In this document: positions 1 through 64,000 of the stretch, piece by piece
How positions within the stretch are numbered: the first letter of the stretch is position 1
How the letters are laid out: every line of letters starts with the position of its first letter
From: Desulfosporosinus sp. Sb-LF
GTDB taxonomy: Bacteria; Bacillota; Desulfitobacteriia; Desulfitobacteriales; Desulfitobacteriaceae
NCBI RefSeq assembly: GCF_004766055.1
Contig: NZ_SPQR01000003.1
Span: 124,001 to 188,000 of the forward strand
Reading direction: 5' to 3'
Length of the DNA stretch: 64,000 bases
Program-made: the position numbers and the translations under genes
The notes under the pieces: model-generated
What the model was told of the DNA's origin: nothing
Seen by the model: the letters and a program-made list of their open reading frames with translations, nothing else
Database searches by the model: none

Positions 1-476
1 GGCAGTGGCTCAACAAGCTTACCATTTTCTACTTGAATTCGCTCGGGTTTCCGACCCAAAAAGGTTTTCAGCTCCATGGGTTCTCTGAGTGGGTCAATGG
101 AGGGGTTCGTCACTTGACTGGCGTTGAGCAGCAAATGGTCCCAATAGATTGGGTAAGGGCGATCCGTCCCCATCCCTGTCAGCAAAATTCCTCCAGTTTC
201 CGCTTGCCTATAGATTGCTTTCATCGTGCTCGGTGTCCAATTAGCATTCTCACGAAATTCAAGTGGAAACTTCCGAATGGAGAGCGCATGGGTGGGACAC
301 ATAGTCACACACCGATGACAATTTACACACTGGATGTCATCTGAGACGACTTTTTCTTCTTCTGCATCCCAGCGATGAGCCTCATTAGCACATTGCCTTA
401 CACATACCTGGCAGTTAATGCAACGATCTTTATTTCGTTCAATAAGAAAGTCCGGCATATTCATACTGAGTGCCAT
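1..476 (-). CDS. Glutamate synthase, 4Fe-4S + FMN-binding subunit (partial, N-terminus only)
   Basis: Partial gene running off the left edge, read from the reverse strand. The N-terminal 60 residues hold a two-cluster ferredoxin domain: cysteines at about 19/22/25/29 and 50/53/56/60, the last followed by proline. After about 90 residues the start of the FMN-binding glutamate synthase domain appears (DPLREPMELKTFLGRKP), a stretch typical of the archaeal-type stand-alone GltB2 protein. Such proteins make glutamate from 2-oxoglutarate using ammonia channelled from a separate amidotransferase. The ATG at 476 lies about 11 nt after a GGGAG site and overlaps the end of the upstream amidotransferase gene by 38 nt, implying coupled translation. 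The C-terminal catalytic part lies outside the window. Family assignment is confident; electron donor is not visible. Confidence 0.85.
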   Translation of the reverse strand, partial: MALSMNMPDFLIERNKDRCINCQVCVRQCANEAHRWDAEEEKVVSDDIQCVNCHRCVTMCPTHALSIRKFPLEFRENANWTPSTMKAIYRQAETGGILLTGMGTDRPYPIYWDHLLLNASQVTNPSIDPLREPMELKTFLGRKPERIQVENGKLVEPL

Positions 477-1569
477 ACCCTTGTTCTCCCTTCTTTTCGA
501 GTGTCGCGATTACAGGTTCTCCACCACGGGGGGCCCAGATCTTTTCAGGATCAGGACAGATTTCCCGGATGGCTGACTCTTCAGAAGCAAGATAGAGGAA
601 ATCCCCTTTCGTTGCCGCGACCATCGATCGTAATTTTAGTCGGTCATTGAGTGCGATCAAACCTTGGCTTGATCCTAGAATAATGGAAAAAGGTCCGTTC
701 ATTAATAAATTCCCATACATGGAGCGCACAGCCTTGAAAAGAACTTGTTTCTCTGGACTCATTCGTTCTATGTCTTTCCAAAACGGCGCCGCTAGGGTCG
801 CAATCGCCACATCCATCGGTAACTTCTGCTTTCGGACTAGAAAGTCAAAAGCATACGTAATCGCTTCAGTGTCAGTTTGCATGGATAGTTTATAGCCATA
901 CATCTCTAAAAAGCGTCGGTTTGCGCCGTAAGATGAAATTTCACCGTTATGCACGATGGACCAGTCAAGCAGGGTGAAAGGATGTGCTCCACCCCACCAC
1001 CCTGGGGTATTGGTCGGGAATCGTCCATGCGCCGTCCAGCTATATCCTTGATAGTTCTCTAGGCAAAAATACTCTCCGATATCCTCAGGGTATCCCACCC
1101 CTTTAAAGGCTCCCATATTTTTTCCGCTTGAAACAACAAACGCTCCCTTAAATTCAGAGTTAATAAACATTACACTCCGCACAATGAACTCGTCCTCATT
1201 TTCCTCTTCCAACAAAAAGTTGGGTTTAGGTCGGACAAAATAACGCCATGCTAAAGGAGGGTTTTTAATGCCTCGAGTTTTCCGTGTTGGGATTTCACCG
1301 CTTTCTGCAACATGGAAAAAGCGATTGAGATAATCCTCTGTTTGTTCTTTTCCCTCTGTCCCTTCATAGTACAGATGAAAAGCATAGTAGTCTGCATACT
1401 CTGGATAAATACCATAGGCGGCAAATCCTCCACCTAAGCCATTAGAACGGTCATGCATCAAGGCAATCGACTGAATTATATCTTCTCCGGAAAAAACCTG
1501 TCCGCTGCGATTGATAATCCCACTGATCGCACACCCGGACGGAATCCGAACTTCACCTTCTCTAAGCAT
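439..1569 (-). CDS. Glutamate synthase glutamine amidotransferase subunit (class II GATase)
   Basis: A 376-residue class II glutamine amidotransferase domain protein, the separate GATase part of an archaeal-type split glutamate synthase. Cys13 (SGCAISGI) is the expected N-terminal nucleophile, which implies removal of a 12-residue propeptide. Later motifs fit the Ntn-hydrolase fold: the arginine region around HGRFPTNTPGW, the WSIVHNGEISSYG stretch, and TDTEAI. It would hydrolyse glutamine and hand ammonia to the FMN subunit encoded immediately downstream with a 38 nt overlap. The start is set by AGGAGAG a few bases before the ATG. A third GXGXG-type subunit would be expected further left, beyond the window. 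Function confident; exact partner is inferred from gene order. Confidence 0.88.
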   Translation of the reverse strand: MLREGEVRIPSGCAISGIINRSGQVFSGEDIIQSIALMHDRSNGLGGGFAAYGIYPEYADYYAFHLYYEGTEGKEQTEDYLNRFFHVAESGEIPTRKTRGIKNPPLAWRYFVRPKPNFLLEEENEDEFIVRSVMFINSEFKGAFVVSSGKNMGAFKGVGYPEDIGEYFCLENYQGYSWTAHGRFPTNTPGWWGGAHPFTLLDWSIVHNGEISSYGANRRFLEMYGYKLSMQTDTEAITYAFDFLVRKQKLPMDVAIATLAAPFWKDIERMSPEKQVLFKAVRSMYGNLLMNGPFSIILGSSQGLIALNDRLKLRSMVAATKGDFLYLASEESAIREICPDPEKIWAPRGGEPVIATLEKKGEQGYGTQYEYAGLSY

Positions 1570-2631
1570 CTCTGTCTCTCCTTTCGTCTTAACACAAAAA
1601 ACTCGTTTATGAATTTTTGGGCAATCTCTCCCGCATAACTACATCACTATGGTTATGCAAATCCACCCAAGTACCTCTTATTCCCCTTTCACTAAAGAAA
1701 ATGAAAAAGGCGTCCTTAAAAAGATGCACTTATATCAAGTACAAAATTCTAATGAGCGCCTTTGCTCTATTCATTATTAGTTCGTACATTTAAAGTAACA
1801 TAAAGACTAGCTTACATTCAACTGTTTTATACCATGTATACAATATTTAAATTTAAATCTCCATTTTATGAAGAGAATTATAATCAAACAATACCAATCC
1901 ATGTCCTTCTTTATAACCTCGGGGCAACTGGTTCAGCCTCTAAAGATAATGTAGCCAAAACACCCCCTTCAATTCCTAAGGCAAATTCTATTAAGGCATG
2001 GCGTTGCTTACGGCTAACATTACCTTGCTTTAAACGTATTAAATTTTCTGGCTGCAAGTAGTCGATTCCATAAATAATATGGAGACAGTTTCTCCCTCGG
2101 ACCTTGATCGCGGGTTGAATTGAACTTTTGAAACACATCCCGGTAAACCTCAATACTTTTCAACTTTCTCCCAAGCTTCTCAATTCAGGAGCTTACATCC
2201 CAACCGTTTTGTTCCGCTTGCTTTAGTCTTTCTAGGACTTTTTCGCGATCCATTAATCAGTGCTCAATATGCCCATGTCTCTGAAGCACCCTCTCATCAA
2301 AATAATAGAAGCATCCCCAGATCGGAACGGGCGAAATAAAACCATCCTGTAGACTTGGCTTTGAATCTTCTATCTGAGGCTCCAACGGTTGTAATGATTC
2401 TACAGATTCCTCACAATGCTTCACCGGAACAAGATCACTTCCGTTTCCGTGAAAACCGTATGGGTTAAACGAACACGATACCCCTTTAAAATTCGATCAT
2501 ATGAATTTCGGGGATTCTTCGCTAGGAGATACGATAAGACTTTGCCCCTACTCCAGTCGCTTTGATTGCTAACTGCATGCAAAAAACTCCTTGTCACCTT
2601 TCACTTTCGTTTAGTTATTGCCAAAAGAATC
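1570..2631. other. Gene-poor intergenic stretch with decayed coding remnants
   Basis: About 1 kb lies between the glutamate synthase operon and the next membrane-protein gene. No open reading frame here carries both a good ribosome-binding site and recognisable domains. The bases just upstream of the amidotransferase gene must hold its promoter, but I could not place it with confidence. Around 1709-1760 the arms AAGGCG and CGCCTT could form a weak stem. From about 2630 down to 1911 on the reverse strand there are short protein-like pieces broken by stops, listed separately as a possible pseudogene. Confidence 0.5.
2020..2253 (-). pseudogene. Possible decayed small gene with one in-frame stop
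   Basis: On the reverse strand an ATG at 2253 opens a frame of 22 codons (MDREKVLERLKQAEQNGWDV...) that ends in TGA at 2187-2185. The same frame then continues for 54 more sense codons, rich in charged residues (for example KSIEVYRDVFQKFNSTRD), to a TAA at 2022-2020. Both halves look protein-like and helical, suggesting one original protein of about 76 residues interrupted by a nonsense mutation. An overlapping frame (1911-2153) also stays open for 80 codons, but it has no good start signal. I do not recognise the family. There is no sign of a selenocysteine element, so recoding is unlikely. Confidence 0.3.
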
Positions 2632-3654
2632 TCATTTCTTCTTCAGATTGTACCACGGTCGTTTCGGCAACTCATCGGGAACATCACTTGAGTTTCGTTC
2701 ACTATAAATACTAAAGGGATCCAATTCACTAATCCTATTAATAAATTGCTCGTTAAAGGAATAGGGAAAAATGCTTAAACTAGAGTCACTGTCTCCAGGG
2801 AGATCTTCTACATAAAATTCGGTCGTAACTAACCCTTCCTGACTTATCATTTCAACCGTAACAAGAACTCCGTTTGGGTATTTTCCTTCCTCCTTCAACG
2901 AATAAACAGGATACCAACAATAATCATCACCCAGTAGTTTGAATTTATTTGGTTCAAGTTTCTTAAACTTTTCCATGCAATACTCAAAGTTTTTCAACCT
3001 ATCTCCCATCGTTTGTCGAATCCATTCTTCATCGGAGTTTAAAACAGATAGGTTAATTCTTATATTCTTAAATGGCAAGGGAAATCCGAGATAGATCGTC
3101 GATTGGACTATTCTCAGACAGGACGTAATAGCTGCAAGGGTAATTATACTTAAGCCAATATTTATTTGATCAGCATCAATAATCTCAAGAACCGTAGGCA
3201 ATCTTCCCACTTTGCTCGTACTTTTGAGATCACCCAGAATTTTAATGACAAAGTACAAAACGAATAAAACGGTAACCAGCAAACCTCCCATCAAAAAAAA
3301 CTGCTCTAAGAGAGACCTGTCTATAACAAAATGATTAAAGGCAAGTGTAATCCAGATAAGGGCACAAAAAACTAGCGCAATTTGAGCAAAACCAATGATG
3401 ATTTTAGAAAACTCCTGTTTCTCATTGATGATTTGTTCGTAGAGAATGTATTTCCGAAACACCTCTTTCCCTATTGCGCCTTTTTCTAGGAACAAATCTT
3501 TTTTATAAGGTAATGCGGCAAGACTCCATAATATTTCTCGACTCCGCTGAACATTATGTTGGCTATTCATCGATATGAAAATCGACATAAGTCCTACCAA
3601 CGATAAAATTCCCGATGTAAAACTTAATAAAATCGATAGTGTTCCGCCCGTCAT
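2632..3654 (-). CDS. Hypothetical membrane protein, 4 predicted TM segments
   Basis: A 340-residue protein of no family I recognise. Hydrophobic segments lie at roughly 5-27, 83-107, 116-138 and 168-190, with a charged loop between the first two. A soluble C-terminal region of about 140 residues follows, carrying the string WYPVYSLKEEGKYPNGVLVTVEM and an acidic stretch (DLPGDSDSS). The start is backed by AAAGGGGAAC before the ATG. It stands alone between the decayed region and mutY, reading the same way as mutY about 200 bp downstream of it. No catalytic motif is visible. The gene is real on length, start signal and membrane topology, but its function is unknown. Confidence 0.7.
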   Translation of the reverse strand: MTGGTLSILLSFTSGILSLVGLMSIFISMNSQHNVQRSREILWSLAALPYKKDLFLEKGAIGKEVFRKYILYEQIINEKQEFSKIIIGFAQIALVFCALIWITLAFNHFVIDRSLLEQFFLMGGLLVTVLFVLYFVIKILGDLKSTSKVGRLPTVLEIIDADQINIGLSIITLAAITSCLRIVQSTIYLGFPLPFKNIRINLSVLNSDEEWIRQTMGDRLKNFEYCMEKFKKLEPNKFKLLGDDYCWYPVYSLKEEGKYPNGVLVTVEMISQEGLVTTEFYVEDLPGDSDSSLSIFPYSFNEQFINRISELDPFSIYSERNSSDVPDELPKRPWYNLKKK

Positions 3655-3837
3655 GAACCGTTCCCCTTTAAAGCAAATAAGATGACTAGAAAAGAAGATT
3701 TATAGCTCATTTAGCATAACCATTGAGAAATTATCTACTCATAACTCTCTTTCGAACTACAAGTAACCCCTACATCCGTTTTGCGAACATAGGGGTCTCA
3801 GCTCTATAACTCGGGGTCAAGGAAGTTAACATTAAAA

Positions 3838-3855
3838 CTAGAGTCCGGACCCTAG
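3838..3855 (-). terminator. Palindrome overlapping the mutY stop codon
   Basis: An 18 nt almost perfect palindrome (CTAGAGTCCGGACCCTAG) overlaps the mutY stop codon and is followed on the reverse strand by TTTTAATG. It could act as a short rho-independent terminator, though it has essentially no loop and the U-tract is short. Confidence 0.35.
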
Positions 3856-5063
3856 TCGGGGTTATGCTGACCGGAATGAAGAAATTCGACGATAGCTGTA
3901 AAAGCCACTGGGAGTGGGATCACGCTTAAGTCCTGTAGTGAAACCCAGCACTTCTTCTCTTCGGTGGGATAGATTTCTTTCGGATCAAATCCATAGTCCT
4001 TGCCAGATTCCTTTAACCAAGAAACATCAATCTGTTCCAGCACTGGTAGATCGACAATTGCCCAGATAATTTTCCATCGTCGGTGGCTAAAGGTGTACCA
4101 GACTGGTCCGTGCAGTGTTAATCCCTGCTCAAATTGTTCTCTCAATCGCTCGTCATATGTCCGTTCGGGTACCGCCTTTTGGAAAAAGCCTTGGCATTCC
4201 TCGTAGGCAATCACAGGAAGACTCTCTTTCAAGCTATGATCCTGATTCAATTCCACACCTGGAAACTCCCACAGATTGGCCAGTAGACCTTGGTCAGGAC
4301 GTCTTTGTAAGTATACCTGGTTTCCTCGACGTAGAACAAAAGTCAAACGAGTAACCTCTTGGCGTTGGGGCTTGGGCTTTTTCACAGGATAACGGAGAAA
4401 GTCGCCCTGTAAATACCCCTCACAAACTTGGGCCAGCGGACAATCATCACAGTCCGGTTTCGTGGGCGTACAAACAATAGCCCCCAGTTCCATCAAAGCC
4501 TGATTAAAGTTTCCTGGCTGAAGAGCCGGTTGCCATACTATTAAGTGATCATTAAAGTGACGATAACTGCGAACCGTCTCAACTGGCTCTGGCCAAGCTA
4601 ATAGACGAGACACCACTCGTAAGACATTACCATCTATTGCCGCAACTCCTTGCCCAAACGCAATACTAGCTACGGCTCCAGCTGTATACTTTCCGATCCC
4701 CGGAACTCGTAGAAGAGAATCGTAATTCTCAGGCATCTTTCCTCCACACTGATTGCAAATATAGCGGGCGCCTTCCCACATTCGTCGGGCTCTAGAATAA
4801 TATCCTAGCCCACTCCAAACAGTTAGGACATCCTCAAGACTTGCGTTGGCGAGTTTTTCCACGCAGGGAAAGCGATGCATAAATCGTTCATAGTAGGGGA
4901 TGACCGTCTTCACCTGAGTTTGTTGAAGCATGACCTCAGATACCCAGATCGCGTAAGGATTTCCGGTTCTCCGCCAAGGCAGATCTCTCTTTTCTATTTT
5001 ATACCATTCTAGTAAGAGGGACGAAAGATAGTGATCAACGGCGATATCATTTGCTACATTCAT
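3852..5063 (-). CDS. mutY: A/G-specific adenine DNA glycosylase MutY
   Basis: 403 residues, normal length for MutY. It removes adenine mispaired with 8-oxoguanine in base-excision repair. In order: the N-terminal glycosylase domain with LPWRRTGNPYAIWVSEVMLQQTQV, the helix-hairpin-helix VPGIGKYTAGAVASIAFG, the catalytic aspartate in AAIDGNV, and a four-cysteine iron-sulfur loop with spacing C-x6-C-x2-C-x5-C (CTPTKPDCDDCPLAQVC). It ends in a NUDIX-like C-terminal domain (FVLRRGNQVYLQRRPDQGLLANLWEFPG) that recognises 8-oxoguanine. All hallmark residues are present, so it should be active. A small EamA-type gene lies upstream on the same strand with a gap under 50 bp. Confidence 0.96.
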   Translation of the reverse strand: MNVANDIAVDHYLSSLLLEWYKIEKRDLPWRRTGNPYAIWVSEVMLQQTQVKTVIPYYERFMHRFPCVEKLANASLEDVLTVWSGLGYYSRARRMWEGARYICNQCGGKMPENYDSLLRVPGIGKYTAGAVASIAFGQGVAAIDGNVLRVVSRLLAWPEPVETVRSYRHFNDHLIVWQPALQPGNFNQALMELGAIVCTPTKPDCDDCPLAQVCEGYLQGDFLRYPVKKPKPQRQEVTRLTFVLRRGNQVYLQRRPDQGLLANLWEFPGVELNQDHSLKESLPVIAYEECQGFFQKAVPERTYDERLREQFEQGLTLHGPVWYTFSHRRWKIIWAIVDLPVLEQIDVSWLKESGKDYGFDPKEIYPTEEKKCWVSLQDLSVIPLPVAFTAIVEFLHSGQHNPD

Positions 5064-5109
5064 TACGAATTTTCTCCTATGCCATTAGTTAATGTTATAA
5101 CAAGAGTTT

Positions 5110-5535
5110 CTATTTATTGATCAGTATCAAGCCTATCACACAAAACACAACGCCAAATATTTGATTGACCGCAAATCCCTCTTTGTAAAACAATATCCCC
5201 ACGGGGATAAGCATCAGTGCCAGAATAATATTAGCAACTAGAGACCCTACACTAATGTTCCAGCCTGCCCTATATGCAAGCAGATATCCCAATTCAAGAC
5301 CCATAATCGCCACCCCAAGGGCCACACTCGTCCAATTCAACTCGTTAAACGATTGCAGAAATCCTTTATCCGTTTTGTAAAAAAGAGCTACTATAAACGT
5401 CAAAATCGCTGCGGTCAAATAAGTGATTAACAAGGCTGAAAAAGGATTAGCATTCTGGGGCGTCGACTTTTGGCACACATTATAAACGATGTTCGATGCA
5501 ACAATCAGTACTATGGGAAACACATACATAAACAT
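5110..5535 (-). CDS. Small EamA/DMT-type membrane transporter
   Basis: A 141-residue, almost wholly hydrophobic protein with about five membrane segments (roughly 2-18, 30-50, 68-86, 92-112, 118-138). Length and pattern match single-domain EamA-like drug/metabolite transporter proteins, which work as dimers or pairs. Features such as GLELGYLLAYRAGWNISVGSL and the C-terminal GVVFCVIGLILINK are typical. The start is backed by GAGG seven bases before ATG. The substrate cannot be told. It reads toward mutY with a 46 bp gap and could share a transcript, which may be coincidental. Confidence 0.8.
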   Translation of the reverse strand: MFMYVFPIVLIVASNIVYNVCQKSTPQNANPFSALLITYLTAAILTFIVALFYKTDKGFLQSFNELNWTSVALGVAIMGLELGYLLAYRAGWNISVGSLVANIILALMLIPVGILFYKEGFAVNQIFGVVFCVIGLILINK

Positions 5536-5642
5536 TTATTAACCTCACTTCTTACCCGGGCTGGGCCCCACGCCTGTGCATTGGCTGATACCTGTGGTTT
5601 AACCCTAAAATTTTCAATCTTTACATGGTTCTGGATGGCCCC

Positions 5643-8018
5643 CTAGGTTTCAGCCCAGAAGCCCCTGATAGTTTTACGAATACCATCGGCATTCGCTACA
5701 TAGCTCATCTTTTTCCATTCTTCTGGAAACAATTTCTTATACGAAGATTGAGCAAAACGTTCATCAATGAGCAACACTATTCCTCGGTCTTTTTCTGTAC
5801 GAATGACTCGTCCGACAGCCTGCAGAACCTTATTAAGACCGGGGTACACATATGCAAATTCAAAACCCTGCCGACTTGCTGTTTCGTGATAGGAACGAAT
5901 AATCTCTCGTTCTATGCTAATCTGGGGCAATCCGACGCCGACAATCACCGCTCCCGAGAGTCGATCCCCTATCAGATCGATCCCTTCGCCAAAAATCCCA
6001 CCCATTAAGGCAAAGCCAACCAAGGTTTGCTTGGGATTAGTGGCAAAGTTAGCCAAGAATTCTTCTCGTTCCCCCTCCTCCATTCCTGGAGTTTGACAAA
6101 TCACGCTGACCTCTGTGTTTTGTTCCCTAAACCTCAAATAGACCTCGTGCAGATAACTATAAGAAGGAAAATAAACGAGATAGTTTCCTTCTCTGTGGAT
6201 AACGGCCGAAGCAATCGCTTCGGCGACAAGGTCGTAGGAAGTACCACGCTGCTTATACTTCGTGGAAATGCGATTGTGAATAAGCAAACAAAGATTTTCT
6301 GGGGAAAATGGAGACGCCAGTTTTAGTTTATATGACGTTTCTTCCCCGCCTAAAACGTTCATAAAGTATTCCATTGGACTCAAGGTCGCCGAAAATATTA
6401 CTGCCGCCCTCCCCCTTCCCAAGGCTTCCTTTAGCCGTACGGAAGGGTCAAGACAAAAGAGCTTCACTCGCAAATCATCCCGAGATGGCTGTAAAAAGGT
6501 AACATACTTTTCATCATAGCTGTCTGCGGTACGGATAAAGCTCAACGCCTGGAAATAGTGTTCAATCAGTTGTTCCCGCCAAGCAAACGGTTGCTCGTTT
6601 GTTTTCAGGAAATACTCGGCTTCCTTAACGAAATTTCTCAAAGCCTGGATCAGCTTAGTTGGAGGCTCTTTCTCCACAAGTTCTCCGCTTCCCTCTACTT
6701 CAGTACAGCGTTTTTTCTCCTTAACTAAGGCAGAGTTTACTTTGGTCAAACTTTTCGTCAGCCTTGGGTCGTCCACCTTCGTTAGTCGCTTCAATCCCAA
6801 CCAAGACTCCTTGCCAAGCTCGGCTGAAAACATATCCCGCGCCCGATCTACCAAGTTGTGGGCTTCATCCACCAAAAAGGTGTACTCTCCCCCCTCGAGG
6901 AAAAAACGCCTTAAGTAAACCCGAGGGTCAAACACATAATTATAATCGCAAATGACCACGTCCGCCCAATTTGCCATTTCCAATGAGAATTCAAAGGGAC
7001 AAATAGAATGCTTACGCGCGTATTCCTCAATCACTTGTCGCGTCCAGGCTTCCTCTCCAAACACATCCTCTACTGCTGCTCTCACTCGATCGTAATACCC
7101 TCGAGCAAAAAGACAATCCTCAGGTAGGCATGTCGCTTCCGGGAGAAAACAAAGTTTTCGTTTGGCCGTTAAGGTCAACCGTTTAATCTCGAGCCGTTGC
7201 GCTTGCAAGTTCATCAAAGCCTTTTCGGCAACTGTGCGGGTGATGGTTTTCGCCGTGAGATAGAAGATCTGCACTGTAAACCCTTCAGCCATGGCTTTTA
7301 GTGCAGGATACAACGTGCCCATGGTCTTCCCAATACCCGTAGGAGCTTGGGCGAATAGTTTCTGACTTTCTTTGATCGTCTGATAAACGGCTACCGCCAA
7401 TTCACGTTGTCCTGGTCGATATGTGCCGAAGGGAAATTGTGTCCTACGAATACTAGCATCTCTGCGCAATTCCCATTCTTGCAGTCGACTTGCCCAGGTC
7501 AGATAACGTTCCACTAAATTAACGAAAAACTTCGAAAGCTCAGGCCAAGAAAACTTCCTCGTGAATTTCTTGATCTGAGCTGTATCAAGCTGAAAATAGG
7601 TGAGTTGAGCCTCCACCGTTGTTATGCCTTCTTGCACAGCATACATAAAGGCGTAACACTGTGCCTGGGCCCAATGCAACTCGTTGAATGACTCATCAAT
7701 AAGATCTAAATCCAGCGAGGTAGTTTTAATCTCATCAATACAGGCACCCGATTCCTTCATGATAATACCATCGGCACGGCCCTTGATTTCTAAGCAAAGG
7801 GTTTCGCTTATGCCACTTGGACGTTGCGCTTCCTGATTAGGGTAGACGTAACTTAGTGTTACTTCCGGCACATACTCCGCTCCGTTTAATTTCTGGACAT
7901 GTTGATGAGCTCTAATCCCCTCTTGGGCACGTGAAGCCCCAATGGAACCTGGTTGTAGATCCCCGTACCTAAGCACAAATTCGACGAGATTACGTACCGA
8001 TACCTTAATCGTTGTCAC
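5643..8018 (-). CDS. XPD/DinG-family ATP-dependent helicase with N-terminal PD-(D/E)XK-like region
   Basis: 791 residues. The N-terminal ~190 residues carry a Cas4/RecB-like nuclease signature: GRADGI then DEIKTT, with downstream WAQAQCYAFMYA. A Rad3-type superfamily 2 helicase follows: TYRPGQRELA (Q-like), Walker A APTGIGKT near residue 225, a four-cysteine Fe-S domain (KRKLCFLPEATCLPEDC... then ICPFEF), DEAH box VDEAHN, motif III FSATLSP, and motif VI QAVGRVIRTEKDRG. These helicases unwind DNA 5'-3' in repair or recombination. The start is a GTG with GGGAAGG upstream. It is common in clostridial chromosomes as a stand-alone gene, and there are no CRISPR genes nearby. The nuclease label rests on motif spacing only. 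Confidence 0.88.
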   Translation of the reverse strand: MTTIKVSVRNLVEFVLRYGDLQPGSIGASRAQEGIRAHQHVQKLNGAEYVPEVTLSYVYPNQEAQRPSGISETLCLEIKGRADGIIMKESGACIDEIKTTSLDLDLIDESFNELHWAQAQCYAFMYAVQEGITTVEAQLTYFQLDTAQIKKFTRKFSWPELSKFFVNLVERYLTWASRLQEWELRRDASIRRTQFPFGTYRPGQRELAVAVYQTIKESQKLFAQAPTGIGKTMGTLYPALKAMAEGFTVQIFYLTAKTITRTVAEKALMNLQAQRLEIKRLTLTAKRKLCFLPEATCLPEDCLFARGYYDRVRAAVEDVFGEEAWTRQVIEEYARKHSICPFEFSLEMANWADVVICDYNYVFDPRVYLRRFFLEGGEYTFLVDEAHNLVDRARDMFSAELGKESWLGLKRLTKVDDPRLTKSLTKVNSALVKEKKRCTEVEGSGELVEKEPPTKLIQALRNFVKEAEYFLKTNEQPFAWREQLIEHYFQALSFIRTADSYDEKYVTFLQPSRDDLRVKLFCLDPSVRLKEALGRGRAAVIFSATLSPMEYFMNVLGGEETSYKLKLASPFSPENLCLLIHNRISTKYKQRGTSYDLVAEAIASAVIHREGNYLVYFPSYSYLHEVYLRFREQNTEVSVICQTPGMEEGEREEFLANFATNPKQTLVGFALMGGIFGEGIDLIGDRLSGAVIVGVGLPQISIEREIIRSYHETASRQGFEFAYVYPGLNKVLQAVGRVIRTEKDRGIVLLIDERFAQSSYKKLFPEEWKKMSYVANADGIRKTIRGFWAET

Positions 8019-8114
8019 TGTTCATAATATCCTTCCCAATAAAAAATTACCCTTTGATTTGATTATAACAACTTAGTTTTAAAAAACCCATCAAAAAAAG
8101 AAGCAACTTACATT

Positions 8115-9389
8115 TTATAGCTTAATTACTTCGAAACTATCTTCCTGCACATACCATACTTGTTCGAAGGATGCGGGCAGAACCCAATAGCTGATACCAC
8201 GGAGGTTATAGTCTTTGACTAGGTTAAACTTCGCTTGCATGCTACGCGCATCTTCAAACCAAACAACATGGTTACGACCTTGTTCATCGGTATACTCAAA
8301 GAATGGAGATTGGGATAATTGATCATACTGAATAGGAGCATGGTAGCGGGTAGCCAACTGAATTGCGTATTGGGGACTAAAGGTGCGGGCATTTGGGCCT
8401 CCCTTGACGTAAGGCAATGTCCAGTCACGTGCATATAGGGCTATGCCAATCATAATCTTAGAGTTCGGAATGACGGTGACAGCGTAATCCACGACACGCT
8501 TTACCATGTTAAGCGGGGATATTGCCATAGGGGGTCCACCGGCCCAGCCCCATTCGTAGGTCATTAGGACCATAAAGTCCAGTAGTTGGCCATGGATCGG
8601 GTAGTCATGGGCTTCATAAAGAAGACCCTTTTGGATGGAAGAAAGTTTTGGGGCCAAAGCACTTGAAACCGAATAACCCCGCGGATGCAAGCGATTAACT
8701 AATTGCTGAAGAAAGTAATTATACCGTTCGCGATCCCCCGAAGGAACGTATTCAAAGTCGACATTAAGACCCCTAAACCCTTTTTCAGCCATTATCCTCA
8801 CAATGTTATCTATAAGACTCTGTTGCACAGGGAGGTCAGTTAAGACTGTATGAACAATTGCCGAATTAAAGCCTTTATCATCAAGGTTTGAGATGCTCAT
8901 TAAAGGAGCAACTTGTTTCGACCGCGAGATCGTTAACAGATTGAGATCATTTAGAGTTTTGAGGCTCCCATCGCTTCTTACTTCATAACTGAAGGGACAT
9001 AGGTACGTTAAATGTTGACCGATCTGTTCAATCATCTTTTGACCAGTGCTTCCTTGATTGATTAAATAGGCATTAACCTCTTTGAACGGTTTAGTCTTAG
9101 TCGGCAATTTAAGTCTTTGCCCTACTTGAATAAGGTTAAGATTGACAAGTTGATTCACCTGGGCGATTCTCTCTGGTGTAGTACCGTAGAGTTTTGCGAT
9201 TTGCCAGAGACTTTCTCCTTGTTTAACCGTGTGATACTCGTTGGCGGTGGGGATGACGAGGGATTGGCCAATAACCAATTTATCGGAGTCGGATAAGCCG
9301 TTGGCGGTATTGATCTGTCGAATAGTCACACCATAACGATTGACAAGAATCCATAAGGTGTCACCACGTTCAACAACGTGAATATACAT
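8115..9389 (-). CDS. LysM-GH18 spore cortex/peptidoglycan hydrolase (YaaH/SleL-like)
   Basis: 424 residues. Two N-terminal LysM repeats (about residues 2-47 and 51-96, each of the YxVxxGDTLWxIxxxYGxT type) bind peptidoglycan. A glycoside hydrolase 18 domain follows from about 105 to the end. The catalytic stretch is GLNVDFEYVP, where the final acidic residue of the DxxDxDxE-like motif is Glu. YMTYEWGWAGGPPMAISP and the C-terminal GISYWVLPASF are standard for the YaaH/SleL N-acetylglucosaminidase group that acts on spore cortex. There is no signal peptide, which fits proteins laid down in the spore coat. It supports a spore-forming host. Confidence 0.92.
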   Translation of the reverse strand: MYIHVVERGDTLWILVNRYGVTIRQINTANGLSDSDKLVIGQSLVIPTANEYHTVKQGESLWQIAKLYGTTPERIAQVNQLVNLNLIQVGQRLKLPTKTKPFKEVNAYLINQGSTGQKMIEQIGQHLTYLCPFSYEVRSDGSLKTLNDLNLLTISRSKQVAPLMSISNLDDKGFNSAIVHTVLTDLPVQQSLIDNIVRIMAEKGFRGLNVDFEYVPSGDRERYNYFLQQLVNRLHPRGYSVSSALAPKLSSIQKGLLYEAHDYPIHGQLLDFMVLMTYEWGWAGGPPMAISPLNMVKRVVDYAVTVIPNSKIMIGIALYARDWTLPYVKGGPNARTFSPQYAIQLATRYHAPIQYDQLSQSPFFEYTDEQGRNHVVWFEDARSMQAKFNLVKDYNLRGISYWVLPASFEQVWYVQEDSFEVIKL

Positions 9390-9558
9390 GTCGATTTCTC
9401 CTTTGCAGAAGTTTGACTAGGATATTAGTATTCAGTGCGTGGCAAATTGGCACCCTAGTTCCTTAACCAGTTCTTAACAACTTGATCATAAATTGCACAG
9501 ATTTTCTAGAATTTTGGGTAGTATACTTTTCAACAGAAAGTAAGTTTGGAGAAAGAAG

Positions 9559-10845
9559 TTGTTTATTTTGGGCAGGCTTCCATTTTTAGACCGTACCCGT
9601 GGCTTAATTATGATCTTCATGGCGTTAGACCATGCCTTGTTTTTTTGGAGTAGCGGACGCATTAATAATGAAGGTTTACCTCTAATGGTTAATGGCAATC
9701 TCACCTATAATCCACTCGGTGTTTCAAGTTCCCTAGCCCTAATTGTTATGTTCTTATCTAGTTTATGTGCACCTGGCTTCCTTTTTATTGCCGGTTATGT
9801 ATTGGCCCTTTCGATCAAAAAACGCGAATTAAAAGGTTGTTCAAGTTCCAGTATAAGTCGTCATTTGTGGCAAAGAGGGCTATATTTAATCGCTTTCCAA
9901 GTGTTTATTGCTTCTCCCGCCTTTAATGTCGCACTATTACTCAAGACCGACTCATTTTCTTCCATCACCTTAGGAACCTTTTTTTCTTTGAGCATTTTAT
10001 CGACCATAGGAATGGGTTTCTTTATTCTGGCGCTTGGGCGCCATATTTCTCCGTGGAAGCTCTTTGGAGTTTCCGGGCTGCTCTATTTATTGAGTCAATG
10101 GTTTCTTCCAGCTCTTACGAGAAGTTTTCCAATTCATCCAACGTGGGTACAAACTTTGCAGGCTATTTTAGTCTTACCTATCCCCTTTTCGGCGAGGTTG
10201 TTGGTGAATAACAACTTTCCAGTCATACCTTGGTTTTTACCGATGGCCCTTGGTTGGCTGTATGGACACACATTTGAAAAAAAACGAGGAATTGCTTACG
10301 AAATAAAACGATTTGCCGTCTCAGGAGTTGGTAGTCTAGCACTTTTCTTTATCTTTCGTTTAGCGGGGATTGGGGATTACCTTCACCCCGACGGCACCTT
10401 TCAGGGTTTTTTCGGACTTTCTAAATACCCCCCGAGCCCAGACTACTTGCTCTTTTATCTAGGTCTTGTCTTTCTATTGCTATGCCTATTTTACCGACTT
10501 CCAAATACCTCGAAAATTGGGTCCGTTTTGGAGAACTTTGGTCAAGTCCCCCTCGTTTTCTACATTACCCACCTTTGGCTTTATGCCGCTGTACCGGCAC
10601 TATTCGCGAACTTTAATGGATTTTCTTTAGTATTTGGAATAGGAATTTGGCTACTGGGTTTGATAATTCTTTATCCTCTCTGTCGGGGATATTTAGTATG
10701 GCGAACGTCATCTAAAACTCACGTCCCTCGCCCAAGACTCATTCATGGACCAAAGCTTGTTCAGAATTCCAAACTTGCACATGGCTCAATACTTGTTCAC
10801 CGATCAAAGCCACTTCACCTGACATACACATTGGGAAAGGATTGA
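9559..10845 (+). CDS. DUF1624/HGSNAT-like membrane acyltransferase
   Basis: 428 residues with about ten membrane segments. The N-terminus (LPFLDRTRGLIMIFMALDHALFFW) is the signature of the DUF1624 / heparan-alpha-glucosaminide acetyltransferase catalytic family, with conserved Asp and the MALDH histidine. Later HLWLYAAVPALF and GxLxPLCRGYLVW fit the same family. These proteins are thought to move acyl groups across the membrane onto sugars. The start is a TTG eight bases after GGAGAAAG. The last ~45 residues, after the final membrane segment, are an odd basic tail with a loose six-residue repeat (LIHGPK, LVQNSK, LAHGSI, LVHRSK). The PAP2-family gene follows after 10 bp, so the two are probably one operon in envelope lipid or glycan modification. 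Confidence 0.8.
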   Translation: MFILGRLPFLDRTRGLIMIFMALDHALFFWSSGRINNEGLPLMVNGNLTYNPLGVSSSLALIVMFLSSLCAPGFLFIAGYVLALSIKKRELKGCSSSSISRHLWQRGLYLIAFQVFIASPAFNVALLLKTDSFSSITLGTFFSLSILSTIGMGFFILALGRHISPWKLFGVSGLLYLLSQWFLPALTRSFPIHPTWVQTLQAILVLPIPFSARLLVNNNFPVIPWFLPMALGWLYGHTFEKKRGIAYEIKRFAVSGVGSLALFFIFRLAGIGDYLHPDGTFQGFFGLSKYPPSPDYLLFYLGLVFLLLCLFYRLPNTSKIGSVLENFGQVPLVFYITHLWLYAAVPALFANFNGFSLVFGIGIWLLGLIILYPLCRGYLVWRTSSKTHVPRPRLIHGPKLVQNSKLAHGSILVHRSKPLHLTYTLGKD

Positions 10846-10855
10846 AATAGACTAG

Positions 10856-11815
10856 ATGATCTCTTCGATGGACTTTAGAAATACTAGAACAATCAGAACA
10901 ATTGAATGGTCAAAGAAGTACTTTTCACGACTATGCTCGATAGCAATGGTGGCGTACTTTATTGTTGCTCCGTACCGTTCCTCCCATTATTCCTATCTTT
11001 TGCTCGCAGTGGCCTTATGGGGATTGCCGGAAGATCGTTTGCTCATTCCTTGGAGAAGCTTCTTATGGTTCGGGATACCCTTAGTTCTTTTTCCTATCAT
11101 AATGTGGCGCTATTTCCCGCCAATCTGGAATAACGTTGTCTATTGGCAACTGGGTACTCAAACGCACCTTCTAGATCTGAATAATTTTTTTAAGGCAATA
11201 CCTGGTAATGACGGCTGGATGTTTAGGGTTATACAGACCCCTTGGTTAACAGACTATTTCCGTTGGATTTATGCGAATGGCTTTACTCTTCCTGTGCTGA
11301 TACCCGTTTACCGTTCCTTTCTTGCCAAAGATTCTTTGAAAATGATACGTTACAGCTTATCAGCACATGTCTTACAATTTGTTTTGATTTTCCCTTTTTA
11401 TTTAACGATTCACGTTAATGAAGTCTGGTATGTTCTAGGTCACCCCGACGGAATGGCCCGTCAACTTTCGGCAGCTGATGCGGCTGTCGTCGTTGTTAAT
11501 TGTTTCCCTTCTATGCACACTTCAATTGCTTTTGCTATGCTTTTGCTTGCATGGAGAGAAAAGGATAAATTATTTCGCTGGATTTGGACATTCTTCTGTG
11601 TCTCCGTCATCTATTCCACTCTTTATCTTGAAATCCATTGGGTCACCGATGTGATCGCCGGAATCTTCTTAGCCATAGCAGCTGTCAAACTTGGGGACTG
11701 GATTATAAGTTCAATCTCTTCAAAGAGGAAACTTTTTTTGAAGGTTAATAATAATTCCCACGATCAAAATACCCCATTTGGTCTGCTTTTCAGACAAATG
11801 AAAGAGGTTGATTAG
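10856..11815 (+). CDS. PAP2-superfamily membrane phosphatase (inositolphosphotransferase-like)
   Basis: 319 residues with about six membrane segments. The C-terminal half has the PAP2 phosphatase signature: the second motif CFPSMHTS (catalytic His) and the third motif EIHWVTDVIAG (His nucleophile plus Asp). The usual first KxxxxxxRP motif is weak or absent, as in the AUR1/Ipt1-like subgroup. Such enzymes remove or transfer lipid-linked phosphate in the membrane. The gene starts 10 bp after the membrane acyltransferase and probably shares its transcript. A second in-frame ATG lies four codons later and cannot be excluded. Confidence 0.8.
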   Translation: MISSMDFRNTRTIRTIEWSKKYFSRLCSIAMVAYFIVAPYRSSHYSYLLLAVALWGLPEDRLLIPWRSFLWFGIPLVLFPIIMWRYFPPIWNNVVYWQLGTQTHLLDLNNFFKAIPGNDGWMFRVIQTPWLTDYFRWIYANGFTLPVLIPVYRSFLAKDSLKMIRYSLSAHVLQFVLIFPFYLTIHVNEVWYVLGHPDGMARQLSAADAAVVVVNCFPSMHTSIAFAMLLLAWREKDKLFRWIWTFFCVSVIYSTLYLEIHWVTDVIAGIFLAIAAVKLGDWIISSISSKRKLFLKVNNNSHDQNTPFGLLFRQMKEVD

Positions 11816-11837
11816 AACACCAGGAACTGGCTCTCTT

Positions 11838-12373
11838 TTACCTATTGTAGATCCGCACTAAAGCATCTTTTCTAGGCTCTAAGTCATCCAAATCCACCAA
11901 CCATTTCCCATCAATTTTCTGGCAGACTAAATCTCCTCTTATATCGACGGAAACAGGCCTTTCCCCATTTGAAGTCCCTTTTCCTTTGATTTTATATGTG
12001 ACATAGGCCGTTACTTGTAATTCTATTTCTATTGAATTGATTTGTACACTTTCAACCTTATGTGTCTCTTTGTCCCTTTTAATTCGTGTAAGGATTGGGG
12101 GTGTTTCTTTTTCCACTAGTTTCCTATAACCTGGGGTACAATACTGCAAACCACGAAGGTTGCTTAGTGTTCTATAGTCATATGTTTGCAGAGCGGTAAC
12201 ATAATTAATGACAAGCTCTCGGATAGCAACCTCATCCACTTTGTTTGTGTCCTGAAGTTGGCTCTCTTGTTGCCGAAATTGATCTGGGACTATTGTTGCA
12301 GAATGATAACTTAACATAACTGCCCCAAATGCAAGCATAACTATTAAAGACCCTATAAGCTTCAAGTTTTCAT
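11838..12373 (-). CDS. Hypothetical membrane-anchored protein, apparent 1-nt frameshift at its start
   Basis: The reverse frame gives about 175 residues: an N-terminal hydrophobic anchor (LKLIGSLIVMLAFGAVMLSY) followed by a soluble domain of about 150 residues with alternating strands (SVQINSIEIELQVTAYVTYKIKG... DLVCQKIDGKWLVDLDDLEP), resembling NTF2-like or DUF4829-type secreted domains. No ATG exists in this frame. The ATGs at 12382 and 12373, behind GGGGAG, are out of frame by one base because of an A4 run at 12370-12367. One more A there would give a clean MKNLKLIGSL start. Either the sequence carries a deletion or a weak TTG (12365 or 12392) is used. Function unknown. Confidence 0.6.
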
Positions 12374-12614
12374 CACATCCATTTCTCCCCAAACCGTAAA
12401 AAGGGTTTCCAAGTATAGGTATAGCGGGTAAACTCTATGTAATGTAATTTGAGGAACTATATTTGTATCTGCCCTTGAATTACACTTCTTCTAATATATT
12501 AATTCCCTACTACAAAATACTCTCTTTATGAAACCATTTTGCAGCCCTTCCATTACGTGGACCTTCGAAATTTAAGCAAAATAAACTATCGCTTAAAAAT
12601 TAGATCAAAACCAA

Positions 12615-12639
12615 AAGACAGGAGTCCAACTCCTGTCTT
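12615..12639 (-). terminator. Rho-independent terminator of the small LysM gene
   Basis: Perfect 11 bp arms (AAGACAGGAGT / ACTCCTGTCTT) with a 3 nt loop, followed on the reverse strand by TTTTGGTTTT. It lies 17 bp past the LysM gene stop. Confidence 0.85.
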
Positions 12640-12655
12640 CTATTATTTTAGATCT

Positions 12656-12799
12656 TTAATGGACTCTCACTTTTTGCCCGAGATAAATCCGATTCGGGTT
12701 ATAGACATGTGGATTCAAAAGGATCAAATGATGAATCGGCTTTCCAAGCCTTTTGGTAATTTTGTGCAAGGTATCGCCACGACGAATTATATGGTGCAT
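12656..12799 (-). CDS. Minimal single LysM-domain protein (47 aa)
   Basis: The frame is open back to 12862, but the best start is the ATG at 12799, ten bases after AGGGGGG. It yields 47 residues that are nothing but one LysM domain (MHHIIRRGDTLHKITKRLGKP ... NPNRIYLGQKVRVH). LysM domains bind peptidoglycan or chitin N-acetylglucosamine. No signal peptide or partner domain is present, so it may sit in the spore, act as an adaptor, or be a remnant of a larger protein. It has its own terminator. An inverted repeat (CCTTCCAT/ATGGAAGG, 12814-12842) lies in the leader and overlaps the purine-rich ribosome-binding site. Confidence 0.75.
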   Translation of the reverse strand: MHHIIRRGDTLHKITKRLGKPIHHLILLNPHVYNPNRIYLGQKVRVH

Positions 12800-12994
12800 A
12801 ATTTGAGGTTCCCCCCTTCCATCATACACCATATAATGGAAGGGCAATTTCTTAATGTGCAAGTCCTTCTTTCAGAAATCACGGCGGATCTTACGATACC
12901 AACTCTTAGTAGTCGTAAATGATGTATGAAAAACCGCTAATTGTCACATGCTTTCTGAGAACGAGAAGTTTTTGCGACGAAGGGAGAATTGCTC

Positions 12995-14257
12995 ATGAGC
13001 GAACTCATCAATAATCATAGTCAGCGAAGAGAAACCTTAAAGCAAATTATTCGAGATATTCACCAGAATAAAAACCCTCAAGAACTTAAAGAACGATTCC
13101 GTGAACTTCTGTCCGATGTCGGCGCCACAGAAATTGCGGCCCTTGAACAAGAACTAATTCAGGAAGGGTTACCGGCAACCGAAATCAAAAGCCTCTGTGA
13201 TGTCCATGTTTCAGTGTTTCAAGATAGTTTAGACCAACAACCAAAATCACAAGAACAGGGAGGGCATCCAGTTCATACGTTTCGCAAAGAAAACCAGGCA
13301 ATCGGACGTGTCGTTCAAGCAATACGACCCATTCTTGAACAGATTCTAAGTATGAATCCGGATGCCAATTTAGAACATAAGCTCAAAGACTGGCAACCTC
13401 TGCACCAACAATTGCTTGAGATCGAGAAGCACTATAGCCGCAAGGAAAATATTCTCTTTGCTTATTTAGAAAAGCATGGAGTAAGTGGCCCTCCAAAAGT
13501 CATGTGGGCAATCCAAGATGACATACGGGCCCAGCTCAAACAAATTTCCCAGGCACTCTCTAATCCATCGAAAGGGAAAAAAGACTTAACGGCACTCATC
13601 CAGACTACTGCACTACCCGCCCTTCAGTCGATTGAAGATCTTATTTATAAAGAAGAGAACATCATGTTTCCCATGAGCACGGAAACCCTCACAGAGGGAG
13701 AATGGGCTGCTGTAGCCGAACAGAGCAATGAAATCGGCTATACCTTAGTTAAGCCGGACTTTGGTTGGATTCCTACCGCACCTCCTGAACCACCCGTCGA
13801 TCCCGGTGCCTTCCCCGTAAATCAGGAACACGGCAAAAGCGTATTTCAGGGACTTCTTCCTTTTCATACTGGCGCCCTGACTCTTGAGCAGATTAGTCTT
13901 ATCTTTAACCATCTTCCAGTTGATATCACGTTTGTGGATGAAAAGGATATTGTCCGTTATTTCTCCTTTGGCAAAGAGCGTATTTTTCAACGAAGCAAGG
14001 CGATTATCGGACGCAATGTTCAAAATTGCCACCCACCTGATAGTGTTCATATTGTCACGAAAATTGTTGGCGATTTCAAAAGCGGTCTACGGGATTTTGC
14101 CGAATTCTGGATTCACATGAATGGTCAGTTTGTCTATATTCAATATTTTGCTCTGCGTGATCCAGACGGGACTTATCGCGGGACGATTGAAGTGACTCAA
14201 GATATTCAGCGAATACAAACCCTCCAAGGAGAAAAACGCATTTATTCTGAAGAATAG
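12995..14257 (+). CDS. DUF438-hemerythrin-PAS domain sensor protein
   Basis: 420 residues. In order: an N-terminal DUF438 region (about 1-90, MSELINNHSQRRETLKQIIRDIHQ), a hemerythrin-like HHE region (about 95-260, with HPVHTFRKENQAI, EKHYSRKENILFAYLEKHG and KEENIMFP supplying His/Glu for a di-iron site), and a C-terminal PAS domain (about 290-415). This three-part layout is a known family in anaerobic Firmicutes, probably sensing oxygen, NO or redox state; there is no output domain. The start is the ATG at 12995, eight bases after AGGGAG, not the upstream TTG. A terminator follows, so it is a single-gene unit. Confidence 0.9.
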   Translation: MSELINNHSQRRETLKQIIRDIHQNKNPQELKERFRELLSDVGATEIAALEQELIQEGLPATEIKSLCDVHVSVFQDSLDQQPKSQEQGGHPVHTFRKENQAIGRVVQAIRPILEQILSMNPDANLEHKLKDWQPLHQQLLEIEKHYSRKENILFAYLEKHGVSGPPKVMWAIQDDIRAQLKQISQALSNPSKGKKDLTALIQTTALPALQSIEDLIYKEENIMFPMSTETLTEGEWAAVAEQSNEIGYTLVKPDFGWIPTAPPEPPVDPGAFPVNQEHGKSVFQGLLPFHTGALTLEQISLIFNHLPVDITFVDEKDIVRYFSFGKERIFQRSKAIIGRNVQNCHPPDSVHIVTKIVGDFKSGLRDFAEFWIHMNGQFVYIQYFALRDPDGTYRGTIEVTQDIQRIQTLQGEKRIYSEE

Positions 14258-14293
14258 GCCCCTTATTTAAGAGCATAATTGTAAAAACGATAA

Positions 14294-14340
14294 ATAATGA
14301 GACACAATCCTTTAATAATTAGGATTGTGTCTCGTTATTA
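14294..14340 (+). terminator. Terminator after the DUF438-PAS gene
   Basis: A 17 bp stem (TAATGAGACACAATCCT pairing with AGGATTGTGTCTCGTTA, one G-U pair) and a 9 nt loop, followed by TTATTATGAT. It lies 37 bp past the stop codon. Confidence 0.8.
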
Positions 14341-14452
14341 TGATAGTCTCCATGTGAGAAGTTAAAACGACGCATCTTATGCCGAATATAATCGGAATAA
14401 ATTTCGTGATTCGCAGGATTCGTTGCCTCATAAGTAGAATTATAATTTAAAA

Positions 14453-14478
14453 ACTGGGGGAACGTCAAACGCCCCAGT
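14453..14478 (+). promoter_or_regulatory. Hairpin in the leader of the MFS gene
   Basis: Inverted repeat ACTGGGG / CCCCAGT with an 12 nt loop, followed by AATTATTTTA, directly ahead of the MFS transporter gene. A TATAAT lies just upstream (about 14440). It could be an attenuator, or an operator for a local regulator. No known riboswitch class was recognised around it. Confidence 0.35.
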
Positions 14479-14508
14479 AATTATTTTATGATTGAGAGGA
14501 ACGAAGGT

Positions 14509-15693
14509 ATGTGGGGACTAGGAAAAAGGGACTTTATGTTATTCTTATTGGCCAGCGCCGCTGTAGGGATTAGCCAAAGCGTCGATACTTCTTTTTTTAA
14601 TAACTTCCTCAATGATAGCTATCACCTAACCATAACCCAAAGAACTTTTTTGGAAATCCCTCGGGAATTCCCAGGATTTGCAGTTGTCTTTGTAACGGGT
14701 CTTTTGTTTGCCTTCGGAGATATACGGACAGCCGCTGTGGCCAACCTTCTTGCCGGACTAGGGTCTCTCGGCCTGGCATTCTGGTCGCCAGAATACCTGC
14801 CGATGATCGGCTGGCTAACAGTTTACAGCATGGGCCAGCATTTGTTCATGCCCATGTCGAATAGTATCGGGATGAATTTGGCTGCTGATGGTCATATGGG
14901 TAGACGCTTGGGCCAGATTAACTCTGTAAACACGGCAGTCTTTCTGATAACTAGTTTGGCCACCGCATTCCTATTTCGGTTTATTAAAATCGACTATCAT
15001 TTAGCCTTTTCCTTTTCTGGGGCAGCCTTCTTCTTGTCGGCTGTATTTATTCTAATGATGACCCCTCACTCTGGAAAGAGAATCGGAAAACGCTTTGTTC
15101 TACGCCGAGAATATAAAGTTTTTTACGGACTGAATATCCTTTATGGTGCTAGAAAACAGATTTTCATCACCTTTGGCCCATGGGTACTCATTAAAGTATT
15201 CAATCAAGGGGTGGCTACTTTTGCCATTTTAAGCTTCTTTATCGCTGGCCTCGGAATTGTGTTCAAGCCTTTCATTGGTCATTTGATTGATAGTGTAGGA
15301 GAGCGATTCGTCTTGGCGGGAGAAGCAGTGTCTTTGATCTTTGTTTGCATGGGTTATGCCTTCACAAAGGGGATATTCGATAATCTGGGTCTAGGACGCA
15401 TGACTTTATACGTTATATGCGCTCTATTTGTTCTCGATCAAATGCTTGCAGCAGTTAGCATGGCCAGAGCAACCTATTTGAAAAAAATAGCGCTTAGCGC
15501 AGAAGATGTTTCTCCAACTCTATCCATGGGAATAACCTTGGATCACATGGTTTCAATGTTTGTGCCATGGCTAGGCGGGTTTATCTGGACTGTTCTGGGC
15601 TATGAGTATGTATTTATCGCTGGGGCTGCGATCGCCACACTCAATTTACTCTTAACAACTAGAATGAAAAGAAGATCCCAAGTAGCTCTGTAA
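14509..15693 (+). CDS. MFS transporter
   Basis: About 394 residues with twelve hydrophobic segments in two halves joined by a basic loop near residue 190 (PHSGKRIGKRFVLRREYK), the classical major facilitator layout. I chose the ATG at 14509, which follows GAGAGGAACGAAGG, over the ATG at 14488, which lacks a ribosome-binding site. There is no strongly diagnostic substrate motif; it resembles uncharacterised clostridial MFS proteins that begin WGLGKRDFMLFL. It is a stand-alone gene behind a leader hairpin. Transport role is confident, substrate unknown. Confidence 0.82.
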   Translation: MWGLGKRDFMLFLLASAAVGISQSVDTSFFNNFLNDSYHLTITQRTFLEIPREFPGFAVVFVTGLLFAFGDIRTAAVANLLAGLGSLGLAFWSPEYLPMIGWLTVYSMGQHLFMPMSNSIGMNLAADGHMGRRLGQINSVNTAVFLITSLATAFLFRFIKIDYHLAFSFSGAAFFLSAVFILMMTPHSGKRIGKRFVLRREYKVFYGLNILYGARKQIFITFGPWVLIKVFNQGVATFAILSFFIAGLGIVFKPFIGHLIDSVGERFVLAGEAVSLIFVCMGYAFTKGIFDNLGLGRMTLYVICALFVLDQMLAAVSMARATYLKKIALSAEDVSPTLSMGITLDHMVSMFVPWLGGFIWTVLGYEYVFIAGAAIATLNLLLTTRMKRRSQVAL

Positions 15694-15798
15694 CTAATGG
15701 TAATAAATCTATAAAACAACTCGAACCAGCTTCAAAAAAGCGGAAGGACCTCCAGATAAATCAATCCGCGAGGGTCACGATACGTATAAAGATCGGAA

Positions 15799-15960
15799 TT
15801 AAATGATATGCTGGTAGCGTCTTTTAATCTCCTCTTCTAAAAGTGAATAATCCTCAAACTTATATGAACTTCTTGAACAAAAACGGGTTGTAACAAACTG
15901 GAAAACAAGTTTAGTTACAGCCCCTTTTAGTTTACTTCCTACTATATTAACGTTTTCCAC
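15799..15960 (-). CDS. Possible 53-aa protein overlapping the CoA-transferase stop
   Basis: Reverse-strand frame from GTG (15960) to TAA (15801-15799), 53 residues beginning MENVNIVGSKLKGAVTKL and ending LEEEIKRRYQHII. The composition looks protein-like, with a basic first half and an amphipathic acidic/basic C-terminal helix. It overlaps the last codons of the CoA-transferase gene by 14 nt, so it could be translated by coupling. No family is recognised and the ribosome-binding site is weak (GGCGAGTGA). It could also be the tail of a decayed gene. Confidence 0.3.
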   Translation of the reverse strand: MENVNIVGSKLKGAVTKLVFQFVTTRFCSRSSYKFEDYSLLEEEIKRRYQHII

Positions 15961-17287
15961 TCACTCGCCAGACATTTAACCTCTGTGCTTCGCGAATTAG
16001 TTCCTCTCGGAAATCCGGATGAGCAATGCTGATCAATTTCTCAGCCCGTTGCCAAGTCGTTTGTCCTTTGAGATTGACCTTTCCATACTCTGTCACAACG
16101 TATTGAACGGTAGAGCGTGTGTCCGTAACCACCGCGCCCAGTGTTAATAATGGATTAATGCGGGAATACTTCTTTCCTTTCGAATCGGTATATGTGGAAG
16201 CCATACAAATATAACTTCTTCCCCCATTAGAGTTATAAGCTGCATCTACAAAATCCAATTGACCGCCCGCTCCACTGATCATGCGATGACCAATGGTTTC
16301 TGAACATACTTGCCCTGTGAGATCAATTTCTAGGGCATTGTTAATCGAGACAACATTGTCATTAAAACTGGCAATCACTCGATCATTGGTGTAATCGACT
16401 GGATAGCCTGCCACTTGTGGATTATTATCGATAAAATCATAGAGTTTTTGAGTTCCCCCGGCGAAGGTATAGACAATCCGACCCGGATCAATTTGCTTTT
16501 TCTTTCCTGATATTTGGCCATTTTCAACCATGTCCACAAAACTGTCAACCAACATCTCCGTATGAATTCCTAAGTCCTTTAAGTTGGACTGTGCGATCTG
16601 TTGCCCTAAGGCATTCGGCATCGTGCCGATCCCCAGTTGCAGACAGTCTCCATCTCTTAAATCTTCTAGAACATACTTTGCGATATGTTGATCTATTTCG
16701 TCAGAACTCTCAGACGGGATCTGAGGCATTCCCGTATGACCACCTTCAACAATATAATCTATTTCAGAAACATGAAGATAGTGTCCGTAGCCTCCGTGGG
16801 CAATAGGCATATCTTCATTGATCTCCACGATTATTATTTTAGCCTTATCCGCAGAGGCTCGGTAATGGGAAATCGTGGGCCCCAGGTTGAAATTCCCGTG
16901 TTTATCCATAGGGCTGACTTGGACCATTAGAATATCAATGCGCACATTATCCCGAATATAACGCGGAACCTCAGAGTACTTCAGGGGAACGTAAAAGGCC
17001 CTTCCCATATCATAATACTTGCGGTCAATCACACTAAAATGAGTACAATTCCAAGTGAAATGCTCCCCTTTGGGATCTGCCATTATTACAGCATGAGGAC
17101 GCGTCGAAACTCCAGCAAGAAGTTGAACATCATGGAGTTCAGGGGCACGCGCTGCTAAGGCCCGGTCTAGGGCTGGCACAGTATTGACACCATATGAATA
17201 CCCGATCCAATCTCCACTCTTAACAACACTCGCTGCTTTTTCAGGGGAAACAAGCTTACTTTGGTATTCTTTTACCCATTCGGCCAT
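15947..17287 (-). CDS. Acetyl-CoA hydrolase/transferase family: 4-hydroxybutyrate (or butyrate) CoA-transferase
   Basis: 446 residues from the ATG at 17287, which follows GAGGAGGAAGAGGAAG; the frame upstream is untranslated leader. The enzyme moves CoA from acetyl-CoA to an acid through a glutamyl-CoA intermediate. The catalytic glutamate sits in VCSETIGHRMISGAGGQLDF, followed by the glycine-rich pocket. The N-terminal WIGYSYGVNTVPALDRAL and the middle LQLGIGTMPNALG match the AbfT/Cat group. Lying in a block with 4-hydroxybutyryl-CoA dehydratase, its best reading is 4-hydroxybutyrate:acetyl-CoA CoA-transferase. Butyrate or crotonate CoA-transferase is possible. It is last in the block, 355 bp after the thiolase gene. 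Confidence 0.88.
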   Translation of the reverse strand: MAEWVKEYQSKLVSPEKAASVVKSGDWIGYSYGVNTVPALDRALAARAPELHDVQLLAGVSTRPHAVIMADPKGEHFTWNCTHFSVIDRKYYDMGRAFYVPLKYSEVPRYIRDNVRIDILMVQVSPMDKHGNFNLGPTISHYRASADKAKIIIVEINEDMPIAHGGYGHYLHVSEIDYIVEGGHTGMPQIPSESSDEIDQHIAKYVLEDLRDGDCLQLGIGTMPNALGQQIAQSNLKDLGIHTEMLVDSFVDMVENGQISGKKKQIDPGRIVYTFAGGTQKLYDFIDNNPQVAGYPVDYTNDRVIASFNDNVVSINNALEIDLTGQVCSETIGHRMISGAGGQLDFVDAAYNSNGGRSYICMASTYTDSKGKKYSRINPLLTLGAVVTDTRSTVQYVVTEYGKVNLKGQTTWQRAEKLISIAHPDFREELIREAQRLNVWRVSGKR

Positions 17288-17392
17288 CTTCCTCTTCCTC
17301 CTCTTAATCGAAGTTCGAAGTTCGGGCAAACACCGGAACTTCTTACCTCACTCTTCGCATATCTCTCCTTATCTAACTTTCAACTTGACTCT

Positions 17393-17433
17393 AGTGAACG
17401 AAACTCGTGCGAACGTGCAAAGCCCCCTTACTT
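17393..17433. repeat. 41-bp direct repeat, copy 1
   Basis: Copy 1 of a 41 bp sequence (starts AGTGAACGAAACTCGTGCGA) that matches copy 2 at 36 of 41 positions. It lies about 100 bp upstream of the CoA-transferase start. It contains the core CTCGTGYGADCGTGCAAAG. Confidence 0.8.
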
Positions 17434-17519
17434 TCACCGTCCCCTCGTTCCCCTACCAGAAACTAAGGGGGTTTGCTAGGTGAACACGTCAGTAGAGTTC
17501 AAGATACAGCGAGTACCGA

Positions 17520-17590
17520 ATGCTAAAGGATTATCACGCCGCGGTTTACTTCTTGCGCTACAACAGAGGTTGGCGTGATAAGCTTAGCAT
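17520..17590. repeat. Long imperfect inverted repeat
   Basis: Outer arms ATGCTAA / TTAGCAT and inner arms TTATCACGCC / GGCGTGATAA enclose a 31 nt loop. The two arms are perfect; only the small internal loop between them (AGGA against GC) is unpaired. It could be an RNA processing or stabilising structure, or a cruciform operator. There is no U-tract, so it is not a simple terminator. Confidence 0.6.
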
Positions 17591-17600
17591 CGAACGAGCC

Positions 17601-17641
17601 AGTGAATGGAACTCGTGTGATCGTGCAAAGACCCCTTACTT
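17601..17641. repeat. 41-bp direct repeat, copy 2
   Basis: Second copy, starting AGTGAATGGAACTCGTGTGA, 208 bp from copy 1. On the reverse strand it begins immediately after the thiolase stop codon. The two copies might come from a small tandem duplication, or be paired binding sites. Confidence 0.8.
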
Positions 17642-18799
17642 CTAAAGCAATTCATACACCCCTGCTGCTCCCATGCCGCCACCGATACACATAGTAACTA
17701 TGCCGTATTTTAGCTTCCGTTTTTTCATTTCATGTAACAATGTTGCTGTTAGCTTCGCTCCTGTACAGCCAAGTGGGTGTCCGAAAGCAATGGCCCCGCC
17801 GTTTACATTCACTTTTGTCGGGTCTATGTTCAGCGTTTTAATGATCGCCAGCGATTGGGATGCAAATGCTTCATTCAACTCAAATAAGTCAATTTGGTCA
17901 AGGGTTAATCCAACTTGCTTTAAGACTTTGGGGATAGCCTTAATTGGGCCAATGCCCATCAGTTCGGGTTCTACACCGGCCACGGCAAATCCTCGCCAAA
18001 CCGCAACCGGTTTAAGATGCAGGGCTTTGACTTTTTGCTCGGACATAAGCAGCGTGATAGCTGCACCATCACTCGTCTGGGACGAGTTCCCTGCCGTAAC
18101 GGAACCTCCATTCAAGAAGGCCGGCTTGAGTTTTGCCAGTGATTCCACTGTGGTCTCTGGACGAATTCCTTCGTCTTTATCGAACCATTTTTCACCAGGT
18201 TTTCCCCAAGCAAATAGTGGGATCGGAACAATTTCTTCCTCAAAACGTCCGCTGCTCTGGGCTGCATAAGCTTTTTGGTGGCTTGTGACGGCAAAGGCAT
18301 CTTGCTGTTCACGGGTTACTTCATATTTCTTAGCGACATTTTCAGCGGTGATGCCCATTGAGAGATAAACTTCCGGTGCATTTGCGATCAGGTAGGGATT
18401 GGGTGCTGGTTTCGCCCCACCCATAGGGACCAAAGACATGCTCTCTGCTCCACCTGCCAGCATGACATCCGCTTCGCCTAAACGAATGCGGTCTGCTGCC
18501 ATGGAAATGGCCTGAAGTCCCGAGGAACAAAATCGATTGATAGTCACGCCAGGGACGTCGATTGGGAGACCGGCGCGCAGTGCCATGACTTTGGCCAGAT
18601 TCATCCCTTGTTCTGCTTCCGGAAAGGAACAACCTAGGACAAAGTCTTCAATTTCTTCTGGCTTAAGAGATGGTATCTTTTTGAGAATATCTTGGATAAC
18701 GTAAGCACCTAAATCGTCGGGACGAACCTGTGCCAAGTCTCCTTTGCCCGATTTACCAATAGCTGTCCGCTTGGCTTCAATAATGTAGGCTTCTTGCAT
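17642..18799 (-). CDS. Acetyl-CoA C-acyltransferase (thiolase), FadA-like
   Basis: 385 residues, normal thiolase length. It cleaves 3-ketoacyl-CoA (here probably acetoacetyl-CoA) with CoA to give acetyl-CoA. The acyl-accepting cysteine lies in TINRFCSSGLQAISMAADRI. The second-half motifs NGGAIAFGHPLGCTGAKL (His) and MCIGGGMGAAGVYE (second Cys) are intact. ELNEAFASQSL is the usual NEAF motif. It begins 13 bp after the FadN-like fusion gene, the same order as fadN-fadA in Bacillus. That neighbourhood suggests acyl-CoA degradation rather than synthesis. Confidence 0.93.
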   Translation of the reverse strand: MQEAYIIEAKRTAIGKSGKGDLAQVRPDDLGAYVIQDILKKIPSLKPEEIEDFVLGCSFPEAEQGMNLAKVMALRAGLPIDVPGVTINRFCSSGLQAISMAADRIRLGEADVMLAGGAESMSLVPMGGAKPAPNPYLIANAPEVYLSMGITAENVAKKYEVTREQQDAFAVTSHQKAYAAQSSGRFEEEIVPIPLFAWGKPGEKWFDKDEGIRPETTVESLAKLKPAFLNGGSVTAGNSSQTSDGAAITLLMSEQKVKALHLKPVAVWRGFAVAGVEPELMGIGPIKAIPKVLKQVGLTLDQIDLFELNEAFASQSLAIIKTLNIDPTKVNVNGGAIAFGHPLGCTGAKLTATLLHEMKKRKLKYGIVTMCIGGGMGAAGVYELL

Positions 18800-18811
18800 G
18801 CTTTTCCCCCC

Positions 18812-21199
18812 TTAATTTCGTAATGGTTTGCCTTTGGAGAGCATATGCCGGATGCGATCTTGGGTTTTTCCTTCCCCAAGTAAACTTAAAAATACTTCTC
18901 GTTCAAGATCTAAGAAATATTGTTCATCGACGAGTGTTCCTGCCGGTCGATTTCCACCAGTTATGACATAAGCCAGTTTATTACCAAGGTACTGATCATA
19001 CTCCGAGATATAATTTCCTTGGCGCATTCCATACATTGCAAGCTCCAAAGTAGCACGCACACCAGCACCCGCCATTTTTACCTTCGTTGACAAATTAGGC
19101 CTGAAGTTACGGGCTAAGTCAATGACTCGCGCTTTTGCATCCATGATGATATGCTCGGGATTCATGCTATAGCGGTCATGGTCACGTAAGAAGCCCAGTT
19201 GTCGCGCTTTTTCCGCGTTTGGGGAGACTTGAGCCATAGCAATCACTTCAAAACGTTTGGCAAACAAATAATCTGGTGCAACTTGCACTCCCGGTAAAAT
19301 TCCTTCTGTTGCCCGAACAGCCATTTCCTTGGTTCCACCACCGGCAGGAATTAACCCGACTCCGAGTTCGACGAGGCCCATGTAAGTTTCTGAAGAGGCT
19401 TGAATGACATGAGAATGCAGACAAATTTCCGCTCCTCCCCCGAGGGTCATTCCAAAAGGTGCCGCTACGACAGGTTTTTTAGCGTATTTCAAGGCATTCG
19501 TCGCATTCTGCAATTCACGAACACCAATATCCAGATCTTTCCAGTTTCCTTTTTCGGCTTCTTGAAGTATAAGAAAGAGGTTGGCCCCCACGCAGAAGTT
19601 TTTTCCTTGATTGCCAATTACCATACCAAGATAATTTTTCTCCACTTCTTCCAACGACTTATTAATCATGTTGACAACATCTTCGTTGATAGAATTGTTG
19701 GGAGAACGAAATTCTAAACAGGCTACCCCATCTCCTAAGTCCATTAGACTTGCTCCGGCATTGCCCAAAATTTCCTTACCTGCTTTATGGGCTTGTTTAA
19801 GCGAGAAAGAGTATGGACTTATGGCTTTTCGATGATAGTTTCCATTTTCATAATAAGCCATATGTCCCGCCTCAGTTTTCTGATAGAAGCTCTCATATCC
19901 TTTACCGAGCAATTCTTCCACTAACGGGGGTATAGTGCCCCCTTCCGCGACGATACGATCCGCAGTTGCTTTGACTCCAAGTGCATCCCAAATCTCAAAC
20001 GGACCCATTTCCCAATTGTAACCCCAGCGCATAGCTTCGTCGATTCCTGTAATATTATCCGCTATATCCTTAACAATAGTAGCGGCATATAGGAGAGACG
20101 GTTTTAAAACATTCCAGGCAAACTCTGTGCCAACGTCATCTCCGCTAACTAAGGTACGAAGTTTTTCGGGAAGACTTCTTGCTGCTTTTGCTTTTTCCAA
20201 AGAAGCAAAGTTCCTACTTTTTTGTTGGCCATAGGTCATCGTTTGGACATCTAAAACTTCAATAACTTTACCTTTTGGGCCTTTGGATTTTTTGTAAAAT
20301 CCTTGCTTTGTTTTATCTCCCAACCACCTGTTTTTCAGCATAGTAAATATAAACTCTGGTAAAACAAAGTTTTCCTTTTCCGCAGGCACTCCTTCAGCTA
20401 CGTTATTGTTTGAATGGATAAAGGTGTCTAATCCGACTAGATCTATCGTACGAAACGATGCGCTCTTTGGGCGCCCCATGACAGGTCCCGTCAAAGCATC
20501 TACTTCGTCAACTGTTAACCCGGTACGGAGCATTTCCCTGAGCACCACCGGAGAGCCGATGGCACCAATACGGTTAGCAATAAAATTGGGCGTATCTTTA
20601 GCCATGACAACCCCTTTGCCCAAGACCCGCTCTCCAAATTCGCAGAGGAATTTAATAACTTCCGGGTCGGTATTGGGTCCCGGGATAATTTCTAAGAGTT
20701 TCATGTAACGCGGAGGATTAAAGAAGTGCGTCCCCAGAAAAAACTGGGTAAAACTCTCTGGAAGCCCCTCCACCATGGATTTTAAAGAGATCCCCGAGGT
20801 GTTGGAAGTGACAATCGTACCTGGCCTTACATGATTTGCAATTTTCCTGAAGAGGTCCACCTTGATGTCGTGGCGTTCCACCACAACTTCGATCACCCAA
20901 TCAACTTCGTTCAACCGTGCTAAATCATCGCTTAAATTTCCGACCTCAATCCGTTCCGCAAACTCCGGAACTAACAATGGGGCCGGATTCATTTTTTCCA
21001 AATTCCCCTTATTGATTTCCGCAATACTATTCCGCACTTTACGATCCTCTAGTGTCAATCCGGCTGCTTCTTCCTTAGCCGACAGTTTGGTAGGGGCAAT
21101 ATCTAATAACAGGCTCCGGATTCCGGCATTCGCCAGATGCGCAGCGATGGTACTCCCCATTACACCTGACCCTATTACTGCTACTTTATAAATCTGCAT
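18812..21199 (-). CDS. 3-hydroxyacyl-CoA dehydrogenase / enoyl-CoA hydratase fusion, FadN-like
   Basis: 795 residues from the ATG at 21199, which sits six bases after AGGAGG. Domain order is dehydrogenase first, hydratase last, as in Bacillus FadN and unlike FadB/FadJ. The N-terminus has the NAD Rossmann motif VAVIGSGVMGSTIAAHLANAG and the FFNPPRYMKLLEIIPG stretch. A second HCDH C-terminal domain follows (ITGIDEAMRWGYNWEMGPFEIWD). The crotonase part begins near residue 505, with VIGNQGKNFCVGANL and TLGGGAEICLHSH forming the oxyanion hole, then GLVELGVGLIPAGGGTKEM with the active Glu. It would hydrate enoyl-CoA and oxidise the product to ketoacyl-CoA. It is probably transcribed with the thiolase gene 13 bp downstream. 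Confidence 0.93.
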   Translation of the reverse strand: MQIYKVAVIGSGVMGSTIAAHLANAGIRSLLLDIAPTKLSAKEEAAGLTLEDRKVRNSIAEINKGNLEKMNPAPLLVPEFAERIEVGNLSDDLARLNEVDWVIEVVVERHDIKVDLFRKIANHVRPGTIVTSNTSGISLKSMVEGLPESFTQFFLGTHFFNPPRYMKLLEIIPGPNTDPEVIKFLCEFGERVLGKGVVMAKDTPNFIANRIGAIGSPVVLREMLRTGLTVDEVDALTGPVMGRPKSASFRTIDLVGLDTFIHSNNNVAEGVPAEKENFVLPEFIFTMLKNRWLGDKTKQGFYKKSKGPKGKVIEVLDVQTMTYGQQKSRNFASLEKAKAARSLPEKLRTLVSGDDVGTEFAWNVLKPSLLYAATIVKDIADNITGIDEAMRWGYNWEMGPFEIWDALGVKATADRIVAEGGTIPPLVEELLGKGYESFYQKTEAGHMAYYENGNYHRKAISPYSFSLKQAHKAGKEILGNAGASLMDLGDGVACLEFRSPNNSINEDVVNMINKSLEEVEKNYLGMVIGNQGKNFCVGANLFLILQEAEKGNWKDLDIGVRELQNATNALKYAKKPVVAAPFGMTLGGGAEICLHSHVIQASSETYMGLVELGVGLIPAGGGTKEMAVRATEGILPGVQVAPDYLFAKRFEVIAMAQVSPNAEKARQLGFLRDHDRYSMNPEHIIMDAKARVIDLARNFRPNLSTKVKMAGAGVRATLELAMYGMRQGNYISEYDQYLGNKLAYVITGGNRPAGTLVDEQYFLDLEREVFLSLLGEGKTQDRIRHMLSKGKPLRN

Positions 21200-21367
21200 T
21201 TCCATCCTCCTCTCATTTCTGTTGGGCAATACGTTGAACTCATTCGTTCGCTTGTGGCCTCATCTAAGGATCGAAAGATCATTTGACTAGCTACCTTTAT
21301 ATCTTGTGTGGAACATCTACACATTCTCCACCTTGCCAGATCACCTCCTCAATCAGACTAGCGCTAT

Positions 21368-22669
21368 TCAATCAATCGTCCAATCGGCGAGCTGGAAACC
21401 CTCACTGTCCTTATACCGGTCAAACAAGTAATGACGAAAGCGCACATACTCGTTATAATCGCATTCGATCCCCTCATTGCCCAATACCTCAACGAATTTC
21501 TCCAGATCAGGTGGGCATCCCCAGAGTGGAATAGCCTTTTTAACATTAGGATTGTTTTTATTCAAGTGGCATGCACACTTACCAAAGAGCACTGAATTAT
21601 CAAAGCCGGTGGTTGCCATTTGTTGTTTGCCGCTGACAACCTCAACATTCGGGAAGGGCTTCCCTTTAAAAGCCGAAGAGAGAAGGATCAACATGGGATT
21701 ATATTGAACTGAGCAGCCAGTACACAGGCTACTGTCATACTTTCGAATGGCAAGCCCGCTGATGCCTCTCTTTTTAAACCCAGCTGGACCGGTATCTTCT
21801 TCAGCCCATTCCCAATCATAGGTTACAAATTCCTGGTGATCCGCAATCCCCTCCCCCTTAACGTCGTAATCTGTCAATTCCAAACTGTACCCATGGTCTT
21901 TGGCATAATTAGAAAGATGAGCGACCTCTTTCGCCGGATAACCGAGAATTGCTGCCCCCACAAGGTCACAGGCAAACGGATCACGGGAAGCTATCAATAG
22001 ATTCTTTCTAATCGCTTTTCCAGTAGGGCCAGGGCCTTTTTCTAAAGTGTAAAGACCATCGATGATGGTCAAAGCCACTGGCAACTTTTCAATAATGCGG
22101 GGGAACATACGACTAAGCTCCTCATCGCCCACGCCATGGCAAGCCTGTTTAGATTTTTTATTGAGGCATCCCTTAAGATTTTTTATACCTAAGGACACTT
22201 TGGCCTGATTATGAGTTTTTAACACAGGAACGTTAATGATTTTGTCCGCTTCCAGAGCTTGCTTGGCAATATCCAGTTTGAACCCATCACCATAATCTGT
22301 TGGTACAAACTCCCCTTGGTTAAAGTCCACTAATTTGACCCCGTAGCGCTCCTGAAGTTTTCTATATCCCAAAGCTTCGTAAACAGTATCCGCTTGAGGG
22401 TTTAATGTGGGAAGAGCGCCTTCACCAATCGTTAAATTACTAAATCCATGTTCAGCTAACACTCGTACTAAAGCACCAATCACGATACTGGTGGTAACTA
22501 CACCATAAGGAGGGAATGGCAAGTCAAAATCCCAGCTGACAATGTTCGGTTTAATCAAAATTCTGTCATTGGCATTCAATCCTGCTAGCCCATTACTCAA
22601 TTTCAAACTCTCCTGAAGAGACTCGTAAACCTCTATGACTTTAACGATAGATACGGGTGCTTTTGACAT
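21368..22669 (-). CDS. DUF362 protein with C-terminal cysteine-rich region
   Basis: 433 residues. The first ~260 residues are a DUF362 domain (VLIKPN-like NDRILIKPNIVSWD, LKTHNQAKVSLGIKNLKGCLNKKSKQACHG). The C-terminal ~130 residues hold cysteines in C-x2-C (LCTGCSVQ), C-x-C (KCACHL) and single Cys (LWGCPPD, GIECDY) arrangements that could bind an Fe-S cluster. DUF362 proteins often carry ferredoxin domains, but their reaction is unknown. Its place between the 3-hydroxybutyryl-CoA dehydrogenase and the FadN-like gene, where electron-transfer genes often sit, suggests a redox role. That is inference only. Confidence 0.82.
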   Translation of the reverse strand: MSKAPVSIVKVIEVYESLQESLKLSNGLAGLNANDRILIKPNIVSWDFDLPFPPYGVVTTSIVIGALVRVLAEHGFSNLTIGEGALPTLNPQADTVYEALGYRKLQERYGVKLVDFNQGEFVPTDYGDGFKLDIAKQALEADKIINVPVLKTHNQAKVSLGIKNLKGCLNKKSKQACHGVGDEELSRMFPRIIEKLPVALTIIDGLYTLEKGPGPTGKAIRKNLLIASRDPFACDLVGAAILGYPAKEVAHLSNYAKDHGYSLELTDYDVKGEGIADHQEFVTYDWEWAEEDTGPAGFKKRGISGLAIRKYDSSLCTGCSVQYNPMLILLSSAFKGKPFPNVEVVSGKQQMATTGFDNSVLFGKCACHLNKNNPNVKKAIPLWGCPPDLEKFVEVLGNEGIECDYNEYVRFRHYLFDRYKDSEGFQLADWTID

Positions 22670-22891
22670 TGGAACTCCCCTCTATTCTCTGAAACACTTT
22701 GCCCGCGCCAGCGACTAGGTGGCGATCTTTTGGTACAAGAACAGTAGCAAAGTCTTTATTTATTTTAAATATTCTGAATTGTATTGACAGTATACTCCCT
22801 TCCAATATCTCTGATCTACCTTGGAATTTAGCTCGTGTTAGCCGATAAGACTTCGTTTGACTTCTACCAAATAAATATTCCTGCTAGTGCT

Positions 22892-23758
22892 TCACTCGTA
22901 AGAGTAAAAACCTTTTTTCGTTTTCCTGCCCCATTCTCCCTTGGTGAATTTCTCCACGATCAACGGTGAGGGCTTGTCTTTAGGGTCTCGGGTTTCCTGG
23001 TAGCGTTCCATTCCGATATAGTAAGCTAGATCGATACCTGTGAAGTCCATTAAACGGAACGGTCCCATCGGATGACCTAAGGCATCGGTTACCGCCATAT
23101 CAATCTCTTCAGGCGTAGCAATCCCCATATCGGCAAGAAATTCTGCTTCATGGTGGAGCGCGGCAAGTATCCGATTAACTAAAAAACCATAGATTTCTTT
23201 TTTTAGCCAAGCACCATTTTTACCCATCTTTTTACACAAATCCATAGTTATTTGTGCAGTTTCCGTAGAAGTATGCGGTCCCTGCACAACCTCAACCAGT
23301 TTCATCACTAAAGCAGGGTTGAAAAAATGCATATTACATACTTTATCTGGCCGCTTCGTGACATCTGCAATCTTTGAACTGACAATAAAGGAACTGTTGG
23401 TAGCCAAAATTGTACGAGTAGGGGTAATCCTATCCAAATCCGCAAAGAGCTTCCGTTTAATGTTGATTTTTTCGACAGCAGCCTCAATCACAAAATCTGA
23501 GTCTCCTGCCGCTTCCTCCAGACTTTGGGTAAATGAAATATTCTTCAAGCCCAAATCGGCTTGTTCCTGGGTCAGCTTCCCTTTAGCAACCCGCTCTGGT
23601 AAATAAGAACGTGCGAAAGCTTCCGCTTTACTCAGCATCTCTTGACTGATGTCAGTACAACTGACCTGATAACCAGCTATGGCAGCACTCAAAGCAATCT
23701 GATGACCCATATTGCCAGCCCCAATTACACAAACCTTTTTTACATCCTCAATGTTCAA
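22892..23758 (-). CDS. 3-hydroxybutyryl-CoA dehydrogenase
   Basis: 288 residues if the TTG at 23758 (eight bases after AGGAGG) is used; a GTG at 23767 is too close to that site. The N-terminal NAD-binding motif CVIGAGNMGHQIALSAAIAGY is followed by the catalytic region NMHFFNPALVMKLVEVVQG (catalytic His, with Glu in the following strand) and NSSFIVSSKIAD. The C-terminal dimer domain has DALGHPMGPFRLMDFTGIDL. It interconverts 3-hydroxybutyryl-CoA and acetoacetyl-CoA in the cytosol. It sits in the same minus-strand block as the 4-hydroxybutyryl-CoA dehydratase and acyl-CoA dehydrogenase genes, and supplies the oxidation step after crotonyl-CoA hydration. Confidence 0.94.
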   Translation of the reverse strand: MNIEDVKKVCVIGAGNMGHQIALSAAIAGYQVSCTDISQEMLSKAEAFARSYLPERVAKGKLTQEQADLGLKNISFTQSLEEAAGDSDFVIEAAVEKINIKRKLFADLDRITPTRTILATNSSFIVSSKIADVTKRPDKVCNMHFFNPALVMKLVEVVQGPHTSTETAQITMDLCKKMGKNGAWLKKEIYGFLVNRILAALHHEAEFLADMGIATPEEIDMAVTDALGHPMGPFRLMDFTGIDLAYYIGMERYQETRDPKDKPSPLIVEKFTKGEWGRKTKKGFYSYE

Positions 23759-23791
23759 GTTTAGCACCTCCTAATATTCACTAATTCCCAT

Positions 23792-24676
23792 TCAGGCATA
23801 GGCTTTGTACTTATGATTTGGTTTGACAAAGATCTTTCCCTGTTTCATTAGGCGTTGTAAGTGTTTTCCAAGCATGATCTCTTCGAAGAAACGGTAGAGT
23901 CCTTGGGGTTCTGGGTAACGTGGATATATTATTTTCATATCCACCAGTTCTGCGATTGTCTTCGGTGCATGTAAGTGCTGCAAAATCTGTCCATCGCGGA
24001 GATCAAGTTTATCAGCATACTCTCTCAACCTCTCAGGGATGTTGTCAGAGACAATGCCGGTATGGCTCGTCACAAGAACCTTGGGATTTAACTCGATAAG
24101 ACGCTTGATAGAGCCTGTTAACGCTTCAAGATCAGAACGCACATTGCCATACCAAGGGCCAAAAGGGGATAGATCAATATCCCCTGAAAACAAAATACTG
24201 GCCTTTGGTTCATAAAGGGAAATGTGTCCTGGGGTATGACCAGGGGTATGTATCACTTGCAGTGCAACATCCCCAAAATCTAGGAGTTCCCCGTCTGCCA
24301 ATTCTCTGTCCACCATTTGGCCTGGCGGGCCTCCCGGAAAATCTGGAAATTCACGGAATCCAGAAAATCCAGTGAATGCCTTAAACTGCTCCGGTGAACG
24401 TAGAGCGGGAGCATCTGAGACGTGTGCCCAAATCTTGGCGTTAGGGAAGAATTGGTTACCATAAGCATGGTCCATATGAAAATGGGTATTTATGATCACA
24501 TCGACTTCGCCAGAAGCCCTTACCGCTTCCCTACGGCTGGGTCCAAACCCCGTATCGACCAGAACCTTGCATCCAGTATCGAGCATCAGTCCGTGGCTAA
24601 AAGGAAACCGCCCACCTTGTTCTCCAGACACAAAGAAAAAATTCGGTCGTAATTCAGTCAACATCTCGTCATTCAT
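23792..24676 (-). CDS. MBL-fold metallo-hydrolase
   Basis: 294 residues. The metal-binding motif NTHFHMDHAYG (His65, His67, Asp69, His70) is followed by TPGHTPGHISLY (His) and FSGDIDL (Asp), so the two-metal centre is complete. The C-terminal ~90 residues are helical (YADKLDLRDGQILQHLHAPKTIAEL). The family includes thioesterases, lactonases and glyoxalase II-like enzymes. In this acyl-CoA operon a thioesterase or lactonase (for example acting on gamma-butyrolactone/4-hydroxybutyrate) would make sense, but this is inference. The start follows AGGAGCAGAG. Confidence 0.88.
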   Translation of the reverse strand: MNDEMLTELRPNFFFVSGEQGGRFPFSHGLMLDTGCKVLVDTGFGPSRREAVRASGEVDVIINTHFHMDHAYGNQFFPNAKIWAHVSDAPALRSPEQFKAFTGFSGFREFPDFPGGPPGQMVDRELADGELLDFGDVALQVIHTPGHTPGHISLYEPKASILFSGDIDLSPFGPWYGNVRSDLEALTGSIKRLIELNPKVLVTSHTGIVSDNIPERLREYADKLDLRDGQILQHLHAPKTIAELVDMKIIYPRYPEPQGLYRFFEEIMLGKHLQRLMKQGKIFVKPNHKYKAYA

Positions 24677-24757
24677 TTGCTCTGCTCCTAATTCTTTTCA
24701 GTGCCGTAGAAACTTTGCGACACAGGCATTTAAATACCGTTTTCCTTTTAGGATTTG

Positions 24758-26572
24758 TTAGAATGCCGCTTCTGGAATGTCAATAGCTGAGGTATCCGCC
24801 TCTTTAATAATCCTCACAGTCGCCATCACATCAGGCACAATATTAAGTATATAAAATTTGGCACTCTGTACCTTTCCAGAATAGAAATCTTTGTCATGAT
24901 TGCCCTGGTCCAGCTTATCTTGAGCAACTAAAGCCTGTTGCATCAACAAGTAGCCACCATAAAGTTCAGCTGTAATCCGCAAAATTCTCGTGCTATACAA
25001 AGGAACCAGTCTAATATTATCTTTAAAGTAACCTAAGACTGCACCCAAGAGCTCTTGGTATGCCAATAATGCTTTACCCAACACCCCAAATTCACGAGCG
25101 AAAATAGAATGATTTTGGTTAGCCTGTACGAATGTAGCCATTTCCATCATCCATTCCTTGAAGACACTTCCCTTGTCTAGACTCCACTTGCGTCCCACTA
25201 AATCCATAGACTGAATGAAATTTGTGCCTTCCCAGATGGAGTAAATTTTGACATCCCTAGCTTGACGCGCTACTGGGTATTCCTCTGTAAACCCGTAGCC
25301 TGCATAGACTTGAATGGCTTCGGTAATCATCAACCAACCTTGGTCAGAGCAATAAGCCTTGATCAAAGGGGTGATAACTTCGATCGACCGCTTGGCTGCG
25401 CTAACATCGGCAGGATCATCCCCGAATTCGATTAAGTCCAAATAGTAGTACCCCTTAAAAATCATAGCTCGCATTGCTTCCAGCGTAGCTTTCTGCGTGA
25501 TCAGCATACGACGGACATCCTCATGTTGAATGATAGGTACTCTACTCCCTTTAGGATTGTGAATAGGTCGACCCTGAATGCGCTCTTTGGCATAATTAAC
25601 CGCATTGTTATACGCTACTGTTGCAACAGCTAGAGCACTGTGCCCTGTATCCAACCGCGACCCATTGATCATCTTAAACATTTGGGCCATGCCCTGTCCA
25701 AAGCCTTTTTCATCTGGAGGGCTACCTAACAGAATACCACGACACTGATTCTCTTCTCCGAAACTGAGCACAGCAGTCGATGAACCCTTGAGGCCCATTT
25801 TGTGTTCTATTCCAACAGTTGATACATCGTTGGCCTCTCCCAAATTTCCGTCTTCTTTAACCCACACCTTTGGCACGATGAATAACGACAAGCCCTTGGT
25901 TCCAGGAGCTGCTCCGTCAGCTCGAGCTAATACTAGGTGGATGATGTTTTCTGTGAGATCGTGATCCCCTCCTGTAATAAAGCATTTCGTCCCTTTAATC
26001 TTGTAAATCAATGGGTTATCGGTGGGATAAGCCTTAGTCGTCATATCTCCTACATCGGAGCCACCACCAGGTTCTGTTAAGCACATAGTTCCTTCCCAAA
26101 TGCCCTCGAACATTTTCGGGGTGTAGAGAGCAATCTGTTCAGGGGAACCGAAGGCCTTAATCACGGACGCAATGCCGCCGCACAGTCCAACGTATGGAGA
26201 CATTGCCGGGTTGGCGCCAATGATAAACTCACGCACTGCCTCATTGAGTATCTCAGGAAGAGCGCCCTCTCCCTCTACGTCACTGTTGCTAGAACCCCAC
26301 CCGTTTTCTTGTATAAATTTGAAGGCCCTGTGGAAGGATGGGGGAACTGTAACTTTCCCATCCTTAAAAATCGCTCCGATCGTGTCACCATCATCATTGG
26401 TGGGAGCGACCACGTCTCTACACACTTTTAAGGATTGATCAAGAATTCCATCGACATCTTCGATACTGAGATAATCCTGAAAACGCTTTAAGCCAAGAAT
26501 TTTCTTTCCATCCAGCCATTCTTTGATGATAAATTTATGATCTCGGTTGGTGTAAATAAAGTTACTAGCCAT
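24758..26572 (-). CDS. Acyl-CoA dehydrogenase (long ~600-aa type)
   Basis: 604 residues, the length of the FadE5/DmdC-like acyl-CoA dehydrogenases with an extra C-terminal helical domain. Motifs: MCLTEPGGGSDVGDM (FAD/substrate), KCFITGGDHD, IQVYAGYGFTEEYPVARQARD and SIWEGTNFIQSMDL, whose Glu is the expected catalytic base. It introduces a 2,3-double bond into an acyl-CoA, or runs in reverse. It lies 20 bp after the 4-hydroxybutyryl-CoA dehydratase gene, suggesting a C4 substrate (butyryl/crotonyl-CoA) or handling of a related acid. No etfAB genes are in the window. Confidence 0.92.
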   Translation of the reverse strand: MASNFIYTNRDHKFIIKEWLDGKKILGLKRFQDYLSIEDVDGILDQSLKVCRDVVAPTNDDGDTIGAIFKDGKVTVPPSFHRAFKFIQENGWGSSNSDVEGEGALPEILNEAVREFIIGANPAMSPYVGLCGGIASVIKAFGSPEQIALYTPKMFEGIWEGTMCLTEPGGGSDVGDMTTKAYPTDNPLIYKIKGTKCFITGGDHDLTENIIHLVLARADGAAPGTKGLSLFIVPKVWVKEDGNLGEANDVSTVGIEHKMGLKGSSTAVLSFGEENQCRGILLGSPPDEKGFGQGMAQMFKMINGSRLDTGHSALAVATVAYNNAVNYAKERIQGRPIHNPKGSRVPIIQHEDVRRMLITQKATLEAMRAMIFKGYYYLDLIEFGDDPADVSAAKRSIEVITPLIKAYCSDQGWLMITEAIQVYAGYGFTEEYPVARQARDVKIYSIWEGTNFIQSMDLVGRKWSLDKGSVFKEWMMEMATFVQANQNHSIFAREFGVLGKALLAYQELLGAVLGYFKDNIRLVPLYSTRILRITAELYGGYLLMQQALVAQDKLDQGNHDKDFYSGKVQSAKFYILNIVPDVMATVRIIKEADTSAIDIPEAAF

Positions 26573-26592
26573 TATTACTCACTCCTAAAAGC

Positions 26593-28071
26593 TTATTTCT
26601 TTTTCGATCTAGGTTTCATTCCTGCGATAGCCCTTACAATGTCCTTCTTCGACTCCATATCGTACTGAGAGGTGATGGCGATCTGTTCCATAATTGGGGA
26701 ACCGCCGCCATGATACGCTCCATAAAGCGTTGCTCCAGCGGAGCTAGAGAGGCCGAAATCAATAAAATTCATCCAAAACTTAATTTGTTCCTCGATCGGA
26801 ATCTTCGGGTTTCGGTTCAGGTACTTCTCTAGTAGATTTTTGATATCGGGGTTGGTTAAGTCATTTTCATAAGGGAAGGTGGCTGGCATCCCTCCTGCAA
26901 TATCGCACAGGATCTCTTGCTCATGGAACACGGCCTCACCCGTCAAGCATCTCCCGACATTAGCATAGATAGAGTTCGGGATATAGCTACCTGGGCCATA
27001 CGGCACAACACCCATCCCTGGCACAAAGACTTCGGGTTTAGCGAGATCTGATGCTGTATAACCAGCTGCATATCCGAGTTCACCGGTCATAATTAACTTA
27101 GACAGCAATTCACGCACATGCGGCGTCTTTTCAATCCCATTGATTTCAGCTGCCAATGCACCCATACCGATAACATAGTCAAGCATGGCAGGTTTGCAAC
27201 CAGAGTAGGAATGACGATGAAACAGGGCAAACAGCAAGGCCGCCATGCCACCGTGCTGTGTTTCCCCACACAGAAACACGCGTTCCCAGGGAATGAAACA
27301 GTCATCAAAAATGACATAAGAGTCTGTGTAGCCGTATTCTATACCCCTGTCATAGGTGTCGCGCTTACGATAATTGTGAAAATGGACGATTTGCTTTACC
27401 CCTTCATAGTCTGAAGGAACTGCGAAGGCCAATGCATAGGCTTCTTCGCCTTTTTGAAGTGCTCTGTTCGGCACTACCAGAATCTCGTCGGAGATCGAGG
27501 CTTCAGAAATATGAACCTTGCAGCCGCGGACAACGATGCCGTCACTCCGTTCTTCTACCACGTGCACATACATATCAGGGTCACCCTGCTCTGCTGGACG
27601 CTTCAAACGCTCGCCCTTGGCGTCAGTCTGCGCGCAACTTGCAACGAGGTCTTCTCGTTGGAATCGTTCTAGCCACTTAAGCCAGTTGTCATGGTATTTT
27701 GTTTTAGCCTTTGGGGACTTCTGGGCTTCATAAGACACTGCGTGGATCGCATTGGCAGCGTCGACTCCCATACACCGCTGGATACACTGTCCGACCTTGT
27801 TGACCATGAAGCGGGTCATATCTTGCTTCTTGTGCAAGTCTTCGACATTCTGGTGAATATGGTTGAAACGGTTGATGGTTTCCCCAGTAATGTGAGAGGT
27901 TGCTGTGCAAAGGTCTTTACTAGCAGGATCCCAGGCAGCGTCAAAGGTCAGGCCCATGACATTAATTGCACCTGCTTGAAGTTCATCTAGTCGATCGATC
28001 ATTTGGCCATTAAAGTAAAGGTTACGATTCATCTTACCTAATCTCTCAATATATTGAGCCCTTGTTCTCAT
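26593..28071 (-). CDS. abfD: 4-hydroxybutyryl-CoA dehydratase / vinylacetyl-CoA delta-isomerase
   Basis: 492 residues from the ATG at 28071 (seven bases after AGGAG; a TTG two codons earlier is less likely). It belongs to the 4-hydroxyphenylacetate 3-hydroxylase fold family. It keeps the ligand set that marks the [4Fe-4S] dehydratase: CIQRC (Cys96, Cys100) and HRHSYSGC (His285, Cys292), matching Cys99/Cys103/His292/Cys299 of the Clostridium aminobutyricum enzyme in spacing. That enzyme turns 4-hydroxybutyryl-CoA into crotonyl-CoA through a ketyl radical with FAD. It is the first gene after a sigma54 promoter. Retention of all four ligands makes a flavin monooxygenase role unlikely. Confidence 0.92.
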   Translation of the reverse strand: MRTRAQYIERLGKMNRNLYFNGQMIDRLDELQAGAINVMGLTFDAAWDPASKDLCTATSHITGETINRFNHIHQNVEDLHKKQDMTRFMVNKVGQCIQRCMGVDAANAIHAVSYEAQKSPKAKTKYHDNWLKWLERFQREDLVASCAQTDAKGERLKRPAEQGDPDMYVHVVEERSDGIVVRGCKVHISEASISDEILVVPNRALQKGEEAYALAFAVPSDYEGVKQIVHFHNYRKRDTYDRGIEYGYTDSYVIFDDCFIPWERVFLCGETQHGGMAALLFALFHRHSYSGCKPAMLDYVIGMGALAAEINGIEKTPHVRELLSKLIMTGELGYAAGYTASDLAKPEVFVPGMGVVPYGPGSYIPNSIYANVGRCLTGEAVFHEQEILCDIAGGMPATFPYENDLTNPDIKNLLEKYLNRNPKIPIEEQIKFWMNFIDFGLSSSAGATLYGAYHGGGSPIMEQIAITSQYDMESKKDIVRAIAGMKPRSKKK

Positions 28072-28135
28072 AGTCAATCTCCTTTTTTAAAAATTATAGT
28101 TAAAATATTCAGAAAACCATACCTACTTCTATATC

Positions 28136-28150
28136 GCAAATATTGTGCCA
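28136..28150 (-). promoter_or_regulatory. Sigma54 -24/-12 promoter of the abfD operon
   Basis: Reverse strand reads TGGCAC-AATAT-TTGC, an exact match to the sigma54 consensus TGGCAC-N5-TTGC. The predicted start is about 28125, giving a 50 nt leader. The neighbouring gene upstream encodes a sigma54 activator, which supports the call. Confidence 0.88.
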
Positions 28151-28418
28151 ACTAATCAAATGATAAGAAACCCTACAGACTGGGAAGCCAGCCCACAAGG
28201 GACAAATTTATATGTATGGATTTAGACACAAGGCTACGTCCCCAAGACTTCATCAAAGTGCGTAAAGCGCACAATCGAAGTTTAAGAGTCAGTATTATTT
28301 TATCCCCATGTAACATGAAGATGATGAAACTAAAGAAGATGGCCCCTGCTGAATGCAAAACCATCTTCTAACTTCTCAATCCTATTTTAGTGTATATTTG
28401 TCCATTTTGTGGCACGTT
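28151..28418. other. Region upstream of the abfD promoter, with possible activator site
   Basis: About 270 bp between the sigma54 promoter and the end of the activator gene. An inverted repeat GTGCG-TAAAG-CGCAC (28258-28272), about 140 bp upstream of the predicted start, is well placed for an enhancer-type activator site. Arms AGAAGATGG / CCATCTTCT (28334-28369, 18 nt loop) may end transcription of the activator gene. I see no gene here. Confidence 0.5.
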
Positions 28419-29816
28419 CTATCCTATACCATACCGAAGTAATTTATCATAAAACACCCTTCTGGAAATCCCTAATGCTTTCATTGTCTTAGTTCGGTTA
28501 TTATTATTTGCAACTAATGCTGACAAAATCAATTCCTTTTCCACCCTAGCAACAGTCTCCTTCACTGCGTAAGGTCTATCCTTAACACTTGAGTATTCGT
28601 CATTGTTAGGAATTACGCGAGCAGGTAAGTGTTGAATTTCAATGGTCTTGTTGCTACACACGATGCTTGCATGTTCTAGGACATTTTGTAATTCCCGAAT
28701 GTTACCGGGCCAATCATACTCCAGGAAAAACCTTACGACTTGGGATGAGAGTTCCAGCTCATGACCCACTTCTCGAGCGAACTGATTTAGGAATGTTTTA
28801 GCCAGTGTCAGTAGATCATCTTTGCGCTCGCGCAACGGGGTTAGATTGAGAGGAACGATATTGAGCCGATAGTACAAGTCACGTCGAAACGTCCCTTTTT
28901 CGATCATGCTTTCTAGATCTCGGTTCGTGGCCGCGATAACCCGAATATCAACTTTGACAGTCTTGGTACCGCCTACCCGTTCAAATTCCTTTTCTTGCAA
29001 CACTCGCAATAATTTAGCTTGCATAGTAAGACTCATATCCCCGATTTCATCTAAGAAAATAGTTCCGCTATGGGCAAGCTCAAACTTACCAAGTTTCCCC
29101 CCTTTTTTAGCCCCTGTAAACGCGCCGTCTTCATACCCGAACAGCTCACTCTCGATCAAATCCTCAGGTATGGCAGCACAATTCACTTTAATTAAGGGCT
29201 TATCCGTACGTCGGCTAGAATTATGAACGGCCCTGGCTAATACTTCTTTGCCAACACCACTTTCACCTAGGATCAACACCGTACTATTTGTTCGTGCAAC
29301 CTTAGCCGCTAACAGTAAAGTTTCCTTAAGACGACTGTTTTGGCCCACATATTCTTTAAAGGACAGGGGAAGTTGTTCCGATTGCTCTAACTGTTCTTTT
29401 AAATAATCAGCGACGCCCTTTGTTTGCTGCAACTCACGGTTTAATTCGACTACTTCTGTTATGTTTTTGAACGTAGAAACACACCCAATGATTCTTTCAC
29501 CATGGTATAAAGGAAATGAACTTCCTACCACATCGATACCTAGAGAATCTAAATAGTCTCCGCCTTTAGTGGGCTTACCCGTACGCAGTATCTCAATTGC
29601 CTCTGCTTCTGGTTCAATTTTATCCAGCCTGCGACCTAAAACCTTCGTTACTGGCACCCCTAAAATTCTCGCATAGGCCTCGTTAGCATAAACAATGGTC
29701 GTATTGGAATCTATAATAAGTACCACATCTTGAATATTATCGAGGATTTCGAATAACAGTTCTCGATCCCATCGCGGAAAATCGCTAGTAATAACAGCAT
29801 GGGCTCCCGTACTCAT
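28419..29816 (-). CDS. PAS-domain sigma54-dependent transcriptional activator
   Basis: 465 residues. An N-terminal PAS domain (about 15-125) may bind a small ligand. The AAA+ domain (about 155-385) has Walker A GESGVGKE, the sigma54-contacting GAFTGA motif, Walker [11 protein letters not shown] and the arginine-finger region. A Fis-type helix-turn-helix closes the protein ([22 protein letters not shown]). The start follows GGAGG. It sits between two gene sets that both have sigma54 promoters (abfD operon and the MaoC pair/azoR), so it very likely controls them. PAS rather than a receiver domain suggests direct metabolite sensing. Confidence 0.95.
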
Positions 29817-30050
29817 GTTTATCCTCCATCTTTTATGTTACTTTTATAAACATTATACATGGGCGATGTAAATGAAGTAAAGGTGTTATTGAGTATTATT
29901 CTAAAAATTCTTAATATTATATTAAATCCTCCTTAATCTCAAGCAATACCCTTTATTTTAGGATATCTCTCTTACCTTAAGGAGGATCACTGCTTCATAT
30001 TACGAGTGATCGGCTTTTGTAATCTATCGATTAAAGGTTGATCTGACATT

Positions 30051-30455
30051 TTAGCGTTTGATAGTTATGTGGGCTAAACCTGACAAAACTCTCTGTTTTT
30101 TCTCGTTACAGGCCTCAAGATCACAAACAATGACGTTTTCCGAACGCGCTCTTATAGAGCCGAGGAACTTGATCTTATCCCCAGGGCGAACAATCTGTTC
30201 GAATCGCACATTTAACTTACTAATTCCTCCCTCCTGACCAATCCACTCAGTGAGCATCCCAGCCATCTGAGCCATAGTTAACATTCCGTGAACGATCACA
30301 CCCCCCAGGCCAGCTTGGCGTGCATAATCCTCATCAAGGTGAATCGGATTGAAATCTCCTGAAGCCTCAGCATACTGACGCACCTGTATGTGGCTCGGAA
30401 CCCACTCTCGGATAGGAAGCTTATCAGAGACCTGATAGTCCAATAAACTCTTCAT
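30051..30455 (-). CDS. MaoC-type (R)-hydratase
   Basis: 134 residues, a single hot-dog fold. The hydratase signature YAEASGDFNPIHLDEDYARQAG carries the catalytic Asp and His, followed by GVIVHGMLTMAQM. These enzymes hydrate enoyl-CoA to (R)-3-hydroxyacyl-CoA. It overlaps the upstream partner gene by 4 nt (ATGA), so the two are translated together and probably form a heteromeric two-hot-dog hydratase. Whether it serves the abfD pathway or another acyl-CoA is not visible. Confidence 0.9.
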   Translation of the reverse strand: MKSLLDYQVSDKLPIREWVPSHIQVRQYAEASGDFNPIHLDEDYARQAGLGGVIVHGMLTMAQMAGMLTEWIGQEGGISKLNVRFEQIVRPGDKIKFLGSIRARSENVIVCDLEACNEKKQRVLSGLAHITIKR

Positions 30456-30850
30456 TCGCCTTCCCCCTTGCTTGGGGCAATCAATGTGGAACTGCTGGAA
30501 AACACCAAATCGCCCGACAAATCATAACCAGTCGTCTCGAGCACAACAAACGTAGTCTTGCCCTTCTTGCCGATGCGTTCATAGACATCCTTAATGCGCC
30601 GCTTATAGGCAAGGCTGTCTCCCACATGAAGCGGTTGATGATAGGTTATTTTCTGTTCTACGTGGATCATGCCGGGTATGAGCAATTCAAACCCGGGAAT
30701 GTGAGCCTGAATCAACGTTCCTACATATGTCGCGGGCACCCGGTCATCAAACCGAATCCGAGTTGCGTCGGCATACCCACGCACTTCTTCTAGCTTCAAC
30801 TTTATTACGACAGAATCACTCTCCTGACCAATTAATTCTTTCCCAATCAT
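30452..30850 (-). CDS. MaoC N-terminal-type (FAS1-like) dehydratase partner
   Basis: 132 residues with a hot-dog fold of the MaoC_dehydrat_N type (MIGKELIGQESDSVVIKLKLEEVRGYADATR, then PGMIHVEQKITYHQPLHVGDSL). It lacks the strong Asp/His hydratase motif of its neighbour, as is usual for the non-catalytic half of two-subunit R-hydratases. Gene order and 4 nt overlap mirror the HadA/HadB layout. It is first in the transcript, behind a sigma54-like promoter. Confidence 0.88.
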   Translation of the reverse strand: MIGKELIGQESDSVVIKLKLEEVRGYADATRIRFDDRVPATYVGTLIQAHIPGFELLIPGMIHVEQKITYHQPLHVGDSLAYKRRIKDVYERIGKKGKTTFVVLETTGYDLSGDLVFSSSSTLIAPSKGEGE

Positions 30851-30950
30851 AAGCCACCGCCTTCCTCTTTATGTAGATCTCGAACTACGCAAAATTTCCC
30901 TTTTTTAGTTATCTCTCGAATTGTAAAATGCCTTGCCTATGAATAACATT

Positions 30951-30965
30951 GCAAAAAGCATGCCA
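30951..30965 (-). promoter_or_regulatory. Sigma54-type promoter of the MaoC pair
   Basis: Reverse strand reads TGGCAT-GCTTT-TTGC: the invariant GG and GC at the right spacing and only one departure from the consensus. It lies about 100 bp before the first MaoC gene and points toward it. Confidence 0.75.
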
Positions 30966-31071
30966 TTGAAAGTCCCTTCAAATGATTACTTTCCATTTAG
31001 AAATGTTTAGTTGGCCTATGCTATGGACCAGTCGATGTTACTTTGCAAATTAATTCTCTAAAGATATAATT
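30966..31071. other. Spacer between divergent sigma54 promoters
   Basis: About 106 bp separates the two oppositely directed sigma54 promoters. It contains short inverted repeats (TTGAA-N6-TTCAA near 30966, CATTTAGAAATG near 30990) that might bind the activator. They do not match the repeat upstream of abfD, so the true enhancer motif is undecided. Confidence 0.4.
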
Positions 31072-31086
31072 TGGCATTGTGATTGC
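31072..31086 (+). promoter_or_regulatory. Sigma54-type promoter of azoR
   Basis: Forward strand reads TGGCAT-TGTGA-TTGC, with invariant GG/GC and correct spacing. The predicted start is near 31098, about 96 nt before the azoreductase gene. It forms a divergent pair with the promoter at 30951-30965. Confidence 0.75.
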
Positions 31087-31193
31087 GGCCCGGCGTTGAT
31101 CATGCATACCTATCAAACAATTTGCACACCTTAAATAACGATTAAATAACTGAAATAGTTACAACATTAATGTAGAAAGAAGGAAATTGAAAC

Positions 31194-31796
31194 ATGACCC
31201 AAAAATTACTATACGTTAAAGCCAATCCGAAAAACGATTCAGATTCACATACTTCAACCCTAGCCAATGTCTTTTTAAAAGAGTACCAACAACGCAATTC
31301 CAATTGCGAAATCATTACCTTAGATCTCTATAAAGAAGGCATTGAACCCTTAGATGCCGATATTTTGACAAAAATGTTTAGCGGCGAAGGAAATAAAGCC
31401 TATCAATATGCCCAACAATTCGCAAGCGTCGATAAATACGTCATCGCTGCCCCCATGTGGAACTTAAGCATTCCCGCTATCCTTAAGTCCTATATTGATT
31501 ATGTATCGTATGTTGGCGTTTCCTTCAAATACACCGAAGCAGGTCCCATCGGGCTACTTTCAGATAAGCCCCGTAAAGCGATACATATTAGTTCTAGGGG
31601 CGGTATGTATAGCCAAGGACCTGCTAAAGAATTTGATCTAAGTGACAAATATATTAGAACCATTCTTGGTTTCTTTGGAATTAACGAAGTAGAATCCTTG
31701 TTCCTTGAACTAACAAACGTTTTACAAGGAGATGCTTTAAAACAAGCTATTGATAATAGTCATGAGGCCGCACGGAGCCTAGCAGCCCAGTTTTAA
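31194..31796 (+). CDS. azoR: FMN-dependent NADH-azoreductase (flavodoxin-like fold)
   Basis: 200 residues, normal AzoR length. The N-terminal KLLYVKANPKNDSDSHTSTL is the FMN phosphate loop. PMWNLSIPAILKSYIDYVSYVG is the family signature at the dimer/flavin site, and SRGGMYS binds the flavin edge. It reduces quinones and azo compounds with NAD(P)H. It follows a sigma54-like promoter divergent from the MaoC pair and ends at a strong terminator, so it is a single-gene unit probably under the same activator as the acyl-CoA operon. A role in quinone or enone detoxification is possible. Confidence 0.93.
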   Translation: MTQKLLYVKANPKNDSDSHTSTLANVFLKEYQQRNSNCEIITLDLYKEGIEPLDADILTKMFSGEGNKAYQYAQQFASVDKYVIAAPMWNLSIPAILKSYIDYVSYVGVSFKYTEAGPIGLLSDKPRKAIHISSRGGMYSQGPAKEFDLSDKYIRTILGFFGINEVESLFLELTNVLQGDALKQAIDNSHEAARSLAAQF

Positions 31797-31850
31797 AAAA
31801 CTATATTTCCAAATCTAGAATAGGACTAATAAATCCTAAACAGTCGCAAT

Positions 31851-31889
31851 AAAATAGACACCCTGTTCAAACAGCGGGTGTCTATTTTT
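31851..31889 (+). terminator. Terminator after azoR
   Basis: Perfect 13 bp arms (AAAATAGACACCC / GGGTGTCTATTTT) with a 12 nt loop and trailing T residues. Confidence 0.9.
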
Positions 31890-31923
31890 CGTCCTTTAAA
31901 TAGTGGGGGACAAACTAGCATCT

Positions 31924-32109
31924 TTATTTCGACTTAGTTAACCGTGGCAAATCCCAAAATTCCTTCTTAAGCGGTACTTCATAGGTAATCTTAGTATATT
32001 GTTCTTTGTCATAAGTTTGACCCTTGAGAAGGTCAACTAGAAAACGCTCACCACTAACTTTGTGTTCAATAACAACCATGCGACTAGGATTACTCTGAGG
32101 TCTTTCCAC
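31924..32109 (-). CDS. Small hypothetical protein (61 aa)
   Basis: Reverse frame starting at a GTG five bases after AGGAGAG. 61 residues, soluble, with charged strands (MVVIEHKVSGERFLVDLLKGQTY, ITYEVPLKKEFWDLPRL). It reads like a small beta-rich domain. No family recognised. The good ribosome-binding site and its isolated location between an azoR terminator and the NhaC leader support a real gene. Confidence 0.6.
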   Translation of the reverse strand: MERPQSNPSRMVVIEHKVSGERFLVDLLKGQTYDKEQYTKITYEVPLKKEFWDLPRLTKSK

Positions 32110-32269
32110 AATAACTCTCCTATCTTTACTGACATTTTCAGTTTTTCTTCAATTCCTGTTAACCTGCCATTGTAAGTATTCGATTAAATACGAGGGATTC
32201 CTCTATCTTTAAAGGAATTTTAGATACGAATTATATTCACTACATATCATAGCCAATTTGGAGAGAAAA

Positions 32270-32345
32270 TATATAAACTGGGTTCTGTAACCAGCTTCAG
32301 GTGCAGGTGGAGCCTTGATGCATAATACCACCAGAAAGCAGAGGC
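32270..32345 (+). promoter_or_regulatory. Possible structured leader of the NhaC gene
   Basis: The leader contains a hairpin (CTGGGTT / AACCAG) and a second stem GGTGG / CCACC about 16 nt apart, just before the ribosome-binding site. This resembles a regulatory RNA element, but I cannot match it to a known riboswitch class such as the lysine switch. Confidence 0.3.
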
Positions 32346-32352
32346 AACATAC

Positions 32353-33768
32353 ATGGATGGTTCTTGGGTTTCTCTCTTACCCTTTCTCATCGTGATTCCC
32401 ATCGCGATTTTAACTAAGCAAGTACAACCGGGGTTATTCGCGGGCTTGCTCTTAGGGAGTTTTCTTAAACACCCCGATCTTTTGGGCGGAATTAAAACCC
32501 TGATTTCCTATATCGTCAGCAGCCTGATAGTAACCAACAACATCCGCATCATAATCTTTTTGTATGTTTTTGCTGGGCTCATTAATTTAACAAAGATGAC
32601 CGGAGGGATAAAGGGATTTGTTGACCTTGTAGGGCACAAAGTAAAAACAAAACGTGCAGCTATGATGCTCATTTGGCTTTCAACGATCGGAACCTTTAGC
32701 AATCCCAACTTTCGAATTGTGACTATAGCACCCATTATGAAACTCTTAAAACGAAGATTACCTATTTCTTCGCAAAAGATAGGTTTCGTAATTGAAGTTA
32801 CCTCAAATCCCGTCGTTGTACTTGTACCTGTGGCGACAGCCTTTGTCGGGTATATGGTGTCCATAATTGGGACCGCATTGCAAAGGATTGGAGTAAGTGA
32901 TACACCCTACAGCATCTACATTAGAAGTATCCCATTTAACTTTTTCTCACTTGTCATATTAGCGATGGGTATTTACTATAGCTTCATTAGAGATTTTGAA
33001 AGCGAGGAACCACTTGTTGGTAGCCCCGATGCTCTACAGGAAGAAGAAGACCTCCAAAAGTGTCTCCGTGCCTATGAAAAGGAGACCCCGATCAAACCTT
33101 GGAACCTCATACTGCCACTCGGTGTCGTATTATTTTTGACTCTCTTTTTAAGCTGGTGGGATGGGCACACTAAAGCTAATAGTTTTTGGGACGCTTTTAT
33201 CCAAGCGGATGCCCTTGGTGTCATGCTCGAGGCCTTGTTTATTACCTTGATCCTATCCTTCCTCTTATATTTTTTTCAACGCTTCAGTGTTGCTAAACTC
33301 GTGACCCACTTTATCAACGGTGGCAACGAATTGGTTTCCGTCATCCTTATGCTAACCTTCGTCTGGGCCTTATCCGCTGTTTCCGAGGATTTGGGATTTT
33401 CACACTTTATTTCCTCACATTTAATCCAGTGGATTCCGCCTGCTTTCATTGCGCCGGTTGTATTTTTATTGGGAAGCGCACTTTCCTACTTTATAGGTTC
33501 CTCTTGGGGAACTTGGGGCTTGTTGATGCCCCTCGGCGTAACGCTTGCACAGCAGACTGGAACTAGTATTCCACTAGTTATTGGGGCCATATTTGCCAGT
33601 GGTACGTTTGGAGCTTTTGCCTCCCCCTTGAGCGATAATACTGTAACACTCTGTGCAATTCTCGATCTACCAGCAATAGACTATGCCCGATCTAAGTTAA
33701 AACCATCCTTGATCGCAGCTGGCATATCAACACTTTTATTTGGGATCGCTTCGCTATTCTTGAAATAA
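32353..33768 (+). CDS. NhaC-family Na+/H+ antiporter
   Basis: 471 residues with about eleven membrane segments. The central conserved part WLSTIGTFSNPNFRIVTIAPIMK and the C-terminal GSSWGTWGLLMPLGVTLA and ASGTFGAFASPLSDNTV motifs are typical of the NhaC superfamily, which swaps Na+ for H+ or carries amino/organic acids. The soluble loop near residue 220-245 is acidic (ESEEPLVGSPDALQEEEDLQ). The start follows AGAGG. A small membrane protein gene lies 60 bp downstream on the same strand and may be co-transcribed. The exact substrate is undecided. Confidence 0.88.
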   Translation: MDGSWVSLLPFLIVIPIAILTKQVQPGLFAGLLLGSFLKHPDLLGGIKTLISYIVSSLIVTNNIRIIIFLYVFAGLINLTKMTGGIKGFVDLVGHKVKTKRAAMMLIWLSTIGTFSNPNFRIVTIAPIMKLLKRRLPISSQKIGFVIEVTSNPVVVLVPVATAFVGYMVSIIGTALQRIGVSDTPYSIYIRSIPFNFFSLVILAMGIYYSFIRDFESEEPLVGSPDALQEEEDLQKCLRAYEKETPIKPWNLILPLGVVLFLTLFLSWWDGHTKANSFWDAFIQADALGVMLEALFITLILSFLLYFFQRFSVAKLVTHFINGGNELVSVILMLTFVWALSAVSEDLGFSHFISSHLIQWIPPAFIAPVVFLLGSALSYFIGSSWGTWGLLMPLGVTLAQQTGTSIPLVIGAIFASGTFGAFASPLSDNTVTLCAILDLPAIDYARSKLKPSLIAAGISTLLFGIASLFLK

Positions 33769-33827
33769 AAAAAGAGGATTATGAGGCCACTCTATGGAAC
33801 ATAATTTTAAAATGCTCATAAAGCGAG

Positions 33828-34316
33828 GTGATCAAGATAGCCATCAGTATTCTAATAGGCATAGTCCCTTTAGTCCTTTTTGTATTGATCATAGGAAGTA
33901 TCGCGGGAATCAAGAAAGGGAGCAGCAGAGAATCTTTAGAAAGAGGGAATGAAATGATTAAAACCATCTATGTTTATTTGATCCTTTTTGCCACATTAAT
34001 GATGACGATTGGTGGTACTGTTGCTGCTTTTATGGCCGTGGCTGACATTGTTTCTCCACCTGGTAGTTACCAAAGTTTTGAACAATACAAAATGGCACCC
34101 CAGTATAAAGGAGAGATCCCCGCTACCCCTGCTAAAACAGAACAAGCTCTAAGCGAATCAGAATTGAAGAATCGATACAATCAAATGGTCGCTGACGAAA
34201 AATCGATGGCTAAGGAAAGAGCCGTTAATAGCCTTATCAAGAGCTTCGGTTGGATCGTCATACCACTTCCTATATTTCTGTATTTTCAAAGCAAAGTTCA
34301 TAAACAACCGTTATAA
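33828..34316 (+). CDS. Hypothetical membrane protein
   Basis: 162 residues if the GTG at 33828 is used. Membrane segments lie at about 5-27, 45-70 and 140-155, with a charged soluble stretch of about 60 residues (YKMAPQYKGEIPATPAKTEQALSESEL...) between the last two. An in-frame ATG at 33954, behind GAGGGAATGAA, would remove the first segment and give 120 residues. Both starts are plausible. I do not recognise the family. It follows the NhaC gene by 60 bp and ends at a clear terminator. Confidence 0.65.
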   Translation: MIKIAISILIGIVPLVLFVLIIGSIAGIKKGSSRESLERGNEMIKTIYVYLILFATLMMTIGGTVAAFMAVADIVSPPGSYQSFEQYKMAPQYKGEIPATPAKTEQALSESELKNRYNQMVADEKSMAKERAVNSLIKSFGWIVIPLPIFLYFQSKVHKQPL

Positions 34317-34357
34317 TTTGTTTTTGAACCGTCCCATATATCATTCATTCCTGTCCT

Positions 34358-34392
34358 ATCCTGCTGCACTATTTCAGCGGGATTTTTATTTT
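34358..34392 (+). terminator. Terminator after the NhaC/membrane protein pair
   Basis: Arms ATCCTGCTG / CAGCGGGAT (one G-U pair) with an 8 nt loop, followed by TTTTATTTTT. Confidence 0.8.
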
Positions 34393-34639
34393 TATTGATG
34401 TTTATAATCCTGGTCGGTATTTAACTGATTGTAAAAGCAAAGCAAACTTCGAAGGCACTTTCGGATGTTTCAGAAAATCAATAACCACTGTAAGCCTCAT
34501 TTAAGCAGCTAACCCGATAGACTCTTAAGATTATACACCCACGAAGTGGCCCAAATCCTTGATGGAATTCGAAAATTAAGTAGGGCCTTAACGAGCTGGA
34601 AAACGATTTGTTAGAACCCAATAATTTTTGATTCATTTC
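34393..34639. other. Non-coding stretch upstream of the cytochrome operon
   Basis: About 250 bp without a start signal. A short open stretch (LYTHEVAQILDGIRKLSRAL and on, near 34530-34610 forward) looks protein-like but has a stop a few codons upstream and no start codon; it may be a fragment of a lost gene. Confidence 0.35.
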
Positions 34640-34688
34640 GTGATATAAATCACATTATAGACAAGAAAATTAACTATAATGTTATAAT
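34640..34688 (+). promoter_or_regulatory. CRP/FNR-type operator and sigma-A promoter for the octaheme cytochrome
   Basis: A perfect dyad GTGAT-ATAA-ATCAC (34640-34653) has the layout of a CRP/FNR-family site. A TATAAT lies at 34675-34680, placing the start near 34687, so the dyad centre is about 41 bases upstream. That is the class II activation position. A second TATAAT follows at 34683. Which regulator binds (FNR, HcpR, CRP or a NO sensor) cannot be told. Confidence 0.72.
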
Positions 34689-34783
34689 AAGATGCTCTTT
34701 GGAGTTTATTCATAAATTTACCAAAACAACCAGAGGTATCTTAAAGAACGCAAATTATTTCGAAGGAGGAGGATCAGATCTCG

Positions 34784-36046
34784 ATGCCGAAAACTCGACG
34801 TATGGTTACCATTTTGGGAATCGGTACAATCCTTATAGTTGCTTTACTGTTCTTGACCTATCATTTCGTCATTGGACCTAAAGGATTAAGTACTAGTTTA
34901 CCCACGTTAAGCGCCGCAACCCAGGGAGAGAACAAAGCATGTGTTGAATGCCATCAGAAGGATAACCCAGGCATTGTCCAACAATATCATGACAGCAAGC
35001 ACTCGGGTCGCGGAGTTCAGTGTCTTGATTGCCACAGGCCTGTCACAGGGCAAGAAACCCTTGCAAAAGAGCATTATAAAGTATCCCTAATTTCCGCACC
35101 AACTCCCAAAAACTGCGCTCAGTGCCACGAAAAGGTCGTGAATGAATTCGAGGCTAGTAACCATGCCGCAAAGTCCTGGTATTCTGTTGAAGGAGCGAAA
35201 AATTTCACCCCAGAAGAACTCGCCAAAAATCATTTGCTCGATGCAAAAGGGCAACCCATAAATGGGGGCAATGCTAATCCCGTATTCAATCTGATCGGTA
35301 AAGATGCCAGCGCCCAGTCCTGTGAGGTCTGTCATGCGATTGGCCAAAAAAACCGAGATGGAAGCTTTGGGGATTGTACTAAATGTCATCTACGACACAC
35401 GTTTGAGGTGGCTCAAGCTCGTAAACCTGAAACGTGCGGCCAATGCCACTTAGGTCCCGATCATCCGCATATCGAAATCTACAATGAGTCAGCGCACGGT
35501 GCTTATTACCAAGCAAACAAAGAAAGCTATAAAATGGATGCTCCATCGGGAACTTTAACCGTCAAGGACTTCCCTGCACCTACTTGCGCCACCTGTCATA
35601 TGTCTGCTTTTGGTAGTGTCAAGGGAACTCATAACGTAGGAGAACGACTCAAATGGAGCCTGCAACCTGAAATCGCCAAGGTCCGCGAAAACGGAGATAA
35701 GAACCGTGAAACACTTAACGCTATTTGCCTCAATTGTCATACCTCCTCCTTTATTAAGGATAATCAGGCTAAAGCGGAAATGAACATCAATCTTACGAAT
35801 CAAAACGTCATGAAGGGTAAAGCAATTGTCGATGACCTACGCAATACAGGGTTGTTGGGGACTAAACCTTTGTCTGATCCGCTTGATTTCGTCTATTTCG
35901 AACTCTGGCACCACGAAGGTCGTAGGGCGCGCTACGGAGCTGTGATGGGCGCGGCAGACTACGTAAACTGGCATGGAATTTATGAGCAGAATAAAGCTTT
36001 GGTGGAGCTTCAAGCGAAAGCCGATGAACTGAAAGCGAAGCACTAG
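34784..36046 (+). CDS. Octaheme cytochrome c, hydroxylamine oxidoreductase-like
   Basis: 420 residues with an N-terminal membrane anchor (about 8-29) and eight CxxCH heme motifs at residues 53, 80, 111, 180, 198, 218, 268 and 315. Spacing and the C-terminal stretch WHHEGRRARYGAVMGAADYVNWHGIYE fit the octaheme HAO-like family, which in anaerobes is linked to reduction of nitrite, NO or hydroxylamine rather than ammonia oxidation. The anchor would hold it on the outer face of the single membrane. GGAGGAGG precedes the ATG. A polytopic membrane gene follows after 6 bp, probably its quinol-side partner. An upstream CRP/FNR-like site suggests anaerobic or nitrosative control. Confidence 0.88.
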   Translation: MPKTRRMVTILGIGTILIVALLFLTYHFVIGPKGLSTSLPTLSAATQGENKACVECHQKDNPGIVQQYHDSKHSGRGVQCLDCHRPVTGQETLAKEHYKVSLISAPTPKNCAQCHEKVVNEFEASNHAAKSWYSVEGAKNFTPEELAKNHLLDAKGQPINGGNANPVFNLIGKDASAQSCEVCHAIGQKNRDGSFGDCTKCHLRHTFEVAQARKPETCGQCHLGPDHPHIEIYNESAHGAYYQANKESYKMDAPSGTLTVKDFPAPTCATCHMSAFGSVKGTHNVGERLKWSLQPEIAKVRENGDKNRETLNAICLNCHTSSFIKDNQAKAEMNINLTNQNVMKGKAIVDDLRNTGLLGTKPLSDPLDFVYFELWHHEGRRARYGAVMGAADYVNWHGIYEQNKALVELQAKADELKAKH

Positions 36047-36052
36047 GGGGAT

Positions 36053-36898
36053 TTGGATATGATAAATCGACTAAATCGACTAACCTTCGCTTCTTATAAA
36101 ACATTCCTTTTGCTGGGATTCATGGGCTTAAACTTCCTCCTGACCGGTGTCGATGTCTTAATGGCCCATTCGCAAAATGATTTCTTTCGTTGGGAACTTA
36201 TTCCCTTGATTTATAGTCCCCTCGCGGTTTTAGCGATTATTGCTCAGCTCGTGTTCAAGCCAAATGATGCCGTCAAGAGAATGTTCCAAACGGTGATGTG
36301 GATCGGTGTAATTGTCGGCGTCGCGGGCACCTTTTTTCATCTAACCGGGAATGCCACCTCAAGCAGGGAGAGTTTACACCACCTCCTCATTGAAGGCTCT
36401 CCCATAGCTGCCCCGATTGCCTTTGCAGGGATCTCTAGCTATGCTTTAGCTAGTCAGCACTACCAGGGGACAGCCCGACGTTCTAAATTGCTCATCCTCG
36501 TTGGACTCGGTTTCCTCGGTGCTGTGGTAGCAGCGTTTTTAGACCATGCACGCCTCGGTTTTGAACCAATTTATACACTGATTCCTCTGGTGACCGGAAC
36601 GCTTGCCACAGTATCCTGTTTCTATATGGCTTATGGCCAGGGAAACCAGACTGAAACGTATATTTATTTGTCCATTTTGACACTTAATATGTTAGTGGGT
36701 TTATTAGGATTTGGGTTTCACGTGTTAGGCGATTTAGCGGGAACGCAGACAATTATCTTGGCAAGATTTTTGTATCGCAATCCTCTGCTTGGTCCACTCC
36801 TTTTCTGTAATCTTGCGCTCTTAGGTGCCTTAAGCTTGCTCCCTGAATCAGCAATGACATTTGACAAAGTACGTAATGCTAGACGTATGAACTTCTAA
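36053..36898 (+). CDS. Polytopic membrane protein, likely partner of the octaheme cytochrome
   Basis: 281 residues with about eight membrane segments. Histidines inside or next to membrane segments (FFHLTGN, LHHLLIEG, FLDHARLGF, GFGFHVLGD) could bind heme b or quinol. I do not recognise the family. The 6 bp gap to the cytochrome gene implies one transcript and joint function: passing electrons from menaquinol to the cytochrome is the simplest reading, but it is inference. The C-terminus ends with a short basic tail. Confidence 0.7.
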   Translation: MDMINRLNRLTFASYKTFLLLGFMGLNFLLTGVDVLMAHSQNDFFRWELIPLIYSPLAVLAIIAQLVFKPNDAVKRMFQTVMWIGVIVGVAGTFFHLTGNATSSRESLHHLLIEGSPIAAPIAFAGISSYALASQHYQGTARRSKLLILVGLGFLGAVVAAFLDHARLGFEPIYTLIPLVTGTLATVSCFYMAYGQGNQTETYIYLSILTLNMLVGLLGFGFHVLGDLAGTQTIILARFLYRNPLLGPLLFCNLALLGALSLLPESAMTFDKVRNARRMNF

Positions 36899-37137
36899 GA
36901 AAGAAACCCCCTACTTTTCCTAATGTCCATGTCACTAATCAAAGAAGATCCACCTTCAAAAAACAACTAAAATGTAGATTATCTTACGATCTCAATTCGC
37001 CGGATCTCAAATTCCGCTAGTGATAAAATGCTAAAACAGTGGTTATACTTAAAGTTGTCCAGTACACAGGAAGTATAGTATTATAACTACTCACCCTGTA
37101 TTCTCGGATAATCCATAAAAGCAAAGAGGTGCAATGA

Positions 37138-37449
37138 ATGTTTGACGACAAGATTTTAACATGTAGAGATTGTGGTCAGGAATTTGTCTTCTCCGCGTCG
37201 GAACAGGAATTCTTCGCGGAAAAAGGGTTTACAAATGAACCTGGACGGTGCCCACAATGTAGGGCAGCTAAAAAGGCACAAACGCGTAATTCTGGCGGTG
37301 GCTACAACAACAACCGTTCTGAACGCGAAATGTTTCCCGCAGTCTGCGCCACGTGCGGCAAAGAAACAACAGTTCCTTTTCGACCCTCTGGCGAAAAGCC
37401 CGTGTATTGCCGGGAATGCTTCCACCCTACTCCACGCAACAACTGGTAA
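37138..37449 (+). CDS. Zinc-ribbon protein (CxxC-type, 103 aa)
   Basis: 103 residues with two zinc-binding modules. The first: LTCRDCGQEF ... RCPQCRAAK (C-x2-C, 30 residues, C-x2-C). The second: AVCATCGKETTVPFRPSGEKPVYCRECF (C-x2-C ... C-x2-C), the CxxC_CXXC_SSSS-like ribbon found in small Firmicutes and Chloroflexi proteins. The linker is Asn/Gly-rich (NSGGGYNNNRSE). It probably binds nucleic acid, but this is not proved by sequence. The gene stands alone, with GAGGTG before the ATG and a large palindromic terminator after. Confidence 0.82.
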   Translation: MFDDKILTCRDCGQEFVFSASEQEFFAEKGFTNEPGRCPQCRAAKKAQTRNSGGGYNNNRSEREMFPAVCATCGKETTVPFRPSGEKPVYCRECFHPTPRNNW

Positions 37450-37474
37450 ACTATCAATTGGTGTAAACTAATCA

Positions 37475-37516
37475 ATGAAACCCTCTCCGTTCAAGCTTGA
37501 ACGGAGAGGGTTTCAT
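37475..37516. terminator. Bidirectional terminator (42-nt perfect palindrome)
   Basis: A 42 nt perfect palindrome from ATGAAACCCTCTCCGTTCAA to its complement, centred on AAGCTT. It sits between the converging zinc-ribbon and msrAB genes and can serve both. Trailing T residues are few (TCTTTAAAT). Confidence 0.85.
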
Positions 37517-37530
37517 CTTTAAATCTACCC

Positions 37531-38532
37531 TCAATGAAACAATTCAAGGTAATTTCCATAGCCCTCTTTTTCCAATTCCTCTTTTGGAACAAACCTCAGC
37601 GCAGCGGAATTGATACAATACCGCATGCCTGTAGGAATAGGGCCGTCATTAAAAACATGCCCGAGATGGGCCTCCGACTTAGTGCTAACAACTTCAGTCC
37701 TACTCATAAAGTTGCTCAAATCGAGCTTTTCTTGAACTCTCTCTGGCTTTAGAGGTTTTGTAAAACTAGGCCACCCACACCCAGAATCAAACTTATCCAT
37801 TGAGCTGAAGAGAGGCTCTCCGGATATTATGTCAACGTAAATACCTTCTCTCTCATTATCCCAATATTCGTTTTGAAAGGCTAGTTCAGTGCCATGTTCT
37901 TGAGTGACTTCATATTGTAGCTGTGTTAATTTGGATTTTAATTCTATTTCTTTGTCTGTTTCTGGTTCTTCCCCTGTCTCCTCTTCTCCATCCTGGCCTT
38001 CGCTCCAATGCGCTCTAAGAAAAGCGTCACGACCTGACCTTTGACGATACGCGCCATATCTTAACGGGAATTTTTTATAGTATCCTTGGTGATATTCTTC
38101 AGCAGGATAGAACGCCCCAGCAGGAAGAATTTTAGTTACAATCGGTTCATTAAACCTCCCGCTTTTCTCTAGAATTTCCTTAGACTCTTGAGCCATCCTC
38201 ATTTGTACCTCATTGTGATAAAAAATTACAGTTTGATAAGATCGACCTTGGTCAAAGAACTGACCATAAGAATTTGTCGGATCAATCTGACGCCAATAAA
38301 TTTCTAACAATTTTTCATATGAAAATTGTTTAGGATCAAACGTAATCTGAACCGATTCATAATGTCCAGTCTCATCAGAACAGACGTCCTCATAACTCGG
38401 ATTTTCAAGAGTCCCTCCAGTATATCCTGACACCACTTTGATAATGCCCGGTATCTTTTCAAAGGGTTTTACCATGCACCAGAAACAACCCCCTGCAAAG
38501 GTAGCGAGCTGGTTTTGTACATCATTTTCCAT
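37531..38532 (-). CDS. msrAB: Bifunctional peptide methionine sulfoxide reductase MsrA/MsrB
   Basis: 333 residues. The N-terminal MsrA domain has the catalytic GCFWC motif ([15 protein letters not shown], residues about 14-20) and ends with [18 protein letters not shown] charged linker ([16 protein letters not shown]) joins it to the C-terminal MsrB domain: [28 protein letters not shown] and the catalytic cysteine in [13 protein letters not shown]. Together they repair both S- and R-methionine sulfoxide. It is cytosolic, without a signal peptide. The zinc-binding CxxC pairs seen in some MsrB are absent, as is common in fused forms. Confidence 0.95.
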
Positions 38533-38710
38533 AATTCATTTTTCAGTCCTTCCTTAAGATACGTTGAAAAGAAGGTCGATTATCCCCCTTAAACTTTGCC
38601 AACAAATCTAATATACCACCAAACAATCCATTTAATTATTTTCCCCTATTTCTCGTTGTTCAATCAACAATATTGTAATCAGTTTCTAGAGACCGTATCT
38701 TAAGACGAAA

Positions 38711-38743
38711 CAAGGCCAGAGCACTACTATTGCCCCAGCCTTG
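38711..38743 (-). terminator. Possible second terminator downstream of galE
   Basis: Arms CAAGGC / GCCTTG with a 21 nt loop, followed on the reverse strand by TTTCGTCTT. It is a weak structure between galE and msrAB. Confidence 0.4.
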
Positions 38744-38789
38744 TAATCTAACCTTCAATATCCTGACTTTCTAAAATCATAATCTATTA

Positions 38790-38828
38790 ACAATAGTTTT
38801 GATATCTAATTGGCAACAAAACTATTGT
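38790..38828 (-). terminator. Terminator overlapping the galE stop
   Basis: Perfect 12 bp arms (ACAATAGTTTTG / CAAAACTATTGT) with a 15 nt loop. The upstream arm ends within the galE stop codon. The trailing sequence is AT-rich. Confidence 0.7.
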
Positions 38829-39814
38829 CATTTCATAAACCCTAAAGGATGATTCTTATGCCAGTTCCAAGCTGATTGAATGATCTGTCCCAAACTGTTG
38901 AATTGTGGTTTCCACCCTAACTCTTTCTGAGCCTTTTCAGAAGAAGCTATCAAAATAGCAGGATCACCCGCTCGCCGAGGGGCTACCTGTAAAGGGATTG
39001 GGTGACCCGTAATTTCTCTTGCCATTTCGACAACCTCTCTCACTGAAAACCCTTCACCATTACCCAGATTATAAACCGCACTATGCTGTGTACATCTGAG
39101 TTTCTCTAAGGCAAGCCAATGTGCGTTCGCCAAATCTGTGACATGCACATAATCACGGATACACGTCCCATCAAAAGTAGGATAATCATCTCCATAAATT
39201 GCTATAACTTCCCGCTGTCCCCCTGCTACTTGCAGAATAATTGGAATCAGATGGCTTTCCGGCTGATGGTCTTCCCCAATATGCCCGTCCACATGTGCTC
39301 CTGCGGCATTAAAATAACGTAATGCAACGTACTGAATTCCATAAGCTTTATCACACCATCTTAACATGTTCTCGATAGCGAGCTTGGTCTCTCCATAAGG
39401 ATTTGTCGGTTCTTTGCGATCCGTCTCCTTAATTGGAATACTTTCCGGTTCCCCATAAGTCGCGGCTGTAGAAGAAAACACAATTTTCTTCACTCCATGC
39501 TTTACCATACCCATCATTAACCGCTGGGCAGTAATAAGATTGTTATCATAATATTTAAGCGGTTCTTGTACACTCTCCCCGACTAAGGAATCTGCAGCGA
39601 AATGGATAACCGCTTCGATGTCATGATTCGAAAATACTCGATCTAACAAGTCGGAATCACGAATATCTCCTTGGTAGAAGATCTTCGAAAGCACTGCATC
39701 ACAATGCCCCTTTTCAAGGTTGTCTAATACAATAACCTCTTCTCCCTTGGCTATAAATTCTGCAACAGTATGGCTGCCAATATAGCCTGCCCCCCCCGTA
39801 ACTAGTATCGTCAT
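38828..39814 (-). CDS. galE: UDP-glucose 4-epimerase
   Basis: 328 residues, typical GalE length. NAD-binding motif TGGAGYIGSHTV at the N-terminus, catalytic YGETK (Tyr-x-x-x-Lys), preceded by FSSTAATYG with the active Ser/Thr, and the conserved LRYFNAAGA and CIRDYVHVTDLA. It interconverts UDP-glucose and UDP-galactose for exopolysaccharide or wall glycan synthesis. Single-gene unit, with no galactose utilisation genes nearby, so a biosynthetic role is more likely than galactose breakdown. Confidence 0.95.
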   Translation of the reverse strand: MTILVTGGAGYIGSHTVAEFIAKGEEVIVLDNLEKGHCDAVLSKIFYQGDIRDSDLLDRVFSNHDIEAVIHFAADSLVGESVQEPLKYYDNNLITAQRLMMGMVKHGVKKIVFSSTAATYGEPESIPIKETDRKEPTNPYGETKLAIENMLRWCDKAYGIQYVALRYFNAAGAHVDGHIGEDHQPESHLIPIILQVAGGQREVIAIYGDDYPTFDGTCIRDYVHVTDLANAHWLALEKLRCTQHSAVYNLGNGEGFSVREVVEMAREITGHPIPLQVAPRRAGDPAILIASSEKAQKELGWKPQFNSLGQIIQSAWNWHKNHPLGFMK

Positions 39815-40042
39815 ATTTTGTCTACCTCCCCTTGTATTTCGAGGGCTTCATCACCACTATGCCACGATAAATCGTCGATGTTAACCCAGACTTCGCGTGT
39901 TATCCCTATGTTCCAGGTATCTCCCTATTCTTCTACGCAGTTCTATTTAAACATAGCTCAACCAATTAACTTATTATATCTTGGTTGGCACAAACAACAT
40001 AATAAATTCACTTATCATGGCCTAGCAACCCAATCAGCACAA

Positions 40043-40213
40043 TTACTTTACCCTACGCAGATTAGTTTGTCTTTTTGCCTTTGATACAGGAGTCGCTTTA
40101 GTTGCCTTTGGTTTTGGTCTCTCCTGTAACTTAACACGCTGGCGTCCTGACCAATAACCAAATAACACTATTATTCCCAAAGCAATCAACAATGTGACGT
40201 ATCCCACTTTCAC
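40043..40213 (-). CDS. Small single-TM membrane protein (56 aa)
   Basis: Reverse frame from GTG at 40213 (or GTG at 40207) to TAA at 40045-40043. It gives 56 residues: a hydrophobic N-terminal segment (VGYVTLLIALGIIVLFGYW) and a strongly basic tail (about 15 Lys/Arg in the last 36 residues: RQRVKLQERPKPKATKATPV...). AAAGGGTGAG lies just before the start codons. Topology resembles small Firmicutes membrane proteins with a cytosolic basic tail. Function unknown. Confidence 0.6.
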   Translation of the reverse strand: MKVGYVTLLIALGIIVLFGYWSGRQRVKLQERPKPKATKATPVSKAKRQTNLRRVK

Positions 40214-40441
40214 TCACCCTTTCAGCCTTTACCGCTAGTCCTCGATTCAATTGCCCCTTGCGTTACCTTTTGTAATTCTACATACATTTGTTGCTAGTCA
40301 AGTACCCTTCTTCTAATTATATTACCAAAGATTCTATCTTACTATTAACCGAATCATATTATTGCCAAATCATAAGAACGTTTCGGAAACGGACTATGAA
40401 AAAGCACTCTTAGGGCTTTCATGTCCCAAGAGTGCTAAGAT
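40214..40441. other. Non-coding stretch between the small membrane gene and degV
   Basis: Apart from the degV terminator near 40403-40436, I see no gene or strong signal here. The stretch 39815-40042 on the other side of the small membrane gene is likewise without a supported gene. Confidence 0.5.
40401..40436 (-). terminator. Terminator after degV-family gene
   Basis: Arms AGCACTCTT / AAGAGTGCT with further G-C pairs inside, followed on the reverse strand by TTTTTC. Confidence 0.85.
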
Positions 40442-41284
40442 TTACTCAAACTGAATGGCGGCTCCTACCGTTCCTGGTCCAGTATGGACACCAATGACTG
40501 ATCCCACCTGAGTAAAGACCGTTGTTTTAAGTTCAAAGGCATTTTCCAAGGCTTCCATGAGGTATATTCCAGCTTGTTGTGCAGCACCATGAGCTACTGC
40601 CAACCGGGTTGGTTTCCTTCCCTTTGTCAATTCCTCAAAAATACGAACAACACTCTCTAAGGCCTTCTTCTGACTGTGAGCTTTTCCATAGGTGTGATAG
40701 ACTCCGTCATCTCCTACCCTGATAATGGGCTTAATATTCAAGAGCGACCCCATAAAACCTTGAACCCTTCCGATTCGCCCCCCTTTTTGCAGATAGTCCA
40801 ACGTATTTAAGGTGAACAGTGTCTCAATGTTTTTCCTCGCTTTTAACAGATTATCAAGAATCCTTGCAGTTTCCTGACCCTCTTTGATATTCCTGGCAGC
40901 CTCCATCATCATTAAGCCCATACCCAAACTAATCGTCTTCGAGTCTACAAGGTGGATTTTCTCCTTAAATTTTTCTTTTGCCAGATTGGCAACGTTAAAA
41001 GTACCACTCAAGGCAGAAGATATATGTACAGATATAACCTCTTGATATTCCTCCAGCAACTGACTGTATAAGCGACCGAACTCTTCAGGGGAGGGTTGTG
41101 ACGTCTTGGGAAGTTCCTCTTCCTTCGTCAAACGCTGATAGAATTCTTCACTGGTAAGCTCTTCGTCTGAATACTCCTGTTCGCCGAATCTCACCTTCAA
41201 AGGAATAATATGAATATCACACTTTTTTATAACTTCTTCTGTTAGGTCAGCCGTGCTGTCTGTTACTAGGGCAATTCTTTTCAT
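40442..41284 (-). CDS. DegV-family fatty-acid-binding protein
   Basis: 280 residues. N-terminal VTDSTADLTEEV is the family signature, followed by IPLKVRFGEQEYSDEELTSEEFY and SQPSPEEFGRLY. The middle holds VHISSALSGTFNVANLAKEKF and VDSKTISLGMGLMMMEAAR, which build the fatty acid pocket. DegV proteins (FakB type) bind acyl chains and present them to the FakA kinase. No fakA is in the window. It stands alone between two terminators. Confidence 0.92.
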   Translation of the reverse strand: MKRIALVTDSTADLTEEVIKKCDIHIIPLKVRFGEQEYSDEELTSEEFYQRLTKEEELPKTSQPSPEEFGRLYSQLLEEYQEVISVHISSALSGTFNVANLAKEKFKEKIHLVDSKTISLGMGLMMMEAARNIKEGQETARILDNLLKARKNIETLFTLNTLDYLQKGGRIGRVQGFMGSLLNIKPIIRVGDDGVYHTYGKAHSQKKALESVVRIFEELTKGRKPTRLAVAHGAAQQAGIYLMEALENAFELKTTVFTQVGSVIGVHTGPGTVGAAIQFE

Positions 41285-41394
41285 CTGAAACCCTCCGTTA
41301 AATCACTTAGCATCTAGGATATTTGACTTCCCATACTTTCATCATTCGGTGATATTCAATGAATTCCTCCAACTAAAAAACATTCTTTAGAAAA

Positions 41395-41423
41395 CAAGGC
41401 TGAGAGCATTGCTTCCAGTCTTG
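41395..41423 (-). terminator. Terminator after the MetE/UroD-like gene
   Basis: Arms CAAGGCTG / CAGTCTTG (one G-U) with loop, followed on the reverse strand by TTTTC. The loop sequence AGCATTGCTT is shared with the terminator at 51231-51275. Confidence 0.7.
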
Positions 41424-41527
41424 TCTGTTTACTTCTATATTTATTTACGAATGAAAATACACCTCACACGTTTATTCGCTTTGTCTTGATAATTTCCTTT
41501 AGATATTTAAATGAATTCGAATAATTT

Positions 41528-42538
41528 TTAACGCAAACAAAGCTTTCGAGATATTTCTTTCAATAGTGTAAAGGAGTGATTGATACTTAGCGTTCCATCG
41601 CCATTAATAAGACAGCAACGAGATGGGGCTAACCAGGAACGATCAAATATTAGATCATCATCGATGCCATGTTGATTAAGAAACTTCCATAATTCAAGTA
41701 GACGAGTAGTTAATGATTCGACAGTCTCACAACTTAATTCACTGGTCAAGGTGGGAGTGATTCCCCAAGATATTATTTTTCCTCGTCGTAAAAACTCTTT
41801 CACTTCGTCAACATAACGAACCAAAATGTGTCCCCAACTAAAGGCATCCACGGAGAGAATATCAAGATCAGCGTTTAAAAGAAATGCCCAATCAGGATTA
41901 CCACATAAATGCACACCCTTAGGACCAGGGAGTTTAGACAAGAAAGCCCCATATTCCACTTGAGCAACTTCAGATGTGTAGGCGCTGAACGAGTTAAAGA
42001 TCATTTCTAACCCTGGTTCATCGAGCCAAACAAAGGGATTAGGGTGAACTCTTTTTAATTGATTGTATTGCCAGGTTATCTTGTGATGAAGGAAATCATA
42101 AAGAATTTCACGAACAAAATCGTTATAAATCATGGGCTTTCGTTCTTCGTCGCATATTTTGAGTCCAAAACTAATGGGACCTACCGTCTGTCCATGAATT
42201 AATCTGTAAGAGGACAGGTCTTGTGTCAAAAATGTATTAAAAACTGCAGAAGATTCTTCAGACAACGCAAAGTATTCCGGTATAACGCTCGCTTGAAGAT
42301 AATCATCAAGTTCCTGTGCGAAACGATCATGGGAGAACCGCAGAATTTCCTTTTCTTCGTCCATGATTATTCCAGGAAAATGTTCGGCAAATTGCGCATA
42401 CATATCTTCTCTGTATCGTAGCCGAGGTAATTGAGGCCAAAAGGGAATATCTAAATCCAAGGCTAATTTTTGAGCTTCTTGCAAATTCCTGTGCGGCAAA
42501 ATACCCATAGCCGTGGTTAAAGCTTGACCTGGTAGCAT
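41528..42538 (-). CDS. MetE C-terminal-like / uroporphyrinogen decarboxylase-superfamily protein
   Basis: 336 residues with a TIM-barrel pattern. GVHLCGNPDW supplies a His-x-Cys pair and LAPSRCCLINGDG a later Cys, together the zinc-binding set of cobalamin-independent methionine synthase and related methyltransferases. LDEPGLEM and SVDAFSW fit the barrel strands. It lacks the long N-terminal half of MetE, so it probably transfers a methyl group from a corrinoid or other donor rather than acting as a complete MetE. It stands alone, with no SAM riboswitch in its leader. The substrate is open; a role with corrinoid proteins is attractive given the RACo-type gene at the right edge, but they are 21 kb apart. 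Confidence 0.75.
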   Translation of the reverse strand: MLPGQALTTAMGILPHRNLQEAQKLALDLDIPFWPQLPRLRYREDMYAQFAEHFPGIIMDEEKEILRFSHDRFAQELDDYLQASVIPEYFALSEESSAVFNTFLTQDLSSYRLIHGQTVGPISFGLKICDEERKPMIYNDFVREILYDFLHHKITWQYNQLKRVHPNPFVWLDEPGLEMIFNSFSAYTSEVAQVEYGAFLSKLPGPKGVHLCGNPDWAFLLNADLDILSVDAFSWGHILVRYVDEVKEFLRRGKIISWGITPTLTSELSCETVESLTTRLLELWKFLNQHGIDDDLIFDRSWLAPSRCCLINGDGTLSINHSFTLLKEISRKLCLR

Positions 42539-42741
42539 GGATGTAACCTCCTCTTTATCCTATCTGAATAATTAATTAATTCACTCTATTATATCTGATT
42601 GCCATCAAACTTATCGTGACTTAACTCACAAATAAAAAGATTAGGCTAACCTTAGGATTTTTTCCTTTTTTTAACACGATTAAAGAAAGTCAGATTCCGT
42701 AGAATAGTAATTGTAAATAAACTCTAAAAAGGGGATCAAAG

Positions 42742-43485
42742 ATGAAACAATGCAACTTAGTATTCCGAATTCTTCTTATAACCATTCTCATATTAACAAC
42801 TTCGCCCGTTCTCCTTAATGCTCAAACCCAATTTAGCCGTACCAATGTACCCGGACAAATCACGATTACAGCCTCCTCGGCCAATGTGAGGTCTGGCCCC
42901 AGTACTACATTTCTTAAGGTTGGTATAGTATACCAAGGTCAAATTATTGAATGTATCGGCAAACTTGGTGGATGGTGGGTCGTTCATTTGCAAAGTGACG
43001 TTGTGGGGGCGATTTCTGCAGACCTCGCCAAGGCCTACTATCCGCCGAATACCACTCCTACTACACCTGCTCCCGTTCCAACACCTTCTACAACTGTCCA
43101 ACTTTCTGCCGATCAGCAACATATGCTTGACCTGATTAATCAAGAACGATCAAAAGCAGGGGTAAGCCTACTTAAAATTGACTCCCAACTACAAAAGATG
43201 GCTCAGGTAAAATCGGACGAGATGGTTGCAAAATCATACTTCAGCCATACTTCACCGACTTATGGCTCTCCTTTTGAAATGATGAAAACGTTTGGAATTA
43301 GCTATACTTCAGCTGGTGAGAATATAGCCGGAAACTCGTCGGTAGATGCAGCACATGCAGCCCTGATGAACAGCCCTGATCACAAAGCGAATCTTCTTAA
43401 CCCCTCGTTTAGTTACGTAGGTATCGGGATAACCGCCAGTCCAACTTACGGAAAAATGTTTGCTCAAGACTTTATAGGACGTTAG
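42742..43485 (+). CDS. Secreted SH3b-CAP (YkwD-like) domain protein
   Basis: 247 residues. Signal peptide at 1-29 (LVFRILLITILILTTSPVLLNAQT). A bacterial SH3 domain spans about 38-95 (ITASSANVRSGPSTTFLKVGIVYQGQ). A Pro/Thr linker follows (PPNTTPTTPAPVPTPSTT), then a CAP/SCP domain from about 122 (HMLDLINQERSKAGVSLLKIDSQL, SHTSPTYGSPFEMM, SAGENIAGN, NSPDHKANLLNPSFSYVGIG). CAP proteins of this type occur on cells and spores; the biochemical role is poorly known. A peroxiredoxin gene follows after 32 bp on the same strand and may be co-transcribed. Confidence 0.9.
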   Translation: MKQCNLVFRILLITILILTTSPVLLNAQTQFSRTNVPGQITITASSANVRSGPSTTFLKVGIVYQGQIIECIGKLGGWWVVHLQSDVVGAISADLAKAYYPPNTTPTTPAPVPTPSTTVQLSADQQHMLDLINQERSKAGVSLLKIDSQLQKMAQVKSDEMVAKSYFSHTSPTYGSPFEMMKTFGISYTSAGENIAGNSSVDAAHAALMNSPDHKANLLNPSFSYVGIGITASPTYGKMFAQDFIGR

Positions 43486-43517
43486 CGGTAATTGATAAAT
43501 CTCACTGGAGGTATAAA

Positions 43518-43985
43518 ATGGAAAACCCCATTTTGGTAGGAGCTACTGCCCCTGTTTTCAATCTAATGGATAACCGAGGTAAAATGGTTAGCTTAAACGA
43601 CTATAAAGGCAAAAAAGTATTACTTTCTTGGCACCCTTTAGCTTTTACCCCCGTTTGCACTGAACAGATGAAATCATTAGAGGCTAATTATGCACAGTTT
43701 GAAGAACTTAATACAATCCCCCTAGGTTTCAGCGTTGATCCAGTTCCTTCAAAAAATGCATGGGCAAAAGAACTCCAAATTTCCAACCTAAAATTGCCCT
43801 CCGATTTCTGGCCGCATGGGGCAGTTGCTAAGGCCTATGGCCTGTTTCGTGAGCTGGAGGGATTTTCAGAACGGGCGAACATTGTTGTTGATGAAAAGGG
43901 CAAAGTGATGTGGATAAAGGTTTATAATATGCCTGACCTCCCAGACATCGAAGAGGTAATTCAAGTCTTAAAAAAGTCTATCTAA
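43518..43985 (+). CDS. Peroxiredoxin (AhpC/TSA family)
   Basis: 155 residues with a thioredoxin fold. The peroxidatic cysteine is in TPVCTEQM (residue about 49), preceded by HPLAF in place of the more usual YPxxF. There is no second conserved cysteine later in the chain, so it is probably a 1-Cys enzyme or uses an external thiol. It reduces peroxides. GGAGG lies before the ATG. It is cytosolic although the upstream neighbour is secreted. Confidence 0.92.
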   Translation: MENPILVGATAPVFNLMDNRGKMVSLNDYKGKKVLLSWHPLAFTPVCTEQMKSLEANYAQFEELNTIPLGFSVDPVPSKNAWAKELQISNLKLPSDFWPHGAVAKAYGLFRELEGFSERANIVVDEKGKVMWIKVYNMPDLPDIEEVIQVLKKSI

Positions 43986-44015
43986 TAAACGGATAATATT
44001 CATTTCTATTTATTT

Positions 44016-44050
44016 AGGAACGGGTCCGGATAGAATCCAGACCCGTTCCT
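44016..44050. terminator. Bidirectional terminator between peroxiredoxin and signalling operon
   Basis: Arms AGGAACGGGTC / GACCCGTTCCT with extra GGAT/ATCC pairs and a short loop, followed by TTCTTCTTT. It serves the converging transcripts. Confidence 0.85.
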
Positions 44051-44086
44051 TCTTCTTTGTCGGTATGACCAATCTAACCAGTAGCC

Positions 44087-45088
44087 TTAAAATGATGCTA
44101 CAAATACTCTGTTTCTTCCTAGTTGTTTTGCTTGATAAAGGGCATTATCAACGGTCTGGATTAACTCTAATATTGTATCTGCTTGCTGAGGAATTATATC
44201 AGTAATACCCAAACTAATCGTAACACAAGATGCGACCATAGAATGTTCGTGTGTTATGGCTAAGTGCTCAATATTTCTCCTCATTCTCTCAGCAACCAAT
44301 AACGCGCCTATCTTGTCCGTATTAGGTAAGACAGCAATAAACTCCTCGCCACCATACCGTGCAACAAAATCGATAGGTCTTTTAATGCTTGTAACTAACG
44401 TCTTCGCCACAAGTCTTAAACAATCATCTCCTTTAAGGTGTCCATAGTTATCATTGAAGGCCTTAAAATAATCGATATCGGCCATGACCAACGCTAACGT
44501 TTGTTGTTCTCTCATGGAATTCTTCCAACTCATCTCAATAAACTGATCGAAGCTACGCCGGTTTGGAATTCCTGTCAAACCGTCTAAGGTTGACAGATTC
44601 TCCAGATGAAAGTTAGTTTCTTTTAGTTCCAGTAATTCCTTCACCTTAGCCTCCAGTACTTCAGCCTGTGTTTTCAACATCCTTTTTTGTTTATAGAGTT
44701 CTAAAAAGACCTTGACTTTACTTTTAAGGACAATCGCTTCTATAGGTTTAAAGAGATAATCGACCGCTCCTACCTCATATCCCTTGAAGATACACCGTTG
44801 ATCTTTACTGATCGCCGTAACAAAGATAATTGGAATAAATTTAGTTCGTTCACTCCCTCTCATAAGCTCGGCGGTTTCAAAGCCATCCATTTCGGGCATT
44901 TGAACATCAAGAAGCACCAGGGCAAATTCATGTTCCAGCGTTAAACCCAACGCTTCGTTTCCAGACATCGCTCTGATAATGTTACATTCGAGCTCTTCAA
45001 GAATGCCCTCTAAAACAAGAAGATTCCCTAAATTGTCATCAACAATTAGTATCTTAATCTCTTCATTTATTACCACGTCTGTCCCCAC
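44087..45088 (-). CDS. Response regulator diguanylate cyclase (REC-GGDEF)
   Basis: 333 residues. Receiver domain about 8-125 with phospho-acceptor Asp in LLDVQMPEMDG and Lys in LFKPIEA. A short coiled coil follows (KQKRMLKTQAEVLEAKVKELLELKET), then a GGDEF domain with the active-site variant GGEEF. The inhibitory I-site is present as RPID five residues upstream (RxxDxxxRYGGEEF), so c-di-GMP feedback is expected. It is last of four overlapping genes; a GTG at 45076 is an alternative start. Phosphorylation by the upstream hybrid kinase is the likely input. Confidence 0.93.
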   Translation of the reverse strand: MGTDVVINEEIKILIVDDNLGNLLVLEGILEELECNIIRAMSGNEALGLTLEHEFALVLLDVQMPEMDGFETAELMRGSERTKFIPIIFVTAISKDQRCIFKGYEVGAVDYLFKPIEAIVLKSKVKVFLELYKQKRMLKTQAEVLEAKVKELLELKETNFHLENLSTLDGLTGIPNRRSFDQFIEMSWKNSMREQQTLALVMADIDYFKAFNDNYGHLKGDDCLRLVAKTLVTSIKRPIDFVARYGGEEFIAVLPNTDKIGALLVAERMRRNIEHLAITHEHSMVASCVTISLGITDIIPQQADTILELIQTVDNALYQAKQLGRNRVFVASF

Positions 45089-45656
45089 TTTTTTCTTGAA
45101 TTATTTTATTAAGGAATGGCCCGATCTGTTCCAGCGATACAATATGATCCACCTTTGTTGCTCGTAGAGCCGCCCTAGGCATTGTGTCAGCCTGGGCGGT
45201 AATCGGATCTTGAACAATGGTCAACCCACAACACTCTTTAATTCTTTTCAGGCCTTTGCTTCCATCATTATTCGCCCCAGTTAGGACAAGTCCGATCAAT
45301 CCTTTGTTATATGCCTCGGCAGCAGATTCAAAAAGCACATCGATCGATGGACGAGCATAACTGACGCGTGCTTCAACCGAAAGGGAAATTGATCCATCTT
45401 TTTCTACGAGAAGATGATAATTAGGCGGTGCAATATAAACATGCCCTGCAATTGCTTTTTCCTTTTCCTCGGCTTCTTTCACCGAAACCTTACAGGCATT
45501 GTCAAGAAACTTGGCTAGATAGTTGTCTGAATGAGAGCTTGTATGCTGAACAACTAAGATAGGTACTGAGAAATTCTTTGGTAATACTTCCAGAATAATT
45601 TTTAGAGCGTCCATCCCTCCTGTAGAAGAACCGATCACAACTGCCTGATAACCCAA
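45063..45656 (-). CDS. CheB-type methylesterase domain protein (no receiver)
   Basis: About 197 residues from a TTG at 45656, behind AAGGGGCTGGAG; the frame is open back to 45734. All three catalytic residues of CheB methylesterase are present: Ser in IGSSTGGMDAL, His in VVQHTSS, Asp in LTGANNDGSKGL. The N-terminal receiver of chemotaxis CheB is missing, so it must be controlled some other way, perhaps by protein contacts. It pairs with the CheR gene just upstream and overlaps the REC-GGDEF gene downstream. The likely role is reversible glutamate methylation of a partner sensor rather than classical chemotaxis. Confidence 0.88.
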   Translation of the reverse strand: MGYQAVVIGSSTGGMDALKIILEVLPKNFSVPILVVQHTSSHSDNYLAKFLDNACKVSVKEAEEKEKAIAGHVYIAPPNYHLLVEKDGSISLSVEARVSYARPSIDVLFESAAEAYNKGLIGLVLTGANNDGSKGLKRIKECCGLTIVQDPITAQADTMPRAALRATKVDHIVSLEQIGPFLNKIIQEKSGDRRGNK

Positions 45657-45672
45657 ATTCTCCAGCCCCTTG

Positions 45673-46521
45673 CTAAACCTCAAATTTCTTTTGGTATATG
45701 TTAAGGTCTTCACTAATAACCTTAAATTTCTCAAAATGATTCGAGAATCTTAAACTCTCCTTTGTTCCTATGCCCAAAAATCCACCCTTACGTAAACTTT
45801 CGTAAAAAAGCTTAAAAACTTTATTTTGAAGTTCTCTGTTAAAATATATTAGAACATTTCTGCAGATAACGACATGCATCTCGCCGAATACTCCATCAGT
45901 TACGAGATTATGATCTGCAAATATAATTTTATCCTTAAGCGATTGATCAAGTATAACTGAGTCATACTTTGCAATATAATAGTCTGCAAAAGAGGTTAGT
46001 CCACCAGATTGTTGATAATTGTAGGTATAGTCTTTAATATCATCAATCGGGTAGATTGCTTGTTTAGCTTTAGCAAGTACTTCCACGTTGAAATCCGTGG
46101 CATAAATTTGAGTACGCTCATATAAGCCCTCTTCTTTGAGTAAAATAGCCATCGAATACACTTCTTCCCCACTTGAACATCCAGCGTGCCAGATCTTTAT
46201 AAACGGGTATGTTTTCAAAACAGGGATAACCTCTTGGCGAAAGACTTTATAAAACGGCGGATCTCTAAACATTTCGGTAACATTAATCGAAAAATCAGTG
46301 AGCAAATTCTCTAAAAACGTTCTATCGTAGAGAATCTGATACTGCATTTGTGAAATACTCTCAAATCCAGAAACGGATAATCGATGCATAATTCGCCGTT
46401 TTAAATGTGCTTTAGAGTAATCTCTAAAATCGTATCCATATTTGAGATAGATTGCCTCCAGAAGGAGCTGAATCTCTATGTCTTTGCTTTCAAGGTAATT
46501 CGAATTACAATCACGAATCAT
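45673..46521 (-). CDS. CheR-type glutamate methyltransferase
   Basis: 282 residues. The helical N-terminal domain (RDYSKAHLKRRIMHRLSVSG) is followed by the SAM-binding fold: IWHAGCSSGEEVYSMAILLKEEG, the acidic strand IYATDFNVEVLAKAK, and VVICRNVLIYFNRELQNKVF with the usual NVLIYF motif. It methylates glutamate on receptor-type proteins using SAM. It overlaps the kinase gene by 4 nt and leads into the CheB gene. No MCP or CheA is in the operon, so the target may be the coiled-coil region of the kinase itself (inference). Confidence 0.92.
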   Translation of the reverse strand: MIRDCNSNYLESKDIEIQLLLEAIYLKYGYDFRDYSKAHLKRRIMHRLSVSGFESISQMQYQILYDRTFLENLLTDFSINVTEMFRDPPFYKVFRQEVIPVLKTYPFIKIWHAGCSSGEEVYSMAILLKEEGLYERTQIYATDFNVEVLAKAKQAIYPIDDIKDYTYNYQQSGGLTSFADYYIAKYDSVILDQSLKDKIIFADHNLVTDGVFGEMHVVICRNVLIYFNRELQNKVFKLFYESLRKGGFLGIGTKESLRFSNHFEKFKVISEDLNIYQKKFEV

Positions 46522-49500
46522 TTATGTAACCACACCCTCAAGAGCGAAATGAGTTTATCAAGCTCAAGGGGCTTCGTGAGGTAATCATTAGCCCCAGCTT
46601 CAATACATTTGTTTTTATCCTCTTTCATTGCTTTAGCAGTAAGCGCGATGATAGGTATTTTTCGAAACTTATTTTCTCGTCTAATTTCTTTCATAGCCTC
46701 AAAGCCATCCATCTCAGGCATCATAATATCCATTAAGATAAGGTCAATATCTTGATTCTGGTGGAGTTTATCAATGCCTTCTCTGCCATTCTTACCTATA
46801 ATAACGATCATATCCTTTTCTTCTAAAGCACTTGTAAGGGCGAACACATTTCTCATATCGTCATCTACAATGAGTATCTTCTTATCTTTTAATGAAGTTT
46901 CTTTATGTTGATGTCTTTTTGTTTCTTTATGTCTTGGATCAGTTATTTTTGAATCTACACCATGCAAAAACAAGCTGGCCTCAGCAACAAGCCTCTCCAT
47001 TGAGTGAGAACCTTTGATGATGATACTTTCATAGTTTTGTAGTAAATCGTCATTATTATATATACCCTCTTTATCAGTATATATAATAATAGGTACCTGA
47101 TTTTTTTCTTCCTTGAGCTTAGCCAACAGCTCATAACCCGACTGATCTTTTAACATAATATCGAGAATAATACAATCGAAGCGCTCTATCTTTAAAAGAG
47201 TATAAGCCTCCTGCCCTGTATCGGCCGTCAAAACGATTATACCCTTTTTACCGATTATTTCAGTAATCGTCTTTTTCTGAAAAACATCGCTGGCTATAAG
47301 CAATAGTTTCTTCAAGGATTGTTCTTCTAAACCTTCTAAACGTTCGAACATGTCATTAATCGTTTCCACATTGGCTGGTTTCTGAAGATATCCGATAATA
47401 CCCTTCTTACATTCGTCCATTTTATTTTCATGTCCAGAGATAATGTGTACGGGGATATCCCTCGTCTCTTTATAATCCCCTAGCATTTCCAATACCTCCC
47501 AACCGCTCATTCCAGGCAAACCCAAATCAAGTAATATTGCCTTTGGTTTATGCTTAAGCGCTAATCTGATGCCGGTTTCACCGTTATCGGAGGTTAAGCA
47601 GGTAAACCCTTTTTCATGGGCTAAGTCAGCTAAGACATTCAAGAAGCCTTGATCATCGTCAATAATAAGAAGTAATTTCGCACTCGAAACGATCGGGCTA
47701 AGTTCATGTCTGCTATTAGCCTCATTAACCTCTTTTTCAAGGGAAGTAGCTACTTGTTCAAAGGGGATAAGGCTATCCACATCTTCTGGAAGCACCAAGC
47801 AGAACGAGCTCCCTTTTCCCTCCTCGCTTAACAGTTCAATCTTTCCTTTAAGTAAACGAGCAAGTTCTTTTGAAATTGAAAGTCCAAGTCCCGTACCACC
47901 ATATTTTCTACTTGTAGTACCATCAGATTGTCTAAAAGCTTCAAATATTAATGACTGCTTCTCCACTGGGATTCCAATTCCAGTGTCACTGATAATAATA
48001 CAGATGAATCTATCATTATCGATATCGAGCTTGGAGAAATCACCAGGGATTGGGCGACGAATAGTTATCGTAACTCCACCCTCTTTGGTGAATTTAAAAG
48101 CATTAGAAACTAGGTTATTAATTATTTGTTGAACCCTTTGCCCATCGGTCGAAATACTTCCAGGAAGACTCCCATCCAGATTGAAGGTCAAGCTAAGTCC
48201 TTTATCCAAGGCAATTTGTCTAAACGATCTCTCTACATAATTTTCCAACTCTCTCAGGCTCATGTTCTCATAATTGACTTCCATTTTCCCAGCCTCCACC
48301 TTTGATAGGTCTAGGACGTCATTGATGAGTATGAGTAAATCCGTTCCAGAACTATGAATTGTCTTAGCAAATTCAAGCTGTTTAGCGGTCAGAGGAGAAT
48401 TGTCCGTCTTATTAGCCAGCAATTGAGATAATACCAGAATACTATTTAAAGGAGTCCTCAATTCATGTGATACATTGGCTAAGAATTCCGATTTGTATTT
48501 ACTCGCAATCTCTAGGTCCTTCGCCTTAGCTTCAATTTCTTTTTGTGCAGTTTCCAAATGCACATTCTTTATGGAGATCGCTTTCTTTTGTAATTCAAGA
48601 CTTTTAGTACGTTCCTCAAGTTCCTCATTGATCACTCTCAATTCTTCCTGTTGGACATTCAAACTTTGTTCAGAACTCTTTAAAGCCCTAGTTTGTCTTT
48701 CAAGTTCTTCATTACTCTGTCTTAGCTCTTCTTGTTGAACTTGTAATTTCTCCGATTGTTCCATTGTTTTACTGAGCAATGTCTCCATGTCAGTTCGCGC
48801 TTCCGCTGAATGAATCGTGATAGCAATACTCTCGCCAATCATATCGATAAATTCTTGTTGAATCTTCGTGATTTCATGAAATAAACCTAGTTCAATAACA
48901 CATTTAACATCTTCATTATAAATGCATGGGGTAACAATAACATTATGTGGTGCGGCCTCTCCTATACCAGAGTTAACTTTAATGTAATGCTCCGGAACAT
49001 CGGTGATAACTAGTGTTTGCTTTTCCAAGGCTGACTGCCCGACTAACCCTTCGCCTAATCGGAGTTCGTTAGAAGGATTTATGTGCCTGGTAAAAGCATA
49101 ACTACCTATCATTCTTAAGCGTTGATCTTTCGTAAAAAGATAGATGGCTCCTATCTGGGCATTTATGTATTTAGCAATGTAGGAAATAATATTATTGCCT
49201 AAGGAAATAATATCTTGATCCCCACGAATTTTTCCACTTAATTCTGCCTGGCCTGTTTTCAACCACGTTTGATTCTTATTCTGGTTCATGATGACCTGAA
49301 GTTTTTCCATGAATTTATTAAAATAAGCCGCCATATCTCCTAGTTCATCTGTCGAAACGACTTTCAACCTTACTCTCAAATCCGCTTCTCCCTCAGAGAT
49401 ATCTTTGAAAGTACTGGTAACTGTTTTTACTGGTACAACAACCATCTTTAAAATACCTATAGAAATAAGCACCGTTAGAACAATTGCGAGCAACGATAGA

Positions 49501-50399
49501 GCAATCATTCCGTAAATTGAATTGTCGCTATTTCGTTTAACCTTTGGGCCGTAGGTCTCCTGTTCTTTTATGATTGATTGTTTAATACCCTCTGCATTAC
49601 CTGAGATCTCAGGACCAATAATATCTAAGCTCTTAATCACACTTTTCTTACTTTCTATCACTGAAACAATTTCAACAAAGTTATTTAAATAAATGTTTCT
49701 ATCATTAATAACGAGATCAATCTGTTCCTTGTTTTTTGCACCACTCGATTTAATATACAAATCCAGTGATTTTTCTAATTCGTCCAACTCCGTTTTCGCT
49801 AAGTTTATAGCATTTTGATCATCATTCTCTAGGTATTTACCAACGTATAACCTAGAACGAAGTAAATTCTTTTCAGCATTTCCTGCCCAATAGGCCGTTG
49901 CTGGATTGTTATCATTATTGGCTGACTGCGCAATTTTGGAGAGGGCCTCTTCCATCTCGGGTCCCTTACTGATCAATACGTTATATATGGCTATTTTTTG
50001 GGTTTTGTAAGCGACTACTTTCTTAAAGCCTTCTTTATATTCATTTGCCCTCAGCGAAATAATCTCAACACTTCTAGCCCGTTCTTGATCATCCGTAGTA
50101 GACTTAAGATCCTCGATAAATTTCTGCATCTTAGCAAAGCGATCCTCAAAAATCTGTTGTTGGGAATCATCCCCTAGCTCAATAAAATTTTTAAAGGCGA
50201 TCCGGCTCTCCAATAAATTAGTCTGGATTCTTCCAGCCAACACTTCCTCGTTGGCTATTTTTCCATACTCATAGAATTCTTTACTGTTTTGTGTCAGACC
50301 AAGATAACCAAATAAACTTGATAACAATAAAAGCAATAGAATTGCCCCTAAAAAGATGCTTAACTTTGCTCCAAGTTTTAAGTTCTTTATAATGGCCAT
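46518..50399 (-). CDS. Hybrid sensor histidine kinase (sensor-HAMP-GAF-coiled coil-HisKA-HATPase-3x REC)
   Basis: 1293 residues, membrane-bound. Segments: TM1 (about 12-34), extracytoplasmic helical sensor to about 295, TM2 (about 296-322), HAMP, GAF (about 400-530), and a long coiled coil with repeated QQEELR..NEELE heptads (about 545-640). Then HisKA with FLANVSHELRTPLNS, HATPase_c (NNLVSNAFKFT, DTGIGIP, GGTGLGLSISKEL), and three receivers (acceptor Asp in DLGLPGMSG, DIMLKDQSG, DIMMPEMDG). The second lacks the usual acidic cluster (ASDVFQ in place of DD), so it may be degenerate. First in the cheR-cheB-GGDEF operon. No CheW or CheA is present. Confidence 0.92.
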   Translation of the reverse strand: MAIIKNLKLGAKLSIFLGAILLLLLLSSLFGYLGLTQNSKEFYEYGKIANEEVLAGRIQTNLLESRIAFKNFIELGDDSQQQIFEDRFAKMQKFIEDLKSTTDDQERARSVEIISLRANEYKEGFKKVVAYKTQKIAIYNVLISKGPEMEEALSKIAQSANNDNNPATAYWAGNAEKNLLRSRLYVGKYLENDDQNAINLAKTELDELEKSLDLYIKSSGAKNKEQIDLVINDRNIYLNNFVEIVSVIESKKSVIKSLDIIGPEISGNAEGIKQSIIKEQETYGPKVKRNSDNSIYGMIALSLLAIVLTVLISIGILKMVVVPVKTVTSTFKDISEGEADLRVRLKVVSTDELGDMAAYFNKFMEKLQVIMNQNKNQTWLKTGQAELSGKIRGDQDIISLGNNIISYIAKYINAQIGAIYLFTKDQRLRMIGSYAFTRHINPSNELRLGEGLVGQSALEKQTLVITDVPEHYIKVNSGIGEAAPHNVIVTPCIYNEDVKCVIELGLFHEITKIQQEFIDMIGESIAITIHSAEARTDMETLLSKTMEQSEKLQVQQEELRQSNEELERQTRALKSSEQSLNVQQEELRVINEELEERTKSLELQKKAISIKNVHLETAQKEIEAKAKDLEIASKYKSEFLANVSHELRTPLNSILVLSQLLANKTDNSPLTAKQLEFAKTIHSSGTDLLILINDVLDLSKVEAGKMEVNYENMSLRELENYVERSFRQIALDKGLSLTFNLDGSLPGSISTDGQRVQQIINNLVSNAFKFTKEGGVTITIRRPIPGDFSKLDIDNDRFICIIISDTGIGIPVEKQSLIFEAFRQSDGTTSRKYGGTGLGLSISKELARLLKGKIELLSEEGKGSSFCLVLPEDVDSLIPFEQVATSLEKEVNEANSRHELSPIVSSAKLLLIIDDDQGFLNVLADLAHEKGFTCLTSDNGETGIRLALKHKPKAILLDLGLPGMSGWEVLEMLGDYKETRDIPVHIISGHENKMDECKKGIIGYLQKPANVETINDMFERLEGLEEQSLKKLLLIASDVFQKKTITEIIGKKGIIVLTADTGQEAYTLLKIERFDCIILDIMLKDQSGYELLAKLKEEKNQVPIIIYTDKEGIYNNDDLLQNYESIIIKGSHSMERLVAEASLFLHGVDSKITDPRHKETKRHQHKETSLKDKKILIVDDDMRNVFALTSALEEKDMIVIIGKNGREGIDKLHQNQDIDLILMDIMMPEMDGFEAMKEIRRENKFRKIPIIALTAKAMKEDKNKCIEAGANDYLTKPLELDKLISLLRVWLHK

Positions 50400-50703
50400 G
50401 ATATCGCTCCTTCGTCAGCTGTAGACTTCTTCCTCTTTTGCGGCATTTCAGACAATTCGTCATAACTCAAAACATTCCTTCTTCTCACTGAAAGAAACTT
50501 TCTCAATAACTTTCTAGACGATTGCATTTTATGGCAATTCATTTTACTTCTATGGAAAATAGACATATAAATTCACTTCAAAGGTTATAATCCAATTTAT
50601 TTTGACAAAGAATTAATGTTTAACAATTGTTTTATCAAGCGACAAGAATATGTTAAAATTAATCACTCCAAACGAATAATAACCGAGAATTGGGAGGCAC
50701 TCT
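50400..50703. other. Divergent intergenic region between kinase operon and dcd
   Basis: 304 bp must hold promoters for both directions. A TTGACA near 50602 with AT-rich sequence after it, and TAAAAT near 50655, are candidate elements for the dcd side. Reverse-strand TATAAC near 50590 is a candidate -10 for the kinase operon. None has a fully convincing partner box. No gene is seen. Confidence 0.4.
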
Positions 50704-51228
50704 ATGATTTTATCCGGAAGGGAAGTTAAGAAAAAACTTGGAAACGAAATTACAATCAAGCCCTTTAATGAAAACCAGTTAAACCCTAATAGTTATAATC
50801 TAACGTTGCATCACGAACTACTTATCTATACTGACCCAATTCTTGATATGAAAAAGAACAACGAGGTAAAAACCTTAATAATTCCCCCTGAGGGTCTATT
50901 ACTGGAACCTGGAACACTTTATTTAGGTAGAACAGTAGAATACACAAAGACGGATAATTATGTACCCATGTTAGAAGGTAGATCGTCTATAGGAAGACTT
51001 GGTTTATATATTCACGTAACTGCAGGCTTCGGCGACGTCGGATTTGCTGGTTACTGGACACTAGAAATGCACTGTGTTCACCCAATCCGCATCTACTCAG
51101 GAGTTGAAATATGTCAAATTTTTTATCACTCGATCGAAGGTGATTTCGACAAATATTGTTCCGGTAAATACCAAAACAATCGTGGTGTTCAGCCTAGCCT
51201 GCTGTATAAAGATTTTGAGAGAAAATAA
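50704..51228 (+). CDS. dcd: dCTP deaminase
   Basis: 174 residues. The trimeric dUTPase-like fold is shown by MILSGREVKKKL, QLNPNSYNLTLH, the catalytic stretch EGRSSIGRLGLYIHVTAGFGDVGFAGYWTLEMHC (Ser/Arg and Glu), and GVEICQIFYH. It deaminates dCTP to dUTP in thymidine nucleotide synthesis; some family members go on to dUMP. Slightly shorter than the enterobacterial enzyme, within the normal range for Firmicutes and archaea. Single-gene unit with its own strong terminator. Confidence 0.93.
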   Translation: MILSGREVKKKLGNEITIKPFNENQLNPNSYNLTLHHELLIYTDPILDMKKNNEVKTLIIPPEGLLLEPGTLYLGRTVEYTKTDNYVPMLEGRSSIGRLGLYIHVTAGFGDVGFAGYWTLEMHCVHPIRIYSGVEICQIFYHSIEGDFDKYCSGKYQNNRGVQPSLLYKDFERK

Positions 51229-51230
51229 AC

Positions 51231-51275
51231 AGTAAGAAACAGGCTGGAAGCATTGCTTCCAGCCTGTTTCTTACT
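51231..51275 (+). terminator. Terminator after dcd
   Basis: Perfect 21 bp arms, starting AGTAAGAAACAGGCTGGAAG, with a 3 nt loop ATT. The T-rich part is within the stem end. It also faces the converging molybdenum hydroxylase operon. Confidence 0.9.
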
Positions 51276-51352
51276 CCACTTACCTATAAAACCTATCCTA
51301 ACTTTGCTTATAACTACTATATTTTCACCCAGGCTCCGGGAGCTAAATAGTT

Positions 51353-53647
51353 TTACAGTTTCTGCAATCCTACAAATACCTTTTCAGGAGTAATCGGTAA
51401 ATGGTTTACTCTGACCCCCACTGCATTATAAATCGCATGGGCAATGGCCGGCGGTGGGGTATTGGCAACCACTTCTCCGATAGATTTCGCTCCAAAAGGC
51501 CCCGAGGGTTCAAAGCTCTCTTCAAACTCTATCCGCACTTTCCCGACATCCTTGCGACACGGGATTTTATACTGCATAAAGGAGTTCGTAGCCATTTTGC
51601 CAAACTCATTATAGTTTACATCTTCGTAGAGGGCCATCCCTATTCCCTGGACAATCCCACCTTCGGCCTGAATGCGGGCTAAATTAGGATTAATCACAGT
51701 TCCACAATCTATGATCGCAACATAGTCGATCAAGTCTATTTTTCCAGTCTCTTGATCAACTTCTACCTCCGCAAAGCCTGCTACATAGGGCGGAGGGGAA
51801 ATTTCGCTTCCATGGGTTGCATAACCAACGAGCTGGAGCTTTCCCGTACCCAGTATGGTAAGCTCTGCTAGTTTGGCAAAACTCATCTCTTGATCCCCAT
51901 TAACCGTGCGAACTGCCATTTCATGCAGTTCGACGTCCTCCGAAGAAACCCCTAAAAACGTCGCACCCTGTTCCAGAATCTTCTTTCTCAATTCCTCCGC
52001 TGCCTTTACAACCGCAGACCCCGCTAAATAGGTCGTACTTGAGGCATAAGACCCAGGATCATAAGGAGAAGTATCGGTATCCCCGGCGTTTACAATTATC
52101 ATCTCCATCGGAATCTCCAAAATCTCCGCAGCCATCTGACTGAGGATCGTATCACATCCAGTTCCCATGTCCGTTGCTCCAATGAGAAGGGTAAAATATC
52201 CATCATCGTTTAATCTAATTTCAGCGGATGCAGTACCGATATTCGCAATCCCTGAGCCCTGCATCGTAATCGCCATTCCCACAGCTCTTATTTTTTTGTG
52301 ACCGATCGCTCGTCGCGGGAATTTTTCCTTCCAGCCAATCAGCTCTTTACCCTTGACTATACATTGATCTAAAGACGAGCTTCCCAGCAGAACTCCTTGA
52401 CCGGTCAGAAAGGTTTCTCCGACTTTGCTGATATTTTTTAAGCGAATCTCAGTCGGATCCATATTTAATCGTTTTGCTAACAAATTAACTGTCGATTCTA
52501 AGGCAAACGTTCCTTGAGTAGCCCCATACCCTCGGAAAGCTCCTGCAGGCATTTTATTCGTATACACGGCATTTCCAGTAAACCGAACCGCTCTCGCTTT
52601 ATTGTAAAGTGGAAGAGTATAATGGCCTACACAACTTAAGACGGTGGAGGCATGTTCCCCATACGCTCCAGTATCAGATAAGACTTGAATATCGATCGCT
52701 CGAATAATCCCTTCCTGATCCGCTCCCAGTTTGACCTTCAATCTCATAGCATGACGGCTGGTCGTACAACTAAACGTTTCTTTTCTATCATAAATGATGA
52801 GGGCGGGTTTTCCAGTCTTCAAGGTTACGATCGCTGCAAAGACATCACCAGCGCCTGTTTGCTTTCCTCCGAAACCGCCGCCGATTCTGGGCTTGATTAC
52901 CCTAATCTTACCCGCGGAAATCTGCAAAGCCCTCGCTAACTGTCTTTTAATATGAAAAGGAACCTGAGTAGAGCTGACCACAACTAGCCTTCCAGTGTGA
53001 TCAAGGTAGGTAAAAGCGCGGTACGTTTCCATCATGGCATGAGCCTGAGCTTGCGGATAATAAACATCCTCTACTACCACGGAGCAACGCTCAAATTCTT
53101 CCTCAACATCTCCTACTGCTTCGTAGTAAGAGGAGGCAATATTTTTTTCCTTATCTAGTCCAATATCGAAATTAACGTGCAAATCCTCTTCAGAATGAAT
53201 TATCGAAGAATGTCCCAAGGCCTGCTCAAAATTCAAAACAGGTTCCAAAACTTCATAATCAACTTTAATCTTCTTCATGGCTAAAAGCGCTGTTTTTTCA
53301 TCCACCGCAGCGATAATCGCCACTTCATCTCCCACATACCGAACAATTCGATCAAGAATTAGGCGATCATAGGGAGAGGGCTCGGGATAAGATTGGCCGG
53401 CAAGTGTAAAGCGTTCATTTGGAACATCTTTATAAGTAAGAACGCAATCCACGCCCTCTAACTTCTCTGCCCCAGAGATATCGATCGAGTTAATTTTAGC
53501 ATATGCATGGGGGCTTCTCAGGATTTTCACGACCAACGCATTTGGCATTACTAAATCCTCAGTGTACACTGGTTTGCCGGTAGCGATCATCATACCATCA
53601 ATTTTGCGAATACTTTGACCTACATTTTTTAAACCTAGGCTATTCAT
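51353..53647 (-). CDS. Molybdenum hydroxylase, molybdopterin-binding subunit (xanthine dehydrogenase family)
   Basis: 764 residues. Substrate/cofactor motifs of the xanthine oxidase family are intact: RIGGGFGGKQ, AGAFRGYGATQGTFALES, a Q-loop IGATDMGTGCDT, and near the C-terminus GPFGAKSIGE, which contains the catalytic Glu. Subunit size and order (FAD, 2Fe-2S, Mo) match CoxMSL/XdhBCA-type three-subunit enzymes. Substrate is not defined by sequence: purines, aldehydes or N-heterocycles are all possible. Expression from a guanine-riboswitch leader suggests a purine or purine-linked substrate. It is last gene of the operon, 2 bp from the 2Fe-2S subunit. Confidence 0.92.
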   Translation of the reverse strand: MNSLGLKNVGQSIRKIDGMMIATGKPVYTEDLVMPNALVVKILRSPHAYAKINSIDISGAEKLEGVDCVLTYKDVPNERFTLAGQSYPEPSPYDRLILDRIVRYVGDEVAIIAAVDEKTALLAMKKIKVDYEVLEPVLNFEQALGHSSIIHSEEDLHVNFDIGLDKEKNIASSYYEAVGDVEEEFERCSVVVEDVYYPQAQAHAMMETYRAFTYLDHTGRLVVVSSTQVPFHIKRQLARALQISAGKIRVIKPRIGGGFGGKQTGAGDVFAAIVTLKTGKPALIIYDRKETFSCTTSRHAMRLKVKLGADQEGIIRAIDIQVLSDTGAYGEHASTVLSCVGHYTLPLYNKARAVRFTGNAVYTNKMPAGAFRGYGATQGTFALESTVNLLAKRLNMDPTEIRLKNISKVGETFLTGQGVLLGSSSLDQCIVKGKELIGWKEKFPRRAIGHKKIRAVGMAITMQGSGIANIGTASAEIRLNDDGYFTLLIGATDMGTGCDTILSQMAAEILEIPMEMIIVNAGDTDTSPYDPGSYASSTTYLAGSAVVKAAEELRKKILEQGATFLGVSSEDVELHEMAVRTVNGDQEMSFAKLAELTILGTGKLQLVGYATHGSEISPPPYVAGFAEVEVDQETGKIDLIDYVAIIDCGTVINPNLARIQAEGGIVQGIGMALYEDVNYNEFGKMATNSFMQYKIPCRKDVGKVRIEFEESFEPSGPFGAKSIGEVVANTPPPAIAHAIYNAVGVRVNHLPITPEKVFVGLQKL

Positions 53648-53649
53648 CC

Positions 53650-54099
53650 CTACTCCACCCCCAGATAGGTCTTAACTGCTCTGAGCTGCCCCATATAGCC
53701 CGTACAACGACACAAGTTACCGGTCAGATAGTGTATTATTTCTTCTTCTGAAGGATTAACCAACTCATTTTTCATGGCCAGCACATTCATGATGAACCCT
53801 GGGCTACAAAAACCACACTGTTCTGCCCCTTCTGCGCTTAGTACTTGGGCAAATTCTTCTGCCGCCTTGGGAACCCCTTCAATAGTTGTGACTTTTTTAC
53901 CGTGAACACGCGAGGAAAGGATTGAACAAGACAGCATAGACTTGCCATCAATCCAGACTGTGCATAGTCCGCAGCAGCTTGTTTCACATGCCTTCTTAAC
54001 ACTAAGCAGACCTTGGGCCCTTAAAGTATCCGCCAGAAATTCACCGTTTGCTACGTCCCAAGTTACTACTTTATCATTAATCGTTACTTCGATTTGCAT
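53650..54099 (-). CDS. Molybdenum hydroxylase, 2Fe-2S subunit
   Basis: 149 residues. A plant-type [2Fe-2S] domain at the N-terminus (CETSCCGLCTVWIDGKSMLSC) and a second cluster in the helical C-terminal domain (GFCSPGFIMNVLA, then NLCRCTGYMGQ) form the normal two-cluster set. It carries electrons between the Mo and FAD subunits. It overlaps the FAD gene by 16 nt and lies 2 bp from the Mo gene, so all three are one operon. Confidence 0.95.
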   Translation of the reverse strand: MQIEVTINDKVVTWDVANGEFLADTLRAQGLLSVKKACETSCCGLCTVWIDGKSMLSCSILSSRVHGKKVTTIEGVPKAAEEFAQVLSAEGAEQCGFCSPGFIMNVLAMKNELVNPSEEEIIHYLTGNLCRCTGYMGQLRAVKTYLGVE

Positions 54100-54887
54100 T
54101 GCAGAACCTCCATTATTCCCCTCTTGACGAGCACTTGGCAGAGAGCCCGGCGATAGTCGGCCGTCCCCCTCATATTTGTGCCAAAGGATAACTCGGCTGC
54201 GGCTTGTTGCGCCGCATCCTCGATCTCCTTGTCTGTTAGGGTTACTGTGGACAGAGTTGTCGAAGCTTTCTTAGCTATTGCCGCTCTTCTCGGTCTTGCC
54301 CCCACAACGATTGTCCATCGATCATCAAGCATTGAAACTGCAACATTTAAGATCGGATAGTCACTGGCCGAATTTCTAAAGCTCTGGTAATTGGCTAGAC
54401 GCTTGTTTTTCTTAATCCATAGTCTCTCTAATATGTCTTTTCCGTAGGGTTTGCTTAAAAAGTCAATTAAGGGCATTCTCCCATTCTTGTATAACTCGAC
54501 TTCCGTTTCTAACGCTAATAAAGCCGTGATCAAATCGGAAAAACCGTATTTAGAAAAAACCGAAGCGCCCACAGTAACTCCGTTTCTAAATTGCACTCCG
54601 ATAATATTTTCAACCGATTTGGATAGCACCCCATTGAAATGCTCTCTCAACATCGTATTGGTTTCAATCTCCCTTAGACTTGTCATAGCCCCAATCTCAA
54701 TGAAATCATCCTGTTCTTCGATATAGCTAAGCTTAAGGTCGGAAAGGTCAATCGCTGTACCAATTCGTTTGGAACCCATTTTCAAAAAAGCACACCCACC
54801 AAGAATTGTATTGTTTCTTTTTTTAGAAAGAACCTGATATGCTTCATCTAGGCTATTCGGTTGAACTAAATCAAGTACTGTAAACAC
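54084..54887 (-). CDS. Molybdenum hydroxylase, FAD-binding subunit
   Basis: 267 residues, CoxM/XdhB type. FAD motifs are degenerate but recognisable: TILGGCAFLKMGSKRIG near residue 28 and IGVQFRNGVTVGASVFSKYGFSDL near residue 95. The C-terminal CO-dehydrogenase-like domain (GTADYRRALCQVLVKRGI) is present. The start is GTG behind AGGAGGGG. It passes electrons to NAD or another carrier. It is the first gene after the riboswitch leader at 54921-55255. Confidence 0.9.
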   Translation of the reverse strand: MFTVLDLVQPNSLDEAYQVLSKKRNNTILGGCAFLKMGSKRIGTAIDLSDLKLSYIEEQDDFIEIGAMTSLREIETNTMLREHFNGVLSKSVENIIGVQFRNGVTVGASVFSKYGFSDLITALLALETEVELYKNGRMPLIDFLSKPYGKDILERLWIKKNKRLANYQSFRNSASDYPILNVAVSMLDDRWTIVVGARPRRAAIAKKASTTLSTVTLTDKEIEDAAQQAAAELSFGTNMRGTADYRRALCQVLVKRGIMEVLQCKSK

Positions 54888-54920
54888 TCCAGCCCCTCCT
54901 AGTAGTCAATCTTGTTATCT

Positions 54921-54987
54921 AAAAAAACAAACCCAGGCGAACAGTTTTCAACTCAAAAAACGCGAGAGAAATCTGTCAGCCTGGGTT
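54921..54987 (-). terminator. Riboswitch-linked terminator, copy 1
   Basis: Arms AACCCAGGC / GCCTGGGTT enclosing inner pairs (ACAG/CTGT), with a TGTTTTTTT tract on the reverse strand, about 30 bp before the FAD-subunit gene. Part of the expression platform of the aptamer at 55087-55155. Its 3' arm contains TTCGC, complementary to GCGAA at the aptamer's 3' end, giving a simple anti-terminator. Confidence 0.8.
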
Positions 54988-55005
54988 TTATCCACGACTA
55001 ACCAA

Positions 55006-55044
55006 CCACTAAAAACTTCTACTTCTCAAGCCGAAGTTGAGTGG
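55006..55044 (-). promoter_or_regulatory. Extra hairpin inside leader copy 1
   Basis: Outer arms CCACT / AGTGG and inner CTCAA / TTGAG form a stem present only in copy 1. It accounts for the longer aptamer-to-terminator distance (about 99 nt against 27 nt in copy 2). Confidence 0.45.
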
Positions 55045-55086
55045 CGATTCTGCATCACTTGGATTTTTTACCCTAGGTACACTTTC

Positions 55087-55155
55087 GCTCATAGTCGGAC
55101 CATTTACGGCAGTCCGGTAGAAACTTGCAGACCTTATCTCTGCTACTATATGAAC
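55087..55155 (-). ncRNA. Guanine-type purine riboswitch aptamer, copy 1 (upstream of Mo-hydroxylase operon)
   Basis: Reverse strand shows P1 (GTTCATA / TATGAGC), P2 (GCAGA-loop-TCTGC) with core GTTTCTACC, P3 (CCGGACT / GGTCCG) with core CCGTAAAT, and the 3' core CCGACTATG. The base that sets specificity is C, as in guanine-binding members (adenine switches have U). A sigma-A promoter precedes it and an intrinsic terminator follows, so ligand binding should lower expression of the molybdenum hydroxylase genes. All core positions look canonical. Confidence 0.93.
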
Positions 55156-55179
55156 ACAATATTCGTTTGCCTTGATTTC

Positions 55180-55208
55180 ATTTTACAAGGAATTCCGACA
55201 TAGGTCAA
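55180..55208 (-). promoter_or_regulatory. Sigma-A promoter of the Mo-hydroxylase leader
   Basis: Reverse strand TTGACC (55208-55203), 17 nt spacer, TAAAAT (55185-55180). Start near 55173, just ahead of the aptamer. Confidence 0.8.
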
Positions 55209-55213
55209 CAGTT

Positions 55214-55255
55214 TTTTCGAACGTTCACCGTTTAAATCTGTTAATCGTTCGACTT
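55214..55255. promoter_or_regulatory. PurR-box-like inverted pair, copy 1
   Basis: CGAACG and CGTTCG in inverted orientation, with 24 nt between CGAAC and GTTCG, immediately upstream of the -35. Geometry and position match the Bacillus PurR operator (PurBox pair) that lies before a riboswitch leader in the pur operon. The binding protein in this host is inferred. Confidence 0.65.
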
Positions 55256-55350
55256 AAAACGTAACAAGACTGCAAGCATATACTCGCAGCCTTGGTACGT
55301 AACGTTATATAAGGTATCCCATGATTATCGTAAATCACGAATTTTTCAAC

Positions 55351-56514
55351 TTAAACTGAATGATATACTTTCTTAAACTCTTCGACCGCTGCTTCCATGT
55401 TGGCTTCAAGTCCCATTTCCTTAAGAGTTTCTCCGACGAGTTCGATTGCTTTTACAAACATCTCTTCGGTGACATTCCCCATATGGCCGATCCGAAAAGC
55501 CTTCCCTGCTAAAGAAGCCAAAGCACCAGCGATCACCATGCCTTTAGCTGCTAACCGGGAACGGAACTCCACATCATTGACACCTTCTGGATAGACTATA
55601 CAACTCAAGGTAGGAGCCGCAGCCTCCTCAGCCGCCAAAGGTTTCATTCCATAAACTTTCAATCCTGCTCTCACGGCTTGACCTAAAGCAGCATGGCGCC
55701 GGTAACGGTTATTCAGCCCTTCTGCCATAACAATTTCCATACCTTTATTAAAGGCATAGATCATATTAACCGGAGGAGTTGCGAAGTATTTGCCCGGATC
55801 ATTCATAATTGAAATCCAATTTTTAATATCCAAATAATACCCTGGGACTTTAGCCATCGCTTCACGAGCAGCCAAAGCCTTCGGACCAAATGCCACTATA
55901 CCGAGTCCAGGCGGAACCCCGATCGCTTTTTGGGAGCCTGTTAACACCACATCCAATTTGTAGTCAGGGTGTCCGTAGGTTTTCTGCATATCTTCATCTA
56001 TCGCTGCAGCCGCACAAACTCCATCGAGAATAAAAAGCGCCCCTGCCTTTTTAACAACCGGAATCAGTTCTTCTATATGAGCCATAACCCCAGTCGAAGT
56101 ATCAACATGAGTTACAGTTACAGCCTTAAAGCCACCTTCAGCCAACTTTTCTTCGACCAGTTCCTTCTGGATATGTTTTCCCCACTCTGCCTGAAGAGAC
56201 TCTACTTGGATTCCAAAAGCCTTAGCTATCGGGATAAAGCGGTCGCCAAAATAGCCATGACTTATGACCAGTAACTTTTCCCCTGGAGCGACAGTATTGA
56301 TAAGCGCCATTTCCATAGCTAGGGTCCCTGAGCCAGCCACGACAAAAACCTCTCCATCCGTGTTAAATAACCGCTTGGTTAAAGAGAGGCTGTTTTTAAA
56401 AATCTTAACAACTCGAGGATCAGTGTGCGCGTAAGTTTCACTAGCTAACGCTTCATAAATTTCATCCACAACGGGTGTAGGCCCTGGGATGAGTAACATT
56501 TCCTTATTAGGCAT
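55351..56514 (-). CDS. PLP aminotransferase, alanine/serine/ureidoglycine-glyoxylate type (AGXT/PucG-like)
   Basis: 387 residues from the ATG at 56514, seven bases after AGGAGG. Fold-type I class V aminotransferase: N-terminal LIPGPTPVVDEIYEAL, VVAGSGTLAMEMAL, the PLP-lysine in VLTGSQKAIGVPPGLG, and the C-terminal AFRIGHMGNVTEEM. The family makes glycine from glyoxylate using alanine, serine or (S)-ureidoglycine as amino donor. Sequence alone does not decide among them. Purine-responsive control (see the leader at 56594-56852) fits either glycine supply for purine synthesis or handling of ureidoglycine. It reads toward the Mo-hydroxylase operon but has a separate leader. Confidence 0.88.
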   Translation of the reverse strand: MPNKEMLLIPGPTPVVDEIYEALASETYAHTDPRVVKIFKNSLSLTKRLFNTDGEVFVVAGSGTLAMEMALINTVAPGEKLLVISHGYFGDRFIPIAKAFGIQVESLQAEWGKHIQKELVEEKLAEGGFKAVTVTHVDTSTGVMAHIEELIPVVKKAGALFILDGVCAAAAIDEDMQKTYGHPDYKLDVVLTGSQKAIGVPPGLGIVAFGPKALAAREAMAKVPGYYLDIKNWISIMNDPGKYFATPPVNMIYAFNKGMEIVMAEGLNNRYRRHAALGQAVRAGLKVYGMKPLAAEEAAAPTLSCIVYPEGVNDVEFRSRLAAKGMVIAGALASLAGKAFRIGHMGNVTEEMFVKAIELVGETLKEMGLEANMEAAVEEFKKVYHSV

Positions 56515-56593
56515 ATGGTTTCCTCCTTCTTCCAACCCTTTTTGAGTATCTCCCGATGTTCATATAATAACAAAATAACGCTATACAAGTTGT

Positions 56594-56659
56594 CCAAAAA
56601 ACAATACCCAAGCGAAAGATTTCAACTCAAATGAACGAGAGAAATCTACCCGCCTGGGT
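56594..56659 (-). terminator. Riboswitch-linked terminator, copy 2
   Basis: Arms ACCCAAGCG / CGCCTGGGT plus inner AGATTTC / GAAATCT, with a TTGTTTTTT tract on the reverse strand. Its 3' arm contains TTTCGCT, the exact complement of AGCGAAA at the aptamer's 3' end, a ready anti-terminator. It lies about 80 bp before the aminotransferase gene. Confidence 0.82.
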
Positions 56660-56686
56660 TTTATCCCCGAGGTGTAATCCAATTTC

Positions 56687-56755
56687 GCTCATAGTCGGAC
56701 CATTTACGGCAGCCCGGTAGAAACTTGCAGACCTTATCTCTGCTACTATATGAAC
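56687..56755 (-). ncRNA. Guanine-type purine riboswitch aptamer, copy 2 (upstream of aminotransferase)
   Basis: Same design as copy 1: P1 (GTTCATA / TATGAGC), core GTTTCTACC, CCGTAAAT and CCGACTATG, with C at the specificity position. It lies exactly 1600 bp from copy 1, and the P2/P1 sequences are identical over long stretches. It is preceded by its own promoter and operator and followed by a terminator close to the aptamer. Predicted effect: repression of the aminotransferase gene when guanine is high. Confidence 0.93.
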
Positions 56756-56779
56756 TCTATCTTCGCATGTCTGAGTTAT

Positions 56780-56808
56780 ATATTACAAGAAATTACGACA
56801 ATGGTCAA
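56780..56808 (-). promoter_or_regulatory. Sigma-A promoter of the aminotransferase leader
   Basis: Reverse strand TTGACC (56808-56803), 17 nt spacer, TAATAT (56785-56780). Start near 56773. Same layout as the copy 1 promoter. Confidence 0.8.
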
Positions 56809-56814
56809 CTCTTT

Positions 56815-56852
56815 GTCGAACGTTTTTTGATTTAAATCAAAAATCATTCGAC
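56815..56852. promoter_or_regulatory. PurR-box-like palindrome, copy 2
   Basis: A 38 bp near-perfect palindrome: GTCGAACG and CATTCGAC at the ends and a perfect TTTTTGATTTAAATCAAAAA core. It lies directly upstream of the -35 box. Half-site and spacing agree with copy 1. Confidence 0.68.
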
Positions 56853-56987
56853 ATTATACCTGTTTATAATATTTTTGCTTTATACAGGCTGAGTAGGGAA
56901 CCAGACATATTGTATTTCCCATATAATGGGATTGTAAGCAAAGAAATTAGAATATCTCATAGCAATAAATTTTTAGGAGTGATAATA

Positions 56988-57101
56988 ATGGATCAATGGT
57001 CTCACATGGATGGTAGACATCACAGACGGTATAGGAGACATCAACCCATTTGGTTAATTATCCGTCCTTTTCATAGATGGAGACATCATCACGCTTGGTA
57101 A
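56988..57101 (+). CDS. 37-residue His/Arg/Trp-rich peptide
   Basis: ATG at 56988 lies eight bases after TTAGGAG; the stop is at 57101. The 37 residues contain 8 His, 8 Arg and 4 Trp (MDQWSHMDGRHHRRYRRHQP then IWLIIRPFHRWRHHHAW). A short hydrophobic patch (IWLIIRPF) divides two basic/aromatic arms. There is no signal peptide or known domain. A strong terminator starts 11 bp after the stop. This looks like a true small gene with its own transcription unit. Possible roles are metal binding, nucleic acid or membrane interaction, or an antimicrobial-type peptide; none is shown. An open frame reaches upstream to 56910, but without a ribosome-binding site. Confidence 0.65.
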   Translation: MDQWSHMDGRHHRRYRRHQPIWLIIRPFHRWRHHHAW

Positions 57102-57112
57102 AAACAAAATTT

Positions 57113-57142
57113 AAGCATCTGCGCTTTCGGGCGCAGATGCTT
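57113..57142. terminator. Terminator between the small peptide gene and the SdpI-like gene
   Basis: Perfect 12 bp arms (AAGCATCTGCGC / GCGCAGATGCTT) with loop TTTCGG and trailing TGTTTACTT. It serves both converging genes. Confidence 0.92.
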
Positions 57143-57145
57143 TGT

Positions 57146-57805
57146 TTACTTGTTAGTGATTTTCCGATAGGCAAAATATGAATAAGCAGTCGGCACCAGT
57201 GAAATCACTACCACAATACTTATAAAACCATATCCGTTTAACGTTGCACCTGTAAGAGTAAACAGTATATTCAAGACCCCACCGAATACCCATAACGGAG
57301 CAGCTAATCTATGGGTTTTTCTCCATACTTCTTCATTAGCCAAAGTCCAAGGGGTCTTTATTCCTATAAAATAGTTGTGTTTCACCCTGCCCATGACATT
57401 TCCTATAAATATGAATAACAGTGAAATCATGACCTGAATAAAAATCGGTCTATTAACGACAATCCCTGTGGAGATAAGAAAGGTAATGACTTCCATCCCG
57501 AGGAAAAAGACAATTAATAAATATTTTAGAAATTGATAGGTTGATTTAAAATTGGCGTAGTTTTTACGTTTGGGATCAATGTATGGAAGGGCTAGAAACA
57601 TAACATACATTGCTAGATTTATCACAGGCAGTCCGAATGCTCCGAAAAGCCTACTTCCATACCCGTTTACTTCTCCATTCGCATTCCAATGAACAGGTAC
57701 TCTGTCAGGAAGCAAGGGATAAAAATAAACCCCTAGTGCAAATCCCAGAACGATCAAGCTTAATATCAACCAATCTTTCTTCACCGTACTACTTATCTCA
57801 TTCAT
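57146..57805 (-). CDS. SdpI-family membrane protein (DUF1648 + SdpI)
   Basis: 219 residues with six membrane segments. The N-terminal DUF1648 part has PLLPDRVPVHWNANGEVNGYGSRLFGAF, and the C-terminal part the SdpI signature VMGRVKHNYFIGIKTPWTLANEEVWRKTHRLAAPLWVFGG. In Bacillus, SdpI protects against the SdpC killing factor and holds the repressor SdpR at the membrane. No sdpABC genes are in the window. It is encoded downstream of, and overlapping by 8 nt, an ArsR/SdpR-type repressor. Confidence 0.92.
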   Translation of the reverse strand: MNEISSTVKKDWLILSLIVLGFALGVYFYPLLPDRVPVHWNANGEVNGYGSRLFGAFGLPVINLAMYVMFLALPYIDPKRKNYANFKSTYQFLKYLLIVFFLGMEVITFLISTGIVVNRPIFIQVMISLLFIFIGNVMGRVKHNYFIGIKTPWTLANEEVWRKTHRLAAPLWVFGGVLNILFTLTGATLNGYGFISIVVVISLVPTAYSYFAYRKITNK

Positions 57806-58082
57806 CTTCGTGCCCTCCTTCGTTAACGTGGGTTGTGTTAAAAAACCACTTAATGACCTCTTGGAATACTGTCGTGTTCAGCGAGTAATAAATATTCTGA
57901 CCCCTTCGTTCATCAGTCACTAACAAAGCTTGTTTAAGAGTATTAAGATGATGAGAAATGCTTGGTTTCGACATGTCAAATTGTTCTGCGATTTCGCCAG
58001 CAGTCAAATCTCGATCTTTCAACAATAAAATAATCTTTCGCCTAGTCGGATCTGCAAGTGCTTTGAATGGTAGGTTAAGCAT
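57798..58082 (-). CDS. ArsR/SdpR-family transcriptional repressor
   Basis: About 94 residues from the ATG at 58082 (ten bases after AGGGGG). Winged helix: FKALADPTRRKIILLLKDRDLTAGEIAEQFDMSKPSISHHLNTLKQALLVTDERRGQNIYYSLNT, a standard ArsR fold with no metal-binding ELCVCDL motif, as in SdpR. It ends within the SdpI start. A 13 bp perfect inverted repeat over its predicted start site (58115-58146) is the likely autoregulatory operator. Confidence 0.92.
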   Translation of the reverse strand: MLNLPFKALADPTRRKIILLLKDRDLTAGEIAEQFDMSKPSISHHLNTLKQALLVTDERRGQNIYYSLNTTVFQEVIKWFFNTTHVNEGGHEDE

Positions 58083-58114
58083 TAAACGGTACACCCCCTT
58101 ATACAAATACCAAT

Positions 58115-58156
58115 TTAGATATTTAGACAACAATCTAAATATCTAACAATATTATA
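58115..58156 (-). promoter_or_regulatory. Operator and promoter of the SdpR/SdpI-like pair
   Basis: Perfect arms TTAGATATTTAGA / TCTAAATATCTAA separated by 6 bp (58115-58146). A reverse-strand TATAAT lies at 58156-58151, so the predicted start is inside the repeat: a clear repressor layout. Confidence 0.8.
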
Positions 58157-58225
58157 CTCTTTGATTGGAAAAAAGGAAATAGCTATGATTCCACTTATGA
58201 AACTTTCAAATCTATAGGGTTAGAA

Positions 58226-58486
58226 TCAGCCTGCCAAGATCCGCTGTATCTGGGCATATTTGGCCTCCGCCTCATCTTCGTCGCTAAACCACAAAGACCC
58301 CTGTTCGGATGACTCACTATTAAATGTATGAATTAACCCCCTCGACAAAACCTCCTTTCCCCAGGCTACAAAAAACTGCGCAGGAGAATTAACCGGATTA
58401 ACCCCAGAGCCAAAATAAATAGGGATCCCGTTAACCTCTATATTCTCATAAACCTTGGCCTTGGTCGTTCCACAAGGATTACCCAT
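58226..58486 (-). CDS. Small hypothetical protein (86 aa)
   Basis: 86 residues from the ATG at 58486 (GGAAGAAG upstream); the frame is open to 58507. It has a mixed soluble sequence (GNPCGTTKAKVYENIEVNGIPIYFGSGVNPV, then AQFFVAWGKEVLSRGLIHTFN) and an acidic C-terminal helix (DEDEAEAKYAQIQRILAG). No known family. It is placed alone between the SdpR operator and the laccase terminator. Confidence 0.6.
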   Translation of the reverse strand: MGNPCGTTKAKVYENIEVNGIPIYFGSGVNPVNSPAQFFVAWGKEVLSRGLIHTFNSESSEQGSLWFSDEDEAEAKYAQIQRILAG

Positions 58487-58608
58487 TACATCTTCTTCCT
58501 TCCACACATAATTATTATTTCTTTCATTAAATTGAATTCTACTTCGGACAACGTTTTTCCTTCATTGCGGTCTGAAAACGGAAAATGTTACTTCCCGTGA
58601 CCACGAGG

Positions 58609-58661
58609 GGTAAAACGAAATAACGGGAAAGCATTACCGCTACCCGTTATTTCATTTTACC
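58609..58661 (-). terminator. Terminator after the laccase gene
   Basis: 19 nt arms (GGTAAAACGAAATAACGGG / CCCGTTATTTCATTTTACC, one mismatch) with a 15 nt loop. Confidence 0.85.
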
Positions 58662-58685
58662 TCCTCTATGAGTCACTCTCTATCC

Positions 58686-60494
58686 CTAATCTTTTCTCTT
58701 CAACTGCGTTCTCCGAACTTTATACGGCCGCATCATATCATTGTCTTCGTGGTCGAGAATATGGCAGTGCCAAACATAGCCAGGGCCCTTCGAAGGGTCA
58801 AAAGGATAAAGATTCATTCCTGGAATAGAGATCCGAGCATTCTGTGGAGCAAATCGAACCCTGATCGTTGTCACCTCACCTGGAAAAGCCTTTATCGTGT
58901 CCTTCCATCCTTGTTCGTTAAGCAGCGGATACATCGGCCCATCTAGAAGATAGTGTTCAGTGTTCAGTACCTTGGTTGGATGGTTAAGTGGCGGCATTCC
59001 ATTAAGCGCTATCCAATCATCCATATACTGCATATCAAGCAACGCTTCGCGACTCTCTAAGCGGAATTGAACTAGGTGTAAATGAATAGGATGAGCATCC
59101 ATCGTAAGATTAACAATTTCCCATTCTTCGGTCGACCCGACTAGAGGAAGTTCAGAGATTGGGGAATGCCATTTTTGACCATCTAATAACACTTCTAACG
59201 GTCCGTTTGGTCCCCCAACCTCAAATAAAACCAATGTTCTTTTTTTTGAATTAACAATTAGGGGTGGTATAGTATTAAGTTTTTGCGGAAGTGGTGGTGG
59301 TGTAACAGCCGGTTTATCAAGTACTGTGAACTGCATTATTTGACCTACCGTTAGAGGATCGGGTTGATCTCCAGTCGGGAAGGGCGCGTTAGCATCGTTT
59401 TCTAAAATTAGTTTGGAACCAGGTAATACTGCTGAAAAGTCGACAAGTATATCTGCCCTCTCGCCAGGGGCTATGAGCAGGGATATAAGTTGCACAGACT
59501 TTGGTAGGTAACCCCCGTCACTGCCAATTTGAACAAAGGGCATCTGATTGGAGAACTTTAAGTTGTAGAACCGTGCGTTAGAGCCGTTTAGAACCCTGAA
59601 ACGATATTGTCTCGGCTCAACGGCTAGGTTTGGCCAGACCTTACCATTAACCATGATTGTATCACCGAAAAACTCCGGCATCCAATAGGGGTGAATATCC
59701 GGATTAATACCCGTATCGGGGAACGCAAATGAGCCGTCAGTATTGAAGGATCTATCTTGGATAGCTAATGGGATTTCAAATTTCCCTTGTGGGAGGATAG
59801 ATGTGTGTTTGTCGAGGGGATTATGTGGATCTCGTAACAAGTAGAAGCCGGCTAAACCCATAAGCACGTTAAGGCGAGTAATTCCCAGTGCGTGATCATG
59901 ATACCATAGTGTCGTGGGTTCCTGTGTATTTCCATAATGATACCGGGATTTTTCAAAAGTTGGTCCCGTTATAGCCTCTCCCGCAGTAAACCAAGCCTCT
60001 GGATGACCGTCAGAGGCTGACTCGGTTTCACCCCCGTGCAGGTGAGGAACGATAGGAACAGGAGCCTGTGCCAGTGGAAACCCTGGAGGAAAGACCGGAA
60101 AAGGTGGCATAGGCATGCCCATTTTATTCGGATTGGCCCAATGCAGAGTTGGGTCGACCGGAAGCAGATGAGGTCCCCCGAGATTATTTTCCCATTGTAC
60201 GTTGATTGGAACACCTCTCAAAGCCTCAAAAGTAGCGCCAGGCGTATTACGGAAATCAGGCATGATTTCACCCGTTTCTGGATCTTTGGCTTTGCCGCCA
60301 TATCCCCAAACGATCGTCTCGGGAAAGCCAGAGGGAAGAATTTGTTGAGAAAATTGGCTAACAGAAATTCTATAGTCATGACTTTTAACGATGTTTGTGA
60401 ACGGTTTTTTGACAATTGTCGGCTCGTATACTGGTGGGATCACTAATTCGTCAAGAAATTTCGGAATGTTATTTGGGTCAAGTGGTGTAGACAA
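58686..60494 (-). CDS. Multicopper oxidase (CotA-like laccase)
   Basis: 602 residues from a TTG at 60494 behind AAGGTGAG; the frame is open to 60542. Copper ligands are complete: HLHGG, TLWYHDHALG, DAHPIHLHLVQF, and the C-terminal YVWHCHILDHEDNDMM, with Met as axial ligand of the type 1 copper. Three cupredoxin domains. It lacks a signal peptide, which fits a spore-coat laccase of the CotA group, oxidising phenolics or bilirubin-like substrates with O2. In an anaerobe this is consistent with spore protection. Stand-alone gene. Confidence 0.93.
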   Translation of the reverse strand: MSTPLDPNNIPKFLDELVIPPVYEPTIVKKPFTNIVKSHDYRISVSQFSQQILPSGFPETIVWGYGGKAKDPETGEIMPDFRNTPGATFEALRGVPINVQWENNLGGPHLLPVDPTLHWANPNKMGMPMPPFPVFPPGFPLAQAPVPIVPHLHGGETESASDGHPEAWFTAGEAITGPTFEKSRYHYGNTQEPTTLWYHDHALGITRLNVLMGLAGFYLLRDPHNPLDKHTSILPQGKFEIPLAIQDRSFNTDGSFAFPDTGINPDIHPYWMPEFFGDTIMVNGKVWPNLAVEPRQYRFRVLNGSNARFYNLKFSNQMPFVQIGSDGGYLPKSVQLISLLIAPGERADILVDFSAVLPGSKLILENDANAPFPTGDQPDPLTVGQIMQFTVLDKPAVTPPPLPQKLNTIPPLIVNSKKRTLVLFEVGGPNGPLEVLLDGQKWHSPISELPLVGSTEEWEIVNLTMDAHPIHLHLVQFRLESREALLDMQYMDDWIALNGMPPLNHPTKVLNTEHYLLDGPMYPLLNEQGWKDTIKAFPGEVTTIRVRFAPQNARISIPGMNLYPFDPSKGPGYVWHCHILDHEDNDMMRPYKVRRTQLKRKD

Positions 60495-60741
60495 ATTGCT
60501 CACCTTCCGTACATTTTTACAATATAGTATTGCTAAATACATCTTTTTGTTCCGGCAGATTCGCCAATTATTACTTTCGCTATTGTCTACGTTCGCTTAC
60601 GCAATTCCGATTTAACGTGTTCTCCTTGCAATAGTGTTTTTTACAGTGACCTCATAAATGTGTATCGAAATTCTTCCCTCTGCTAAACAAATAGACTATA
60701 ATAACAACATCTAATAGGACAACTATCCAAGGAGGTGTTAG

Positions 60742-61149
60742 ATGTTTACTCAGGCTCATTCACCCGAACAATCTGCCTTTGGTAAACTTGAGAATGGTCG
60801 TGACGTGCTTATACTTTACGTCAAGGAATTCAGCAAGGAAGTTAGAGCAATAAATCAGTCCGCTCTGTCAGGGTATACCTACAACTGGTTTGCAACAGAG
60901 CAAAAGGATGCCTATGTCCTTCAAGTCACCTGGGCAAACGAAGTCCACATTGCGATTCGCTTCAACTCACAGCACTTCGGCCTAATTAAGCAATTACTCG
61001 AACCTAAGGATGTTATTCTTACGACAACCCCAATTTCTGAACTTATGGAAAATGCCAGGAAAAGCGACTATAACTTTCTCGAATTTAACGACGTACTTAC
61101 GTTTAGTAATTTATACTTTGCCACCCCTAGCTCAGAGTACCAGAATTAA
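60742..61149 (+). CDS. Hypothetical protein (135 aa)
   Basis: 135 residues, no recognised domain. AAGGAGGTG precedes the ATG, a strong ribosome-binding site. Predicted mixed alpha/beta: strands in RDVLILYVKEF, YVLQVTWANEVHIAIRF, and a long C-terminal helix with ISELMENARKSDYNFLEFNDV. No cysteine. It lies divergent from the laccase gene and could share control with it, but nothing links them. An intrinsic terminator about 100 bp further on may end it. Confidence 0.65.
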   Translation: MFTQAHSPEQSAFGKLENGRDVLILYVKEFSKEVRAINQSALSGYTYNWFATEQKDAYVLQVTWANEVHIAIRFNSQHFGLIKQLLEPKDVILTTTPISELMENARKSDYNFLEFNDVLTFSNLYFATPSSEYQN

Positions 61150-61198
61150 ACGACAGTTTCTGCAAACGATAGTCCCTGCTGAGCAAAGAAGAAATACC

Positions 61199-61226
61199 TT
61201 GCAAATTCCTATCTCTGTCATATAAT
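61199..61226 (+). promoter_or_regulatory. Possible sigma-A promoter of the MCP gene
   Basis: TTGCAA (61199-61204), 16 nt spacer, TATAAT (61221-61226). Start near 61233, upstream of the hairpin at 61249-61275. If used, the leader would contain a terminator-like stem. Confidence 0.5.
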
Positions 61227-61248
61227 AGAAAAGTAGAATTGGCAATGA

Positions 61249-61275
61249 AGCCTACCTGATTTTTTCGGGTAGGCT
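61249..61275 (+). terminator. Terminator or attenuator ahead of the MCP gene
   Basis: Arms AGCCTACC / GGTAGGCT with an 11 nt loop, followed by ATTTTTATT. It may end the upstream hypothetical gene or act as an attenuator of the MCP gene, whose ribosome-binding site (TTGGAGG) starts right after the T-tract. Confidence 0.75.
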
Positions 61276-61299
61276 ATTTTTATTGGAGGTGGTATTTAT

Positions 61300-62301
61300 A
61301 TGTCACACGAAAACCTAACGATCGATACTTCTATTCTGCTTAGTGAACTCAAGGAAGCAAATCAAGAAATGGGTCAAGTTATCGAATCCATCCGGCAAAT
61401 CGCTCAACACACAAATCTATTGTCTTTAAATTCAGCGATTGAAGCAGCCAGAGCAGGCGAAGCGGGCCGAGGATTTAGCGTCGTAGCAGATGAAATTAAA
61501 AAACTCGCAACACGCAGCATAGCTTCAACCAAGGAAAGCACCAAAATCATCGAGAACATTCAGAGCAAAGCAAACGAAGTCATGGCCGTACGAACAGCTG
61601 ATGTAGCTTATGACACGATCGATAAAATTGATCGGAACCTTTTCGAACGCAATTGTGATGCTCAAGCATGGGCTGGTTTCGATAAAGTTAAGAACTGTTT
61701 TAGCTCAACTGCTCCTGATCGCTTTTCTGTAACGAATGATCTATTAAAGAAGCTCGTTGACATCTATGAGGTTTACCTTGACCTTTATGTGCTAGATACA
61801 GAAGGCACAATCGTTGCTTCCGGTGTTCACCACGAGCTTATCGGCCAGAACATGGCAAATAAAGCCTGGTTTAAAGATGCCAAGGCTGTAAACGCTATTT
61901 CTGTAAGCGACCTTTATCTTTCCACCGTTGGCAAGGCACAGACTGTAGCTTACACATGCCCTATACGTAGTGATGAAGGTCAGTTATTGGGATATTTCTC
62001 CACACGATTTAACTGGGAATATATTTATGACATTATAGATTCAGCTCGCATCGGTAAGAATGGGGACATTTTTATTATCAACAATGATGGCTACGTCATC
62101 GCCTGCCGGAGCCGCAAAGGTATTCTTCAGGACAATTTAAAGCACCTTAATGCTGCTCGACTTGCAATGAAAGGAGAAACCTACGGATATATCTTTGTAG
62201 AGGACATTTTGGGCAGCAAAATCTACGGTTATGCCCATACACGCGGCTACAACGCTTATAAAGGCAAAAACTGGTCTGCTCTTGTAAGTGAAACCCCCTA
62301 A
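61300..62301 (+). CDS. Soluble methyl-accepting protein with C-terminal Cache domain
   Basis: 333 residues, no membrane segment. The N-terminal ~100 residues are a short MCP signalling hairpin with the CheA/CheW-contact tip ([40 protein letters not shown]). The remaining ~225 residues form a Cache-type sensor ([30 protein letters not shown] ... [27 protein letters not shown] ... [18 protein letters not shown]), a fold normally found outside the cell. Order is the reverse of standard receptors, and the signalling part is shorter than usual. Strong GGAGG ribosome-binding site. It probably senses an internal ligand. Truncation or fusion is possible. Confidence 0.85.
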
Positions 62302-62361
62302 CAGAATCTTTTCTGCAAGTGAACTCGTCTAGCTAAACTAAGTATAGAGACTTAGGTGAGG

Positions 62362-62412
62362 GACTCTCCCCCCACAGGAAAGTAGAACTCCTATCTACAA
62401 GAAGTGGGAGTC
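62362..62412. other. Nested inverted repeat after the MCP gene
   Basis: GACT..CCCAC / GTGGG..AGTC arms enclose a smaller GTAG / CTAC hairpin. It resembles the structured ends left by IS200/IS605-type elements, but no transposase piece is nearby. Nature uncertain. Confidence 0.3.
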
Positions 62413-62428
62413 ACAGAATTGAATAAAA

Positions 62429-62455
62429 AAAAGTTCGAGTTATGCTCGAACTTTT
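62429..62455 (-). terminator. Terminator after the acetate transporter
   Basis: Perfect 11 bp arms (AAAAGTTCGAG / CTCGAACTTTT), 5 nt loop, followed by TTTTTATTC on the reverse strand. Confidence 0.9.
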
Positions 62456-62476
62456 CACTACGAAACTAAATTGTCC

Positions 62477-63145
62477 CTATCTACTAAGCTTTTGGGCTTG
62501 AACTTGGACAGGAGCAGGAGCAGCTTTTTTAATAAAATTGAGTGGCTTCCCAAGAGGCAATACTTCACGACCGTAGAAGAATTTGAAGAATATAGCTCCT
62601 GAAGCATAGAAACCAAGAAGTGAAATAAAGAATTCGGTCCAACCTGCTAGTTTTGCATACATAGCCACTGGACCCATGTTGAAGGAAACTGCAGCTAGAG
62701 AGAAGAATAAGACATCGATGAGAAGTAGCATCCCTATAAAAGGATAGTTGACTTCGAAAGAGGCTATAGTGATAAAAAGTGAGAAGATAAGATAACCGAT
62801 ATAGACTACTCCCAACATTTTAGGATCCACTGCAGCTTGCATACCCGCGCCAAACATACCATTCATTGTTCCCATTGAAAAAGCCATTCCCACCCAGAAA
62901 AAACCATATGCGCCCAGAACTGTGCCGCCAAATACGTTACCCTTTTTAAAATCAATGCTTGCCGCCATAATCTGAACAAGTCCACCCAACAACGCTGCCC
63001 AAACAACAATCAACGCAGTAGCTTTAGGATTAGTAAATCCTAATTTTGCAGATGAAGCTACGAAACATACCATTGCCAAACCCAAGACTCCGAAAGCCGT
63101 AGGATCTGCACCAGTATAACTAACTTTTACCTCTTGTGCACTCAT
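62477..63145 (-). CDS. Acetate/succinate uptake transporter (AceTr/SatP family)
   Basis: 222 residues with six membrane segments. The N-terminal DPTAFGVLGLAMVCF matches the NPAPLGL-type acetate-binding motif in variant form, and the family pattern GGLVQIMAASIDFKKGNVFGGTVLGAYGFFW is clear. It moves acetate (or succinate) with protons or as a channel. The C-terminus is a flexible tail (KKAAPAPVQVQAQKLSR). AAGGGGGAG lies before the ATG. Acetate transport fits a host whose pathway above uses acetyl-CoA-dependent CoA-transferase. Confidence 0.93.
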   Translation of the reverse strand: MSAQEVKVSYTGADPTAFGVLGLAMVCFVASSAKLGFTNPKATALIVVWAALLGGLVQIMAASIDFKKGNVFGGTVLGAYGFFWVGMAFSMGTMNGMFGAGMQAAVDPKMLGVVYIGYLIFSLFITIASFEVNYPFIGMLLLIDVLFFSLAAVSFNMGPVAMYAKLAGWTEFFISLLGFYASGAIFFKFFYGREVLPLGKPLNFIKKAAPAPVQVQAQKLSR

Positions 63146-63462
63146 TTAATTCTCCCCCTTAATTTTTGCAATAATAATAGTAATAAGTATTAATTAATAA
63201 TAATTACGCATGAATTATTAACTCTCTTCTTCCCTCCTCTCACCTCCCTTAGAGCACAAATAAATACATTTTTGTGTATATATATAGTAACATAAACAAT
63301 TCATATTTGTCTCAATATTTAGAAGTATTTTTGCAATTATTTTTTTGACAGCCTAAGGTTGTAATCGCCAATTTCTATAATTAACGACAATTGGAGAAAA
63401 AAAAGGCGCCCCTTTAACGTCAATCAAAGCGAGAGCCAACAGTGGGATGTCATTAAAACAGA
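63146..63462. other. AT-rich intergenic region upstream of the acetate transporter
   Basis: 317 bp, very AT-rich, including several runs such as TATATATATA. It must hold the transporter promoter. No sigma54 box and no gene were found. Nothing else stands out. Confidence 0.5.
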
Positions 63463-64000
63463 TTAGATACGAGTTTCTAACCGTCTTTTGACACTGGGGT
63501 AACGATCGAGGTCCGTGTGAGGAAGAAACTTACTGCCGCTAAATTTCTCCATGAACGTAGAATTTGCATTTAGCTCAAAATAAGTAACCTTGGCGGCAAT
63601 AGCCTCCGCTTCCACCCGCTTTAGGCGGGATAGGAGTACTTGGCGAGCAGCTTCGCCCGAACTATTACCCAGTCGCACGATCGCCGAGCGCGGAAGATCC
63701 GGATATAGACCAATAGTAATGGCTGACTCAATCGGTAAATATTGACCAAATGCCCCGGCAGCATAAAAATGCTTCATCTCCTGCCAGTCACATCCTACAT
63801 TTTCCATCAAAAGATCGGTAGCCGCATTAACTGCTCCTTTAGTGGCCATGAAATTATTAATGTCCACCTGTGAAACAACAATATCTTCTCCCGAGGCTGA
63901 TTCTATGCCAGGAACTACGACAAACACTTCCACGCCATTTTGAAAACGGGCAGTCCGGTCAATGAGGCCATTGAGAAAGAGTTCGGACAGTGTGTCCACC
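63463..64000 (-). CDS. RACo-type corrinoid-protein reductive activator, C-terminal part (partial)
   Basis: About 179 residues of the C-terminal end of an ASKHA-domain (DUF4445) protein. The gene continues beyond the right edge; the GTG at 63999 is an internal codon. Signature stretches: HFYAAGAFGQYLPIESAITIGLYPDLP and RLGNSSGEAARQVLLSRLKR, typical of the ATP-binding activators (RACo, RamA-like) that reduce Co(II) corrinoid proteins back to Co(I) at the cost of ATP. The N-terminal ferredoxin part is outside the window. Linked methyltransferase genes would be expected to the right. Confidence 0.85.
   Translation of the reverse strand, partial: VDTLSELFLNGLIDRTARFQNGVEVFVVVPGIESASGEDIVVSQVDINNFMATKGAVNAATDLLMENVGCDWQEMKHFYAAGAFGQYLPIESAITIGLYPDLPRSAIVRLGNSSGEAARQVLLSRLKRVEAEAIAAKVTYFELNANSTFMEKFSGSKFLPHTDLDRYPSVKRRLETRI

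Follow-up and report, generated by a model that had tools for sequence, protein, structure and literature searches.

Two related pur-type leaders with PurBox pairs and guanine-type aptamers precede an aminotransferase gene and a molybdenum hydroxylase operon in Desulfosporosinus

In Bacillus subtilis, PurR binds at the pur operon, xpt-pbuX, pbuG, purA and glyA through PurBoxes with a central CGAA/TTCG and a spacer of 16-17 bp, and its derepression serves purine synthesis and salvage, not degradation (PMC8789054). The B. subtilis pur operon and xpt-pbuX leaders combine a PurBox pair just upstream of the -35 box, a guanine-I aptamer and a downstream terminator in an OFF anatomy. The two leaders described here share this organization, but they head an aminotransferase gene and a molybdenum (Mo) hydroxylase operon, in a sulfate-reducing clostridium. 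The likeness to xpt-pbuX goes further in two relatives (G034 and G036), where such a leader heads pbuX itself. PurR control of glyA (PMC8789054) likewise brings a glycine/one-carbon gene into the regulon, whereas here the gene encodes an aminotransferase and is also preceded by a guanine aptamer. Xanthine-II and guanine-II riboswitches are built on the same purine aptamer scaffold and have xanthine dehydrogenase among their targets (PMC9295807); these are predicted to be ON switches with altered cores, in contrast with the standard guanine-I cores and OFF anatomy of our leaders. The control module is thus of a known kind, and the aminotransferase and Mo hydroxylase genes are new targets. In a partial literature search no paper was found linking a standard guanine riboswitch to either gene, and the combination of guanine riboswitch and xanthine dehydrogenase (XDH) returned only PMC9295807.

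The window, i.e. the whole stretch of DNA that was analysed, comprises 64,000 nucleotides of Desulfosporosinus sp. Sb-LF, whose nearest named relatives are Desulfosporosinus. On its reverse strand, between 54.9 and 56.9 kb, two leaders show the same order of PurBox pair, promoter, aptamer and terminator. We consider it probable that they are duplicated pur-type control modules, placing genes for purine salvage or supply in the PurR/guanine regulon. The features are as follows:

56817..56850 (-): PurBox pair 1, CGAAT-N24-GTTCG, upstream of the aminotransferase gene (sequence reading, genus conservation)
56780..56808 (-): promoter 1, TTGACC-N17-TAATAT (spacing the same in relatives' leaders)
56672..56773 (-): guanine-type aptamer 1 (RF00167, 76.6 bits, E 7e-12)
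56596..56659 (-): intrinsic terminator 1, hairpin of about -28 to -29 kcal/mol plus U tract
55351..56514 (-): class-V aminotransferase, AGXT/serine-glyoxylate-like, 387 aa
55218..55251 (-): PurBox pair 2, CGAAC-N24-GTTCG, upstream of the Mo hydroxylase operon
55180..55208 (-): promoter 2, TTGACC-N17-TAAAAT (spacing the same in relatives' leaders)
55072..55173 (-): guanine-type aptamer 2 (RF00167, 80.3 bits, E 8.8e-13)
54921..54988 (-): intrinsic terminator 2, hairpin of about -28 to -29 kcal/mol plus U tract
54084..54887 (-): moFAD, FAD-binding subunit of a xanthine-dehydrogenase-family enzyme
53650..54099 (-): moFeS, [2Fe-2S] subunit
51353..53647 (-): moMo, molybdopterin-binding subunit (nearest NCBIfam model XdhA_XDHase, score under cut-off)

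An earlier note on this DNA had described the two leaders, and their coordinates, element order and 1600-bp offset of aptamers and promoters are all correct. The -35 boxes TTGACC lie at 55208-55203 and 56808-56803, and the U tracts of the terminators end at 54921 and 56596. For the operators the offset is 1599 bp, since the spacing between operator and promoter differs by 1 nt between the leaders: the inverted CGAAY-N24-GTTCG pair sits 8-9 nt upstream of the promoter in each. The operator CGAAC-N24-GTTCG, which had been assigned to both, holds for pair 2, while the upstream arm of pair 1 reads CGAAT, one base off. The covariance-model scan proposed in the same note matched both aptamers to the Rfam purine model over its full length (positions 1-102), with scores above the gathering score of 37. 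U51 and C74 are kept in both cores, which are therefore of the guanine and not the adenine type; the core reads as GUUUCUACC and GACUA in both, i.e. guanine-I, the class shared by the aminotransferase, moFAD and pur leaders.

A PurR of the B. subtilis type, for which a genome search had been suggested, is encoded in the genome (TIGR01743, 323.8 bits with a cut-off of 258.7). In both leaders the inverted CGAA/TTCG boxes stand at a fixed spacing beside the promoter, in agreement with the spacing in PMC8789054. Since the exact pattern CGAAY-N24-RTTCG barely exceeds its reversed control (16 sites against 11 genome-wide) and is weak evidence by itself, the extended form CGAAYRWT-N18-AWYRTTCG was adopted. 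It gives only 4 sites in the 4.27 Mb genome and 0 in the control, a result that is partly circular as the pattern was tuned on these same sites; its independent weight therefore comes from the genes that the sites precede and from their conservation. The four sites are those of the pur operon (L001), of the purB-purA group (L025) and of the two window leaders. At L025 (G000:C2:283606-283639, about 5607 in the locus) the PurBox pair has no aptamer and is followed by a gene for a FAD-dependent protein and then by purB- and purA-like genes. Purine aptamers are also four in number: those of the window leaders, that of purE and that of a second XDH operon. The architecture of the Bacillus pur operon leader, with which the window leaders had been compared, is indeed present, and both are homologs of the leader that precedes this genome's own pur operon. 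Chance is excluded as an origin of the leaders by the Rfam E-values, the extended PurBox counts and the genus-wide conservation.

The direction of the switch was read from the position of the terminator. Where one was found, it follows the aptamer in nearly all leaders of the aminotransferase, moFAD and pur classes, and its hairpin can coexist with the aptamer in these three classes. Because automatic detection missed the hairpin or put it in the wrong place in about ten leaders, statements per class rest on the majority and on a motif count. The P1 3' strand and the bases that follow (TGAGCGAAA) complement TTTC-N-CTC in the terminator 5' arm with one mismatch, and the complementary motif (TTTC or TTC) occurs in 62/62 leaders of the three classes; this complement is nearly invariant, so covariation gives no proof of the pairing, and z-scores of the antiterminator duplex are weak. 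Removal of the antiterminator by a guanine-stabilised P1 would make an OFF switch, and the anatomy predicts, as in the pur leader, a shut-off when guanine is abundant, in line with what had been proposed. By analogy with B. subtilis, PurR bound at the PurBox pair would keep each promoter repressed except at high PRPP. Transcripts that are started would fold the guanine-I aptamer, in which bound guanine would stabilise P1 and keep its 3' strand (UGAGCGAAA) off the terminator 5' arm (UUUC-N-CUC); the terminator would then form and transcription would end. Purine shortage would then be the condition under which the aminotransferase and the Mo hydroxylase with its three subunits are made.

The comparison within the genus covered 30 genomes. 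The Mo subunit has an ortholog of at least 77% identity in 27 of the 30, and where upstream DNA is visible an exact PurBox lies directly ahead of moFAD in 24/26 genomes and an aptamer in 22/26. The adjacent aminotransferase gene is found in 13 genomes, counting G023, whose contig ends inside the gene, and PurBox and aptamer accompany it in 13/13. Viewed from the aptamers, a PurBox precedes those of purE in 26/27 leaders, of the aminotransferase in 13/13, of moFAD in 21/22 and of pbuX in 2/2. The 17-nt promoter spacer is kept in relatives' leaders, and P2 and P3 show paired changes, with several standard pair types per position (62 leaders). Three moFAD leaders are without aptamer (G005, G016 and G027; L131, L117 and L128); promoter, terminator and PurBox are kept, the PurBox being degenerate in G005, and a bare terminator is left ahead of the operon in all three. 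Part of the moFAD leader of G019 reads N. In G022 and G029 (L062, L174), a guanine-type aptamer without PurBox stands ahead of genes for a GntR-type regulator and an adenine-deaminase-like protein.

A tree of 68 leaders separates those of the aminotransferase and moFAD from the pur leaders by a supported branch (95/100). The two window leaders are thus placed as sisters relative to the pur leaders, which supports the duplication previously suggested. A recent duplication within this genome was rejected because the aminotransferase leaders of many species group together. The spacing between the aptamers is 1765-4596 bp in relatives and 1600 bp here, and with such a range the exact figure is incidental. 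Trees of the aminotransferase and Mo-subunit genes are compatible with two histories: the adjacent copy and its leader were acquired once, long ago, and lost in G008/G025, or they were acquired on two occasions.

That the two genes became neighbours only once, long ago, is plausible, and this would suit the possibility of a passenger aminotransferase, which would owe its leader to the duplicated control region and have nothing to do with purines. Moreover, seven genus genomes carry the aminotransferase elsewhere without PurBox or aptamer, so that the view that it is always under this control was rejected. Several genus genomes lack it. We nevertheless regard a passenger as unlikely: drift would erode a leader of no use, whereas PurBox, promoter and aptamer are kept in all 13 adjacent copies and the stems have diverged yet remain paired.

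The moFAD-FeS-Mo genes encode a three-subunit enzyme of the xanthine-dehydrogenase family with the family-level domains present; the Mo subunit falls under every specific NCBIfam cut-off, XdhA_XDHase (NF043082) scoring 647.2 bits against 780. Relatives outside the genus suggest its role. In G036 and G034, a PurBox and a guanine aptamer head pbuX (570 and 576 bits, cut-off 414), YqeC, a MocA-like protein and then moFAD-FeS-Mo, which in G034 is preceded also by XdhC and YqeB; the operon mates in two other genera are thus functions of xanthine uptake and Mo-cofactor maturation. A PurBox alone stands upstream of moFAD in G031 and in G047, the latter of another family, which suggests that the operon came under PurR earlier, or in more lineages, than under the riboswitch. 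Since pbuX is an operon mate elsewhere and xanthine phosphoribosyltransferase (XPRT) is encoded in the genome, salvage of purine bases is favoured for the Mo hydroxylase, which would, for example, convert an imported base to xanthine for XPRT and hence GMP. Its mode of action in salvage might be unusual, e.g. reduction of urate, or oxidation of hypoxanthine to give xanthine for GMP. For the aminotransferase, the most likely role would be to make glycine from glyoxylate for purine synthesis, a plausible parallel with PurR control of glyA in B. subtilis. glyA is present in this genome, with no exact PurBox match there, and a glycine supply by the aminotransferase is therefore not obviously needed. 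The biosynthetic or salvage role that the earlier note had found attractive fits the arrangement seen in relatives, where pbuX, maturation genes and the moFAD operon follow a PurBox and an aptamer; for the supply of glycine in particular it is no more than plausible.

Purine breakdown is the best-known role of this enzyme family, and the NCBIfam neighbours of the Mo subunit are XDH models. The operon could then encode a catabolic xanthine dehydrogenase that is held down while guanine lasts, other purines being degraded once guanine is gone (a preference control). This is more doubtful still than a passenger aminotransferase: derepression by PurR serves synthesis and salvage rather than degradation (PMC8789054), pbuX shares the same leader elsewhere, as in xpt-pbuX, and purine catabolism has a cluster to itself in this genome, in which other XDH, permease and deaminase-like genes stand behind an aptamer of ON anatomy and no PurBox. 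This setting was assigned from the neighbours of the second XDH operon, which were mostly read by eye (permease, deaminase-like genes, YqeB/YqeC and more XDH genes). Its aptamer (G000:C1:527619-527718, + strand; locus L004 1501-1600) is the fourth of the genome, and the terminator, of -35 kcal/mol, starts inside P3. The same overlap with P3 is found in all 14 variant loci computed (XDH2), and it predicts an ON switch. The variant, of which 14 distinct copies were read in the genus, has U instead of A at position 73, P3 closed by a G-C pair, and U51 and C74 as in the standard core, and is preceded by a PurBox in 0/14 leaders; we did not come across it in the main text of PMC9295807.

Another form of aptamer, with U51G and an insertion in J3/1, occurs in three genus genomes (L140 7083-7185, +; L141 8803-8905, -; L142 8090-8193, -). 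It precedes another XDH gene, as seen for L140 and L141, its terminator overlaps the P1 3' strand (ON-like), and its features resemble those of xanthine-II riboswitches, a variant group reported from Paenibacillus, Propionispira and Clostridium (PMC9295807). L140 also contains a molybdenum/tungsten cofactor riboswitch (13979-14132, +; RF01055, 56.7 bits), some 7 kb away from its xanthine-II-like XDH leader.

ON variants of guanine-II and xanthine-II type exist (PMC9295807) and an ON-type variant occurs in the same genome, yet it is very improbable that guanine binding turns on the genes of the two window leaders, as their core residues are guanine-I and, like the genome's pur leader, they have a terminator hairpin that follows the aptamer and can form alongside it. 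Equally remote is the reading of the aminotransferase as PucG, the ureidoglycine-glyoxylate aminotransferase of purine ring degradation: PucG belongs to the same superfamily and its structure 3isl was matched at 128 bits, but it ranks below Sulfolobus AGXT (192.6 bits), serine-glyoxylate aminotransferase (171.2) and yeast AGX (161.8), the BhcA aspartate-glyoxylate aminotransferase model is also closer (NF045640, 241.4 bits, itself under its cut-off of 650), glycolate-oxidase-looking genes are neighbours in some relatives (by eye), and the control is predicted to be purine-OFF. The PucG part of the former label AGXT/PucG-like is not supported.

The preferred reading of salvage or supply can be extended, tentatively and with somewhat less than even confidence, to the genus as a whole: Desulfosporosinus may split its XDH-type enzymes by the sign of the purine riboswitch, with the Mo hydroxylase and the glyoxylate aminotransferase induced by shortage (PurR and guanine OFF) for purine supply, and the paralogs induced by excess via ON variants. 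Two independent and conserved layers of control are the grounds for placing an enzyme of the XDH family, usually read as one of purine breakdown, in a synthesis and salvage regulon. The leaders would give a direct route to assigning the substrates of the Mo hydroxylase and of the aminotransferase, and the OFF and ON purine riboswitches on the XDH operons of one genome would offer a natural case for testing if the function of an enzyme can be predicted from the logic of its regulation.
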